This document shows, piece after piece, positions 1 through 40,342 of a stretch of DNA of 40,342 nucleotides (its first letter is position 1; every line of letters starts with the position of its first letter). Below the pieces are notes generated by a model. It was not told the origin of the DNA and did not search any database. It was given only the letters and a program-made list of their open reading frames with translations. A program made the position numbers and the translations under genes. The stretch lies in the NCBI GenBank assembly GCA_020631545.1, contig JAHDHB010000002.1, positions 3,669 through 44,010 of the forward strand. The letters run 5' to 3'. This DNA comes from Saprospiraceae bacterium. GTDB taxonomy: Bacteria > Bacteroidota > Bacteroidia > Chitinophagales > Saprospiraceae.

Positions 1-719
1 GAGATAGCAGTAGCCACCCACAATTTTTCTTCCTCCCCTAGCCAAACATGGTAAACTCTAGCAGGTAAACTCAAGGAATCCAAGACATTGCCGGAAAGCG
101 TAATCTTAGCAAGCTGCTTCTCCCAACCTAACCAAATATTATCTTGTTGATCAATATTTACATAAAGGAATGCAGCATTTTTTCGTTCATAAATTTTATT
201 GAATCCATTTTCATCATATAAATATAGACGCCCATCAATTGTAGTCAACCATAAACGATTTTGGGGGTCGGTAATCCTAGAATAATTTACAGTTGAAGCG
301 TTAAAAGGAGCATTTTCCCCAAAATAATCGTCAAACGAAAAAAGCTCTTCTGTTCTAGGATTAAATATGTGAAGAGAAATAAGTGATTCGTCATTTGGTT
401 CAACACCACTGGAATTAGCTCTAAACAACCATAAATTACCTTTGCTGTCTTCTTTGATATCATTTAGGTTAGGGGGAAGTTTAACTCCATTTTTACCCTT
501 AGTGAAGAGCTTAAAAGAATAGCCATCATAACGATTTAATCCATAAGCAGTTAAAATCCAAATAAATCCTTTACTATCTTTAAAAACCTCCCTTGTCATT
601 TGATTGGCCAAGCCATCTTCCGTAGTAATAGCCTCTGCATCAACTAAATACTGCTGAGCCTGAATAGGATGGCATAAAAATAATAGGAAAATAAAAAACA
701 AAAAACAGAATTGATTCAC
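1..719 (-). CDS. N-terminal part of a two-component-regulator-propeller (Reg_prop) protein, truncated by the window edge
   Basis: Reverse-strand reading is open from a GTG at about 719 to position 1. It starts with a signal-like NQFCFLFFIFLLFLCHPIQAQ, then ITTEDGLANQMTREVFKDSKGFIWILTAYGLNRYDGYSFKLF and later DPQNRLWLTTIDGRLYLYDENGF, which are typical propeller repeats. It is not in the supplied ORF list because there is no ATG and it runs off the window. Confidence 0.7.
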   Translation of the reverse strand, partial: MNQFCFLFFIFLLFLCHPIQAQQYLVDAEAITTEDGLANQMTREVFKDSKGFIWILTAYGLNRYDGYSFKLFTKGKNGVKLPPNLNDIKEDSKGNLWLFRANSSGVEPNDESLISLHIFNPRTEELFSFDDYFGENAPFNASTVNYSRITDPQNRLWLTTIDGRLYLYDENGFNKIYERKNAAFLYVNIDQQDNIWLGWEKQLAKITLSGNVLDSLSLPARVYHVWLGEEEKLWVATAI

Positions 720-955
720 AAGTTGAGGATTGAGCGGTGTAGTCTGATATAGGAGCCTAACGGAGAATAAACGTCAAAATGTATAAAACATAACTAAAAC
801 CATAATCTTTTACTTAAAATAAAAATAGGCCTTAAGATAACAAAAAACTTAAATATCAACTTATAACTATCCCCTTAAAATATCTAATTATTTGTCTACT
901 TAGCAGTAAGTACTCTTCATCTTTGTCAAGAAACTCCTTACACCACAAAAAGCAA

Positions 956-984
956 AGAGCATGCTTGTAAAACAAACATGCTCT
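956..984 (-). terminator. Rho-independent-like terminator downstream of the M43 protease
   Basis: AGAGCATG...CATGCTCT inverted repeat with an inner TTGT/ACAA pair, followed on the minus strand by TTTGCTTTTTG. Confidence 0.5.
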
Positions 985-1072
985 AAGTGATCGTATTAAG
1001 TAACGGTTAAACTTCTAGAACATTCGTCAAGAAAAATTGACTACTATTCGTCATGAAGCTTTTTCTTAAGTG

Positions 1073-3895
1073 CTACATTTTCAAAAACTTCTCCCTTGCC
1101 CTATAGCCATCTTCTGTAATCACCTGTAAGAAATATAGTTGTCCCGCAGGTAAATTGGAAACGTCAATGGATAAAAGATCCGTTGAATTTGCTCTATTTT
1201 CGTAGACTTGTTTGCCATCTAAAGCAAAAATCTTAACTGTCATTTCTTGTGTGCTCGACGGCTCTACGCCCTTCAATTCCAAATTGATTTGTTCCTTGAT
1301 AGGATTTGGATAAAGACGCATACTTAATCCTGTAGCTTCCTTTACTTCTGGTTTCATGTCTGGTAAAAGATTAGAGGAAACACTGCCAATGAGCACATAC
1401 CCTACTTCTTCAAAGGTATGTGCTAATTCATTATTACTATCAGAATTTTCCTCTTCTAATTTAATCTCAATCGAAGTCCTTGTAAAATTATTATAACGTA
1501 AGGCAAGGGGATCCCCTCCAATAGTAGTTTGACAAGTAGCGATAAAATTGGCATCAGCATATTCATTTCCAAAATCAAGCGTATACCAATTATGGGAAAC
1601 AACTGCAGAAGTATTTCCCACTACCATGGCTTTATCTCCAAGACTACCTGCCCCCAAGGAAAAAGCCATGAAATTAATGGTTTCATTACCATGAATACCA
1701 TCATTAGTACTTCCCGCTTTCCATTCCTCTTCTTGTACTCTGATTTCGAAGCTATTACTAGATACATTACTCAAGCGAATACTAGTAGCTTCACCATCAT
1801 TATTGGTAACTTGGGAAGCCATCACAACAGGGGAAGCCGTGAATGTAGAGGTTGGCAAACTAACTGCTTGAAAAGCGTGATTTACCGCGGCTACACTTCC
1901 TGCAACCATCGTAATACCTCCCAAATCATGCTCTCCTGGTTCAGCAGCAATATAAGATAATTGCTCCTCGACGTGGCCTCCATCAAGATAGTCCCATTCA
2001 TCAATTTGTATTTCAAATCCTGTTGTAGACACATTGCGGATCCTTACTGTAGTTTGTTGTGTACCTGCAATGCTTGGAGGCCCTACGACTACAATAGGCA
2101 CCATATCGAAGGCCGTTGGAAAGGTAATTATATCCCAATCATTACTATTTAAGGTATGTACACTAATATTTTCTGTTATAACACGAGGTTCTAGCTCCTT
2201 GCCAATAAGCACATATCCCACTTCCTCTTCGATATGTTCGAATTCATCATTACCATCAGAATTTTCTTCTTCTAATTTTACCCGAACTGAAGTTGTTGTT
2301 AAATTCTGATAGCGCAGGGCAAAGGGGTCTCCACCGATAGTCGATTGACTGGTAGCTAAAAACCGAGCATCGGTATATTCCCCTGCGAAATCAATGGTGT
2401 ACCAGTCATGATCCACTACAGCCGAAGTATTACCTACCAGAATATCGTTATCTCCTAAGCTACCTGTACCAGATGAGAAGGCCATATAATTTAGTGTTTC
2501 ATCGCCATGTACAAGGTCGCTAGCTTCCTCTTCCTGTACGCGGATCTGAAAACTACCACTACTTACATTTCTCAAGCGAACACTTGTGGCGTGACCATCA
2601 TTATTGGTAACTTGGGAAGCCATTACGACAGGAGTTTCGGTAAAAGTACCTGCAGGCAAATTAACTGTGTGAAACGTATGGTTAATGCCTTCTGCACTTC
2701 CTGCAATCATGGTCATGCCTCCTAAATCATGTTCGCCTGGTATCGCTGCGATATAGGATACTTGCTCAGGTGCATGACCACCGTCCAGGTAATCCCATTC
2801 ATCGATTTGGATTTGGAAGCCTGTAGTGGATACGTTACGAATTCTGACCGTGGATTCATTTGTTCCTACAAAACTTGGAGGGCCTACCACGACTATTGGT
2901 GTCTCCTTAAAAGCAGTTGGGAAGGTAATTACATCCCAATCTTCACTATCCGCAGTAGATACTTCGATGTTTTCAGTTATAATCGTAGCACCGCCTTCGC
3001 AAGAAAGATACCAGCGATCATTGATAGCGCTTTCTCTTACTTGATCTAATTGCCCTTGTGTAAAAGTAGTTCTACAGGCAGTACGGCTATAGGACATAAT
3101 ATTGGTCGCTATCGGTGTGAAGGCGTCACCATTTGCATCCGTTAAAGTACCTGTGTATTGGCAATTAGTATTGACCAACCGCTGCCCATCGTTTCGGCAG
3201 CCGCTACCATCATCTTTTAAATAAAAATTAGGATCTGCTGGCGTATCGCATATCAAATCACCAGCATTGTTACAGTTTGAACCATCTACTAATTCATCAG
3301 TCAGACTACAACTAGAAGAACCATGCGTATGCAATAAAGAAAGAAAATGCCCCACTTCATGAATAAAGGTTGAGCCGTTCATGGCACAGCTATTTTTCAA
3401 GATGATCTTATCCTCTTGGTACACTGGGGTAGTGGGGAAATCAGCATACCCACATAAACTACTTCCAGTGGTACTAAGAACATCATTAGCATAATAGATG
3501 TTTAACACATTAGCTATATTATGGTCTGCTACAAGAGTTGAATCTTCTGATCTGCTAAAGTTAAACCAATCGCTGTCATCAATATATCGAACAGCTTTAC
3601 AGGCTACAAACTCAATCTCTGCTTGACTATAGAAATCATTTAACTCTTGAATAACATCATCAAGCTGCTGAAGGGTTAATCCTCCTGTTCCGTCGTCCAT
3701 TCTAATAATGTGGTTGACAATCGGAATTTGAATAATCGCATTGTTTTTAAGGTGCTCAGCGTTTTGTCTTGCCTTTCTCCTACTTTTAAGCTGTTCGATC
3801 TGTTCATCCGTTGGGTGTGTACCACACAGTTGTGCTTGTACATCAAGTGTTATTACGGAGAAAATAAGCGAAATAATCAATAAATAAATTCTCAT
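1073..3895 (-). CDS. Secreted M43 (pappalysin-like) metalloprotease with two tandem lectin-like triple-module arrays and a C-terminal T9SS sorting domain
   Basis: The ORF opens at 3958, but MRIYLLIISLIFSVITLDVQAQ at 3895 is the likelier signal-peptide start. Zn motif HEVGHFLSLLHTH (HExxHxxxxxH type). C-terminus SMRLYPNPIKEQINLEL...GQLYFLQVITEDGYRAREKFLKM matches T9SS type A CTDs. Confidence 0.85.
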   Translation of the reverse strand: MRIYLLIISLIFSVITLDVQAQLCGTHPTDEQIEQLKSRRKARQNAEHLKNNAIIQIPIVNHIIRMDDGTGGLTLQQLDDVIQELNDFYSQAEIEFVACKAVRYIDDSDWFNFSRSEDSTLVADHNIANVLNIYYANDVLSTTGSSLCGYADFPTTPVYQEDKIILKNSCAMNGSTFIHEVGHFLSLLHTHGSSSCSLTDELVDGSNCNNAGDLICDTPADPNFYLKDDGSGCRNDGQRLVNTNCQYTGTLTDANGDAFTPIATNIMSYSRTACRTTFTQGQLDQVRESAINDRWYLSCEGGATIITENIEVSTADSEDWDVITFPTAFKETPIVVVGPPSFVGTNESTVRIRNVSTTGFQIQIDEWDYLDGGHAPEQVSYIAAIPGEHDLGGMTMIAGSAEGINHTFHTVNLPAGTFTETPVVMASQVTNNDGHATSVRLRNVSSGSFQIRVQEEEASDLVHGDETLNYMAFSSGTGSLGDNDILVGNTSAVVDHDWYTIDFAGEYTDARFLATSQSTIGGDPFALRYQNLTTTSVRVKLEEENSDGNDEFEHIEEEVGYVLIGKELEPRVITENISVHTLNSNDWDIITFPTAFDMVPIVVVGPPSIAGTQQTTVRIRNVSTTGFEIQIDEWDYLDGGHVEEQLSYIAAEPGEHDLGGITMVAGSVAAVNHAFQAVSLPTSTFTASPVVMASQVTNNDGEATSIRLSNVSSNSFEIRVQEEEWKAGSTNDGIHGNETINFMAFSLGAGSLGDKAMVVGNTSAVVSHNWYTLDFGNEYADANFIATCQTTIGGDPLALRYNNFTRTSIEIKLEEENSDSNNELAHTFEEVGYVLIGSVSSNLLPDMKPEVKEATGLSMRLYPNPIKEQINLELKGVEPSSTQEMTVKIFALDGKQVYENRANSTDLLSIDVSNLPAGQLYFLQVITEDGYRAREKFLKM
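1385..2985 (-). repeat. Intragenic tandem duplication, two copies of about 800 bp, each coding three H-type-lectin-like modules
   Basis: ITENIEVSTADSEDWDVITFPTAF...VGYVLIG and ITENISVHTLNSNDWDIITFPTAF...VGYVLIG align along their length. Each contains three related 80-90 aa units. Boundaries are approximate. Confidence 0.8.
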
Positions 3896-4852
3896 GGTAA
3901 ATAGTTCTTTAAGAGCGGAGGTATTCAGTTTCGCTGTAAGCATAGCAATCCTATACATAGAGGGTCTTCTATTTTAAAATAACCATAAAATAAACTTACA
4001 TAGGAATACTCCATAGGTTAATTAATAAAGGAGATGTTCTGAGCGTGTTTGTAAAGTTATTTCATTATTAAAATGGGCGTCATAGTACCAAATCAAATAA
4101 CATCGTAAAATCAACACTTTACAAGACTTGTAATTTGCATTAACGAAAATGATATTCGAGAGTTAACTAATTGTTGTGGTCACAAATAATTCACGAGTTA
4201 TTCGTTCAACATCTGTTCGTGATTTAACTCAAAAGTAATTGTTCTTTTTCAACTACTTCCGCATTAAGCACATCACAAATGTATTCCTAATTTGTGGAGA
4301 CAACAAAGAATAAATTACAAGAAAACGTGGTCTCAAAAAACAACAAACAAAAAACAAGCACCTAATTATCAATCATTTACTATAGTCATAAAAAAGGTTT
4401 CCATAAAAAAGTAACACAATTTTATTTCCTAAGGACTCTAATATTCCTGATTTATAAACTACAAAGCACATGATTTATTTATTATACCGACCATTAATAA
4501 ACAATCTGCACCCCGATGTTATTCCCTAAAATTAAGGTTGGTAACCCATATCTTACCAACAGATTAACAAATTGATAAATAAAAAATTGCGAAGATGAGT
4601 CATTAGGTATATTTAAAAACATTTTTATTAATATTAAGAATATCGCTCACCATTATCATAAATGCATCACTTAATTCGAATTGACTTCATGACGAACAAT
4701 ACCACAAAAACTACAGGTCATCAACAAGCAACAAATAACAAAAAGCTAACGGATCTGACTTATTTTTTTCTTTTAAATAATATGCTTACCTAAGATTTTC
4801 TAACTAACTTTAGAGTAGACAACGCCTCTGAATGATAAAATAACACCATTAA

Positions 4853-6349
4853 ATGAAGACACCATCCTCCTACTTATACGATTTGGTTCACTCCCTCTCT
4901 AAATCTGAAAAACGATACATTAAGGTTCAGGCTGGTTCGGAGGATAAAGACTATATTCAGTTGATGAATGCTTTACTTGCCCAAAAAACTTTTAATGAAG
5001 AGCAATTAATCAAGAAACATAGAAATGCCAAATTTGTAAAGAATCTCGCTACTCATAAAAAATACCTATACGACCTAATACTTAAATCACTAGCCAACTT
5101 TGGGGAAAAAGAACCTGAGGATAAGGTACTCGAAAAGATTGCAGCAGCTAGAGTTTTATTCAACAAAAATTTAGCGGAGGCAGCGATGAAAGAGTTGAAT
5201 CAAGGAGAAAAGATTGCAAAAAAATATGAGTTTTTCGAACTCCAACTTCAAATTCTAGAACTAAAAAAAAACATTGTCAAAAACCACGACGAAAAAGCTC
5301 ATTATCAAATCTTTAAGGCTGAATCTGAATGCTTAGCCCTAATACAAAATCTTAAAGACTATTGGTATCTAGACATGCAACTTACAGTATTTTATTATAA
5401 CTTCACTAAAATAAAAACAGACGAGCATAAACAATTTATACAAAAAATCATCAAAGACCCTAAAATCCAAAATTTATCTTTAGCCACGACCTTCAAAAGT
5501 AAAAATATTTTTTACAGTATAAACTCTAAATATCAGCGTATCCTAGGTAATCATGAACAAGCTTATGAATTGAACAGACAAACATTGCTCCTATACGACT
5601 CCTATCCTCACTTCCTTAAGCTATATACCAAAGAATATATTGGCTTATTATTCAATGATTTAATGTCCTATGGTAATTCTATTCAATTTGATCGTTTTGA
5701 AGAAGGACTCCAACGTATAAAGTCAGTTACCGAACGCCCAGAACTCAAACTCCACAGAAATAAAAAGAAATACACGTATATAAAATCCTTTGTCTTTGTA
5801 ATTTTGTTTAGACTTGAGGTTTTTTATCTTTTAAACCAAGAATGCAAGACAAAATTTCAACGCTTGCTATCCTTAATTCCTGAAATCCAAAAAGGACTTA
5901 ATGAGTATCGTAGACTCATTGAGATACCCTATCAAATTTATATTTTCTATTATGTTGCTTTAGCCTATTTTCACAATAAACTTTATAAACAAGCCTTAGA
6001 TTGGAATAATAAAATCTTGAATAACTTCAAGGACGACACAAGAAAGGGGCTTTACTACTCCTCTAAAATACTAAACTTACTCATTCATTATGAACTAAAA
6101 AGCTATTACTTCCTAGAATCATGCATACCTTCTACCGCAAAATATTTAAAATCTAGAAGACCGCTTTTAGCGACAGAAAAAGCATTGTTCCGATTTTTAA
6201 ACCAAGGACTAAACTCCGTCCATAAAAACGATAAGCACGTTTTAATCCATGAATTTAAAGAAAAATTAAAGGAACTTTCCCTACTTGAATCCGAGAAAAA
6301 TCTCTTTGTCTCTTTAGGCTTGATTTGTTGGATAGAAAATACGGAATAA
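4853..6349 (+). CDS. Conserved hypothetical helical (possibly TPR-like) protein, 498 aa
   Basis: Long ATG-initiated ORF, codon usage consistent with neighbours, Lys/Leu/Tyr-rich helical composition, no recognised catalytic motif. Confidence 0.8.
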   Translation: MKTPSSYLYDLVHSLSKSEKRYIKVQAGSEDKDYIQLMNALLAQKTFNEEQLIKKHRNAKFVKNLATHKKYLYDLILKSLANFGEKEPEDKVLEKIAAARVLFNKNLAEAAMKELNQGEKIAKKYEFFELQLQILELKKNIVKNHDEKAHYQIFKAESECLALIQNLKDYWYLDMQLTVFYYNFTKIKTDEHKQFIQKIIKDPKIQNLSLATTFKSKNIFYSINSKYQRILGNHEQAYELNRQTLLLYDSYPHFLKLYTKEYIGLLFNDLMSYGNSIQFDRFEEGLQRIKSVTERPELKLHRNKKKYTYIKSFVFVILFRLEVFYLLNQECKTKFQRLLSLIPEIQKGLNEYRRLIEIPYQIYIFYYVALAYFHNKLYKQALDWNNKILNNFKDDTRKGLYYSSKILNLLIHYELKSYYFLESCIPSTAKYLKSRRPLLATEKALFRFLNQGLNSVHKNDKHVLIHEFKEKLKELSLLESEKNLFVSLGLICWIENTE

Positions 6350-6363
6350 TTTAACTTTTGGAA

Positions 6364-6440
6364 TCGAGTAAAATAGGGTCATTCCTAAGGGGACAGTTCC
6401 TCTCCTCTATTTCATCCGCTCACACTATTCTTTTACTCGA
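6364..6440. repeat. Inverted repeat downstream of the 498-aa ORF
   Basis: TCGAGTAAAA (6364-6373) is an exact reverse complement of TTTTACTCGA (6431-6440). The pairing extends through ATAG/CTAT with a small bulge. Confidence 0.5.
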
Positions 6441-7340
6441 CTAAAGTGCGGAATTTTGCCTTTAGCTTCCTTCTGCCCCAACCTATCGGCTGCGCCCATG
6501 CTCTTCGCTACAAAGCGTGTAGTGGACTTGCACTACCTAGGGACTCTGCTCAGAAGCATGCTGGGCAAAAAAAGGGAGAAGACTGTTGTCTTCCCCCAAG
6601 TTCAAACCACATTAGCCAAAATATATTGGCAATTGTGAAACACTATTTAGAAATTGCACGATAGTAAGGTATTCAGTTAACGTCCCTCATAATATCAGCT
6701 GAATATAATAACTTTTAAAGAGCTCGAAAATCGAAAACTCAGCGGAAAAGGCTATGACTTCACTTAGAACATGTGAAAAATTCGTCCTTTTTTGAAGAAA
6801 AAAATCCTTCCGCTGAGGTTCGTATTCCCTCGCTTCTCCTTGTACTCATGGTTGCTAATCGCCTTCCACCATATAGATCTAATTTTTCCAGTAGTGGGAA
6901 ACGATTGATATGCCTCAAATATATCTGACTAGGCGAAAGGAGGTTTGCGTATTTGTCTCAAATGTTTGCACAAAACAACAACACACTTTCACCCTATACA
7001 TTTATGGCTCGTTGTGTTAGACTTATAACTTCTTTAAGAATAATAAATTCCTTCAACTGATCAAAATGAGTCTAGTTATTCTCCTACAAATAAAAATGGA
7101 GTAGTTCTTATGCTCAGAACCGAATAGATTTTTTCGAGTAAAAACGAATGTCATTTTACGAACTAACACCTGTTGTAAATGGCCATTGAGGTTGTGTACG
7201 CTCCATTAAACTGATTGTCTCCCCTAAACCACTAGCATCTTCTACTGAACTAGAAAATTTTTCATCTTTTTCTACCTAAATTACATTTACCTACAAGAAA
7301 AGTCATATTTTCGAGCAGATTAAACAATATTTACTTTTTA

Positions 7341-7480
7341 CTAGTGGTACTGCTCCTAAGTAATTGATAGTTTAGGCGCAGAGATTTAAAAAAGTAAAAG
7401 CGGTAGTTACTTGACGCGAGATAACGGAAAACAACTAGCTAAAAGCTCCCTAGAACTTAACAGCAGCACCACTGGCCACT
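7341..7480 (+). repeat. Dispersed intergenic repeat, copy A
   Basis: CTAGTGGTACTGCTCCTAAGTAATTGATAGTTTAGGCGC...GATAACGGAAAACAACTAGCT...AGAACTTAACAGCAGCA aligns with copy B at 28293-28460. Confidence 0.7.
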
Positions 7481-7490
7481 TATACGATAA

Positions 7491-7871
7491 ATGAGCTACA
7501 CGGACTTCTTTAAACGATTTGGTATTTTTTCTGCATTCATTGCCTTATTAATTCCCCTTCAAGGCATTATACCTTCTTTAGCGGAATTTCAACAACTATC
7601 GTGGATGACTTGGGGTCTATTTGTAGCACTTACTTTAGGTATGTTTGTCCTAGCAAGAATGGCTCTAAATAGTCAAAACCGTTCTGCTTTTGACGCGCTA
7701 TTACTTTCAGTGAATTTCATCAAAATTTTCACGACCATCATCTTCATTTTTACTTATATCAGAGCATTTGAACCAACATCTAATTGGTTTTTAATTCCAT
7801 TCTTTTTAATTTACGCGCTATTTACGATTTTCGAAGTCGATATGCTTTCGAAAATGGGCAAAGAAAAATAA
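7491..7871 (+). CDS. Small integral membrane protein, about 4 TM segments, unknown function
   Basis: 126-aa ORF with hydrophobic segments (FGIFSAFIALLIPLQGI, LFVALTLGMFVLARMAL, FIKIFTTIIFIFTYI, FLIPFFLIYALFTIF). It lies 12 nt upstream of the BCCP-like gene on the same strand. Confidence 0.75.
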   Translation: MSYTDFFKRFGIFSAFIALLIPLQGIIPSLAEFQQLSWMTWGLFVALTLGMFVLARMALNSQNRSAFDALLLSVNFIKIFTTIIFIFTYIRAFEPTSNWFLIPFFLIYALFTIFEVDMLSKMGKEK

Positions 7872-7883
7872 AGCATAACTACT

Positions 7884-8363
7884 ATGTACACAGTCAAAGT
7901 CAACGATGGGAAATACGAATTTAAACTCTCTGACGAAACCGCTTCGGGGTGGGATGCCCTCGAATATAAGGCAGGGTATTTCCATATCCTCCACAATAAC
8001 CGTTCTTATCGAGCAGAAGTACTAGAAACCGATAAGCACCTAAAACAATTCACTATAAAAGTAAATGGGCAGGAGTTTGATATTCAAGTAGAAGACAAAT
8101 ACGATCAGCTCATCAAGCAAATGGGGTTTGCCAGCCTTGCTTCTCAAAAAGTGAATCAGGTAAAAGCCCCTATGCCGGGCTTGGTGGTCGATGTATTAGT
8201 AGAAAAAGGACAAGAAGTACAAAAGGGTTCCTCTTTGCTTATTTTGGGTGCGATGAAGATGGATAATGTGATTAAATCGCCTAGTGATGGTGTGATTAAA
8301 TCTATTCCTATCAGCAAAGGAGACGCCGTCGATAAGAATCAAATTTTGATTGAATTGGAGTAA
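7884..8363 (+). CDS. Biotin/lipoyl-attachment protein, BCCP-like
   Basis: C-terminal biotinyl domain APMPGLVVDVLVEKGQEVQKGSSLLILGAMKMDNVIKSPSDGVIKSIPISKGDAVDKNQILIELE with AMKM biotinylation motif. Confidence 0.88.
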   Translation: MYTVKVNDGKYEFKLSDETASGWDALEYKAGYFHILHNNRSYRAEVLETDKHLKQFTIKVNGQEFDIQVEDKYDQLIKQMGFASLASQKVNQVKAPMPGLVVDVLVEKGQEVQKGSSLLILGAMKMDNVIKSPSDGVIKSIPISKGDAVDKNQILIELE

Positions 8364-8421
8364 TCTGAAAAAAAACCTTGCTTTTAGTACCTTACCGAAT
8401 GAACATCGTGAGAGCGCGTTT

Positions 8422-8455
8422 CCAATGGAATTGCACAAAAAAGCAATGCCATTGG
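8422..8455. repeat. Intergenic hairpin
   Basis: CCAATGG-AATTGC / GCAATG-CCATTGG inverted repeat around an A-rich loop. Confidence 0.45.
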
Positions 8456-8620
8456 TAGAAAAGAATTCAAAAAAAGGCGAGTCCGTCAGACGGTGACTTC
8501 GTGTCACATTCTGATTACCCAACACCTAAACACTAGATTTTTAAGAAGATAGCTCTAAGTCATCGCCCAGTATCATGTCAAAAATCTAATTTCTCAGCAA
8601 CAGCAATCCCCTCTAAAAAC

Positions 8621-8655
8621 AAAGGACAATTTCAACGAAGTTGAAATTGTCCTTT
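8621..8655. repeat. Perfect 16-bp hairpin with 3-nt loop
   Basis: AAAGGACAATTTCAAC (8621-8636), GAA loop, GTTGAAATTGTCCTTT (8640-8655). Confidence 0.9.
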
Positions 8656-8697
8656 GTCCTTTGTCCTTTGTCCTTTGTCCTTTGTCCTTTGTCCTTT
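8649..8697. repeat. Heptanucleotide tandem array (GTCCTTT)x7
   Basis: Seven uninterrupted GTCCTTT units, then GTCCCCC. The first unit is part of the right arm of the adjoining hairpin. Confidence 0.95.
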
Positions 8698-8704
8698 GTC
8701 CCCC

Positions 8705-9640
8705 TTACCCAAAAGATTCCAAAATAAATAGCACATAGAAAAGAATAAGTAAGTACCCTTCCCATTGCGACATTTTCTTCGTGATCATCATTAAGGCAAA
8801 CATCACAGAGGCAGCCAACATAATAGGCAAACTAAACGTAATCACACTAGCAGGAATTATCAAACTCCCCATCAATCCAGGAATTCCCATTACTGCAAAA
8901 GTATTAAAGATATTTGACCCTAAAACATTACCAAAAGCTAACTCAGGGCTTCCCTTTCGAGCAGCTTTAACACTAACAATGATTTCGGGCAATGAAGTAC
9001 CAAAAGCAACAACCGTAAGCGAAATAATCTCTTTCCCGATTTGTATAATATCGGAGATTCCAATAATCGCTTTTACCGTATACTCCGCACCATATTTAAT
9101 CAAGACTCCACTAGCAACCAAGGTGGCATAGGTTTTCCAATCTACAGAAGATTTGGCAACCTCTTCGATATGTTCCTCTCCTTCCTTTTGGCCAGCAGAA
9201 AAGGTATAAAACAAAAACAATAGTAACCCTGCAAGGCAAATTAAAGCCTCTGGGATAGAAAAAAGACCATCGTATAGACAGAACCAAAGAAGGAAGGCCG
9301 ACCCCATGAAAAGTGGCATATCCACGTTCATGATGTCAAAATCAATCTTAATCTGTTTTCCTATAATAGCAGTAAGCCCTAGTACCAACAAGATATTGGT
9401 AATGTTCGAACCGACAACGTTTCCGACAACAATTTCAGAACTCCCCTCCATTACTGCAAAAATAGAGGTCAATAACTCAGGAAGTGAAGTACCCGCAGCA
9501 ACAATAGTCACCCCAACAATAAAAGGAGGAATGCCTATAGCTGCACCTATCTTTTCAGCAGCCGCAATAAACCAATCGGAAGCTTTTAATAAAACAACCA
9601 AGGCCACAAAAAAAACACCTAACCACGGCAACAATCCCAT
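8705..9640 (-). CDS. Calcium/sodium antiporter, CaCA family (YrbG-like)
   Basis: Two alpha-repeats: VGVTIVAAGTSLPELLTSIFAVMEGSSEIVVGNVVGSNITN and LTVVAFGTSLPEIIVSVKAARKGSPELAFGNVLGSNIFN. The ORF is open to 9676; MGLLPWLGV at 9640 is a likely start. Confidence 0.9.
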   Translation of the reverse strand: MGLLPWLGVFFVALVVLLKASDWFIAAAEKIGAAIGIPPFIVGVTIVAAGTSLPELLTSIFAVMEGSSEIVVGNVVGSNITNILLVLGLTAIIGKQIKIDFDIMNVDMPLFMGSAFLLWFCLYDGLFSIPEALICLAGLLLFLFYTFSAGQKEGEEHIEEVAKSSVDWKTYATLVASGVLIKYGAEYTVKAIIGISDIIQIGKEIISLTVVAFGTSLPEIIVSVKAARKGSPELAFGNVLGSNIFNTFAVMGIPGLMGSLIIPASVITFSLPIMLAASVMFALMMITKKMSQWEGYLLILFYVLFILESFG

Positions 9641-9765
9641 GTGATTCAATTTTATTCGATATGAAAAAACGCCCAATTATGGCGATGCAAAATCCTAGCA
9701 AATGTAAGACTATTTTGCAAGAAGAAACGCTATTCTTGCCAATATAAATACGCTTAGTGACAGAA

Positions 9766-9801
9766 TTAAAAAAGCCCAAGACAAGTTATGTCTTGGGCTT
9801 T
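9766..9801 (-). terminator. Rho-independent terminator after gldN
   Basis: AAAGCCCAAGACA agtta TGTCTTGGGCTTT perfect stem followed on the minus strand by a T-rich tract. Confidence 0.8.
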
Positions 9802-9823
9802 GTGTAAAACACAATATTCTTAC

Positions 9824-10705
9824 TTAGAAAGTCCAAACGTCATGCTCGAAGTTCTGGATACCTTTGTGAATTTTTTCAGCTTCAAAAAGGATGTCTATTC
9901 CTGCCTTATAATCTTGAATACGGCGGTCATAAACATTGGATTCCTTCATGATATAGCTAGAGAAATACCTCATTTCCATGATATCTTCCCAACTCATACG
10001 TTGAGCATCATTTCCTGGATTAAAAGAAGCGTTCCTTGCCAAAAGCTCACGACAATGTGGGTAATAAGCCCAGAACATAGGATACTCAAACTTGAAGTTC
10101 CCGTTGTCATCATATTCTTCCTTAAGTGGTGCAATACCAAGGATGCGAACTAGTAACATTGATGTTTCTTCATCAAAGAACCAAACCTCTTTAAGTCGGA
10201 ATTTCTTAATGTCTTCCCAGTTCAGATCATTCCGTACTACCTTAATCTTTTCCTCGTAAGTATCTGGGTCGAAAGTAATAATCGTATCTACAGAAGTACC
10301 CATAGAAGCGATTTCGTCCGGCTCCAGTTTGGTCTTAAATTTATCATCAATCGTACTGTATAGCGTAATTTGGCCATCCATGGCAGCATCCAAAAGGATG
10401 TTGATAAACGGGCCTTCCGGCCAAGTAAAATGCTTGTTCATTTTTTCACGAACATCAATAACACGCCAGATACGCTTTTCCCAAAACACATCCGCTTCAC
10501 GGATATGGTCATAGGAGATAAGCCTTCTGTCTTTGATGATATTCCTATCATATACATCATCTCTAGGCCCTTCTTCGTCAGTAGTTTCACCAGATTCGGT
10601 AAGTTCACTACTTTCATTCAAGACGGGTTGAGCCGTCAATGAGGCGCCTGTCATCAATAGTGCGCTCCAAAAAATGAAGCCGAAAATTTTGAAAAGGACT
10701 TTCAT
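9824..10705 (-). CDS. gldN: Gliding motility / T9SS protein GldN
   Basis: Last gene of the gldKLMN order. Sequence features include VYDRNIIKDRRLISYDHIREADVFWEKRIWRVIDVREKMNKHFTWPE and DLNWEDIKKFRLKEVWFFDEETS. Confidence 0.92.
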   Translation of the reverse strand: MKVLFKIFGFIFWSALLMTGASLTAQPVLNESSELTESGETTDEEGPRDDVYDRNIIKDRRLISYDHIREADVFWEKRIWRVIDVREKMNKHFTWPEGPFINILLDAAMDGQITLYSTIDDKFKTKLEPDEIASMGTSVDTIITFDPDTYEEKIKVVRNDLNWEDIKKFRLKEVWFFDEETSMLLVRILGIAPLKEEYDDNGNFKFEYPMFWAYYPHCRELLARNASFNPGNDAQRMSWEDIMEMRYFSSYIMKESNVYDRRIQDYKAGIDILFEAEKIHKGIQNFEHDVWTF

Positions 10706-10716
10706 GCGATTATTTT

Positions 10717-12324
10717 TTATTTGATCTTGATAACGATGTCTGGAAGTTGGCGACCAGCTTTATCACCAGGACACCTAGCCTTGATCTTACTGAAATAGTA
10801 AATATCACCAGGCTTTGCAGCGTTTTTCATGGTATTTGATTGTCCGGCAAAACGACCACCACGATTTATAGTCAAAATCGGGTCAGCACGCTTAGGAACA
10901 CGAGCAAACTCAAAACCATCAATAGAACATTTAGCTTCAAAATCAAAGTTTTCTAACTTAGCATAGATACCTTCCTGCCCTTTAAACTCCCCAGTACCCA
11001 TAGCACCTTTATTACAAGTACCAATACAAGGTTTTGGATCAGGAATACGTTTCACACGGAAATCATAGTTTGTAGCTTTCAAGCCACCACCAGACAACGT
11101 CACCTTAGCTTTTTGGCCAGGTTGAGTCACCTTGATATTATACTTAAATTTACCGTTTGGTGTCATATTACATCCACCTCCTGAACAGCTCACCTTCAAG
11201 GCGCTACTAGCGATACCACCAGCAGAAACAGAAATAGGATTGGTAACCCCAACGTAGAAAACATTCATTTTATCAGCAGAAACGTTCGCAGAACGCTCAC
11301 CAACTTCATATTTAAAAGTTTTGCTGAAATTGTCCCGCTTACCTGTAAACGGGTTTGTCAAAGCGATATCTACTTTGTAAGACTTCTCACCGATAGAGCT
11401 AGGAGTAGCAGTATAGGTAGCTACACCATCCTTTACAGGAAGCCCTTGCCCATTAACGCTAACGTTAACTTTGGCTTGGCTAGAAGAAGCACTCAAGAAG
11501 ATTTCTGCTTTATAAGGCTCTCCTTTAATGACGTAACCCTTTTCAGCAGAGGCTACGGCTTGGAATTTATCAAATTTTACAGTTGTTGCACCAATCTTAC
11601 TAGCTAAGTAATTAACGATGGCTGCTTCAGAAGTACGGGCATCATTTTGTAGCTTACCCAATAAAGGATAACATGCAGCTACAGGCATATGTCCAAAGTT
11701 GAAATCTTCCCAAGATTTTCCAGAATCAAGATAAGAAGAATCAATGCCCAAAGTCATTTGATTTTCTAATTCTTTAATTTCGGAAGGAATGATACCCAAT
11801 GATTTATTACCAGCAATCTTTTTAACAAGATCCAATAATTTTGTTTGGGTATCCGTAATAGCCGCAATCATTTTTGGGCCTTCAGGCTCAACTTTATCGC
11901 CTAGGCCACCTTCGTAACCTTCAACGAAAAAACGAGTAGGAATTTCTTTATCCTTATATAATCTTGGTCGTCCGATTTTTGAAGGAGTAGGAGCATCTTC
12001 AGCGGTAAAAGCACCACCAGCTTCCTCTTCCAATCGGTCTCTAACATCTCCAATATATTTGACGAAATCACCAACTATAGTTCTGGCATCTTCGGCAGGT
12101 TGAAGCAAAGGCTTATAATCCTGCTTCTTTTTGATGGATTCCTCCATGGATTCCACCACTTTTTCGTTTGCAATTCCAATAATACCGTTGGTTTTCTTTA
12201 AACCATCATCGATTTTGAAAAATGCGTTAATAATCTCCGCGGACACGTTCAAGGCCAACAGGGCAGTTAAAACAAGATACATCAAGTTGATCATTAACTG
12301 CCGCGGTTCCTTAGGTATTGACAT
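10717..12324 (-). CDS. gldM: Gliding motility / T9SS protein GldM
   Basis: MSIPKEPRQLMINLMYLVLTALLALNVSAEIINAFFKID N-terminal TM segment, periplasmic domains, position between gldL and gldN. Confidence 0.95.
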   Translation of the reverse strand: MSIPKEPRQLMINLMYLVLTALLALNVSAEIINAFFKIDDGLKKTNGIIGIANEKVVESMEESIKKKQDYKPLLQPAEDARTIVGDFVKYIGDVRDRLEEEAGGAFTAEDAPTPSKIGRPRLYKDKEIPTRFFVEGYEGGLGDKVEPEGPKMIAAITDTQTKLLDLVKKIAGNKSLGIIPSEIKELENQMTLGIDSSYLDSGKSWEDFNFGHMPVAACYPLLGKLQNDARTSEAAIVNYLASKIGATTVKFDKFQAVASAEKGYVIKGEPYKAEIFLSASSSQAKVNVSVNGQGLPVKDGVATYTATPSSIGEKSYKVDIALTNPFTGKRDNFSKTFKYEVGERSANVSADKMNVFYVGVTNPISVSAGGIASSALKVSCSGGGCNMTPNGKFKYNIKVTQPGQKAKVTLSGGGLKATNYDFRVKRIPDPKPCIGTCNKGAMGTGEFKGQEGIYAKLENFDFEAKCSIDGFEFARVPKRADPILTINRGGRFAGQSNTMKNAAKPGDIYYFSKIKARCPGDKAGRQLPDIVIKIK

Positions 12325-12446
12325 GGTTTTTTAATTTTAAGTACGTTCTTAAGTATAAGTCAACAAGGAATGCGAAATCTATCCATTAATGCATAAGCTA
12401 CTTTAAGGAAAACAGCTAAAGAATAGATTATCGAATTAATTCACAA

Positions 12447-13034
12447 CTATTTACCAAATGGGTTAGCCATTGCGGAAAGCATATTTCCATAAACAGAGTT
12501 CAAAGAACCAAGGTTTTTGTTCAAAGCACCTAATTGCTCTTTGTACATACGTGTATCGTCAATAGAATCATTAATATTAGCCATAGCTTCGTTAAGGTTT
12601 TGGTAAAAATCGCCCATCTTTTTGATTTGCTCTTTTGTACCTGTAAAATCAACCTCTTGAAGTGCTTTTAAAGAAGAAAGGCTACCAGACATAACTCGCA
12701 ACTCACCAAGCATGCCATCTAGTTGTCCTTCCATTTTTTCTGTATTAATATCAAGGTTAGCTCCTCCACCAGAACTCAATTGGAATCCCTCAACAGAACC
12801 ACCATACTTATCCAAACCAGGATATAGTTTTTCCCAGTAGTAATCTTTGTCAGGGCCAATAATACCAAGAAATGCAAAAAGTATAGCCTCAGTTACAAGA
12901 CCTACAGTCAACATCTCACTTGCATAAGGCCAGCTTTGAATTTTGAAAAGAGCGCCGAGAAGAACGACTGATGCCCCAAGACCAATGATGAGGTTTTTAA
13001 GGTACTTGAAACCTTTGGACTTTAAGAAACTCAT
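12447..13034 (-). CDS. gldL: Gliding motility / T9SS motor protein GldL
   Basis: Two TM helices at the N-terminus (LKNLIIGLGASVVLLGALFKIQSWPYASEMLTVGLVTEAILFAFLGI) and a helical C-terminus, in gldK-L-M-N order. Confidence 0.95.
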   Translation of the reverse strand: MSFLKSKGFKYLKNLIIGLGASVVLLGALFKIQSWPYASEMLTVGLVTEAILFAFLGIIGPDKDYYWEKLYPGLDKYGGSVEGFQLSSGGGANLDINTEKMEGQLDGMLGELRVMSGSLSSLKALQEVDFTGTKEQIKKMGDFYQNLNEAMANINDSIDDTRMYKEQLGALNKNLGSLNSVYGNMLSAMANPFGK

Positions 13035-13178
13035 TGTATCAGATTTTAAAATTAGTTAAAAGGGTTAGTTAAAATAAAGGATAGTCCTTCCAGCATAGGG
13101 GAACCAGTCCCCAATATTCTGGAAATTATTTAAATAAAAACAACAAACTCAAAATTGAAATTAAATAGACGACAACGA

Positions 13179-14423
13179 TTAGTTAAAATCGTTCAAAGAA
13201 CGCCCTAAGAAGGTCAATACACAGCGGAATCCTACATAAGACTTAGCCGTATCTTGGTATTCCCAGTGACGAGTACCCGTCTGGATGTAGAAAGCAATAT
13301 CCTTCCAAGAACCACCACGGATTACTTTACGTTTCCAAGCATTAGGATCATCATCTTCCGCATCAAAACGGATGTCAGGATTCAAATCATGTTGGAAAGC
13401 ATAAGCATTCTCGTAGAAGGCAGAAGAAGTCCACTCAGCTACGTTACCAGCCATACAGTACAAACCATAGTCATTAGGGAAGTAAGCATCAGCTTTTACC
13501 GTATAAAGGCCACCATCCTCAGGATAGTTTCCTCGACCAGGTTTGAAGTTAGCTAAGATACAGCCTTTTGCATTTCGGACATAGTAGCCACCCCAAGGGT
13601 ATGGAGCCCAATCATGTCCGCCACGAGCAGCATATTCCCACTCATGCTCAGTTGGTAGTCTGAAATCCTCTGTATGGAATTCACCGACTTGAGAACGGAA
13701 AGTATTCCAGAATTTTGTTCTCCAGTAAGAAAACGCAACGCCTCTTCTCCAATCTACACCAACAACAGGATAATCATCAAAGGCAGGGTGCCAAAAATAA
13801 TTCCTTGTCATAGGCTCGTTGTAAGAATAGGTAAAATCACGAATCCAAACTAAAGTATCTGGATATACAGAGATAGAATTTTTCTTAATGAACTTAGTTC
13901 GATTGGTTTGATAGTGATCATAAGCAGCTTTCTTCCAATCATACCATTGGTATTCAAAGATTAGCTTGCTTGTATTGATTTCACGTTTTCCTGAAAAACG
14001 CTCATCTTCAGCATAGTACATTTCTTCTAATTCCTCAGAAGCATACTCTAATTCAGCATCCCAATCAATAAGTGTAGTACCATTTTCAGATTCAATGAAA
14101 TGATCCATATATGTATGCGCGATAGAATCGCGAACCCAATCCACAAATTGGCGGTATTCATTATTGGTGACTTCCGTGTCATCCATATAAAAACCTTGGA
14201 TAGAAATAGACTTTGGTCTTTGCACCATAGTAGAATTCACATCTTGATCACTAGGTCCGATGTGAAGTGTTCCAGAAGGCACATATACCATACCATAGGG
14301 GTTAATCCCCTTCCATGCCGGCCTATTCAGCGTACCGGTCAATTGTCCGTTACTTCCGGACTTACAGGCCCCGATTGTTATGATTACAACAAGGGCTAAC
14401 AATAACTTTGGAAAATTTTTCAT
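13179..14423 (-). CDS. gldK: Gliding motility / T9SS lipoprotein GldK (FGE-sulfatase/SUMF1 fold)
   Basis: Lipoprotein-like MKNFPKLLLALVVIITIGACKSG; FGE motifs YGMVYVPSGTLHIG, DTEVTNNEYRQFV, RLPTEHEWEYAARGG, VIRGGSWKD, GFRCV. The ORF is open to 14462. Confidence 0.94.
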   Translation of the reverse strand: MKNFPKLLLALVVIITIGACKSGSNGQLTGTLNRPAWKGINPYGMVYVPSGTLHIGPSDQDVNSTMVQRPKSISIQGFYMDDTEVTNNEYRQFVDWVRDSIAHTYMDHFIESENGTTLIDWDAELEYASEELEEMYYAEDERFSGKREINTSKLIFEYQWYDWKKAAYDHYQTNRTKFIKKNSISVYPDTLVWIRDFTYSYNEPMTRNYFWHPAFDDYPVVGVDWRRGVAFSYWRTKFWNTFRSQVGEFHTEDFRLPTEHEWEYAARGGHDWAPYPWGGYYVRNAKGCILANFKPGRGNYPEDGGLYTVKADAYFPNDYGLYCMAGNVAEWTSSAFYENAYAFQHDLNPDIRFDAEDDDPNAWKRKVIRGGSWKDIAFYIQTGTRHWEYQDTAKSYVGFRCVLTFLGRSLNDFN

Positions 14424-14673
14424 ATTCGCACCCGAATTTTCGACAGATAAATTGTTAAACACAAGTATTTGGATAAAGAGAATTGTAAATATAGCTGATT
14501 AGAAAAAGATTAAAAAGAAATTCTTATCTTTTTTCACAACACAGCACATCATTCTTCTCGTTTTAAAAAATCAAAATTTAATCCCGAATTGGACTAAAAT
14601 TTCAACTTATATTTGGCACAAAACAACACTCCATTCAACTCTGCAATTAGCAAAGTCCTAATATAGGAAATAA

Positions 14674-15660
14674 TTAATAGAATCTCGGATTATAAATGAC
14701 CTTGGTCGGCACAGACCCTCCAATCTCTTTTCTAAGATTGTAGTTGATCATAATTTCATGAGAACCTTTATTAACTACTTTCAAAGGAGACAATGACAAG
14801 TCATAGGAATAAGCGACAGTAATATTATCCGTGACATGCATTCCTGCTAAGAACACAACTGCATCAATAGTGTTATTATTGTATCCACGGAGAGAAGACC
14901 CTCCAAATATTTTTTCATTATACTTCAAGACAGCAGACAATTCCGCTTGAGTTTGTATGGCATCAGATTTAACAAAAACTGATGGTTTTACAGCAAACCG
15001 ATTCCCAACTTCGAAGTCATATGCAAATATAAAAAAATAACTTCTTACTTGATCTATGTTTACGGTATTGTTGGTTGTCTCGTATGTAAAAGAAGCTGGA
15101 ATTAAATTATTCGCAGAAAACCCAGCTTCTATAGTCTTACTTTTATAATAAACTCCAAAATTTAGCGTAGGAGCAATCCCACTTACCTTCGTTAGCGGCA
15201 ATAAGTCATCATTATGGTTTATTGTTCCACTTTGATAAGTTCCTTCTGGAGCTCGTAGTTTAGTTCCATCTAAAGATTTTTGTAAAATTCCTCCTCCCAT
15301 TCCTACAGAGAAAAAAGCACTTTTCCTTAATTCTCTAACGTAATTGTAGGAAAAAGAAACACGAGTATTTCGTTCAGCCCCCAATATATCATTTTCTACA
15401 TCCAACCCCAAACCTCCACTAAGAAAATACCAAGGTAAATGTGCATTAAAATCTTGCGTAATTGGGCTACCATCTAAAGCTACCCATTGCTTACGAAATA
15501 CACCTGTAACACTCAACGATTCGTCTAACCCAGCATAAGCTACGTTAAAGTTATAAGGGTTAAGCATATACAGGCTGTATTGAGCAGGTTGCTGCGCAAA
15601 ACAGGGCTGAAAACTCCCTAAAATTAGGAGGAATAGTATCTTTGAGCAAAAATCTTTCAT
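14674..15660 (-). CDS. PorP/SprF-family type IX secretion system membrane protein
   Basis: FAQQPAQYSLYMLNPYNFNVAYAGLDESLSVTGVFRKQWVALDGSPITQDFNAHLPW is a typical PorP/SprF N-terminus. It is adjacent to gldKLMN. Confidence 0.9.
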   Translation of the reverse strand: MKDFCSKILFLLILGSFQPCFAQQPAQYSLYMLNPYNFNVAYAGLDESLSVTGVFRKQWVALDGSPITQDFNAHLPWYFLSGGLGLDVENDILGAERNTRVSFSYNYVRELRKSAFFSVGMGGGILQKSLDGTKLRAPEGTYQSGTINHNDDLLPLTKVSGIAPTLNFGVYYKSKTIEAGFSANNLIPASFTYETTNNTVNIDQVRSYFFIFAYDFEVGNRFAVKPSVFVKSDAIQTQAELSAVLKYNEKIFGGSSLRGYNNNTIDAVVFLAGMHVTDNITVAYSYDLSLSPLKVVNKGSHEIMINYNLRKEIGGSVPTKVIYNPRFY

Positions 15661-15748
15661 AACAATTTAATGAATCGCTAAATAAAGTTACTAAAAAAAC
15701 TCCAATGAAGTTTATAATATGACTAAAGGGTTAAGGAAGTCTTACTAT

Positions 15749-17812
15749 TTAACTATTCATTAACATTAATAGGTCTGTAGTTGTTTGAACAGGCATTTTG
15801 CAAATGTGCTCTTCACAAAGGTAAATCATAGTTTCTTCTTCTACCTCTCTACCATCTAATAAGGCATAATTTTCATTTTCATGATTTGACGCCATTATGA
15901 CTCTTCCACCTATAAAAAGCTGTTGTACTTCAGCGGCTATCTTCATGGCATCTTTCCCTATAATTGCAATTTCTTTAAGCGGAAAAACTCTATTTAAGGC
16001 TGCTTCACTCCAATAAGAAAAGGAGGCAGCATATTTTTCCATTGCTTTTTTCATCAACAACAGCATCTCTTCCGTTATCTGAGTATAGCTGTCTTTAGAT
16101 TTTATAAGTGCCAAGCGCTGTAGATTATGAATCATCATGGAATTACCGGATGGAACTGCACCATCATATAAATCTTTTCGACGATAAATTAAATCTTTTT
16201 GCTCTACAGAGGTATAAAAAAACAGCTTATTTTCCTTATCAAAGAACTTATCAATCGTGTAATTTGCCAACTCATGGGCTCTTTCTAAATAGCTTACTTC
16301 AAAAGTGATGGAATAAACATTAATAAGAGCATCAATCAAGAAGGCATAATCATCAAGGAATGCGGCGTATTGCTTCACTCCTTTTTTGTAGGTATGGAAA
16401 AAGGATAAACCTTTCTCATTGGCAAGCTTTTGCAAAATAAATGCCAAATTTTGCTTGGCAACCTCCAAATATTCCTCTTTTTGTAGAGCTTCGTAGGCCT
16501 TTGCATACGCTGAACACATCAAGGCATTCCAACCTAACAAAATTTTATCATCCAAACCTGGGCGTACACGGCGCTCTCTATGTTTGAGCAACGCATGATT
16601 ACATTTTTTAAGAAAATGACTTAACTTTTTGTGCCCGATATCATTTATACGGGCGAAATCGTTAAAAGTCTCACTTCTACAAAGAATATTTTTTTCTTCC
16701 CAGTTTCCTTCTTCTGTAATGCCGTAAAAAGCGCTATACAATTCGGCATCATCTCCTAGTACAATTTCAACTTCTTTTTTATCCCAAACGTAAAATTTCC
16801 CTTCCACCCCTTCTGTATCTGCATCTAAAGCAGTATAAAATCCTCCCTCCTCTGAAGTCATTTCTCGCCCAATAAATTCTAGGCACTCCATGACGGTTTC
16901 TTTATACAAGGTTTTTCCAGTCAATTTATAAGCATCTGCCAGAAGATTTACCAACAAGGCATTATCGTACAACATTTTCTCAAAATGAGGAACTAACCAA
17001 GCGTTATCGGTCGAATACCGACAAAAACCTCCACCTAAATGGTCATAAATTCCTCCTTTGATCATTTTTTCCAAAGACAACTCCAGATGTTCTAAAGCTG
17101 CTTTGTTTTTTGTATGATAATGATAATTCATCAGGTACCGAAGTCCCATAGTGCTAGGAAACTTTGGCGCACTGCCAAATCCTCCCTCTACCTTATCAAA
17201 TCGACGACGTAAACTATCAAAAATGCCCTGAGCAAAATCTTTTGAGAAAATTGTTTCTACAGAAAGCCCCAAATCTTCTTCCTTCGTAAAAGCTTGATCG
17301 GAGGATTTTATGTATTCCATCAGTTTTTCTGCTTGGCTTTCTACCGTTTCCCTCTTTTGAGAAAAAGTATGTGCTATATTTTTTAGGACGGCGAACCAAG
17401 ATGGTCGGTTATAAGCGTCCTTAGGAGGGTAATAAGTACCTCCATAAAAAGGCCTACCGTCTGGTAGCAGAAAACAATGAAGAGGCCAACCACCTCCGCC
17501 TGTAATAGCCTGCACAGCAGCCATGTATATTTGATCAACATCTGGTCTTTCTTCTCGGTCTACCTTGATATTGACAAAGTTTTCGTTCATGTATTGAGCT
17601 ATACGTTCATCCTCAAATGACTCCCTCTCCATTACATGACACCAATGACAGGTGGAATACCCTATACTAACTAAAATTGGTTTGTTTTCTTTTTGGGCTT
17701 TTTCAAAAGCTTCCTCTTTCCAAGCATACCAATCTACTGGATTATACGCATGCTGAAGCAAGTATGGACTCGTTTCATATTGCAAGCGATTGCCTAGTCT
17801 GTTTTTGTTCAT
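15749..17812 (-). CDS. Thioredoxin-domain protein, DUF255/YyaL (spermatogenesis-associated protein 20) family
   Basis: [66 protein letters not shown] and [26 protein letters not shown]. The ORF is open to 17836. Confidence 0.93.
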
Positions 17813-18036
17813 TTGTCTTTCTAAATGGCCTGTCAATGAATAAATTAACGTTATTCAACTCCATTAAACCACAAAATCTTTAAGGCATTTCCTAAGAGAA
17901 AATAAGTCCAAAAGGTAGAGGCTGAATAGATAAAACTGATTTTCAGGGGTATTTATTGTCTATTGAATAACTTTTTTTTGATCTTTTTGAATTTATAGAC
18001 CAAGTATAACCGTTTTCCACGCTATCACTAGTGGCT

Positions 18037-18095
18037 CTGTTCAGAAGCTCTAGACAGTTTCGACTTGTTATTTTTCCGCTATACTGCGTTGCTCA
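18037..18095 (-). repeat. Dispersed intergenic repeat, copy C (partial, inverted relative to copies A and B)
   Basis: AGCTCTAGACAGTTTCGACTTGTTATTTTTCCGCTATACTGCGTT resembles the reverse complement of copy B (AGTTCCAGACAACTTAAGCTAGTTATTTTTCCGTTATCCCGTGTT). Confidence 0.5.
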
Positions 18096-18103
18096 TGCAA
18101 GTA

Positions 18104-18143
18104 GCTAAAAAATAAGACCCTAGCAAACGTTTGCTTGCTAGGG
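18104..18143 (-). terminator. Rho-independent terminator after the hemD-like gene
   Basis: CCCTAGCAA acgtttgc TTGCTAGGG stem; on the minus strand it is followed by TCTTATTTTTTAGC. Confidence 0.75.
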
Positions 18144-18211
18144 TGTTTGAAGAAAGTAAAAAAACAAGAACTGTTTTTCAAAACTTCCCAATATCTTATC
18201 CTACAAGGCCA

Positions 18212-18988
18212 CTACTTTTCCACGAGCTTGCCATTTGATTTTTGTAGATACATATCAATGGCTTTGGTCATAGAAGGTACTTTTGGTGTAGGAACTTTAA
18301 TGTTAAGATTTAGGTCTCTATCAAGAATAGCTCCACAGGTCGTTTTGCCGAACCCCGCAATACGCGTTTCATTCTGCGCAAAATCTGGAAAATTCTCAAA
18401 CAAGGACTTAATTCCAAGTGGACTAAAGAAAACCAGCATATCATAGGTAATATCACTGAGATCAGAAAGATCACTAGAAACCGTTTGATAGCACATAGCT
18501 TCTTTAAAATCGAAATTATTGCTTGTCAAAAAATCTACAACATGTTTACTGCCCAAGTTGGAACAAGGGAGCATAAACTTCTCCTTCTTCCTGTGTTTCA
18601 ACAAAGTATCCTTCATGTCAAGAATAGTCCGTTTTCCAAAGAACACCTTTCTTTTTCGGTAAACGATAAATTTCTGAAGATAAAGCGCTATGGCCTCAGA
18701 AAGGCAAAAGTACTTCGTTTCTTGCGGCATTTTAATGCGCATCTCTTCACAAATACGGAAAAAATGTTCAATAGAGTTTCTGCTAGTAAAGATAATCGAA
18801 GAAAAATTAGCTGGGCTAACTTTTTGCTTTCGAAACTCCTTATAACTAACGGGTTCTACATGGATAAATTGTCGAAAGTCTATTTTGATATCATACTTCT
18901 CAGCAAGATCAAAATAGGGAGAGCGAACTGGTTTGGGCTGTGAAATCAGAATACTCTCTACTCGTTTGTAAATACTGTTATTACTCAA
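18212..18988 (-). CDS. hemD: Uroporphyrinogen-III synthase-like protein (HemD family)
   Basis: ESILISQPKPVRSPYFDLAEKYDIKIDFRQFIHVEPV, IIFTSRNSIEHFFRICEEM and DMLVFFSPLGIKSLFENFPDF...RIAGFGKTTCGAI match HemD layout. It neighbours a DUF4271-like gene. Confidence 0.82.
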   Translation of the reverse strand: MSNNSIYKRVESILISQPKPVRSPYFDLAEKYDIKIDFRQFIHVEPVSYKEFRKQKVSPANFSSIIFTSRNSIEHFFRICEEMRIKMPQETKYFCLSEAIALYLQKFIVYRKRKVFFGKRTILDMKDTLLKHRKKEKFMLPCSNLGSKHVVDFLTSNNFDFKEAMCYQTVSSDLSDLSDITYDMLVFFSPLGIKSLFENFPDFAQNETRIAGFGKTTCGAILDRDLNLNIKVPTPKVPSMTKAIDMYLQKSNGKLVEK

Positions 18989-19007
18989 CCTTACGGAGTT
19001 TTTTTGG

Positions 19008-20006
19008 TTAAACGATTGTTCCCCAAGTAGTCACCAACTTAACAAGCACTACTATAGGTGCGATTTCGACGGTGCAAAGGTAAATAAAAAAATGAAACTT
19101 ATGAAACGCTAAAAACTTATTAGCGATTATAAGTCCTCTAATACTGCGGTAAATATAGACGGCTAAAATCATTCCTCCTGCCAAATATAAGAGCGGTAGT
19201 TTTACACTTTCTGGTGCAAAAGCCAAGCCTACATTAAATGGAATGATCAGCAATCCAATAACTTGATTATAGATAGAAATCATATAGCTAAACAATCCAA
19301 GCTCCTTGCCGAAGGGGAAAATTCCACGCAAAATATTCAATAAAGAGTGACGTAAGAAAATCAACACTCCCACAAGAAGAACAAAGAGAAAAAGGATAAC
19401 TATACCTGCACTTCCTTTTAATAAATTGAGATGGTGAGCCGCCAAAAACAAGAAGACTCCCATATTTATTACATAAAACAAATAAAATAAGACAAAATAC
19501 CCCTGAGAAGAATCTTTTCGCTCTCGATGAAGCAAGCTCAAGATATTTGAATTTGTAAATGCTCGAAAACTATCTCGTAGTTCTGTCCCAAAAACGGTAT
19601 TAAAAAACGCTAATAAAGCCATAAGGAACAAGAAGATTCCCCCTAACCAAAAATGAGATATTACACTTCCTCTTGGTACATCAAGGTTTATATTAGGCAG
19701 TGAAGAAGCATTGGGTTTGTCTGTTGGTATTGGAGCTACTTTAGGATTAAAGACTTCTTCCCTTGGCTTTTCCTTTACTTCTACTTCTTCATTATGCTTG
19801 ACTTCAAAAGGATTTGACCAATCCACTTTCTCTTTTTCCTTAAGGGCTTCTTTCTCTTTGCTTTGAGCTTCCTTTTCTAGTTCTTCAAGCCGCTCAGGTA
19901 ATTCAAAAGGATTGCTAGAGGTATCCCCGTTTTGGGCAACCAAAATATTCGCCAGTAATATAAAAACTGACAAAAAAACTATAGATTTGGAGAGATAAAC
20001 ACGCAT
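19008..20006 (-). CDS. DUF4271-like multi-pass membrane protein
   Basis: Signal peptide, charged linker (EELEKEAQSKEKEALKEKEKVDW), then several TM segments. It sits directly upstream of the hemD-like gene. Confidence 0.72.
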   Translation of the reverse strand: MRVYLSKSIVFLSVFILLANILVAQNGDTSSNPFELPERLEELEKEAQSKEKEALKEKEKVDWSNPFEVKHNEEVEVKEKPREEVFNPKVAPIPTDKPNASSLPNINLDVPRGSVISHFWLGGIFLFLMALLAFFNTVFGTELRDSFRAFTNSNILSLLHRERKDSSQGYFVLFYLFYVINMGVFLFLAAHHLNLLKGSAGIVILFLFVLLVGVLIFLRHSLLNILRGIFPFGKELGLFSYMISIYNQVIGLLIIPFNVGLAFAPESVKLPLLYLAGGMILAVYIYRSIRGLIIANKFLAFHKFHFFIYLCTVEIAPIVVLVKLVTTWGTIV

Positions 20007-20279
20007 AAATATTCCCTAGTACAAAAAACCTTGAACGAAAAAATAAAAAAACCAAGAGTTATTTAGATAATACAATAACTCCATCATTAGGCTTTTATTT
20101 ATTTTTTTCGAAAAAGTGGCTCCTGAATCAAAAATTCATGCAAAAGTACGGTAAATTGTACGATTTTCCACCTTTTGATAAGCAATGCTTTTTAGGTTTT
20201 TCCTTAAACCAACGGCGAAACATGTTTTTCAACTCCTTAGATATGACGTAAATTTCAACAAAAGGACACAAAATTATCT

Positions 20280-22067
20280 TTAAAAATAATTTACATAACC
20301 AAAATGAATTTTTCCCGAGCCAAAATCAATAGGATTGCCCAACCTTCTTCCTAGGGCATAGTTAATACCAAAAACACCGGCCTTTGTTTCAAAAGTCATT
20401 CCCACGCCAAAACCCAACGGCCAATCTATCCGATCATTAGCAGCACTTTTATGCTCCACTACGGCATAATCACCAAAAGCATATAAGTAGGAGTTTTCAG
20501 CTATCATAAACCGGAACTCCGTGGAAAGCACCGCATACTTAGAGGCAAAAATAGCTTCTTCATCAAAGCCACGTAAAAGACGCATACCTCCAATGCGGTA
20601 CAATTCATTTTCATAAACCGATTTTTCGGCAAAAAGCATCCCTACTTCTAAGCCTGTTTTCAGCGTTGTTCGCTTAGTTATTGGCAAATAGTATGCTCCT
20701 CCCAACTCAAATGAAAATTGATAGTTTTTTACATCTAAGCTATCGTATAATGAAGCAAAATCGAAGTCGTAGGGAGGATCTTTACCGACAATATCCCCGA
20801 CTTGGGGGTTCTCTCTAATCTTTTTAACGCCTGCTCCTCCTCGAAGTTTCGTTTCCCAACCCTTTCGTGGATTAAATCGATAATCGAGCTGTTGAAATCG
20901 ATATTCCAAGCCAAAAGAAGAATACACAACATCCAAATTATCGGGCAATTCACGCGTATTACTGACCTTTGTCGTGTCAATATTCAACACGTTGGTTGTC
21001 TTAGAGTTCCAAAATGCTTTCAAGTAGTTTCTACCTTCAAAATGGTATTGAATACCCACATCCCATATTAGATCCAAGTAGGAAGTATCCCGCTTGTATA
21101 AATCAAAATTGAGGTCTACCCCAAAGGGCAAATTTAGTAGATAAGGATAAAGGAAATGAATATCTAGGCTTTGGGTTCCTGGCCTCAATTGATCCCACTC
21201 CACACGAATTTCTTTGCCTGTACCGAAGGGGTTTTCCAAATTAATCTTAGCATTTCCTGTAAGAATCAACTTGCCCGTTTCTGTATTTTTGGGTAAGAAA
21301 CCAAGGAGCAAGTCAAATTGACTTGATTTTTTAGTGTCTAAAAATAGATTCACGGTCGCTTTTCCTTCCGTAAAGGTGAGGTAAGGCGGCTGGGTTTCTT
21401 TTAGAAAACTAATTTCACGAATACGGCTACTAATACGTTTGATTTTGCTTTCATCGTACAAATCACCTTTCCGAAGCCCCAAGTAAGACCCAAGGTAACT
21501 GCTTGATATTTTGGCTTCTCCTTCTTGGTTTATGGCTTCTAATACAACCAATTGCTCCTTGTCTAGAAACAATTTCGCGTATACACGGTTTTCGACTACC
21601 CGCACGCTATCCAGTCTCACCGAGGCAAAAGGATACCCATTATTCTCTGCAAAACGTAAAAGTTTATCTTGTAAAGCAAGGATTTCTTTGAAGTGTAAGG
21701 GCTTATTTTGAAATAGTTTCTCTTTAAAACCGATTTGGTCAAGGAAGACTTCATCCAAATTCCCATTTTCCAGTCGTCCCCATTCATAAATTTTACCGAC
21801 ATAAATGAAGGCACGATGCAAACTGTCTGCTACCGCAATGCTATCAATAGACGCTGCTAGGTATGCCTTACTATGTAATTGCTTTAAAATCGCTTCCCAT
21901 TCCTTGCGAACTTTTGCAGAATCTGCTACTTCTTGGTTAAAGGTCAAGGCTTTTTCCAAAAAATCGACTTCTTTATCCAAGGGGACAAGTTCTAAATAGT
22001 GCTGTCCTTTTCCAAGAAACGGCAGTATTAGAAAAATCAAAAGCCAATATTTGAAGGAATAGCTCAT
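20280..22067 (-). CDS. Omp85/BamA-TamA-like outer membrane protein with POTRA-like region
   Basis: YLELVPLDKEVDFLEKAL start, POTRA-like LAFNQEGEAKISSSYLGSYLGLRKGDLYDESKI-type segment, C-terminal barrel with ELYRIGGMRLLRGFDEEAIFASKYAVLSTEFRF and terminal GKIHFGYVNYF. Confidence 0.85.
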   Translation of the reverse strand: MSYSFKYWLLIFLILPFLGKGQHYLELVPLDKEVDFLEKALTFNQEVADSAKVRKEWEAILKQLHSKAYLAASIDSIAVADSLHRAFIYVGKIYEWGRLENGNLDEVFLDQIGFKEKLFQNKPLHFKEILALQDKLLRFAENNGYPFASVRLDSVRVVENRVYAKLFLDKEQLVVLEAINQEGEAKISSSYLGSYLGLRKGDLYDESKIKRISSRIREISFLKETQPPYLTFTEGKATVNLFLDTKKSSQFDLLLGFLPKNTETGKLILTGNAKINLENPFGTGKEIRVEWDQLRPGTQSLDIHFLYPYLLNLPFGVDLNFDLYKRDTSYLDLIWDVGIQYHFEGRNYLKAFWNSKTTNVLNIDTTKVSNTRELPDNLDVVYSSFGLEYRFQQLDYRFNPRKGWETKLRGGAGVKKIRENPQVGDIVGKDPPYDFDFASLYDSLDVKNYQFSFELGGAYYLPITKRTTLKTGLEVGMLFAEKSVYENELYRIGGMRLLRGFDEEAIFASKYAVLSTEFRFMIAENSYLYAFGDYAVVEHKSAANDRIDWPLGFGVGMTFETKAGVFGINYALGRRLGNPIDFGSGKIHFGYVNYF

Positions 22068-22152
22068 AGACTATTAAACGCTGGAAAGCTGGAAAAAATT
22101 ATAGGCTACCAAGTTTGTTTTTGCCAAGAAGAAAACAGCTTAGTGCCAACAC

Positions 22153-22186
22153 AAAAAGCGCATTCCGTTGATGGAAAGCGCTTTTT
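22153..22186 (-). terminator. Terminator-like hairpin after rpsT
   Basis: AAAAAGCGC ... GCGCTTTTT inverted repeat; may act bidirectionally. Confidence 0.6.
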
Positions 22187-22216
22187 GGAAAGCTAAGAGA
22201 AAAAATCCTTAGATTC

Positions 22217-22468
22217 TTATAGGCTATTGACAAAACGCGTCAACTTGCTTTTTAAGTTGGCGGCTTTATTCTTGTGAACCTGATTGTTTTTTGCCAAACG
22301 GTCAATTTTAGAAATTACCTTAGGCAAGAATTTTGAAGCTTCTGCTTTCTCTTCCATGTCTCTCAACTTCTTCAAGGCAGAACGCATAGATTTTTTATAG
22401 TAACGGTTATGAATCCGTTTCTTCGCATCTTGACGAATTCTCTTCTTCGCTGATTTATGATGTGCCAT
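22217..22468 (-). CDS. rpsT: 30S ribosomal protein S20
   Basis: MAHHKSAKKRIRQDAKKRIHNRYYKKSMRSALKKL...NQVHKNKAANLKSKLTRFVNSL is canonical bS20. Confidence 0.97.
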   Translation of the reverse strand: MAHHKSAKKRIRQDAKKRIHNRYYKKSMRSALKKLRDMEEKAEASKFLPKVISKIDRLAKNNQVHKNKAANLKSKLTRFVNSL

Positions 22469-22506
22469 TATTCTAGCTTTATAATCAAGTGATTTAAATT
22501 GGAACG

Positions 22507-22537
22507 CAAATTTAGGGCTTTTCTTTAGAAAACAAAA
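22507..22537 (-). promoter_or_regulatory. Candidate Bacteroidota promoter for rpsT
   Basis: On the minus strand TTTTG-N18-TAAATTTG resembles the Bacteroidota -33 TTTG / -7 TAnnTTTG consensus. The spacing is slightly short. Confidence 0.45.
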
Positions 22538-22893
22538 CTTTTTCTAACAAATTGACAGAAGAAAATACGATATTTGGCTTTCCTTAGACTAAGATCCAAA
22601 AAACAATCTAAATATAAAGGTATTTATTTGGCGTTTAACTTGGTTTATTAAACAATATCTTACAACTTTGGGCTTTCTTTGTAAACTTTTGGCAAAAGTT
22701 TGTTGTGGGTAGATAGTAGCGTTTATAACGACATTTTGATTTTTTCTTCGAAAAATGAAGTCATTTTGAGGGAAAATCTCGTTGAACTACCCTAAGCTAT
22801 CCTCTACTTGATACTAGCTTTGCCAGCAAAAACCATTTAGCAACCATTTTTTAAAAGAAAAAATAAGCTTTTTCTTTTCTGACACATACTTTT

Positions 22894-25662
22894 TTGACAA
22901 TCATGAGCGATTATTCATATATCTTCAATGCTCACCCTAGTTTCATTGATTCCATGTATAAAAACTACCGGAACAACCCGGAGTCCATGGAAGATGGGTG
23001 GCGTACTTTTTTTCAAGGCTTTGATTTTGCCACCGGGAATAATGGGACAGCGTCTGCAATGAGCGAAATGCCTGAAGGACTTTCTTATCAAGAGTTCAAT
23101 GCTTTCGCCATTATTTATGCTTTCCGTACAAGAGGGCATTTGTTGTCTACCACCAATCCTATTCGAGCGAGAAGGGATCGAAAACCAGGCTTGGATCTAT
23201 CGGATTACAATCTTTCTGAGGCGGATTTGGATAAGCGTTTTGTGGTAGGGAAAGAAATAGGCTTGGAAAATGCTACGCTACGAGAGATTATCGCTGGCCT
23301 GAAAAAAATCTACTGTGGAAATATTGGCTTCGAGTATAATTATATCGAAGACATGGAACGCCGTAAGTGGTTGCGTCAGAAGATTGAAGAAGGCATGAGC
23401 AAGGGATTTGGGCATGATATAGCGAAGAAGAAGCGTATTTTGCAGAAGCTAAACGGCGCTGTGGTTTTCGAAAAATTCTTACATACTAAGTATGTGGGGC
23501 AAAAACGATTCTCGCTCGAAGGTGGTGAAACAACCATTGCGGCTTTGGATGCCATCATCAACCAAGGTGCCAAAGGAGGTGTTGAGGATTTTGTAATTGG
23601 TATGGCGCACCGTGGGCGATTGAATGTTTTGGCCAATATCATGGGCAAAACTTATGAGGAAATTTTCAACGAATTTGAAGGAAATATGCTGCCTGACCAA
23701 ATCTTTGGCGATGGCGATGTCAAATACCATCTTGGCTTTTTCTCTCAAGTAGAGACGATTGATAAAAAGAAGGTGGAATTGAAGCTGGCGCCGAATCCTT
23801 CGCACTTGGAATCTGTAGATCCTGTTGTGTTGGGTTATTCTAGAGCGAAAGCTGATATTCTTTATGAAAGTGATTACGATAAGATTCTTCCGATTCTTAT
23901 CCATGGTGATGCGGCTGTTGTTGGGCAAGGTATTGTCTATGAGGTCGCTCAGATGAGTAAATTGGAAGGTTATTATACTGGAGGGACGATTCATTTTGTG
24001 ATTAATAATCAAATTGGTTTTACGACTGATTTTGATGATGCTCGTTCTTCTACCTATTGTACACCCGCTGCGTACCTAGCACAAGCGCCGGTTTTCCATG
24101 TCAATGGAGATGACCCAGAGGCCGTTATTTTTGCGGTGGAATTGGCGACAGAATACCGCCAAAAATTTAATAGTGATGTGTATGTAGATATGGTGTGCTA
24201 TCGTAGACATGGGCACAATGAGGGTGATGATCCGCAGTTCACGCAGCCTCAGATGTATAAAATAATTTCGAAGCATCCGAATCCTAGGGATATTTACATT
24301 GAGCAATTGATAAAACGCGGTGAAGTGGAGAAGGCTTTAGCAGAAAAGATGAACGAAGAGTTTTGGAACTTGCTTCAAGAGCGCTTGGATGAGATCAAGG
24401 AAAAACCGCTTCCTTTCAAGCATCAAAAGCCGGAACTTGCTTGGGCAAAACTGAAACGGCATACGACTTATGAAGATTTTTTAGATTCTCCAGAGACGGG
24501 AATCGCTAAGAGAACTATCGATCAAGTCCTTGACCACTTGGTGGCTCTTCCTGAGAATTTCACTCCTTTAAGTAAGGTACACCGCCTTATCAAAGGAAAG
24601 AAAAAGCTACTGGCTGCTAAGGAATTGGATTGGGGACTAGCAGAATTGGCGGCTTATGGTTCTATCCTTCTTGAGGGTAAGGACGTGCGCATGAGTGGCC
24701 AGGATGTGAAACGAGGAACGTTCTCTCATCGTCATGCTGTACTAGTGGATGTGGAGACGAAAAAACAATACAATCGTCTTAGTGGGATGGCAAAAGGGCA
24801 AGGAGACTACCGTATTTTCAATTCTTTGCTTTCTGAATTTGGTGTTCTAGGCTTTGAGTTTGGTTATTCTCTGGCTTCTCCTGATTCCTTGGTGATTTGG
24901 GAAGCGCAGTTTGGTGATTTTTATAATGGTGCGCAGGTCATGGTCGATCAGTTTATTTCTGCTTCTGAAAGTAAGTGGGGATGGATGAGCGGTTTGGTCA
25001 TGTTGTTGCCTCACGGCTACGAAGGCCAAGGCCCAGAGCATTCTAGTGCTCGATTGGAGCGTTTCCTACAGCTTTGTGCTGAAAATAATATGTGTGTGGC
25101 GAATGTAACCACTCCAGCGAATTTTTTCCACTTGCTTCGCCGTCAATTGGAGCGACCTTTCCGTAAGCCTTTGGTGGTGATGTCTCCTAAGTCGTTGCTT
25201 CGTCATCCTAAATGCAAATCCCCGATTTCGGATATAGGAAAAGGGAAAAAGTTCCAAGAAGTGCTTGATGATCCAGCCATTGGAAACAATAAAAGCAAAG
25301 TGGCTAAGGTGAAGCGTGTCTTGTATTGTACGGGCAAAATCTACTACGATTTATTGAAAAAGCAAGAGGAGGAGAAGCGTTATGATGTGGCGATTGTACG
25401 TGTAGAGCAGTTGTATCCGCTCCCTGATCAGAAAATTACGGCTTTGATCAGGAAATACAAGGATGCAGAAGCGGTTTGGGTACAAGAGGAGCCTTCCAAT
25501 ATGGGCGCTTGGCAATATGTCCTTACGCTTTACCGAAATACAGAGCTAAAACTCGTCGCTCGCAAGGAGAGTGCTTCCCCTGCTACTGGTTTTAAGAAGC
25601 GGCATGAGGAACAGCAGAAGGAATTGGTGAGAAGGGCTTTTGATTTGACGGAAGAGCTGTAG
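22894..25662 (+). CDS. sucA: 2-oxoglutarate dehydrogenase E1 component
   Basis: FVIGMAHRGRLNVLANIMGKTYEEIFNEFEG, VDMVCYRRHGHNEGDDPQFTQPQMYKII, LPHGYEGQGPEHSSARLERFLQLCAENNM, VWVQEEPSNMGAWQYV. The start could be 22894 or 22903. Confidence 0.97.
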   Translation: MTIMSDYSYIFNAHPSFIDSMYKNYRNNPESMEDGWRTFFQGFDFATGNNGTASAMSEMPEGLSYQEFNAFAIIYAFRTRGHLLSTTNPIRARRDRKPGLDLSDYNLSEADLDKRFVVGKEIGLENATLREIIAGLKKIYCGNIGFEYNYIEDMERRKWLRQKIEEGMSKGFGHDIAKKKRILQKLNGAVVFEKFLHTKYVGQKRFSLEGGETTIAALDAIINQGAKGGVEDFVIGMAHRGRLNVLANIMGKTYEEIFNEFEGNMLPDQIFGDGDVKYHLGFFSQVETIDKKKVELKLAPNPSHLESVDPVVLGYSRAKADILYESDYDKILPILIHGDAAVVGQGIVYEVAQMSKLEGYYTGGTIHFVINNQIGFTTDFDDARSSTYCTPAAYLAQAPVFHVNGDDPEAVIFAVELATEYRQKFNSDVYVDMVCYRRHGHNEGDDPQFTQPQMYKIISKHPNPRDIYIEQLIKRGEVEKALAEKMNEEFWNLLQERLDEIKEKPLPFKHQKPELAWAKLKRHTTYEDFLDSPETGIAKRTIDQVLDHLVALPENFTPLSKVHRLIKGKKKLLAAKELDWGLAELAAYGSILLEGKDVRMSGQDVKRGTFSHRHAVLVDVETKKQYNRLSGMAKGQGDYRIFNSLLSEFGVLGFEFGYSLASPDSLVIWEAQFGDFYNGAQVMVDQFISASESKWGWMSGLVMLLPHGYEGQGPEHSSARLERFLQLCAENNMCVANVTTPANFFHLLRRQLERPFRKPLVVMSPKSLLRHPKCKSPISDIGKGKKFQEVLDDPAIGNNKSKVAKVKRVLYCTGKIYYDLLKKQEEEKRYDVAIVRVEQLYPLPDQKITALIRKYKDAEAVWVQEEPSNMGAWQYVLTLYRNTELKLVARKESASPATGFKKRHEEQQKELVRRAFDLTEEL

Positions 25663-25694
25663 TTTTGTTAAGAAAATTCTTTTTGTAAAAATAG

Positions 25695-25728
25695 AAAAGC
25701 CACGAGATTTATTTCGTGGCTTTTTTTG
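25695..25728 (+). terminator. Rho-independent terminator after sucA
   Basis: AAAAGCCACGA gatttatt TCGTGGCTTTTTTT stem with T tract. Confidence 0.85.
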
Positions 25729-25776
25729 ATCTACAATGTACTTGTCAAGACCCAATCGCTAGAAACCTTCGTTTGA

Positions 25777-26763
25777 TTAAGGAGGAGAAATGTGTTTATC
25801 TTCCTCCAGTAAGATTTTTAAAATCGGCCAATAATCTGCTTTAACTAAGTCCTGAAAACGGATAATTTTGTGTTTATTGAGATATTGGAAAAAAGAACAA
25901 ATAGAACTATGAATTTCTTCCAAGATACGAAGCTCCTGAATTTCACCGATAATATTTGTTTGCTCGTGTTTTTGTAGCAAAGTTTTTAAATTTTGCACTT
26001 GTTCTCCCCAGTATTTATAATAATCATCTCTACCTTCAGGTGCGAAGTATTTAGCATCCCCAAGAAGAATGGGCAAAATTCTGTCTTTAAAATCTAACTC
26101 TTTCATCAATTCTAGAATTTCATACATACAAGATTTTGATTTTAGGAATTCGTCACTGATAAGAACAATAGCATGAGGCGTTTTCCTGATTTTTTCCATG
26201 AATTCTTTAATAGAAGCGCCTAGCATAAGCCTTCTTGTATCCCGTTCAAGAACAATCTCAAATTTCTGCCTAAAATCGTTATCCACTTGGTCAGCTTCTT
26301 CTTTATTTTTATGACAATAAGCTAAAAATATTTTCTTGTCCTTCAAGTCTTTAACAGACAGTTCGTAAAAGGGATATTGATGTCCAATCATATTTATTTT
26401 CTGATAAAAATTGGTATGATAATGATAAATATCTTTATCCATAGACGAGTGCGCAACGAGGTATTTTGCATGATGCGGAATTCGTTCTCCTTTATGAAAA
26501 TTGTAGGTTCCTACAGGCAAAAAAACTTGGGTAGACTTGCCATCTCTACCGGTCTCTACATAACCAATAATTCCCATTCGGTAGAGCGAATCAAAAGCAG
26601 AGCTAGGAAAATCGGTTTCTTCAATAACGATTTGGTCGATCTCTTTCGCATTTTTTATGGGAATCACATTAGATTCAATCAAGCTACAAACGACATTATA
26701 GGCATCATTTTTAAAAAAGGGAATCATCTCAAACTTATACTGACGTAAGAGGATATTACTCAT
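25777..26763 (-). CDS. TIR-domain protein, with an N-terminal segment that looks like the continuation of the upstream ATPase
   Basis: TIR features: KDKKIFLAYCHKNKEEADQVDNDFRQKFEIVLERDTRRLMLGASIKEFMEKIRKTPHAIVLISDEFLKSKSCMYEILELMKEL, including the C..E position expected for the catalytic Glu. The preceding ~125 aa contain a winged-helix-like stretch. Confidence 0.85.
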   Translation of the reverse strand: MSNILLRQYKFEMIPFFKNDAYNVVCSLIESNVIPIKNAKEIDQIVIEETDFPSSAFDSLYRMGIIGYVETGRDGKSTQVFLPVGTYNFHKGERIPHHAKYLVAHSSMDKDIYHYHTNFYQKINMIGHQYPFYELSVKDLKDKKIFLAYCHKNKEEADQVDNDFRQKFEIVLERDTRRLMLGASIKEFMEKIRKTPHAIVLISDEFLKSKSCMYEILELMKELDFKDRILPILLGDAKYFAPEGRDDYYKYWGEQVQNLKTLLQKHEQTNIIGEIQELRILEEIHSSICSFFQYLNKHKIIRFQDLVKADYWPILKILLEEDKHISPP

Positions 26764-26775
26764 ATCATTTACGGC

Positions 26776-27840
26776 TTACCGAATTGCTGTTGCTGTTCTA
26801 TTATTAGCTTTGATCCCATAACAAATACTTGCACCAATAGCTACAATTTCTCTTGGACGGCGAAAGGAATGCCTTAGGATAAAATCAAAAACATTTTCCT
26901 TTCTTTTTCTGCCGTATTCATTTCTTACAAATCTATGTTCGATTTCATCGAAGCCAAGAAAACGAACTAAAGCCTCCTTAGCCTTTGGTTTCACCAAATC
27001 ACGAGTAGCTGTTTTATTAATGTTTCGAATAAAAATATCACGTAACTCTTCATCGGTATAGTTCAATTCCGTCGTGTAATTAAGATCTTGCAGAACCGTA
27101 GACGAATTTACAAGAGCATAAGCTTCGCTACGAATAGAAGCAAAAATCTTAATATGTCGATTGGCTTCACATAGGTTCTTGACTGCTTCCCGCAAACCTA
27201 TTTGAGCATTTATCCAAACCCAAGGAGATAAGACGTGGTTTTTTTTCGCTTTCTGTAAATCATAATAAGTATCTCCTACATGTTTGTCAAATGCCTCATC
27301 TACATTATCAATAAAAACAGCAACTTGAGAAGTCAGGCCTTCAAAAACAGGCGATAACTCCTTAAAAACTAAATTATAGTACTTGTGAATTTTGTTCCTA
27401 TCTTCAAGGATACAGAAGAGAATATCTTTTAGTTTTTTCGCTTTGCCAAGAAGAGGCTCTAACTTTTTTGGGAGTTTTTCCGGCATTAAATTTTGAACAA
27501 TAAGCAGGTGTAGTGCTAAAGTCCAAATCATACGCCATACATCTATGCGCTTGTATTTATTCAGTTCTTTTATGGAAAAATGAGTATCCAATTCAACCAA
27601 ACGCTCGCTTAGGTCATTGACGGGAATACATTTAAAGCCTGATTTAGCTCTATACTGCTTACTTTTGGCTTTCAGCAATAAGGTTTTACCAAAACCTTTA
27701 GGCGCTACGATGAAGTACTTGCAGTCATTTTCATCGGTTTTAAGGTAAGTTCGAATAGATTGGTTATAGACAATATGTCTTTCCAGATCATCCAAATCTT
27801 TCAATTTGATGGTATTAGCATCTGTGTTCCATGCTATCAT
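26776..27840 (-). CDS. P-loop ATPase (resembles Sll1717-type ATPases), ORF closed by a TAA in frame with the TIR ORF
   Basis: Walker A-like YFIVAPKGFGKTLLLKAKS, Walker B-like VAVFIDNVDEAFD, and RRPREIVAIG near the C-terminus. The ORF ends TATAIR-TAA and is followed in the same frame by AVND-MSNILL. Confidence 0.85.
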   Translation of the reverse strand: MIAWNTDANTIKLKDLDDLERHIVYNQSIRTYLKTDENDCKYFIVAPKGFGKTLLLKAKSKQYRAKSGFKCIPVNDLSERLVELDTHFSIKELNKYKRIDVWRMIWTLALHLLIVQNLMPEKLPKKLEPLLGKAKKLKDILFCILEDRNKIHKYYNLVFKELSPVFEGLTSQVAVFIDNVDEAFDKHVGDTYYDLQKAKKNHVLSPWVWINAQIGLREAVKNLCEANRHIKIFASIRSEAYALVNSSTVLQDLNYTTELNYTDEELRDIFIRNINKTATRDLVKPKAKEALVRFLGFDEIEHRFVRNEYGRKRKENVFDFILRHSFRRPREIVAIGASICYGIKANNRTATAIR

Positions 27841-28292
27841 TGTATTGTTTTTTTAGGATGCTTGGGGGTAAGTAATCCTTATTAATCAATGTTATAACAC
27901 TGCTAAGTACAAAAACGTTGCCTAAACGCTATTTTTTTTAAATATTTTTTTGCTCACGCGCTCTAAGATGGCAAAAAGGAAGGCATTCCAACCTTACGCA
28001 TTGCTTCTCCTGCTTCGGCGAAGTTGCTCTTATGGTTTAGCGGAGGAAATTCAAGAACTAAGGCCAAATTTCATCAATTTACAATACAAATATTTTGCTC
28101 CCATCAGAAATATCTATTTACCCATGAAAATCAGTAAATTAAACAAAAAATATTGCTACTTCTCCTTTAGATTCAACTTTAACACCCTTCATAAAAAAAT
28201 AACATACAAGACATTAAGCAGCAAGACAAAACAATTACAATCAATCCAAAAATTACCAAACTTTAAAAACTTTTGTTAACTTTGGTAAAGGT

Positions 28293-28460
28293 CTAGTGGT
28301 ACTGTGTCTAAGTGATTGATAGTTTAGGTGCGGTGATTTTTTTGTTAGCCAAGGTGCGAAGAGTGAAGGTAGCTGTAGCGACCAGAACGATAACACGGGA
28401 TAACGGAAAAATAACTAGCTTAAGTTGTCTGGAACTAAGAGGCAGCAGCATTAGACTTAA
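28293..28460 (+). repeat. Dispersed intergenic repeat, copy B
   Basis: CTAGTGGTACTGTGTCTAAGTGATTGATAGTTTAGGTGC...GGGATAACGGAAAAATAACTAGCT...GGAACTAAGAGGCAGCAGCA aligns with copy A at 7341. Confidence 0.7.
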
Positions 28461-28895
28461 CTTCTCATTAAGAGCATCCACCGCCATATTTTCTGAGAAA
28501 TTTTCATTAGAAGAGCTAGCTAATGTTTTTTGCAGAGAATATACCGTTAATATATTGTTACTCCAAAGCACTTAGCATCACCTGCTGAGGCGCTATGATA
28601 AGCATAGGTTAAACTTTTGATTGGATAAACTTGTAGCTTACCCATCCGCTCTTGCGGTTCTTTCGCTCAATATCTTTACGATATTAGCCTTTTGGGTACG
28701 CTCCTTTATGCTGTCTTGTTCAATTGCTCAATAACCTTCGTCGTCTGACGAATAGGGCAATAGATTCAATATAGATTCTCCACATTAAAGTAACAACTTT
28801 ATGGCTTCATGGCTCTTCTTAGGTGAAGTTGAGCGGTTACTAAACATTCCCGTATATTAATTATTCCTCCATTATTTATTATTAAATAACTAACT

Positions 28896-30197
28896 ATGAA
28901 AAATTTATTTTTTTCCATTTTCTTTTTTGTATTTGCTTTTGCATTTCATTCATGCAATGAAGATGAACTCCTTCTTTCTCAAGAGGATGAAACCACTGCT
29001 GTTTTTTCAAATGCTGAAGCAACGGCAATGGAGACTCCTGAGTATTCAGCAGCTCTTCAGCGTTTTGTAAGCTATGAGTATCCTAATCAATCTATCCAAA
29101 ATCTAGCTGCCTTTAAGATTGATCAAACAGAGTACTATAGCATTACGCTCAACAATGAGCTTCAAATCACTGTTCCTACTGAAGATGTAAATTCTTACAG
29201 ACCAAGTAGAACACGTGGTGGTGGTACTACGGATACTGGTACAACGAACACGGGTACAACAAACACGACAGATACAGGAACAACGAACACGACGCATACG
29301 GGTACAACGAATACAACGAATACAACGAATACCCATACAGGTACTTGTACAGACACTCATTCTGGTACGCATACTGGAAGTCATTCACACTCTCATTCTC
29401 ATACTCATACTGGAACAGGTACAAATACTTGTACTAACACTCACACAAGTACGACAGGTACGCATACGGGTACAGGCACTTGTACGGACACTCATTCTGG
29501 TACGCATACAGGAAGCCATACTCATTCTAACACACATACCCATACTGGTAGTACTTCTACTTGTACTAATACTCACACGGGTACAACAGGAACTCATACG
29601 GGTACAGGGACTTGTACAGACACTCATTCTGGTACGCATACGGGTACGCACACTCATTCGAATACGCATACGCACACGGGTACTGGGACTACGACTTGTA
29701 CTGATACGCACACTAGTACAAATACAGGTACTGGTACTACGAATGACGATGATGATGATGGTACGCATACCACGAATACCACAAACGATGATGATGATGA
29801 TGGTACGCACACAACAAATACCACAAATGATGATGACGATGATGGTACAAGTACTACAACAGGTACTACAGATACGACTACAGATGATGACGATGATGCA
29901 GGACAACCCTGTAATGCACCTGGTACGCCAAGTGTAATGATTTTCAATGGAGGAACAGCAGCCGTTGTCTACTGGAGCCCTGTTTTTGATGCTTCCTCTT
30001 ATACCGTTCAGTATAGAGCGCATGGTACAGCTACCTTTACGATTATCCAAGCTGCGAATAATATCGTTATGATACCTTCTTTGGTCTTTTGCCAAAACTA
30101 TGAAGTCATCGTGACTGCAAATTGTTCTGCTGGTGCTTCTCAACCTAGCCCAACTGCTTCTTTCCAAACTGTTTACGGTTCAAGTGGCCCTTGCTAA
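28896..30197 (+). CDS. Lipoprotein with X-Thr (His/Cys/Gly/Asp/Asn) dipeptide array, poly-Asp repeats and C-terminal FN3-like domain
   Basis: Lipobox-like MKNLFFSIFFFVFAFAFHSC; array GTCTDTHSGTHTGSHTHSNTHTHTGSTSTCTNTHTGTTGTHTGT; NDDDDDGTHTTNTT repeats; FN3-like tail PGTPSVMIFNGGTAAVVYWSPVFDASSYTVQYRAHGTATFTII. Confidence 0.88.
   Translation: MKNLFFSIFFFVFAFAFHSCNEDELLLSQEDETTAVFSNAEATAMETPEYSAALQRFVSYEYPNQSIQNLAAFKIDQTEYYSITLNNELQITVPTEDVNSYRPSRTRGGGTTDTGTTNTGTTNTTDTGTTNTTHTGTTNTTNTTNTHTGTCTDTHSGTHTGSHSHSHSHTHTGTGTNTCTNTHTSTTGTHTGTGTCTDTHSGTHTGSHTHSNTHTHTGSTSTCTNTHTGTTGTHTGTGTCTDTHSGTHTGTHTHSNTHTHTGTGTTTCTDTHTSTNTGTGTTNDDDDDGTHTTNTTNDDDDDGTHTTNTTNDDDDDGTSTTTGTTDTTTDDDDDAGQPCNAPGTPSVMIFNGGTAAVVYWSPVFDASSYTVQYRAHGTATFTIIQAANNIVMIPSLVFCQNYEVIVTANCSAGASQPSPTASFQTVYGSSGPC
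29218..29905 (+). repeat. Coding repeat block: three 132-135 bp units, then 42-bp poly-Asp units
   Basis: ACTTGTACxGACACTCATTCTGGTACGCAT recurs with unit starts at about 29340, 29475 and 29607. AATGAC/AACGAT-GAT-rich NDDDDDGTHTTNTT 42-bp units start at about 29742. Confidence 0.88.
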
Positions 30198-30255
30198 TAG
30201 GTTAAGTATTGTAGAAAAAAACCACAAGCGTTAAACTTCTTTTGGTTAAAATAGT

Positions 30256-30294
30256 AGAGGGTAGGAGGATTAATTTCCTTCTACCCTCTTTTTA
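30256..30294 (+). terminator. Rho-independent terminator after the X-Thr lipoprotein
   Basis: AGAGGGTAGGAGG ... CCTTCTACCCTCT stem followed by TTTTT. Confidence 0.75.
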
Positions 30295-30341
30295 ATTTAA
30301 AATCCTAATAGTTTTCGATGCTTCGCTTGAAAAGACACCTT

Positions 30342-30365
30342 GACAAAGGACAAAGGACATAGGAC
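30342..30365. repeat. Short second occurrence of the AAAGGAC heptamer
   Basis: GAC-AAAGGAC-AAAGGAC-ATAGGAC; AAAGGAC is the reverse complement of GTCCTTT at 8649-8697. Confidence 0.7.
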
Positions 30366-30800
30366 TGCTACGACATTTAGTTAAAAATTAGGCCTTTGGA
30401 CGACTACTTTTCCGTTCTTGATGCAGAAAATGAAATTTGGTTTTGTGGTTTTGGCGATTTTTTAACCATATAAGGCTCATAAGAAGATATAAGCATAGCG
30501 TGACGTTCTAGACAATATTAGCGACACTTTTTTCGTGGTTATGGCTTTGCTAGCTTAGGAATGACGAATTATCCGCGATAGGAATCGGGAGTTACCGTTT
30601 GGGCGTGAATTGGGCGTGAAAAACTTCTACTTTTATCCTTCGAAAAAACGGCAAAAAAAAACTTTACAACATACTGTAATTCATACGCTCTACTTGTAAT
30701 TTCGCATTAAAAAAACAACAAATTGGAAGCATCTAGCACCTAGATTTAATGGTAAGTCTTACGACCTTTTCACCTAGATGCTTATGGAGGTACATAAGAA

Positions 30801-30850
30801 GGGGATAAAAGGGTTTTCTTGCAATAAATGCAGATTGACCTTTTATCCCC
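30801..30850 (-). terminator. Long-stem hairpin downstream of the 2316-aa gene
   Basis: GGGGATAAAAGG (30801-30812) / CCTTTTATCCCC (30839-30850). Confidence 0.5.
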
Positions 30851-30903
30851 TATTTAATCATTGTCCATCTTTTAAAACAGACGCTGGCTTTCTAAACAGT
30901 TCC

Positions 30904-33900
30904 CTATCTAGGAATTATAGAGTAAATGCCGTTATTCTTCGTCCAAATAATTTTATCAACAGCATTGACATCGCCATCTAAATTCAGATCGCCTAGAAGA
31001 TAGGCATTAAAACTTCCATTCTCTGTACTGAATCTCACCTTGTCATCTCCAGAAATATCATAACCAGAAACATCATACTGTTGCTCTGCATCTCCAGCAA
31101 ACATAGCCCATCTATTTGGTGCCACTGTTGCTTGCCCTTGGCTTGCCCCTACGGCATAACTATCTTGACTTCTAAAGTCATAAGTTAGAGTATTGTTATT
31201 CAATTCGATAGCTTGAGGAGTAAGTACGCCTATATGGTTACGGTGTTCAATCAAAACATAATAGGAAGTTTCTTCAGGATCGAAAGGCATACAATCAGCG
31301 ACGAAGACGATGCGGCCATCCCGTTCAAGCAAAGCGGCTGTTTTATAGATTTCCGTACTCCGCTCAACTCCTGTACGTACAGAAACCAAAACCCAGTCAA
31401 CGACTTCATTATTGTAGCTGGTGCTATCAAACTCTATACCTTCTTCCCCTAAGTAATTCCAAGGAGGGCCAGAATAAGGATGTCCAACATTAGGCAATAA
31501 GGGCGATTGCCCTGGCAAAATACGATGTACCGTATTCAACATGGTGGTCATTTTCTCTGATGATGGGTCATAGGCGCCTTCTAGAAGAGCCCATAATTGG
31601 AGATCAACACAGCTTGGCCCTAGAATGGTCAGGAAAACTTTAGCCCGCTCGCATCGCTGCGGAATGCCGTTATCACATATTTGGTAAACAAATTCATCTG
31701 CGCCTACATAACCTGCATCAGGCATATACGTATAGTTGCCATCAGGCTGCATAATGACGACACCGTGTAAAGGACTACCGACTACCGTCACTTCCAAATC
31801 GTCCCTATTGCCATCAGGGTCACTGTCATTGGCAAGGACAAACCCAGCGTATAGGGTATTCATGGAAAGTGTATCACGATCAAACACGGCAAAAGGTGTG
31901 GCATTACAGATATCTACCTGTACCGTTACTTCATCTGTGGCTGAGCATCCATTTTTAGTCGCTGTGAGGGTATAAACGGTGGTCACAGGAGGATTAGCAA
32001 ATGTATTTCCTTCAAAAGGATGGCTAAGGCCAATATTAGGTGTCCATTCATACTGTGAGGTAGGAAAATTAGAATCTCCTCCAAGTAAAACACCCTGCAC
32101 ATCAGGATTAAAACACATCGACCGATCTACCCCTGCATCTAAAGCAGGCGGATACTTCCGCTCTACCACGACTTCATCCGTAGCGATACAACCATTCCTA
32201 TTTACTGTAACTGTATATGTTTTAGAAATCGGCGTATTTACTAAAGGATTAGGAGAAGTGGGGTCATCAAGTCCAATAGTCGGTGACCACGAATAAGTAA
32301 CACCAGCAAGAGGGCCAGTAGGTTCGCCACCGATGCGTACACCTTCTCCACAATCTGATTTATCACTCCCTGCATCAGCAAATAATTCGCCATTTTCGAC
32401 ATAGATAGTCACCTCATCTGTCAAGACACAGTTGCCGTAAGAAACGATTACTTGATAAGTGGTTGTCGTATCAGGATAAACTACAGGTTTTGCGACGGAG
32501 GTGTTATTGATGTTATAAGAAGGACTCCATTGAAAAACAGCTCCAAAGGGGCCCGTAGAGCTACCGCCTAATTGGACTGATTCTCCAGGACATAAGATGG
32601 AATTCTGCCCCGCATCTGCATAGGCTGCTTGCCCTACGGTAATGCTTTCCGTTTGGGTAACACTACAAATATCGTTGGTCACGGTTAAGCTAATTGTTTT
32701 TATTCCTCCAGTAGTATAAAGTACATTTTCTGTACGGTTGGTAGAGAATGAGGGGACTGCACCGCTTCCAAAAAACCACGTATAAGTAGCGTCAGCGCCT
32801 TGATCTTCTGCCTCAAAACTCGCGTAAGAGGTAGCACAAATTTGAGTAGGAAGAATCATCGTAGCAATAGGGCAAGGTGTAATCGAAATGAAAACATTTG
32901 CTTGGCTACATGCAGAAGGTTGACCATTATCACAAACTTCGTACACAAAGCTGTCTTGCCCCATAGAACCGATAGTTGGTGTGTACTCGAAGAAACCACT
33001 AGGGCTTAAGGTTAGACTACCTTTGGCAGGAGGAACGACGAGCGCGGGATTGGCTAGTAGTGCATTGTTTTCAATATCCGAATCATTACTCAAAAGATTG
33101 CCGGTTAAAGTCTCTCCCTCTATAGCTTCTAGATAGTCTGGTTGTGCTAGGGGAGCATCATTAACGTTGTTCACATAGATATTTACAACTCCTTGAGTAC
33201 ATTGAACTGGAGGAATACTCCCACTATCACAAATTTGATAGGTGAATGGTGTAACATTTCCATAAAAATCATTGGCAGGAATGAAGGTAAGTGTACCACC
33301 AGTATTGAGCAAAACTAATCCTTCTGAAGCCGGCGGAGAAGAAGTTAACGCTAAAGAAGTCGGGTTTAAATCGCCATCTATATCTATATCGTTTTCCAAA
33401 ACTAGGATATTGATAGGCACTTCTTCTGCTGCTTGTACATTATCGGTATTGGCTATCGGCCGATCATTTACAGGATTTACTTGTATACTTACGGTTGCTT
33501 GATCACAGAGGGAGGGGACACCATCATCACAAACAAGGTAAGTAAAATTATCAGTTCCATTATAGTCTACATCAGATAGATAAACAAAGACACCATTCGC
33601 CGCCATAGAGACTTGTCCATAAGTAGGTTCTACGATAAGTGTATTATTTACCGATAAAGTATTCCCATCCGCATCACTATCGTTGAGCAAGACATTCCCT
33701 AGTGCTGGCTCCTCCTCATTTGCAATTAAGACATCGTTCTGTGCAACGGGTGCATCATTTTCGGAGGTAACGGTAATGCTAAGCGCGGCTGTTGCGCAAC
33801 TAACGGGTAAGGGTGTTCCGGTATCACAAACTTCATAGGTCATAGATAAAGTACCAGCGAAGTTGGCAGCGGGCACAAAAGTCGCTTGGCCTTGATTGTC

Positions 33901-36900
33901 TACACTAAAAAAACCTTGACTAGCAGTAGGAAGTGGGTAGAATTGTAAGGTCGAGATATCAAGCTGTCCGTCAATATCGTTATCATTGTCCAGTACATTA
34001 AAAAAGACTGGGGTACCTTCATTGGTCGTTACATTATCTGGGGCTAGGTTGGGAGCATCATTTTGGGGCAAAACAGTAATGTAAACCGTAGCATTTGCAC
34101 AGAAGGAGGGCGTACTACCGTCACAAGCTCTATAGACAAAGCTATCTTGCCCCGAAAAATTGGGGTTAGGTGTGTAGTAAATATCCCCACTGGTTTGTAG
34201 CCCAAGTGTACCATTCGTCGGAAATACGACGGGTGATCCATCAATAGAGACAAAATTGCCATTGGGATCTAAATCATTGGATAAGACGTTGGCTCCCACA
34301 AATTCATCTTCATTGGTGACCAAGTAATCATCTTGAGGAGTAGGCGTATTATTGCAACTCTGCGTGGTAATAATTTGCTCGGTCGCATCAGCACATTCGA
34401 AATATTGAATGGCTAGAGCGACCTTGTAGTTGCCGATAGCATCCCAAGAGCTTGTAGCAGCCAAGGCATTGGAGAAACCAGGATCCCCATTTTCAAAAAG
34501 CCAAGTATAGTTCATTCCTGGTCGATTTTCATTGGCCAAGAAAATTGTTGGCGTATTTGTACAAACATCCTCTGTTGGAATGGTAAAATTAGCTGTGGGG
34601 CAAGGAACATTTTCTCGTCCTGGCGTCCCATTGGCCGAAGAAGCTTCCCAGTTCTGCGCCAAGGCATTATCCGAAAGAGGATCGATTAAGGAAAGCGAAG
34701 GCCCAAAGCCGTCGGGTTCTGTAGGCCAAGGAGCTGCATCATCATAATGAACAACATCAGCGAAGCAACGATTCGTATCAAAAAGTCGAATTTTCTCCCC
34801 TCCACTACTCAAGGTAAAACCAAGGGGCCCAAGGAAATTTTGAACGGTAGGATAAGCAGCCGCGAAGAAGCTGACATCCGAAACTAAGACTAAAAATCCA
34901 TTCGGAGGAATAATCGTATTGGCAGGAAATTCGTAAGCTTTAGCAACATCATGCAATTCCCACCCCGTAAGATCCACTGCTACAGAAGAAGTATTGTGAA
35001 GCTCTAACCAATCGCCAGGAATAAACGTAGCTGAAGATTTGTAATTGATTTCATTGATGACAATGCCATGGTCTACCCCATCACAAAAATTTGTATTAGC
35101 AGCGCCAGGCGTACCCGAGGCATTGGTAGAAGGCGCCCAGTTTTCTCCTAGGGTATTGTCCAAGGCTGGGTCTATTAAGGATAGTGAAGGGCCTTCTCCA
35201 GTAAGCCCCTCAGGCCAAGGAGCTACATTGTCATAGTCTATAGCATCAACAACGCAACTTTCCTCGCTAAGCAACTGAATTTTTTCGCCTCCAGCACTAA
35301 ACCCAAAAACTAAATTGCCTACATAATTGGAAACCTCGGGGTATACTGCCGTGAAGAAAGTGTCATTTTCTACCAGTGCTAAGTAGCCGCCAGCGGGAAT
35401 AGTAGTTCCTACAGGCACGAAAAAATTAAATTTGGAATCTTGCAATTGCCAATTGGAAATATCCACTGCATTGGCGGTAGGATTGTGCAACTCTACCCAA
35501 TCCCCACTATCATAAGTAGCTAGAGGATAAGAAGTAACCTCATTAATAACCAAACCAGCAGGATTGGCATAGCAAGGATTTGAATTCTCTGCGTTTGGCG
35601 TACCACAATCCGGTACAGAAGGATGCCAATTCCCAAAAAGATCATTATCCAAATCAGAATTGGTTAGCTCTAGAGAGGGGCCTTCTTCATCTGGAGAAGT
35701 AGGCCAAGGCGCATCATCATCATAGGAGACTTCATCAATGAGGTTGCCATTTGGATCGACTAAAGCGACAAGTTCTCCATTTCCCGACAATTTGCCTATG
35801 TACTCTCCATAGGCAGGAAAACCAAAGATCGCCAAAAAGGCATCCGAGTCGTTGGTCAAGACTAAAAATCCATTAGGAGGGATGATAGCATCTTCTTCAA
35901 ATCGGAAACGTAAGCCTTCTTCAAAATAGCTGTGTTTTAGATTGATTGGTGTGTTTCCTTTATTTTTAAACTCGATAAACTCCGCATTATTACAAGGATC
36001 ACTTGGCCCGTATTGTAGTTCATTGATGACAATGTTTGAGTAATCTTGAGGGCTGTAAAAAGTTCGTGGACACATAGCACTCCAGTTATCCCCACTTTTC
36101 ACTCTAGCTTTTAAGGTTGTTACTCCTTGTAAGGCAATTGGAGAGGAATAGATTTGAGCGGTAGGAGAAATCCCCCCACCAAAACTTCTAGGATCCGAGC
36201 CATCTGTAGTATAATAGACTGTGCCATAACCGTTAGGATTGGTCACTGTGAGAGAACCATTTGGAAGGTTACCACCGTATTGAGAAAGTTGTACGGCTTG
36301 GAGGCTACTCGGATAGTATCCTTTATTCTTATAAAAATTGACAAGATTGGTGGAACGATTTTGAAAAAACACATTGATAACGTCTTCCACTTCGACCCTC
36401 CATTCATCATCCATTGACCAAGAGTCTGGAGCCCATCTTACCGTTTCTGCCAACAAAGGCAGCTCAATGCTGTTACTTCTCTCCCGATAAAGCGGCTCAA
36501 GATGCGTTCTCGTCAATAATCCTTCATTAAAGCAATGGCATTGCACACGGTCACCCAACAACACCCTAAACTCTTCTGCATCAAGCAATTCCGAAGGAAT
36601 AGGCCCTGTTTTATGCGTTCCATCATAATTGACCAAAGCCCCATAATAATCTTCAAAGGTTCCTACATTTCCTAGGGTCAAATCAACATCCCAAATCATG
36701 AATTGGTAGGCCTGCTTTCCTGCATTGATATTGGTGGCTCCTAGGCTGTTATGATTTTGGGACCAATCAAAGTTGGCTATCCAATGATTCAGCACCAAAT
36801 AATCAGCGGCCCGCTGTAAATTGACATAATTAGACAGCCCTGTGTAGTAAAACTCAAGGTTTAAGTTGAAGTTTTCTACATAACTTTCAAACTGGTCATA

Positions 36901-37854
36901 GAATGGAGGCGAAATAGGTTGATCAAGATAATTCCCATTTTTACGCGTTTCATAATGACTCTTTTTCCCACCATAATACTCTCTAAGAAACCCCGCTGTC
37001 GTTCGTTCCATAAGGTGATATTGCCCCATGTATTCGCCATTGACATAGGTATGTACATAGCGCCCATGCGGTGCAGGATACCCCAATTCTAATTCCCGAT
37101 CAAAAAGAAAGCGGTTACGGAGAAATTGCGGATCCCTAAGGTTACCGTATTCCGCATTCAGACCATCTTGGCTCCCTGCTCGTAGTAGCAACTCATCAAA
37201 GGTAGAAGTAGGTCGAATACCGTATTCAAAGCCATCATCAAAAATAGGATATTCCAGCTCTTTGGCTCCATATTGAGATTTGAATTCTAAGCGATAATTC
37301 TTCTTAGGATTATCGGGACTCCCTCCCCAAGTTTGAATACCACAATGAATATTAAAAGCAGAGGTGCCATCGGGAAAAAATAACTCTACAGAAGTTTCCA
37401 CTTCATCATCAACATGATTGTTAGAAACGACATCGGATGAGGTAATAGAAACCGTAGGAATTTCAAGCAAAGCATTTTTAACCAATTGGTTGTAAATAGG
37501 ATTGCTTTGAATAGGATGATTCATATACCCACTATTCATGATGTCATTGAGAAAAATGTAGGTATGTGTTTCAACATCCGTTTCACTTACAGGCGTATAG
37601 GCCATGGCACGAATGTTATCCGTACCAGAAATGCTTATCGGACCATTGTAAATGCTTCCGTTCGTAATACTCGGTTTAGTGTTATCTCTTGTATAACGAA
37701 TTACCGCAGTTGGTTCATCAGCGGTCAACGTTAATAAGAAAGGTGTTTCATAAAACCCTCGTTCAGAACTAAAGGTAAGCGAACTAACCGTTTGTCCAAA
37801 AACAGAAAAACTTAGTCCAATGAGCAGTAGGGTAAATAGGTTCGAATAATGCAT
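30904..37854 (-). CDS. Giant secreted CotH-kinase-like protein with chitobiase-C-like, lamin-tail, PKD-like, tandem-95/cadherin-like and dockerin-like C-terminal regions
   Basis: Signal peptide; CotH-like block GIQTWGGSPDNPKKNYRLEFKSQYG...RNRFLFDRELELGYPAPHGRYVHTYVNGEYMGQYHLMERT; lamin-tail-like VINEVTSYPLATYDSGDWVELHNPT; tandem-95-like NDAPVAQNDVLIANEEEPALGNVLLNDSDADG; C-terminal GDLNLDGDVNAVDKIIWTKNNGIYSIIPR. Confidence 0.9.
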   Translation of the reverse strand: MHYSNLFTLLLIGLSFSVFGQTVSSLTFSSERGFYETPFLLTLTADEPTAVIRYTRDNTKPSITNGSIYNGPISISGTDNIRAMAYTPVSETDVETHTYIFLNDIMNSGYMNHPIQSNPIYNQLVKNALLEIPTVSITSSDVVSNNHVDDEVETSVELFFPDGTSAFNIHCGIQTWGGSPDNPKKNYRLEFKSQYGAKELEYPIFDDGFEYGIRPTSTFDELLLRAGSQDGLNAEYGNLRDPQFLRNRFLFDRELELGYPAPHGRYVHTYVNGEYMGQYHLMERTTAGFLREYYGGKKSHYETRKNGNYLDQPISPPFYDQFESYVENFNLNLEFYYTGLSNYVNLQRAADYLVLNHWIANFDWSQNHNSLGATNINAGKQAYQFMIWDVDLTLGNVGTFEDYYGALVNYDGTHKTGPIPSELLDAEEFRVLLGDRVQCHCFNEGLLTRTHLEPLYRERSNSIELPLLAETVRWAPDSWSMDDEWRVEVEDVINVFFQNRSTNLVNFYKNKGYYPSSLQAVQLSQYGGNLPNGSLTVTNPNGYGTVYYTTDGSDPRSFGGGISPTAQIYSSPIALQGVTTLKARVKSGDNWSAMCPRTFYSPQDYSNIVINELQYGPSDPCNNAEFIEFKNKGNTPINLKHSYFEEGLRFRFEEDAIIPPNGFLVLTNDSDAFLAIFGFPAYGEYIGKLSGNGELVALVDPNGNLIDEVSYDDDAPWPTSPDEEGPSLELTNSDLDNDLFGNWHPSVPDCGTPNAENSNPCYANPAGLVINEVTSYPLATYDSGDWVELHNPTANAVDISNWQLQDSKFNFFVPVGTTIPAGGYLALVENDTFFTAVYPEVSNYVGNLVFGFSAGGEKIQLLSEESCVVDAIDYDNVAPWPEGLTGEGPSLSLIDPALDNTLGENWAPSTNASGTPGAANTNFCDGVDHGIVINEINYKSSATFIPGDWLELHNTSSVAVDLTGWELHDVAKAYEFPANTIIPPNGFLVLVSDVSFFAAAYPTVQNFLGPLGFTLSSGGEKIRLFDTNRCFADVVHYDDAAPWPTEPDGFGPSLSLIDPLSDNALAQNWEASSANGTPGRENVPCPTANFTIPTEDVCTNTPTIFLANENRPGMNYTWLFENGDPGFSNALAATSSWDAIGNYKVALAIQYFECADATEQIITTQSCNNTPTPQDDYLVTNEDEFVGANVLSNDLDPNGNFVSIDGSPVVFPTNGTLGLQTSGDIYYTPNPNFSGQDSFVYRACDGSTPSFCANATVYITVLPQNDAPNLAPDNVTTNEGTPVFFNVLDNDNDIDGQLDISTLQFYPLPTASQGFFSVDNQGQATFVPAANFAGTLSMTYEVCDTGTPLPVSCATAALSITVTSENDAPVAQNDVLIANEEEPALGNVLLNDSDADGNTLSVNNTLIVEPTYGQVSMAANGVFVYLSDVDYNGTDNFTYLVCDDGVPSLCDQATVSIQVNPVNDRPIANTDNVQAAEEVPINILVLENDIDIDGDLNPTSLALTSSPPASEGLVLLNTGGTLTFIPANDFYGNVTPFTYQICDSGSIPPVQCTQGVVNIYVNNVNDAPLAQPDYLEAIEGETLTGNLLSNDSDIENNALLANPALVVPPAKGSLTLSPSGFFEYTPTIGSMGQDSFVYEVCDNGQPSACSQANVFISITPCPIATMILPTQICATSYASFEAEDQGADATYTWFFGSGAVPSFSTNRTENVLYTTGGIKTISLTVTNDICSVTQTESITVGQAAYADAGQNSILCPGESVQLGGSSTGPFGAVFQWSPSYNINNTSVAKPVVYPDTTTTYQVIVSYGNCVLTDEVTIYVENGELFADAGSDKSDCGEGVRIGGEPTGPLAGVTYSWSPTIGLDDPTSPNPLVNTPISKTYTVTVNRNGCIATDEVVVERKYPPALDAGVDRSMCFNPDVQGVLLGGDSNFPTSQYEWTPNIGLSHPFEGNTFANPPVTTVYTLTATKNGCSATDEVTVQVDICNATPFAVFDRDTLSMNTLYAGFVLANDSDPDGNRDDLEVTVVGSPLHGVVIMQPDGNYTYMPDAGYVGADEFVYQICDNGIPQRCERAKVFLTILGPSCVDLQLWALLEGAYDPSSEKMTTMLNTVHRILPGQSPLLPNVGHPYSGPPWNYLGEEGIEFDSTSYNNEVVDWVLVSVRTGVERSTEIYKTAALLERDGRIVFVADCMPFDPEETSYYVLIEHRNHIGVLTPQAIELNNNTLTYDFRSQDSYAVGASQGQATVAPNRWAMFAGDAEQQYDVSGYDISGDDKVRFSTENGSFNAYLLGDLNLDGDVNAVDKIIWTKNNGIYSIIPR

Positions 37855-38909
37855 AGTGAGGTTTAATTAATTGAATTAATTCCTCTCCCTTCAATCTGAA
37901 TACTTCATAAATTACTGTAATAAGTAATTACAAAACATTCACATCAAAGCAAATCTCAATAAAAAGCTAAGAAAGCATTGAAACATAGGAAGAGGCATGT
38001 ATATCCCAAAAGGAAATAAACAACATAAAACTATCAAAATTTTACACGGTTGTACGTTCTAGTTGGTGCTATAGCATTGCTACAAAAACGAAATTTTTGC
38101 AGTGAACTATAAACTGAATTAAGCGAATTCATCAAATGATTTCGAATCTTAATTCACCAAGGGCCATACCTTTTTTCACACTAGAATAAGCACAATAAAT
38201 ATGAAATGTGTTACTAATATCAATTTAACAGTTCGTAACTTTGCATTTCAGCGTTAAAATTTAAGCTTTACAAAAAAGTTGTTTTTTGTTTTTTTAGGCT
38301 GGGGAATACATAAAGGTGGAATAAAAAAGGAAAATAAAATTACATCAATTTTGCTAAAGAAGACAAGTTTTATTCTTCGTTCTTTCTCAAATTCAAGTAA
38401 AAATATAGAAAAAATTGTTACGCTTTGAATTCTACTTGAAATTTAAGAGGGTATTTTCCTTTCTATAATTTCGTAGACTATTTTTTCACTTCAAAGGTTG
38501 CATCAAATAGTCAAAAACTAGAATATATGTACGATTAAAGACACCAGTAAAAACCTCAGGCTACTGCTCAAAAAAACACTGAAATGATTTTTTACAAAAC
38601 ATTTTTTTTGCTAGACATTTAATTGAAATTAAGTCAAGGAATTATAAAGACAAGTAATCTACAAATAAAACTAACTGCAATCAGTATTTAAGGCATTCAA
38701 AAAAATATAGAAACACTTTACAAAAAGGTCCTTAGAATTTGCTTTTCATTTTATATCCGTTCAAAACCTCTTGCTCAAACTTTACCATTTTCTTTAGTAT
38801 AAAAGAAAAAATTCTTAAAGATATAGGTTCTAGTTTTAGAACTCTATGGAAAAAAACACGTAAAACTATAACCTACTAGAGGATTATTGTATAGAGAAAC
38901 GTAAAAATC

Positions 38910-40340
38910 ATGAATGATATGCTCGAAAAGCTTCTTGTTGAGCTTAAAGCTAAGGGGATTCGTCTAATCCTTCAAGGTGGTAAATTAGAGGTCAAATCTA
39001 ATAAAAAAATTGCTTCGGCTGATTTGCTAAAAATACAACAGGTTAAAGAGATAGTTTTAACCTACCTTACGTCTACTTCCAACAAACGTTTTTTAGCTGA
39101 TAATCAACAAAGAAGGCTTTGGAACCTAGAGCGGCAATATGTTGAATCGCCTAGGTACAATCAGGCGCTACCTTTTCATATAGAAGAAAAGATGGACGAG
39201 TATTTTTTGCGAGATTCTCTAAGGAAAGTAGTCCTTGCTTTTCCTCAATTACGGCTACGATTTCAAGAGGTCGAGGGACAACTCCATAAGTTTCATGATC
39301 TTTCTCCAAAATGTATTCAATTAGACCTTATTGATTTACCGAATCATGAATGTACTGGTAGAAATCGCTTAAAAGAATATGTGCAGAAACCCTTTGACTT
39401 GGTTACAGGCCCTTGCTTCCGCCTAGGTTGCCTACGTTCTCCATCTACAAAACAAGACATCTTGGTTCTTGTTATGCATCAAATTATAGGCGATTATAGC
39501 TCAATGGCTACGTTTATGAGGGAACTGATGAAAGCTTATGCGGGGCAGCCAATCAGCCAACGTGCCTTCGAACAACAGCGGAAAACTATCCGCGAAAAGG
39601 CGACTTCGGTTCATTATTGGTTGAATAACTTAAGGGATGTACAACCCCTTAGTTTTCTTGAGAATAGGACTTGTACGCCTAGTACGAAGGGGCGAACGGT
39701 TTCTATTAATTTTTCAGTGGCCAACACCAACAAAATGCTGCGTTTTTGTGCAGATATGCAAGTACATCCTGCTGTTTTGCTCCAAACTTCTCTTCAGTTT
39801 TTCTTGCATAATTTATCGAAAGAGAGGGATTTTATTATTGCTACGCCATTAGACACGCGTGATGAGGTTACCGAGGATGGTGTTATTGCCAATTTCACTC
39901 GCTTGTTTCCTATTCGGGAGTCCATTTCTACCTCCAATAGCCTTGAGGAGGCGCTAAAAAAAGTAGAACTTTCTTTAGCTAAAATCATGCATTACAAGCA
40001 CATCCATTGTCAACGCTTAAGATCCATCATTAAGAAACAAAATACATGGTCTGTTGCTTTTCCGCCTTATCAAGTGCTTTTTCATTATATCAATTCTGTC
40101 AATTTTTTAAATAATGCTCTCCCTAGTCTTCGCCCTGTTTCCTTTGAACGCGGAATAGCGGATCTGGATCTTTCTTTTCAATGTATTTTAGACGCACAAG
40201 GTTTAATTTTTCAATTGGAATATCGAAATGAATTATTTGATGATAAATCGGGCATGGCTATTCTTATACAATTTACCCAACTTTGCAAGAAACTGGTAGA
40301 TACTAAAGGGGCTGCTTTTTTAACTAAAGCTTTTGCCTAA
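38910..40340 (+). CDS. Stand-alone NRPS condensation-domain-like protein with N-terminal TubC-type docking domain
   Basis: TubC-like MLEKLLVELKAKGIRLILQGGKLEVKSNKKIASADLLKIQQVKEIVLTYL; C-domain features LVMHQIIGDYSSMATFMRELMKAY, DTRDEVTEDGVIANFTRLFPIRES, SLAKIMHYKHIHCQRL. Stop TAA at 40338-40340. Confidence 0.85.
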   Translation: MNDMLEKLLVELKAKGIRLILQGGKLEVKSNKKIASADLLKIQQVKEIVLTYLTSTSNKRFLADNQQRRLWNLERQYVESPRYNQALPFHIEEKMDEYFLRDSLRKVVLAFPQLRLRFQEVEGQLHKFHDLSPKCIQLDLIDLPNHECTGRNRLKEYVQKPFDLVTGPCFRLGCLRSPSTKQDILVLVMHQIIGDYSSMATFMRELMKAYAGQPISQRAFEQQRKTIREKATSVHYWLNNLRDVQPLSFLENRTCTPSTKGRTVSINFSVANTNKMLRFCADMQVHPAVLLQTSLQFFLHNLSKERDFIIATPLDTRDEVTEDGVIANFTRLFPIRESISTSNSLEEALKKVELSLAKIMHYKHIHCQRLRSIIKKQNTWSVAFPPYQVLFHYINSVNFLNNALPSLRPVSFERGIADLDLSFQCILDAQGLIFQLEYRNELFDDKSGMAILIQFTQLCKKLVDTKGAAFLTKAFA

Positions 40341-40342
40341 AA

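What the first reader, a model, noticed from the sequence alone, without database searches (positions are those of the whole stretch)
25777..27840. P-loop ATPase and TIR ORFs share one reading frame, split only by a single TAA
Seen directly: the ATPase ORF (27840-26776) ends CGG-TAA. The next codons GCC GTA AAT GAT ATG run straight into the TIR ORF (26763-25777) in the same frame. Replacing TAA with a Lys codon (one base) gives ...NNRTATAIRKAVNDMSNILLRQYKFEMIPFF..., one protein of about 687 aa: ATPase, winged-helix-like linker, TIR. TIR domains with the SKSCMYE-type Glu region are NAD+-cleaving effectors in Thoeris, CBASS, AVAST and plant NLRs. An ATPase-TIR fusion would fit an NLR-like sensor/effector defence protein. 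Alternatives are a nonsense-inactivated defence gene, an assembly error, programmed readthrough, or genuine fission with reinitiation at an ATG four codons later.
Basis: partly seen in the sequence, partly recalled or inferred. Interest (0 to 1): 0.8.

Follow-up and report, generated by a model that had tools for sequence, protein, structure and literature searches.

The report
Broken ATPase–TIR immune-type gene
One bacterial gene, apparently for an immune-type protein that joins an ATP-driven switch to a NAD-destroying TIR domain, is cut in two by a single stop codon in this assembly, while all of its recovered relatives that cross that point are made as one unbroken protein.

Summary
An ATPase ORF (27840-26776, - strand) and a TIR ORF (26763-25777) share one frame, separated by a single TAA and 12 nt. 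Tests show they are one gene by descent. Recovered relatives cross the stop position in one open frame, two of them with a C-terminal TIR or SEFIR domain. Conservation is equal on both sides of the stop. The NCBIfam Sll1717-ATPase model passes its cut-off only with the joined protein. A fold prediction puts the stop inside a helix between the AAA+ lid and a winged helix. The first ~135 residues of the "TIR ORF" therefore belong to the ATPase module, and only its C-terminal ~190 residues are effector. That effector is swapped among relatives: two unlike TIRs, SEFIR, a helical domain.

Most likely this is an ATPase–winged helix–TIR abortive-defence protein interrupted by a nonsense change, true in the organism or an assembly/base error; the reads would decide. 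A working two-chain form made by reinitiation is possible but less likely. No relative is split here, and no suppressor anticodon was seen among the recovered tRNAs. Function is inferred from families, not shown. The fusion idea is upheld, the stop is ordinary; the swappable-effector Sll1717 core is the mildly new part.

The parts
25777..27840 (-). Whole interrupted gene: AAA+/P-loop ATPase, winged helix, C-terminal TIR; 687 codons, one of them an internal TAA
26776..27840 (-). ORF A: ATPase domain and lid (joined residues 1-354)
   Evidence: NF047389 ATPase_Sll1717 65.2 bits alone, below the 75 cut-off; fold
27682..27696 (-). Walker A GFGKT (residues 49-53)
   Evidence: sequence; conserved in the family
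27295..27315 (-). Walker B-like FIDNVDE (residues 176-182)
   Evidence: sequence; conserved in the family
26848..26859 (-). RPRE motif in the lid, residues 328-331 (R328 nearly invariant, P329 and R330 invariant)
26776..26778 (-). In-frame TAA at codon 355, inside predicted helix 350-371; relatives carry various amino acids at this column
25777..26763 (-). ORF B: winged-helix part plus TIR (joined residues 360-687), with its own ATG 12 nt after the TAA
26521..26718 (-). Winged-helix-like part of the ATPase module (residues about 375-440; H-E-H-H-E-E)
   Evidence: AF2 core model; conserved in the 12 aligned sequences
26008..26331 (-). TIR_2 domain match (residues 504-611)
   Evidence: PF13676 E 2.4e-10
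26119..26121 (-). Putative catalytic Glu of the TIR (SKSCMYE, residue 574)
   Evidence: invariant in 8 aligned bacterial TIRs; same motif aligns with plant TIR-NLRs
25695..25724 (-). Terminator-like hairpin with T-run after ORF B; none found between A and B
   Evidence: one site, chance expectation 1.7, so only suggestive

Best explanation
The locus is one gene for a single-chain sensor/effector protein: an Sll1717-family AAA+ (ORC/Cdc6- and STAND-like) ATPase with its C-terminal winged helix, joined to a TIR domain of NADase type. Inferred working of an intact form: ATP-dependent assembly after a phage or stress cue brings TIR domains together, and these cleave NAD+ and stop the infected cell. 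In this assembly the gene is interrupted by one in-frame TAA in the helix that links the ATPase lid to the winged helix. The copy is therefore most likely non-functional as a fused protein, through a recent nonsense change in the organism; a base error in the assembly is scored apart as a rival. Shown: common frame, single stop, continuous homology, TIR and ATPase families. Inferred: function, assembly, NAD+ cleavage, and that the stop inactivates. (Common ancestry as one gene: about 0.95. The confidence given here is for a real, inactivating stop.)
For: Single-ORF relatives cross the site with no stop there: L003, L004, L005, L006, L007, L054, L056, L057, L077, plus plasmid proteins of Butyrivibrio and Undibacterium. 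R354 and V357, invariant in the first alignment, flank the stop codon; V357 is invariant in all 12. Strongly conserved columns: 11.9 per 100 before the stop, 12.1 per 100 in 355-494, 1.0 in the TIR part. NF047389: 65.2 bits for ORF A alone, 85.6 for the joined frame, matched 19-436, cut-off 75. Intact TIR-bearing single-ORF relative L057, TIR_2 4e-16; C-terminal SEFIR relative. Core model pTM 0.73 with residue 355 inside helix 350-371; best structural matches Cdc6/Orc1 Z 11.8 over residues 1-476 (rmsd 7.0, 337 aligned) and TIR-NLR WRR4A Z 9.9 (rmsd 6.2, 288 aligned). No split homologue found.
Against: No second lesion in 687 codons, and both halves keep their motifs, which a split but working pair would also show. 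An ATG lies 12 nt after the stop, close enough for partial reinitiation (PMC10666635). No close relative with the same TIR exists to date the lesion: the two genus mates lack the gene. The TIR has Ala where its relatives carry Ser or His-adjacent Ser in the strand-A motif (FLAY against FISY).
Confidence: 0.62

Rival explanations
1. Working fission: the stop is real and kept. Ribosomes ending at TAA restart at the ATG 12 nt on, giving an ATPase chain and a winged-helix–TIR chain that assemble, with TIR dosage below ATPase dosage.
For: Same frame, 12-nt gap and an intact ORF B with ATG. No terminator-like site found between the two. No other lesion. Reinitiation falls 40-80% at +13/+14 nt but is not nil (PMC10666635).
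Against: The cut is inside a predicted helix, not at a domain border. All other family members that cross the site are single chains. No stand-alone winged-helix–TIR protein was found; the nearest TIR proteins begin at the TIR itself.
Confidence: 0.18
2. Assembly or base error: the organism has an unbroken gene and the TAA is a wrong base or a minority allele in the assembled contig.
For: Draft of 674 contigs, 93.6% complete. All relatives are unbroken. Precedent: the Dictyostelium tirD locus was called two genes because of a stop in the reference that later genomes lack (PMC13142454).
Against: Substitution errors are rare in deep short-read consensus (general knowledge). Other window genes with Pfam hits match their domains without internal stops. 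Reads are not available.
Confidence: 0.15
3. Programmed readthrough of TAA gives some full-length protein.
For: The frame continues open to a conserved C-terminus.
Against: TAA is used as the ordinary stop by most genes in the window. None of the tRNAs that ARAGORN read in the recovered loci has a TAA-reading anticodon (genome incomplete). No known readthrough context was recognised. No relative has a stop here.
Confidence: 0.02
4. Two independent neighbouring genes, ATPase and TIR, that happen to share a frame.
For: Each has its own ATG and a plausible length.
Against: The first ~135 residues of ORF B are homologous to, and in relatives continuous with, the ATPase module.
Confidence: 0.02

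Closest known systems
P-loop ATPase, Sll1717 family (NCBIfam NF047389)
   Same: Joined protein passes the cut-off, 85.6 against 75 bits, over nearly the whole model
   Different: The model ends before the effector; this copy adds a TIR and carries an internal stop
G705 single-ORF ATPase–winged-helix–TIR protein (L057, 641 aa)
   Same: Same order of domains in one chain; 35% identity in the ATPase
   Different: Its TIR is not detectably alike by blastp, so the TIRs were probably gained separately; an 8xMP membrane-protein gene lies just upstream
Butyrivibrio pCY186 WP_013283038.1, SEFIR domain protein, and the PADLOC bSEFIR model
   Same: Sll1717 ATPase (130 bits) with a C-terminal TIR-like SEFIR in one chain
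   Different: SEFIR rather than TIR_2; distant ATPase
TIR-EAD11 protein of the same genome (L031)
   Same: Closest TIR domain found in the own genome: 34% over 179 residues, same C-terminal extension
   Different: EAD11 partner in place of an ATPase
Plant TIR-NLRs and bacterial STAND defence proteins such as Avs
   Same: TIR or another effector tied to an AAA+/STAND ATPase and winged helix
   Different: TIR at the C-terminus, no LRR/TPR sensor repeats found, sequence not related beyond the P-loop

Membership tests
Sll1717-family P-loop ATPase (NF047389) | Score above the curated cut-off of 75 bits over most of the model | tested here: met
   Joined frame 85.6 bits, model positions 13-425 of 454; ORF A alone 65.2, not met
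TIR domain (PF13676) | Score above the gathering cut-off of 28 bits | tested here: met
   41.4 bits, E 2.4e-10
TIR NADase | Catalytic Glu in the S/C-x-x-E region | tested here: met
   E574 in SKSCMYE, invariant in 8 aligned TIRs and aligned with plant TIR motifs
TIR NADase | NAD+ cleavage | not testable with these tools
   Needs enzyme assay
NLR / classical STAND receptor | AAA+ (STAND-like) ATPase followed by winged helix | tested here: inconclusive
   Core model has the layout; Z 11.8 Cdc6/Orc1 over 1-476, Z 9.9 WRR4A over 19-475; many AAA+ rows are tied, shared fold only
NLR / classical STAND receptor | C-terminal sensor repeats (LRR, TPR, WD40) | tested here: not met
   No repeat family in Pfam scans of either half; C-terminus is TIR
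Thoeris | Adjacent ThsA (SIR2 or other SLOG effector) | tested here: not met
   Neighbouring window genes are sucA and an unassigned 433-aa ORF; no SIR2/SLOG match among scanned ORFs
CBASS | Adjacent CD-NTase | tested here: not met
   No nucleotidyltransferase of that kind among scanned window ORFs
Known PADLOC defence system | Confident match to a PADLOC model | tested here: not met
   Only weak TIR-part matches: ThsB and SAVED_TIR, E 8e-4 to 4e-3

The most novel reading that the evidence does not exclude
The split is real and functional: an AAA+ immune switch is cut mid-helix between lid and winged helix and reassembles from two translationally coupled chains, so that TIR dosage is set by reinitiation efficiency, a fission not seen in its single-chain relatives.
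Probability: 0.17. Interest if true: 0.55.

Novelty: new variant of a known kind. Interest (0 to 1): 0.36.

Why it matters
The stop codon itself is of local interest: it shows a defence-type gene probably lost, or mis-assembled, in one genome. The wider point is that an Sll1717-type AAA+/winged-helix core carries exchangeable C-terminal effectors (two unlike TIRs, SEFIR, an unassigned helical domain, perhaps a cyclase-like domain). That marks it as a candidate family of sensor/effector immune proteins in Saprospiraceae and beyond. No paper naming Sll1717 was found in the searched open-access library. The unbroken TIR and SEFIR relatives are ready test objects.

Tried and rejected
Close relatives by pattern in genome contigs with the single protein: none; the alignment gave only five relatives, which appear to be the same contigs already found by the genome search. 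Viral contigs and phage records: none. Genus mates: no ATPase, only other TIR proteins. Synteny with them: the gene order after sucA differs, so no empty site could be shown. Tree of the core: placement of the window protein unresolved, so descent from the other TIR form could be neither shown nor excluded. First structure model of the whole frame: TIR part poor (pLDDT about 30-60), because no row shares that TIR; not used for the TIR. Suppressor tRNA: none among those read in the recovered loci. The idea that L077 carries a nucleotidyl cyclase rests on one weak NCBIfam match (3.7e-4), with no Pfam and no convincing PDB match; left open. GC3 of both halves is the same, 0.31, which does not separate the rivals. 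PMC11350192 is not held. The joined frame was folded with Gln as a placeholder at the stop; this is no claim about the original residue.

Full report
Observation. On the minus strand, ORF A (27840-26776) ends CGG TAA. The next four codons, GCC GTA AAT GAT, lead in the same frame into the ATG of ORF B (26763-25777). The 687-codon frame has one internal stop and no other lesion. In the whole window it is the only pair of stop-free stretches of at least 200 codons parted by a single stop. ORF B holds a TIR domain (TIR_2, 2.4e-10) at its residues 145-252. ORF A is a distant Sll1717-family P-loop ATPase (65 bits, cut-off 75).

One gene by descent. A search of 298 genomes of the same order with the joined frame returned relatives of 733-788 codons that align over residues up to 4-505 without any stop at the site. 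A search of the same family with an alignment added L054, L056 and L057, the phylum search added L077, and plasmid records gave Butyrivibrio and Undibacterium proteins. No relative is split at the site; the Neolewinella copy is incomplete only because a contig ends inside it. In the alignment of 12, strongly conserved columns are as dense in residues 355-494 as in 1-354 (12.1 and 11.9 per 100) and nearly vanish after 494 (1.0). The NCBIfam model NF047389 rises from 65.2 bits for ORF A to 85.6 for the joined frame and crosses the stop. So residues 360-495, the first part of ORF B, belong to the ATPase module.

Anatomy. The stop, residue 355, lies in that helix, in a block of mean pLDDT 89. The best solved matches span AAA+ and winged helix: Cdc6/Orc1 (Z 11.8, rmsd 7.0, 337 residues aligned) and, tied with many AAA+ rows, plant resistosomes such as the TIR-NLR WRR4A (Z 9.9, rmsd 6.2, 288 aligned). 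This is fold similarity, not membership. The TIR carries the expected Glu in SKSCMYE (E574), invariant in eight aligned bacterial TIRs, and its family profile finds plant TIR-NLRs, Cat1 and AbTIR in the PDB.

Swapped effectors. The C-terminus after residue ~495 differs among relatives: most have an unassigned helical domain, L057 has a TIR (4e-16), the Butyrivibrio protein has a SEFIR, and L077 has a domain with only a weak cyclase hint. The window TIR matches the TIR-EAD11 protein of its own genome (34%) but not the L057 TIR, so TIRs seem to have been joined to this core more than once. L057 lies just downstream of an 8xMP membrane-protein gene, and the Lewinella W8 relative just downstream of an EAD11 gene. 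EADs and TIRs are parts of prokaryotic conflict systems (PMC7159879, PMC8195603). This context supports, but does not prove, a defence role.

Surroundings of the window copy. It sits between sucA and an unassigned low-complexity ORF, in a stretch with GldL/M/N, PorP/SprF, hemD, an Omp85 protein and others; no defence island was seen. The two genus mates lack it, and their gene order after sucA differs. It is an accessory gene.

What the stop means. Because every recovered relative that crosses the site is one chain and the cut falls inside a helix, the simplest reading is a broken copy, by a real nonsense change or by a base error in a draft of 674 contigs. A precedent for the latter is the amoeba tirD locus, once called two genes because of a stop in the reference genome (PMC13142454). 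A working two-chain form cannot be excluded: the ATG is 12 nt past the stop, and reinitiation at +13 or +14 nt drops 40-80% in tested pairs but is not lost (PMC10666635). Readthrough is unlikely: TAA is an ordinary stop in the window and no suppressor anticodon was read in the recovered tRNA loci.

Verdict. Observation confirmed and fusion interpretation supported, with the boundary corrected. The copy is most likely a broken single-chain ATPase–TIR immune-type protein; the function is inferred. The mildly new element is the Sll1717 core with exchangeable effectors. Decisive evidence would be reads at the stop and expression data.

Noticed in passing
L057:717-1295 (G705): An 8xMP octameric membrane protein gene (PF24838, 5e-39) lies about 185 bp upstream of the unbroken ATPase–TIR gene on the same strand; a possible partner.
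   Followed up: partly
L047:3610-4491 (Lewinella sp. W8): A 293-aa EAD11 protein lies just upstream of the ATPase relative; EAD11 also partners the closest TIR in the window's own genome (L031).
   Followed up: partly
L078:40-2310 and L079: Sll1717-type ATPases with an extra N-terminal region that in L078 weakly matches the bSEFIR model, so the effector may sit at either end of this core.
   Followed up: partly
L077:1489-3564 (G994): Sll1717-type protein whose C-terminus has a weak nucleotidyl-cyclase hint; its upstream neighbour is a pentapeptide-repeat protein.
   Followed up: partly
window 28896-30197: 433-aa secreted-looking protein with long His/Thr/Gly tracts and DDDDDG repeats; no Pfam match.
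   Followed up: no
window 38910-40340: TubC_N docking plus condensation domain: start of a nonribosomal peptide synthetase running towards the window end.
   Followed up: no
window 30904-37854: 2316-aa surface protein with CotH kinase, lamin-tail and cadherin-like domains.
   Followed up: no
G000:C590:8155-8949: Tandem tRNA array with repeated Leu(tag)/Gly/Asp units; the Leu genes are only 73 nt long, odd for bacterial tRNA-Leu.
   Followed up: no
L008 and L062 (Neolewinella agarilytica G079): The ATPase relative seems divided between two contigs (end of C48 and C59), perhaps because of a repeat or an insertion.
   Followed up: no

Follow-up and report, generated by a model that had tools for sequence, protein, structure and literature searches.

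The gene located at positions 28896..30197 (plus strand) of the window, i.e., the whole stretch of 40,342 nucleotides analyzed here, encodes a lipoprotein of 433 amino acids that we judge to be a genuine selected orphan, in which a known type of surface stalk with alternating hydroxyl residues is joined to a known type of lipoprotein linker rich in metal ligands. Low-complexity protein segments are commonly dismissed as inert linkers, and the internal repeats of this protein allow that view to be tested directly. The array segment displays clear selection at the amino-acid level, with the metal ligands kept in register.

The lipoprotein character of this open reading frame (ORF), which was assigned by ORF listing and translation, had been read correctly in the first-pass annotation. 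The signal peptide inferred from the sequence (MKNLFFSIFFFVFAFAFHS, aa 1-19, 28896..28952, plus strand as for all features of the gene) bears the lipobox-like motif FHSC and ends at Cys20. This lipidated residue opens the acidic tail C-N-E-D-E (28953..28967), which resembles a Bacteroidetes lipoprotein export signal and fits the LES rule of Cys, polar residue, then acidic residues. Surface lipoproteins of Bacteroidetes carry signals such as SDDDD, SDDFE and QKDDE (PMC5080379), and, by resemblance of CNEDE to the first two, the protein is probably displayed on the surface. Neither Por_Secre_tail nor a similar type IX secretion C-terminal sorting domain was detected in the lipoprotein with Pfam/NCBIfam models. 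Next comes a small N-terminal domain (aa ~50-99, 29043..29192, with a wider bound of aa 46-105), delimited by structural model, Foldseek and profile, and a Thr-rich lead-in (TTDTGTTNTGTTN..., aa 111-148, 29226..29339). The repeat units of about 44-45 aa noted previously are indeed present, as three units of 45, 44 and 44 aa starting at aa 149, 194 and 238 (aa 149-193, 29340..29474; aa 194-237, 29475..29606; aa 238-281, 29607..29738). The poly-Asp blocks and the FN3-like domain that had been described behind them were likewise mapped: three blocks of 14 aa (aa 283-324, 29742..29867), namely NDDDDDGTHTTNTT, NDDDDDGTHTTNTT and NDDDDDGTSTTTGT, start at aa 283, 297 and 311, a fourth Asp5 block follows (aa 330-334, 29883..29897), and the FN3 domain (aa 341-423, 29916..30164) scored 26.7 bits with Pfam fn3 at a cut-off of 25. 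The DxDxDG spacing within the Asp blocks is suggestive of Ca2+ loops as a matter of motif resemblance. Since the downstream gene is convergent, the lipoprotein gene is probably transcribed alone; a single-gene transcript is also suggested by a terminator-like hairpin with a T-run (14 pairs, 30256..30289, plus strand), a kind of site of which shuffled sequence yields about as many.

With regard to the X-Thr alternation, order beyond chance was observed, with the amendment that the alternating class is hydroxyl (Thr or Ser) and not Thr alone. In the array core, which forms the middle third of the protein (aa 133-282; 150 residues, comprising 69 Thr, 26 His and 6 Cys), 53 Thr pairs were found at i,i+2 compared to 31.1 ± 3.0 (maximum 44) in 100,000 composition-preserving shuffles, and Thr-Thr neighbours amounted to 8 compared to 31 in shuffles (minimum 18). 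The longest unbroken X-[ST] run extends over 26 pairs (52 aa, aa 230-281), while the maximum reached by 20,000 shuffles was 20. The phase of the alternation shifts by one residue approximately once per unit, and the X residues are limited to G/H/S/N/C/D. These shuffle tests on the alternation demonstrate order, not function. Concerning shape, an AlphaFold model of the whole chain gave pLDDT values of about 26-46 across the array, too low for use, and a single folded beta ladder is not supported.

A search for array homologues, as had been proposed, found none in 398 genomes of the bacterial family or in close relatives. Similarly, no whole-protein homologue emerged from a scan of 85,462 genomes, nor did tblastn of the lipoprotein retrieve any from plasmids, and the gene is missing from both genomes of the same genus, including the position next to their conserved 2-oxoglutarate dehydrogenase gene. 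Weak N-terminal matches to the lipoprotein mostly reflected signal-peptide similarity, and the best other match to the N-terminal domain in the 398 family genomes (48%, genome G343) lay in a non-open frame and was discarded. The motif TCT[DN]TH[ST] was present six times in this gene and twice elsewhere in the 398 genomes, the latter being chance matches.

Because no array homologue was found, the repeat units were compared with each other for linker drift, and as no homologue has the array the evidence of conservation is limited to three units in one gene. In a protein-guided gapped alignment, which leans towards similarity, the three pairs of units diverged by 47.5%, 64.7% and 55.0% at synonymous sites and by 7.1%, 11.2% and 11.1% at replacement sites. 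The resulting pN/pS ratios were 0.15-0.20 (0.18-0.50 in an ungapped alignment), in both cases well under the values of 1.3 or more obtained for the other two reading frames. Amino-acid differences between units numbered 6, 8 and 7 versus 15, 20 and 18 under neutral placement of an equal number of changes, and none of 5,000 neutral simulations per unit pair came as low. High synonymous divergence together with protein conservation in the coding frame only therefore marks the units as old duplicates whose sequence has been kept. The protein sequence of the array is maintained by selection and is not slippage junk, and the unit-to-unit comparison speaks against a linker that drifts. Alternative ORFs on both strands inside the array were considered as well and rejected as by-products of ACN codons, with no constraint where tested.

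The conserved positions include the candidate ligands. All six array Cys sit in a module C-T-[D/N]-T-H, and both Cys columns are invariant across units. As to their supposedly regular spacing, two Cys per unit is accurate, and the actual intervals are 28/17/27/17/28. Every unit contains four to five His spaced as HxH; the His run reads HSHSHSHTH in the first unit and HTHSNTHTH in the second and third. Among the eight gap-free columns in which most residues are His, seven are invariant, synonymous changes occur in three of these seven, and the hydroxyl class is retained in 40 of 43 gap-free columns across the three units.

The N-terminal domain is probably a divergent PepSY-like domain, as judged from profile and fold comparisons. 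PepSY-like proteins (PF11396) are built on a BLIP-like half-domain of a helix and antiparallel strands. Folded alone, the N-terminal domain was modelled as a helix plus three strands (pLDDT about 87), and Foldseek ranked 3db7 and 3due, both PepSY-like DUF2874 proteins, at positions 5 and 20 (prob 0.91/0.80, E 0.34/0.65). Against a PepSY-like profile built from 69 domains of the same bacterial family it scored 8.8 bits, a value reached by 2 of ~1,900 scored shuffles and exceeded by 1 of ~3,580 unrelated windows; this control comprised 3,607 windows from other ORFs, from which true PepSY-like members of PF11396 loci and the gene itself were set aside. The hhalign probability for a PepSY-like assignment was only 3%, and the domain gave no PF11396 match at all and reached no Pfam cut-off.

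PF11396 was present in 65 of 150 genomes of the bacterial family, in which PepSY-like lipoproteins have repeatedly gained His- or Asp-rich segments. In many of them the composition of these low-complexity segments is strikingly similar to that of the present protein: the segments are Gly/His/Met-rich in G003, G057, G182, G175 and G013 and acidic in G125, G138 and G141, while G136 combines His blocks with Asp blocks. Stretches that are His-rich or acidic occurred in 12 of 23 PepSY-like proteins versus 12 of 138 other ORFs (proteins of at least 190 aa; p = 4e-6); part of this set had been selected on ORF length prior to inspection of the linkers, and false frames may be present among the control ORFs. 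Copper loci harbour three of the representatives richest in His: the neighbours in G003 are an HMA protein, a Cu-type P-ATPase with HMA, DUF3347 and DUF305; in G057, an outer-membrane efflux protein (OEP) and a CusB-like HlyD_D23 protein with a heavy-metal-binding domain (HMBD); and in G182, a TonB receptor and a multicopper oxidase. Given such His- or Asp-rich linkers, some of them in copper loci, a metal-handling role of the family, for which PF11396 proteins are candidates, becomes directly testable. His-rich PepSY-like genes in copper or heavy-metal loci were recorded at L313:6051-6977, L316:5553-6467 and L319:335-1261. In other loci (L314:6138-6842, L315:6140-6952, L321:5786-6556), the PepSY-like gene comes third, behind one for an ECF sigma factor and one for a putative anti-sigma factor, a linkage that suggests control by stress on the envelope or from metals. 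Two PepSY-like genes of Bacteroides thetaiotaomicron, BT0922 and BT0923, were upregulated about 4- and 5-fold when iron was depleted (PMC10434189), and in Porphyromonas gingivalis a DUF2874 lipoprotein has been discussed along with a two-component system tied to hemin acquisition (PMC3764172).

In an extended chain, residues i, i+2 and i+4 point to one face. The first-pass annotation had suggested metal binding by His, Cys and Asp, for which we see about an even chance, in view of the retained His and Cys columns, of the zinc binding of HxH stretches and peptides in vitro (PMC7873184) and of the relatives in copper loci; metal binding is the best-supported added function that we can infer for the array, at that same level of confidence. 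No metal genes were found beside the lipoprotein gene. On the joint reading, which we regard as evenly poised between right and wrong, the protein would be a surface lipoprotein whose extended stalk buffers transition metals and Ca2+ and holds out the FN3 domain. It would be anchored in the outer membrane and probably displayed through the CNEDE export signal, the small PepSY-like domain adjoining the membrane and the FN3 domain standing at the tip. Between both domains, a presumably extended and mostly unfolded stalk would expose alternating hydroxyl residues on one face and the six C-T-[D/N]-T-H modules, the HxH runs and the Asp5 blocks on the opposite one. Cu or Zn may be bound or buffered through HxH and CxDxH, the Asp blocks may bind Ca2+, and the stalk would keep the FN3 domain away from the membrane. 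It appears rather unlikely that the array goes further and represents a previously undescribed modular metal-binding polymer on a surface PepSY-like lipoprotein, within a wider Bacteroidota metal-buffering family linked to copper resistance.

A somewhat unlikely alternative is that the array is a plain hydrophilic spacer, possibly O-glycosylated, that merely lifts the FN3 domain, its His and Cys being incidental. This would agree with the Thr-alternating arrays listed in ORFs for exported proteins of many phyla (L145, L158, L168, L174 and others), with other Thr-rich segments in exported proteins of the same genus, and with serine-rich repeat (SRR) stalks and staphylococcal Ser-Asp (SD) repeats, which alternate likewise with Ser (PMC6973325, PMC3794999). 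A genome contig scan listed many such arrays of other phyla in long exported-protein ORFs, the arrays among the matches listed reaching about 500 residues and the very long ones including L145:3960-7808, L158:5968-7998, L174:2501-6469 and L168:5516-7999. Long Thr-alternating linkers are a widespread class that seems to have been little described, and, because linkers of this type that lack metal ligands are common elsewhere, alternation alone says nothing about metals. As a class, Thr-alternating arrays are not new; the present one is set apart by its X set together with the regular Cys/His module. In the listed arrays of L145, L158, L168, L174 and L180, the X positions are filled mainly by P, A, N, F, S or Y. 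A mere spacer is at odds with the restricted G/H/S/N/C/D set of the present array, its density of His and Cys and the conservation of their columns. As regards sugars, the O-glycosylation motif of Bacteroidota is D-[ST]-[ALVIMT] (PMC12871550), and of the seven D-[ST]-x sites DTT at aa 326 conforms to it, the other six being non-canonical; because this site alone fits, the known Bacteroidota system is unlikely to O-glycosylate the protein densely.

It is improbable that the stalk is a disulfide-crosslinked cable, stiffened or polymerized by intra- or intermolecular pairing of the six array Cys. Two invariant, regularly spaced Cys per unit would suit such pairing, as would a low-confidence single-sequence AlphaFold model in which strands pair around the Cys. 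However, the confidence of this model is too low to use, and the residue at +2 from each Cys is D/N and that at +4 is His, a pattern not required for disulfides. Even less probable is that the array is neutral low-complexity DNA generated by repeat slippage, without any selected protein property. Its units are in tandem and ACN-type microsatellites are numerous in the same bacterial family, 12-fold ACNNNN runs being present in 30 of 398 genomes, but the other family arrays inspected are simple repeats of one or two residues, for the most part within short ORFs, and the high synonymous divergence with coding-frame conservation described above is contrary to slippage. As for the comparison with insect antifreeze proteins, an ice-binding Thr ladder retains only a negligible probability, since, despite six TCT motifs and long TxTxT runs, the TCT motifs are not spaced by 12 residues, no second Cys follows six residues on, the array lacks the 12-residue TCTxSxNCxxAx coil with paired Cys, and the X-[ST] runs of 38-52 aa are turn-free, whereas known coils are short and regular (PMC8038014).

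Several further features were recorded in the window. A TIR-domain protein and a putative P-loop ATPase adjoin on the minus strand (25777-27840) as a possible defence pair, the former with a weak PADLOC match to ThsB. A gliding/type IX secretion cluster (9824-15660) encodes GldN, GldM, GldL, an FGE-sulfatase-domain protein (GldK-like) and PorP/SprF. The gene convergent with that of the lipoprotein (30904-37854) encodes a 2316-aa protein with CotH kinase, Lamin Tail, Ig/cadherin-like and PKD domains. A perfect tandem repeat of TTGTCCT (7.9 copies, 8647-8701) lies just 3' of a minus-strand Na/Ca exchanger gene, and the start of a nonribosomal peptide synthetase gene (TubC docking and condensation domain, 38910-40340) runs off the window.

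Compared with known systems, the beetle proteins TmAFP and RiAFP share TCT and TxTxTxT strings with the array, from which their 12-residue disulfide-bonded coil is missing; in TmAFP the repeat TCTxSxNCxxAx places Cys at positions 2 and 8 of the coil (PMC8038014), and the regularly spaced TxTxTxT strands with turns of the RiAFP type do not occur in the array. SLC39A7 and related zinc transporters resemble it in having a small residue before alternating His, as in SHSHSHTH of the array (PMC7873184), although their HxH stretches are loops of membrane transporters with no Thr array. SRR glycoproteins and Ser-Asp adhesins are alike in forming a surface stalk with a hydroxyl at every second residue (PMC6973325, PMC3794999), but they use Ser instead of Thr, are Gram-positive and LPXTG-anchored and have dedicated glycosyltransferases, SRRPs also depending on SecA2/Y2; neither SecA2/Y2 nor a Gtf cluster was found among the annotated genes of the window. 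The arrays of L145, L158, L168, L174 and L180 share the X-Thr alternation over tens to hundreds of residues and are without a regular Cys/His module such as the lipoprotein possesses. In contrast to the Thr-alternating array, which is accompanied by FN3, the recognised PepSY-like proteins of G003, G057, G182, G136 and G175 have Gly/Met-based linkers and no FN3 domain, and several of this group belong to copper or sigma-factor operons, unlike the array lipoprotein gene. They nevertheless share with the array lipoprotein its overall plan, that is, a lipoprotein with a small helix-plus-strands domain and a ligand-rich low-complexity segment.
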